This document shows, piece after piece, positions 1-6,880 of a stretch of DNA of 6,880 nucleotides. Position 1 is the stretch's first letter. The number at the start of each line of letters is the position of its first letter. The position numbers and the translations under genes are program-made. The notes below the pieces were generated by a model. The model was given only the letters and a program-made list of their open reading frames with translations, was not told the DNA's origin and did not search any database. The DNA comes from Bifidobacteriaceae bacterium. GTDB lineage: Bacteria; Actinomycetota; Actinomycetes; Actinomycetales; WQXJ01. The stretch lies in assembly GCA_031278665.1 (NCBI GenBank), contig JAITKC010000257.1:1-6880 (forward strand), in the 5' to 3' direction.

Positions 1-115
1 AAGAATTGTCGGTGTCGATGCGTTTGGCCAGAAGAATTGTCGGTGTCGATGCGTTCGACCAGAAGAATTGTCGGTGTCGATACGTTCGACCAGAAGAATT
101 GTCGGTGTCGACGCG
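1..115. repeat. 31-bp tandem repeat array, 3.7 copies, cut by the window edge
   Basis: Units start at 1, 32, 63 and 94; the last is cut off after 22 bases at 115. The first 18 bases (AAGAATTGTCGGTGTCGA) are identical in all four; the rest differs by one or two bases between neighbours. Copies 2 and 3 contain an inverted repeat, GTCGA-5 bases-TCGAC (45-59 and 76-90), which copies 1 and 4 have lost. There are no spacers between units, so this is not a CRISPR array. The period is not a multiple of three, so it is not a protein repeat either. The array reaches the left edge and may be longer. It could be a variable-number intergenic repeat or a set of protein-binding sites. Confidence 0.88.
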
Positions 116-435
116 AGACAGCGCCGGAATCGTCGTTCTCGATCCGGGTCGGGGCGCGGGCGGCAGCTTCGGGCGGCGGCTCAAGGCCGCCGGCCTGCCA
201 AAGGGACCGCCTGCCCGGCCCACTGGCCTCGAGAGCGCGGCGGTGGCCCAGATCTATTCGATCGACGCTCTCTGACCTGGCATTTTGCTGCCGTCAAGAT
301 TACGGCGGGAACCGCTCCCCAAAGGCCCTCAGCTCCGGCGACGCGGGCCGGCCGACGGCATCGGACAGCCTCGCCGTCAAAACCCCAACGAAAGTTGCGT
401 TCTGAGCCGCGCGCCCGCCGAACCCGGCCCGCCCC
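116..435. other. Gene-free stretch downstream of the surface cluster
   Basis: No credible gene is seen. The open frames on both strands are Arg/Pro/Gly-rich without recognisable domains and reflect high GC with few stops. Two short inverted repeats are present: CGGCGGC/GCCGCCG at 174-192 with a 5-base loop, and GCCGT/ACGGC at 290-306 with a 7-base loop. Neither has a T-run, and both are too far from the end of the last gene to be called its terminator with confidence. Confidence 0.6.
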
Positions 436-864
436 TCAGGCGCGCCGCGGGCGGGGGGCCGAACGGGCGTCTCGGATCAGGGCCGCGCCGGCCGCCACAA
501 AGATCAGCGCGACCGCCGCAAACAGCACCGTGGCGGCCGTCGAACCGGTCCGCTCGAGGTCGTCTTCGGCCTGGGGCGGCTGGTCGCCGGCCGTCGGCGA
601 CGCCGGGTGGGGCTCCGACGCGGTTGCGGAGGACGATGCCGACGGCGGCGCGGTGGCCGTCGGCGGCGAGGCGGACTGGACCGGGGGCCGCGTGGTCGCG
701 TCGGGAACGTCCCATTCCTCGATCACCAGGGTGATTTCGACGCCGCCGTCATGAATTGGGTCACCCGCCGCGGTGGCGGCCGCCGCCGACAGGCTGAGCC
801 CAAGGCTGACCGCAAGCGCCGCCGCGGCGATCCGCCTGGTCCTGCGGCGCGGCCCGGCGGTCAT
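436..864 (-). CDS. Small cell-wall-anchored protein with LPXTG-like signal (CscD-like)
   Basis: A 142-residue protein. The signal peptide is basic at the start (GPRRRTRR), hydrophobic at about 12-31, with a likely cut after ATA (32) or ATAA (33). A short beta-strand-like segment follows (GGVEITLVIEEWDVP, 40-54). A Pro/Ser/Thr/Ala-rich stretch at 55-100 looks like a wall-spanning stalk. The C-terminus is a sorting signal: LERTG (103-107), a hydrophobic helix (about 110-130) and a basic tail (RDARSAPRPRRA). Sortase would be expected to cut within TG and link the protein to peptidoglycan; Glu in place of the usual Pro is atypical. The ATG at 864 overlaps the preceding stop as ATGA, and GGAGAGGG (878-871) lies 6 bases upstream, which fixes the start. 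Architecture and position match the small LPXTG proteins of Csc/WxL clusters. The open frame runs further upstream, but that part is an Arg-rich shadow of the DUF916-type gene. Confidence 0.8.
   Translation of the reverse strand: MTAGPRRRTRRIAAAALAVSLGLSLSAAAATAAGDPIHDGGVEITLVIEEWDVPDATTRPPVQSASPPTATAPPSASSSATASEPHPASPTAGDQPPQAEDDLERTGSTAATVLFAAVALIFVAAGAALIRDARSAPRPRRA
861..864 (-). promoter_or_regulatory. ATGA stop/start overlap coupling the last two cluster genes
   Basis: The TGA that ends the DUF916-type gene and the ATG that starts the LPXTG-like gene share bases in an ATGA overlap. A Shine-Dalgarno-like GGAGAGGG inside the upstream gene (878-871) serves the second start. This arrangement normally gives translational coupling and fits products needed in linked amounts. 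Confidence 0.75.
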
Positions 865-2168
865 GGCGCGCCCTCTCCGGCGCCGCCCGGCCCTCGAGCG
901 GGGCCCGATTCGGCGGCGCCGGGCGCGCGCCCCGGAACGGCGGCGGGGGCGGCGGCATCGGCGCGGGCGGCGGCATCGGCGGGTGTCGGGGTGGCCTGAG
1001 CGGCCTCGCGGCGGCCCTCTTGGCGGGCGCCCTCCAATAGCGCCGCCAACTGTTTGGCGCGCCGGCGTCTGCCCCGCCACCAGGCCACGACCAGCGTCAA
1101 CGCGGCCGCGAACAGGGCCAACTGGCTCCACGGCACGGCCACGACTGGCAATTTGACGCCGCTCAGGGGGGCCGTCAGACCGGGCTCTTCGACAATCGCC
1201 TGGCCGGCGGCCAAGACCTCGACGTCCAAAATCCCCCACGGCCAAACCCGGGCCACTGTCAAAGAGCCGGACCGCGACTCGCCCGGCGCGAACTCTTTGA
1301 CCGGTTCGCCCACCGCCTCCCCGGCGGTCCCGAACCAGAATCCGACCGTGGCCGAGGGCGACGCGCCCAAGCGCGTGTTTCCGCTGTTGGTGACCGTGTA
1401 GTCGATCTGGACTCGGCCGGGGCTAAACGGGTTCCAGGCGCCCAGGTAATTGGCCTGCGCCTCGACTCGCAAAGCCGGATCGAGTTCGCCTAAAACGCGC
1501 ACCATGACGCGAAAGCCGACCCGGGCCTCAAGGCCGACCCCGGCGCCCGACTCGTCAGTCGAGCTCCTCACCACCGACGCGGCGACTCCGGCCGGATGAT
1601 CCCCCGGCGTGGCGTTGGCCGGAACCCGCACCGTCAATCGCACGGCTTGGGTGGCGTGCGCCGGGATGGTCACCGAAGCCGGAATGCTGATCCAGGCGCC
1701 GGCGTCGACCGACTCCTCAGATGAAGTCAGCATGTTGAATCTGCCTCGCTTGTTGAAGTAGCCGTCGGCGGCTTTCAGACTGAACTCCAGTTCGTGATCC
1801 GAGTAATTGCTGACCACCATGAAGTCGCTCGCCTCGGCGCCGGGGTCAAGGCTCAACTCCACCCAGGACCGGCCGTCGGCGTTGCCCTCCGAGTCGCCCG
1901 GCCGGACCGACCAGGTCGAACTCGAGCCCTGATCCGATTCGTCCGCCGGGTCTTCAGCCGCCCAGGCGGGCGCCGCCGACAAGAGCGCGAGCGCGGACGC
2001 CAACAATCCGGCGGCCGCCAACGTCAAACCTCTCGCCGCCGCCCGCCGCAGCGCCGACACCGCCGGCCGCCAGCCCGGCGCCCCGCGCGACCCCGGCGCC
2101 CCGGCGCGCGGTCGCGACGCCGACCGGGCCTGGCCCGGTGGCCGGCGTCGCGACCGCCTCACCGCCAC
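861..2168 (-). CDS. DUF916/WxL-interacting-type membrane-anchored surface protein
   Basis: 435 residues counted from the GTG at 2168. The GTG two codons later (2162) has better spacing, 9 rather than 3 bases, from the GAGG at 2175-2172 and may be the true start. A long Arg-rich leader (1-47) precedes a hydrophobic core (48-68) and a likely cut after AWA (70). Residues 86-200 look like DUF916: WSVRPG, then WVELSLDPG, then a strand with VVSNYSDHELEFSL, and VPANATPGDHPAGV (182-195). Residues 215-325 form a second beta-sandwich, like the second domain of WxL-interacting proteins. One membrane helix lies at about 346-364, followed by the stop-transfer RGRRRR and a 65-residue Ala/Pro/Arg-rich cytoplasmic tail. 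In the known family the first domain binds peptidoglycan and the protein pairs with WxL partners. The gene begins 9 bases after the WxL-like stop and overlaps the next gene by 4 bases, so the three are probably co-translated. Confidence 0.85.
   Translation of the reverse strand: MAVRRSRRRPPGQARSASRPRAGAPGSRGAPGWRPAVSALRRAAARGLTLAAAGLLASALALLSAAPAWAAEDPADESDQGSSSTWSVRPGDSEGNADGRSWVELSLDPGAEASDFMVVSNYSDHELEFSLKAADGYFNKRGRFNMLTSSEESVDAGAWISIPASVTIPAHATQAVRLTVRVPANATPGDHPAGVAASVVRSSTDESGAGVGLEARVGFRVMVRVLGELDPALRVEAQANYLGAWNPFSPGRVQIDYTVTNSGNTRLGASPSATVGFWFGTAGEAVGEPVKEFAPGESRSGSLTVARVWPWGILDVEVLAAGQAIVEEPGLTAPLSGVKLPVVAVPWSQLALFAAALTLVVAWWRGRRRRAKQLAALLEGARQEGRREAAQATPTPADAAARADAAAPAAVPGRAPGAAESGPARGPGGAGEGAP
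943..978. repeat. 18-bp tandem duplication in the DUF916-type gene tail
   Basis: Two adjacent 18-base units (943-960 and 961-978) differ at one position (946 versus 964). On the minus strand they encode consecutive ADAAAR/ADAAAP-like hexapeptides in the cytoplasmic tail of the DUF916-type protein. The length is a multiple of three and keeps the frame. It looks like a recent slippage event in a low-complexity region, probably without functional effect. Confidence 0.7.
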
Positions 2169-2177
2169 TCGCCTCGT

Positions 2178-2828
2178 TTACTCGAATAGCGACAGGGTCA
2201 GAATCGACGTGTACTTGCCCTCCGCGATACTCGCCGGGGTGTGCAGCACCAATTCCGCCTCGGCGTGCCAGCCCGGCGAGTCCAATTCCTCGTAAGCGTC
2301 GACCAGCGCCGAATCTTCGGCCAGGTAAAGCAGGTCGGCGCCATCGGACAAGCCGTCCGAACCCAAGTCGGCCAAAGCGGTCGGAACGTCCTCGCCCACG
2401 GAAATCAGCGGCAACCCGGTGTCATCGTCGACCGGCGCGTTGAGCGCCCAAGGCGACCAGCCAAGGTTCGCAGCCGGGATGGTGACCGGTGTCGGGGTTT
2501 GGTCGCCGACAAAGTCTTCGGCCTGACCCATCACGTACCAGAACGCGCCGTCCGGTATTTCGTCGCGTGTGTCGGTGACCGTCACAGTCGGCAAAGTGGC
2601 CGTGAAGTGAAGCCGCACGTCGCTCGACAACGCTTCGTCCTTGACCAACTCGACCTCGTCATCGGCCACCGACAGCGCCAGCGTGCCGCTCGGCGCCCCC
2701 GCCACCTCGAACCACACTTCGACGCCGTCTTCTTCGACCAGGTCTTCCGCCGATGCCGCCTGCCCGACTAGCGCCACCACGCCGGCCGCGAACAGCCCCA
2801 CCGCCAGTTTCATACTGCGTGCTCTCAT
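2178..2828 (-). CDS. WxL-like secreted cell-surface protein
   Basis: A 216-residue exported protein. The signal peptide covers 1-27, with a hydrophobic core at 8-22 and a likely cut after ASA. The mature part is acidic and beta-rich. It resembles WxL domains, which bind cell wall peptidoglycan non-covalently in Firmicutes. TVTVTDTRDE (81-90) is followed by FWYVMGQAEDF (96-106), matching the pattern of a D-x-R turn, a tryptophan strand and a dF motif; IPAANLGWSP (117-126) follows. The C-terminus has YTSILTLSL (206-214), which fits the distal YxxxLTWxL motif except that Leu replaces Trp. The protein stops two residues later. The first motif reads W-Y-V rather than W-x-L. It is the first gene of a three-gene cluster whose partners are the other known Csc/WxL components, which strengthens the call. 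Its substrate and partner are unknown. Confidence 0.78.
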   Translation of the reverse strand: MRARSMKLAVGLFAAGVVALVGQAASAEDLVEEDGVEVWFEVAGAPSGTLALSVADDEVELVKDEALSSDVRLHFTATLPTVTVTDTRDEIPDGAFWYVMGQAEDFVGDQTPTPVTIPAANLGWSPWALNAPVDDDTGLPLISVGEDVPTALADLGSDGLSDGADLLYLAEDSALVDAYEELDSPGWHAEAELVLHTPASIAEGKYTSILTLSLFE

Positions 2829-2880
2829 GCCTTTTTCCTTCCTGAAAATGATCTAACTGCCATGTCGTTTGATATGCCGG
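2829..2880 (-). promoter_or_regulatory. Leader of the WxL cluster, with ribosome binding site and possible promoter
   Basis: On the minus strand AGGAAGG (2843-2837) lies 8 bases ahead of the ATG at 2828. This strong Shine-Dalgarno match selects that ATG over the in-frame Met five codons later, which has none. The stretch is clearly richer in A and T than the flanking genes, as expected if a promoter sits between the hairpin and the gene. A TTAGAT sequence is the best -10-like element, but no convincing -35 box goes with it. The ribosome binding site is well supported; the promoter is a guess. Confidence 0.5.
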
Positions 2881-2916
2881 CCAGGGTGTCGCGCCCCTGC
2901 GGACGCGACACCCTGG
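2881..2916 (-). terminator. Strong GC-rich hairpin between the xylanase gene and the WxL cluster
   Basis: The arms CCAGGGTGTCGCG (2881-2893) and CGCGACACCCTGG (2904-2916) are exact reverse complements, 13 bp, around a 10-base loop. The hairpin begins about 40 bases after the xylanase stop and ends 52 bases before the next start codon. No T-run follows on either strand, so it is not a classical intrinsic terminator. Terminators without a U-tract are reported in actinobacteria. Because the next genes point the same way, the other readings are partial termination or an RNA-stabilising processing element that sets different levels for the enzyme and the surface genes. A perfect palindrome could also bind a dimeric regulator, though the 10-base spacer and high GC favour an RNA hairpin. 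Confidence 0.65.
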
Positions 2917-2929
2917 ATCTGGGCGTCCG

Positions 2930-2942
2930 TGGCCTGAGGCCA
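2930..2942 (-). repeat. Small hairpin just after the xylanase stop codon
   Basis: A 5-bp inverted repeat, TGGCC and GGCCA around a 3-base loop, lies about 14 bases after the TAG stop of the xylanase gene. It precedes the much stronger hairpin at 2881-2916. It may add to termination or 3' end protection, but alone it is weak and could be chance in GC-rich DNA. Confidence 0.35.
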
Positions 2943-2956
2943 GCGCGACGCGACCG

Positions 2957-5900
2957 CTAGCCGCAGCTAAACGCGCTGTAGACGGTGGCGCCGTCGGCCA
3001 GCCTGGCCCGGCCGGCCACACCGGCCGAATAGCTGACCGCGCCCGCCGCAACCGAAGTCGCCTTCGTGTTCAACGACACCGAATTGGCCTTGCCCGGAGC
3101 CACCGCCAAGTACTCCTTGGCGCCGGTCACAGGGCTGGTCACGGAGACGTCGATGCTCACCGTTCCGATGTTCTTGACCGCCGTCGTCAAGTAGACCTTG
3201 CCGGCCAGGCACTTCTGCGAAACCGTCAGCTGAACCTCGGCGGCCAAAGCCAGCCCGGCCCGGGCCGAGTTCAACGCGGTCAGCGCCTGGTTGATGGCGG
3301 CCTGCGACGGGGCTTCGGCCGCGAGCACGGTCTGCGCCTGCGACAACGCCGAGGCGAAGGCGTCCCAGTTGGCAGCCTTGTGGTCGGCCTGCTCCAAGAC
3401 CTGGGCGGCGGCCACCGCCGCCGCCAAAGCGCCGGAGTCGGTGATCGCGCCTTCCAGGCCCAGCCAAGCCTCCGGATCGGAGACCGCGACAGCGGCCAGC
3501 TTCTCCGAATAGTCCTGGTTCCAGAGCAGCGGGTTGTGGTTGCGCCGCCACGAGTCGTAGTCGCGCAAGCCCCAGAAGGTGATCCGGTCGATCGAGCTGG
3601 CGTACCGCTTGTAGACCGCGAAGTACTCGGCGTAGCGCTGGGCCTGGATCTGCTCCAACTCGGCGCGATTCGCGATCTTGCCGACCCAGTACACCTCGCC
3701 GGTCCGGTAATACAGTTCCGAAGCGGTCGGGTCGACCAGATCGCGGTACACGTTCGCGTTGTTGTTATTGGCGCCCTGCGGTTGCGAGTCCCAATTCTGG
3801 AAGACGAACAGGTCCAGTTCGCTGGCCGAGATGTCGAAACCGGCGTCGATCAGTTTGATGATGCTGGCCTCGACCGAGGCCTCGCCGGCCGGCGCGCCAG
3901 CCTCGACCAGGTCGCCGAAGGCGGTTTGGCCGGCCGGCGCGAAGGCCGGCGTCTGCGCGATGTAGTTGTGGGCCTGCATTCCGATGCCCTCGATCAGTTG
4001 ACGGGGATCTTCGGGGTGTTCGGCCGCGTACTTCGCGTTGAACTCGGTGGCCATCGCGATCACGGCGTTGACCTTGCCGGACTCGAACAAGTTGAAGTCG
4101 TTGTAGTACAGCTTGACGTCCGGGTCGTACTTGCGGGCCAGCACGAAGGCGTCGTAGATGTGGTCGCCGTCCTTCTCCCCGGCTTCCGCGTTGGCGCCGC
4201 TCCGGTAGGCGGTCAGCCAGCCGGAGGTGCCGCTGGAGGCGCCGCGCAAGACCGTCCGCCAGTCCTGGGTGGCCGGATCGAAGCTGGCGACCGAGTCTTG
4301 GAAAGCCTCGTTGACCACGTCCCAAGAGATCAGTTGGCCGTCGAAGTGCTCGGCCACGGTCTTGATGTAGATCTCCATATTGCGTTTTGCCAGTTCCCTG
4401 GTGCCGCCGGTCGCCCCGGAGTAGAAACTGGACGGGGTTTGATCATGCCAGACCAGCACATGGCCGTGAACAGCCATGTCGTTGGCCTGGGCGGTGGCCA
4501 CCAAAGCGTCCGCCCGCGCGAAGTTGGCGCAAGTCAACACCCCGGCCGCGGAGATGGCCGAGCAAAGCTGGTTCGGCTTCATGTAGTTCTCCGCCGTCAA
4601 CACGTTGAAGTGCTCGGTCAGCAAGGCCTGGCGGGTCTCGTTGGTGAAGTCGGTCGGCGAGGAGTAGACGTTGCCGACCAGGAACGAATCCGCGTAGGTG
4701 TCCTTCAGCCCGTCGATCGGCTGGCGGAACGACGCCGTGATCTCGACGTCGGCCGACGGCATCGCGAACGTCAACGGGTTGGTCCTGGCGCCAAGGTAAC
4801 CGAGCGCCGGGGCCGTCCAACCGATCCACTGATAACCCTCGGCGGCGCTCGCCGTCAACGCGATGGTCTCGCCCGGCATATAGGCCCCGGACTGGCTGCC
4901 GGCCACTTCGCCGCCCTCGCCGGCGGCCACCGTCAACTGGTAGGTGACCGCGTCGAAGCTGAGCGATTGGACGCGCGCCGTGACGGCGCTGCCCTCCGCC
5001 CCGAGGACCAGGATCACGTCGTGGACGCCGCTGATCGGTTCGGTCAGCGCCACCAGGGCGGTTTCGGCCGTCGCGCTGGTGGACACCGCGATGGCCGCCG
5101 CCGGGTCGCTCACCAGGTGGTCGGCGTCTTGCTGGTCCAAGTAGACGGCGACCGGAATGGACCCGTTGGCGGAGGCGTTCGAGCAGGTCAGCTCCAGGCT
5201 GTTCAGCCCGGCGCCGAAGTCGAGGTTCGCGTAGGTCACGGTGGCCTCGGTGTTTCCGCTGGTGGCGGTGGTGGCGCCGGGGATGTCATAAGTCTGGAGG
5301 TAGGAGTTCTCCAGGCTGATTCCCTTGTTGGTGTAGGCGCCCATGACGTCGGCATAAGTGTGGGCCGGGATCACGGAGGTGGCGTCGACGTGGTAGGAGT
5401 CGTCCTTGGAGACTTTGCCCGTGAAGGTGTAGATCGAGTTCGCGGCGATCGTCAGGGGCTGGGCCAGGTCGACCGCCGTCGGCGCGTCGTCGACCACGTT
5501 GACCTCGGCGTCGGTCAGGTACTGCTGCGCGCCGGTGACGTTGTAGCCGGGGAACGCCAGGGAGACAGTTTGCTCGGTGGCGCCGTTGGCCGCGACGATG
5601 GCGAAGTCGTGGCTGCCGTCAGCGTTCGCCTCCGGGTTGATGAACGCGGTGGTCACCAGGTCGCTCGGGTTGCCGCTGCCGGTGTCGGCGCCGCTGGCGA
5701 AGTCGCGCTGGTCGTGGTTGACCCGCTTCCAGCCGGGCCGGACGAACTTCGAGTAGTGGCCCAGCGCGTAGGCGGTCCGCGAGATCTCGTAGTCGCCGGT
5801 GAACTCGCCGCTGATGACGCCGGTGTTGTTGTTGCCGGAGGTGGAGTTGACCAAATAGATCAGGTTCTCGGCGCTGACCGTCCGGGTGGTTCCGGCGCTC

Positions 5901-6880
5901 GAGTTGGATAGCTTCTTATAGCCGAACGCCCACCAGTGGCCGGTGGCGCTCATTTCGGCGATGCCGAGTTGGCGCCCCCAATATTGCGCCCAGGCGACGC
6001 CGGTCGTCATGGTGTTGGCCTGGGAGGACATCAGGGAAATCTCGGTCAGCCAGATCTGCTGGTCGTTCTGCTGGGCCCGGGCCTTGCTCTCCGCCAGGAC
6101 TGTGCCGCCTTGGGCGCGGTTCCAGCCATAAGAGTGGAACGCCTGGTCGTCCAGGTATTGGAGGGCGTCGGGATCGCGGAACACGCCGGTCCCGCGGCCC
6201 TCGCCGCTGGCGGCGCCGCCGGTGAAGATGTTGAGGTTGTAGCTCATCGGCTCGACGCCTTGGAGTTTGGTGGTGATACCGCGCTCGACGAATTCGGCGC
6301 CGATGATCTTCAAGATGTCGGCGTAGGTGCCGGCGTCCCAATAGGACGACGAGTAGTTGCCGGAGTGGTTCGGCTCGTTGGACAGCGAGAACCCGTACAG
6401 CGGGATGCCGTAGACCTTTTCATAGCCTTGGACCATGTCCGCCACGTAATCCGCCAGCTCTTCGTACATCTCTGGCGCGACTCGGCCGTCGTAAGTGTGC
6501 GAGCCGGCCTCTTTGAGCCACAGCGCCGGGCTCCACATGGCGGTGACGAACTTGATCTCGTCGCCGTTGGCGTCGGCGTAATCTTGGGCGCTCTTCATCG
6601 CCCAGACCTGGCCGCGGTCGACCGGTGACTGGGTGAAGCCCCATTTGGCGAAGTCGGCGTCGGAGCTGAGGGTGTCCTCGCCGCCTTCGCGCGGGTAATC
6701 TTCGGAGTCGAAGAACCAGCGATAGTTGTCGCCGTCGAAGTTGGAAACCCCGTCTTCGTCGAATGTGCTTTCGACTTCTTCAGCCTCTGCCGCGGTCTTG
6801 AACGATGGCGTGGGGCCGTCGAACCAGAACCCGTAAGTGCTCCAGCGGTAGTCGCCGATGTCCGGTTGGTCGCCCAACAT
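2957..6880 (-). CDS. Secreted modular xylanase, GH30-type + CBM6-like + GH10 (5' end outside window)
   Basis: Extracellular enzyme predicted to cut the beta-1,4-xylan backbone with two catalytic domains. Residues are numbered from the window edge. GH30-type barrel about 1-390: acid/base E169 in SLSNEP, nucleophile E280 in WLTEIS, and the HYSKFVRPG element at 375-383 that leads into the family's beta-sandwich (to about 490). CBM6-like module about 505-645, with YANLDFG and GVHDVILVLG. InlB B-repeat-like domain 646-719. GH10 barrel about 722-1140: HGH at 805-807, acid/base E858 in WDVVNEAF, nucleophile E1021 in SELD, late FWGLRD. FIVAR-like helices about 1141-1213. Final beta-rich domain 1214-1307 with C1224 and C1306, a likely disulfide. 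No LPXTG or membrane segment is present. The Met at the edge is internal: the signal peptide and the first strands of the GH30 barrel are missing. The stop is TAG. Domain assignments come from recognised motifs, not a search. Confidence 0.93.
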   Translation of the reverse strand: MLGDQPDIGDYRWSTYGFWFDGPTPSFKTAAEAEEVESTFDEDGVSNFDGDNYRWFFDSEDYPREGGEDTLSSDADFAKWGFTQSPVDRGQVWAMKSAQDYADANGDEIKFVTAMWSPALWLKEAGSHTYDGRVAPEMYEELADYVADMVQGYEKVYGIPLYGFSLSNEPNHSGNYSSSYWDAGTYADILKIIGAEFVERGITTKLQGVEPMSYNLNIFTGGAASGEGRGTGVFRDPDALQYLDDQAFHSYGWNRAQGGTVLAESKARAQQNDQQIWLTEISLMSSQANTMTTGVAWAQYWGRQLGIAEMSATGHWWAFGYKKLSNSSAGTTRTVSAENLIYLVNSTSGNNNTGVISGEFTGDYEISRTAYALGHYSKFVRPGWKRVNHDQRDFASGADTGSGNPSDLVTTAFINPEANADGSHDFAIVAANGATEQTVSLAFPGYNVTGAQQYLTDAEVNVVDDAPTAVDLAQPLTIAANSIYTFTGKVSKDDSYHVDATSVIPAHTYADVMGAYTNKGISLENSYLQTYDIPGATTATSGNTEATVTYANLDFGAGLNSLELTCSNASANGSIPVAVYLDQQDADHLVSDPAAAIAVSTSATAETALVALTEPISGVHDVILVLGAEGSAVTARVQSLSFDAVTYQLTVAAGEGGEVAGSQSGAYMPGETIALTASAAEGYQWIGWTAPALGYLGARTNPLTFAMPSADVEITASFRQPIDGLKDTYADSFLVGNVYSSPTDFTNETRQALLTEHFNVLTAENYMKPNQLCSAISAAGVLTCANFARADALVATAQANDMAVHGHVLVWHDQTPSSFYSGATGGTRELAKRNMEIYIKTVAEHFDGQLISWDVVNEAFQDSVASFDPATQDWRTVLRGASSGTSGWLTAYRSGANAEAGEKDGDHIYDAFVLARKYDPDVKLYYNDFNLFESGKVNAVIAMATEFNAKYAAEHPEDPRQLIEGIGMQAHNYIAQTPAFAPAGQTAFGDLVEAGAPAGEASVEASIIKLIDAGFDISASELDLFVFQNWDSQPQGANNNNANVYRDLVDPTASELYYRTGEVYWVGKIANRAELEQIQAQRYAEYFAVYKRYASSIDRITFWGLRDYDSWRRNHNPLLWNQDYSEKLAAVAVSDPEAWLGLEGAITDSGALAAAVAAAQVLEQADHKAANWDAFASALSQAQTVLAAEAPSQAAINQALTALNSARAGLALAAEVQLTVSQKCLAGKVYLTTAVKNIGTVSIDVSVTSPVTGAKEYLAVAPGKANSVSLNTKATSVAAGAVSYSAGVAGRARLADGATVYSAFSCG

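Follow-up and report, generated by a model that had tools for sequence, protein, structure and literature searches.

A predicted CT-tagged xylanase is encoded with a divergent WxL-related protein, a DUF916 protein and a small sortase-signal protein in an actinobacterium: a candidate system for holding enzymes at the cell surface

Introduction

What would a surface complex of the WxL type do beside a xylanase gene in an actinobacterium, and does the enzyme belong to it? According to PMC10599100, nearly all described WxL/WxLIP systems belong to Lactobacillales and Bacillales. In the accessible portion of one report, WxL domains bind peptidoglycan non-covalently and interact with a membrane partner in vitro (PMC5817068). 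The Csc clusters are proposed, in the portion of their 2006 description that is accessible, to serve plant polysaccharide use, and CscD is defined there by its anchor and not by its sequence (PMC1534035). A preliminary description of the DNA analyzed here read three of its genes as a Csc component set. Here, that reading is examined by combining profile searches, structural models and gene neighborhoods across actinobacterial genomes.

Results

Locus and gene order

The window, meaning the whole stretch of 6,880 nucleotides analyzed here, is an entire contig (C155) of a draft genome (2.0 Mb, 382 contigs, 74% complete). Four neighboring genes lie on its minus strand in the order xylanase, B, A, D (Table 1). 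The three packed genes that had been proposed, B, A and D, are confirmed, with 9 bases between B and A and an ATGA overlap between A and D, and the signal peptides reported for them can be seen by eye. The genome contains two sortase genes that match PF04203 over its cut-off. At one end of the contig (window 1-115), a 31-base unit is repeated in tandem (3.7 copies, 94% match).

Table 1. Positions of genes, domains and motifs in the window
Feature	Position	Strand	Description
Xylanase gene	2957-6880	-	1307 codons, open at contig end (5' end beyond contig)
CT domain of xylanase	2963..3235	-	about 91 residues, extreme C-terminus, two conserved Cys
B	2828-2178	-	216 aa
B residues 36-42, VEVWFEV	2703..2723	-	conserved alternating hydrophobic strand, unpaired in model
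First WxL position of B	2532..2540	-	residues 97-99, W-Y-V; W-x-V in 70/70 aligned
Second WxL position of B	2187..2195	-	residues 212-214, L-S-L; L-x-L in 69/70, I-x-L in 1/70
A	2168-861	-	435 aa, GTG start
WxLIP_PGBD (DUF916) domain of A	1584..1910	-	PF06030 match
Putative membrane helix of A	1077..1130	-	residues 347-364, basic residues follow; read by eye
D	864-436	-	142 aa
D residues 42-48, VEITLVI	721..741	-	resembles B N-terminal strand
LERTG sorting motif of D	544..558	-	hydrophobic stretch and basic tail follow; read by eye

The DUF916 protein

The assignment of A as a DUF916-type membrane protein holds, as it scores 32 bits against PF06030, over the cut-off of 27.3, and carries a helix recognizable by eye. 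Besides the DUF916 domain, A contains a second Ig-like region and a putative C-terminal membrane helix. PF06030 is matched at E<=1 by all 16 aligned A proteins, the window's included, and DUF3324 by 0/16 at the same threshold. The A profile matches the solved EfmWxLIP1 weakly over the same domain (E 0.0012), and hhalign aligns A with four canonical Enterococcus mundtii WxLIP proteins over its first part only (E 3e-4, 144 columns, 40% probability). An A homologue occurs in 9/10 genomes of the window's genus, and most of the strong A matches are adjoined by a B homologue. Within the window's class, PF06030 was found in 48/197 genomes (over the cut-off in 41) and in 21/91 genera.

B as a divergent WxL relative

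B has homologues in 242 protein clusters at E<=1e-3, and among the 120 listed, every one with a named organism is actinobacterial. Our alignment (n=70) combines the window's B with 69 of those 120 relatives; long N-terminal extensions of B at loci L013, L019 and L032, the last of these from a Bifidobacteriaceae metagenome-assembled genome found in the genome-contig scan, run over the gene upstream in a different frame and were treated as start-site artefacts. Trp-x-Leu is absent from both WxL positions in 70/70 aligned sequences, PF13731 (WxL) is matched by 0/70 at E<=1, and B gave no useful sequence match in Pfam, NCBIfam or the PDB. DUF4402 is weakly matched by 17/70 members (best E 0.0011).

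The relationship to WxL domains becomes visible through larger proteins. In hhalign, the B family can be aligned to the C-terminal domain that certain larger actinobacterial proteins carry (E 2.5e-25). Several of these larger proteins contain DxRGTNAGWxL, and over that motif they align with canonical E. mundtii WxL (hhalign E 2.2e-5, 76% probability, 38 columns). Some of the larger proteins match PF13731 without reaching its cut-off (25), namely, 6/10 from the class survey (15.7 to 21.3 bits) and 3/7 from the genus (13.8 to 19.6 bits); the direct hhalign comparison of B with canonical WxL is weak (E 0.015). Judged by these intermediate sequences, B is probably, by descent, a divergent member of the WxL superfamily, and it falls outside the definition of a WxL protein. 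The earlier naming of B as WxL-like is thus upheld as to kinship, through the large actinobacterial proteins, but not as to literal motifs, which are WYV and LSL here, nor in the proposed Pfam search for WxL, which left B unmatched.

The AF2 model of B (pLDDT 83.7) has no strand assigned before residue 50. The unpaired N-terminal strand listed in Table 1 is conserved in the aligned sequences, where positions 36, 38, 40 and 42 are V, I, L or F in 69 to 70 of 70. The model predicts B to be an incomplete Ig-like domain with an open groove that would need a strand from elsewhere. As a sequence search of the PDB yielded no WxL chain, a WxL match could hardly be expected from a fold search.

The small sortase-signal protein and its strand look-alike

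D was described as a small LPXTG-like protein, and its 142 residues do end in LERTG, a hydrophobic stretch and a basic tail when read by eye. It is built from a signal peptide (by eye), a look-alike of the N-terminal strand of B, a linker rich in P, S, T and A, and the sortase signal. The features of a sortase substrate are therefore present, i.e., the LPxTG-like motif, the hydrophobic stretch, the basic tail and sortases in the genome.

In 16 small-B loci of the genus, D is a separate gene after A in 10, is fused to A in 1 and is missing in 3, and A runs off the contig in 2, such that 11/14 assessable loci have a D either after A or joined to it. Both the location of D and its LPxTG-like signal are seen repeatedly in the genus. 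Seven of the 10 separate D genes overlap A by four bases. At the locus with the fusion (L042, 6104-7987), a D-like strand, a linker and an LSGTG sorting signal are joined to the C-terminus of A. Outside the genus, no D was found after any of 16 A genes examined.

The strand pattern was defined after the D sequences had been seen and, with cleavage sites set by hand, is present in 11/11 D. An automatic cleavage rule (B 6/16, A 0/16) misplaced many sites; with a single uniform window used in its place, the pattern is found in D 10/11, B 9/16 and A 0/16. Pairwise similarity between D and B reaches p<0.05 in 6/11 loci (0.054 in the window), and the combined p is 1.2e-6 with loci treated as independent.

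For comparison, nine clusters were fetched from Firmicutes, seven of which have a small protein to compare (L123, L125, L126, L151, L152, L154 and L155). This small protein, LPXTG-bearing in most of them, has a mature N-terminus similar to that of an adjacent WxL protein, with p<=0.007 in 5/7, three of these five being near-identical E. mundtii clusters. In the others, p is 0.043 for one of the three WxL proteins of L154 and 0.216 for L155. The small protein of L151 has no sorting signal in its frame.

The xylanase and its CT domain

The upstream enzyme comprises a GH30-like part, a GH10 domain, an InlB-type repeat, a FIVAR-like stretch and, at its C-terminus, the CT domain, whose second conserved Cys sits next to the last residue. 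As GH10 scores 222.5 bits in Pfam and weaker matches of GH30 type are present below cut-off (XynC and endo-1,6-glucanase in NCBIfam; FIVAR in Pfam is also below cut-off), the enzyme is predicted to be a xylanase.

The genus contains 27 CT matches in 6/10 genomes, of which 15 immediately precede a B and the other 12 lie in different places. A first protein search with CT returned the window's own protein alone (1/3765 candidates), and a Cellulosimicrobium CT used instead as the query gave 164 protein clusters at E<=1e-3. The 120 of these that were listed include many unrelated enzymes, phosphatases and a serine protease among them. No Pfam family matches CT consistently in 25 members scanned, and no dockerin match was seen there either. 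The AF2 model of CT (pLDDT 88.5) is a complete sandwich of seven strands. Among the structures that it matches by fold are glycoside hydrolase accessory domains. The idea that CT might be a hidden WxL domain, and the enzyme a CscC, was rejected, since CT and WxL profiles gave no alignment and their fold matches differ.

Conserved linkage of CT and B

The genus set consists of 16 small-B loci, the window and 15 that were fetched; they were found via A, which is therefore present by selection, two of them (L052 and L055) were picked with a CT match there already known, and contigs with weaker A matches were left out (C112 and C103 of G006; C274, C135, C116 and C285 of G002; C66 of G009). By profile, CT lies directly upstream of B in 16/16. 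Seven of the 16 upstream genes encode a glycoside hydrolase catalytic family (GH10, 20, 43, 3, 16, 95 and 101). The others are F5/8-type (three), DUF5695, GH59-C-like, phosphatase-type, CBM35-like and Ig-like (the latter two below cut-off), and one is without a match.

In the survey of the class (197 genomes), up to 15 candidates for B and up to 26 for CT were scored per genome, and some genes may therefore be missed. A B-profile match occurs in at least 38/197 genomes, at least 12 of which have a small B scoring over 170 bits (21 genes in all), and CT occurs in at least 20/197. Excluded from the 21 are weaker matches (40 to 85 bits) in larger proteins and B genes truncated at contig ends in one genome (G096), two of which (L141 and L142) adjoin CT. 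Each of the 21 full small-B genes has CT linked to it, and 20/21 lie outside the window's genus, the profiles having been built from other places. In 15, B is directly downstream of CT, at 51 to 410 bases; the remaining six, from one family, have the order B-A-CT(-CT), with CT about 5.5 kb on. B-A pairs near CT genes were also found in plasmid-collection records of Clavibacter phaseoli, Cellulosimicrobium protaetiae and Nonomuraea gerenzanensis.

The reverse dependence is not seen. Among the candidates scored, 7/20 CT genomes have CT without a small B, and B is absent from the flanks of the 17/20 CT genes of those genomes that were read. With all 21 small B linked to CT, and with CT present in genomes that lack a small B, it seems to be B that depends on CT genes and not vice versa. 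In one family (f21), A adjoins B in 1/9 loci and is missing in 8/9, and PF06030 is present in 35/38 genomes with any B-like match. Beyond the genus, the CT enzyme and B make up the closest pair, and the xylanase of the window belongs to the B-A-D unit via its CT domain. The expectation that relatives would share the B-A-D triplet is borne out within the genus but not beyond it, where none of the 16 A genes examined is followed by D and A is missing in most f21 loci.

One genome rated 100% complete (G025, L130-L135) has six CT genes and two PF06030 matches and gave no B-profile match at E<=1e-5. At L057, L058 (contig C320 of the window's own genome) and L060, an alkaline phosphatase is fused to a C-terminal WxL-like domain and directly followed by an A-type DUF916 gene, making it an enzyme that bears its own B-like domain. 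L088, too, has an A-type DUF916 gene immediately behind it. Copper-binding Ang-2 proteins of Actinomycetota are described, in the accessible part of the source, as often neighboring metallophosphatase and DUF916 genes (PMC12537917), and as CT is carried by some phosphatases, those loci may be of the same kind, as far as that part describes them.

Discussion

The earlier Csc reading of this locus was broadly right, and it missed the CT xylanase upstream. The evidence shifts the center from the trio of genes to the pair of CT and B and to the strand look-alike in D. The reading that we prefer, at about even odds, is that the CT xylanase, B, A and D form a complex anchored in the wall, by which the xylanase is kept at the cell surface. 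In such an assembly, all four proteins would be secreted, and A, through its DUF916 domain, would keep B close to the membrane or the wall. As D is little beyond a look-alike of the B strand, a linker and a sortase signal, its strand would plug the groove of B and thereby tie B covalently to peptidoglycan. B, or the assembly of B, A and D, would then dock the CT of enzymes made beside it, as gene linkage and sequence suggest. Gene order, domains, the conserved CT-B linkage and the resemblance of the D and B strands are the observations from which we infer secretion, anchoring and function as well as the docking of CT on B and the strand insertion.

Alternatively, CT could bind glycans or the wall and so retain or target the enzyme on its own, while B, A and D would form an unrelated surface complex that happens to be co-expressed with polysaccharide-degrading enzymes. 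The complete sandwich of the CT model, its fold matches to glycoside hydrolase accessory domains and the CT genomes in which small B was missing (7/20) would all agree with this, but the dependence is one-sided, with every full small B linked to CT (21/21) even in a family mostly without A. CT is moreover found on phosphatases and a protease, which share no common glycan substrate, although wall binding would still fit, and we regard the explanation as rather doubtful. Quite unlikely, in our view, is that B is a substrate-binding protein that grips xylan or cellulose, which would make the cassette an adhesion system placing the cell at its substrate. The enzyme in the window is a predicted xylanase, and in vitro binding to cellulose or xylan is given for four Lactobacillus brevis WxL proteins in the accessible part of that study (PMC9026416). 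B adjoins enzymes of many likely substrates, however (GH20, GH43, GH3, GH16, GH95, GH101 and phosphatase-type), and a single polysaccharide ligand for all B is therefore improbable. A role in substrate binding is compatible with the holding of the enzyme at the wall, and on the strength of the L. brevis results, as far as that source gives them, B may also touch the substrate. That an ordinary Csc/WxL adhesin complex merely adjoins a xylanase by chance is highly improbable; the component set comes close to Csc, but the cluster has no large WxL protein, and the conserved neighborhood of CT and B (21/21 class-survey genes and 16/16 fetched genus loci) strongly disfavors chance.

If the complex of CT xylanase, B, A and D does hold the enzyme at the surface, it would show how large enzymes that degrade polysaccharides could stay close to the cell after secretion in many actinobacteria, and such retention would be widespread, as CT and parts of the holder co-occur in distant actinobacteria. 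For CT, which occurs on many unrelated enzymes and is without a Pfam family, the linked B is a concrete candidate partner. The occurrence of PF06030 in the window's class extends the range of WxL/WxLIP systems to Actinomycetota, and the CT tag may turn out to go beyond a variant of a Csc-type system.

Comparison with known systems

In cellulosomes, the pairing of dockerin and cohesin lets a surface assembly capture varied enzymes that carry one small terminal domain. A shared enzyme tag and surface capture would be the common ground if our reading of CT and B is right; the differences are that CT has no dockerin match in Pfam and that no scaffoldin with repeated receptors was seen, the loci read having one small B each. 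It could be speculated further, although we consider it unlikely, that this is an actinobacterial tag-and-socket system in the manner of the cellulosome, in which CT is captured by wall-anchored fibers of B chained by donor-strand exchange, D acts as a sortase-fixed cap and the rule of strand mimicry extends to Firmicutes Csc, which would provide CscD with a function. The predicted fold of B and its unpaired, conserved N-terminal strand resemble donor-strand pilins (CfaB, FimG, CsuA/B and EcpA) and TasA insofar as a general Ig-like arrangement is shared; donor-strand pilins differ in that no usher or chaperone was recognized at these loci, where neighbor genes are without systematic annotation.

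With the WxL/WxLIP pair (PMC10599100, PMC9772566; EfmWxLIP1, 9i1y and 9i25), A has the PF06030 domain in common, while the HBD (DUF3324) that follows the PGBD is not recognizable in its second domain and B escapes the Pfam WxL model. In the published AlphaFold model, a WxLIP strand completes the WxL sandwich, and the N-terminal strand of WxL has already been flagged as unusual (PMC10599100, PMC9772566).

The closest likeness is to the cscABCD clusters of Lactobacillus plantarum and other Firmicutes, which, in the accessible part of their description (PMC1534035), share a DUF916 protein with a C-terminal membrane helix, a small WxL-type protein adjoining it and a very small sortase-anchored protein. 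The Csc component set proposed earlier is accordingly recovered in A, in D and in the WxL kinship of B, but lacks a large WxL protein, DUF3324 and a literal WxL motif. The gene upstream of B ends in CT, no CscC-like large WxL protein lies in the cluster up to the end of the contig at 6880, and no second B-like match was found in the fetched flanks of 16/16 genus loci. Here, unlike in Csc, a CT enzyme takes the place of CscC, the motifs are W-x-V/L-x-L, and the host belongs to Actinomycetota and not to Bacilli. CscB is defined as small, with a WxL domain and two Trp-x-Leu motifs, from which B departs, its homology running via intermediates. A has the DUF916 domain and C-terminal membrane anchor of CscA, and D, at 142 aa and with LERTG, fits the features of CscD (90 to 140 residues, a signal peptide and an LPxTG-type signal); its strand look-alike offers a testable role for CscD.
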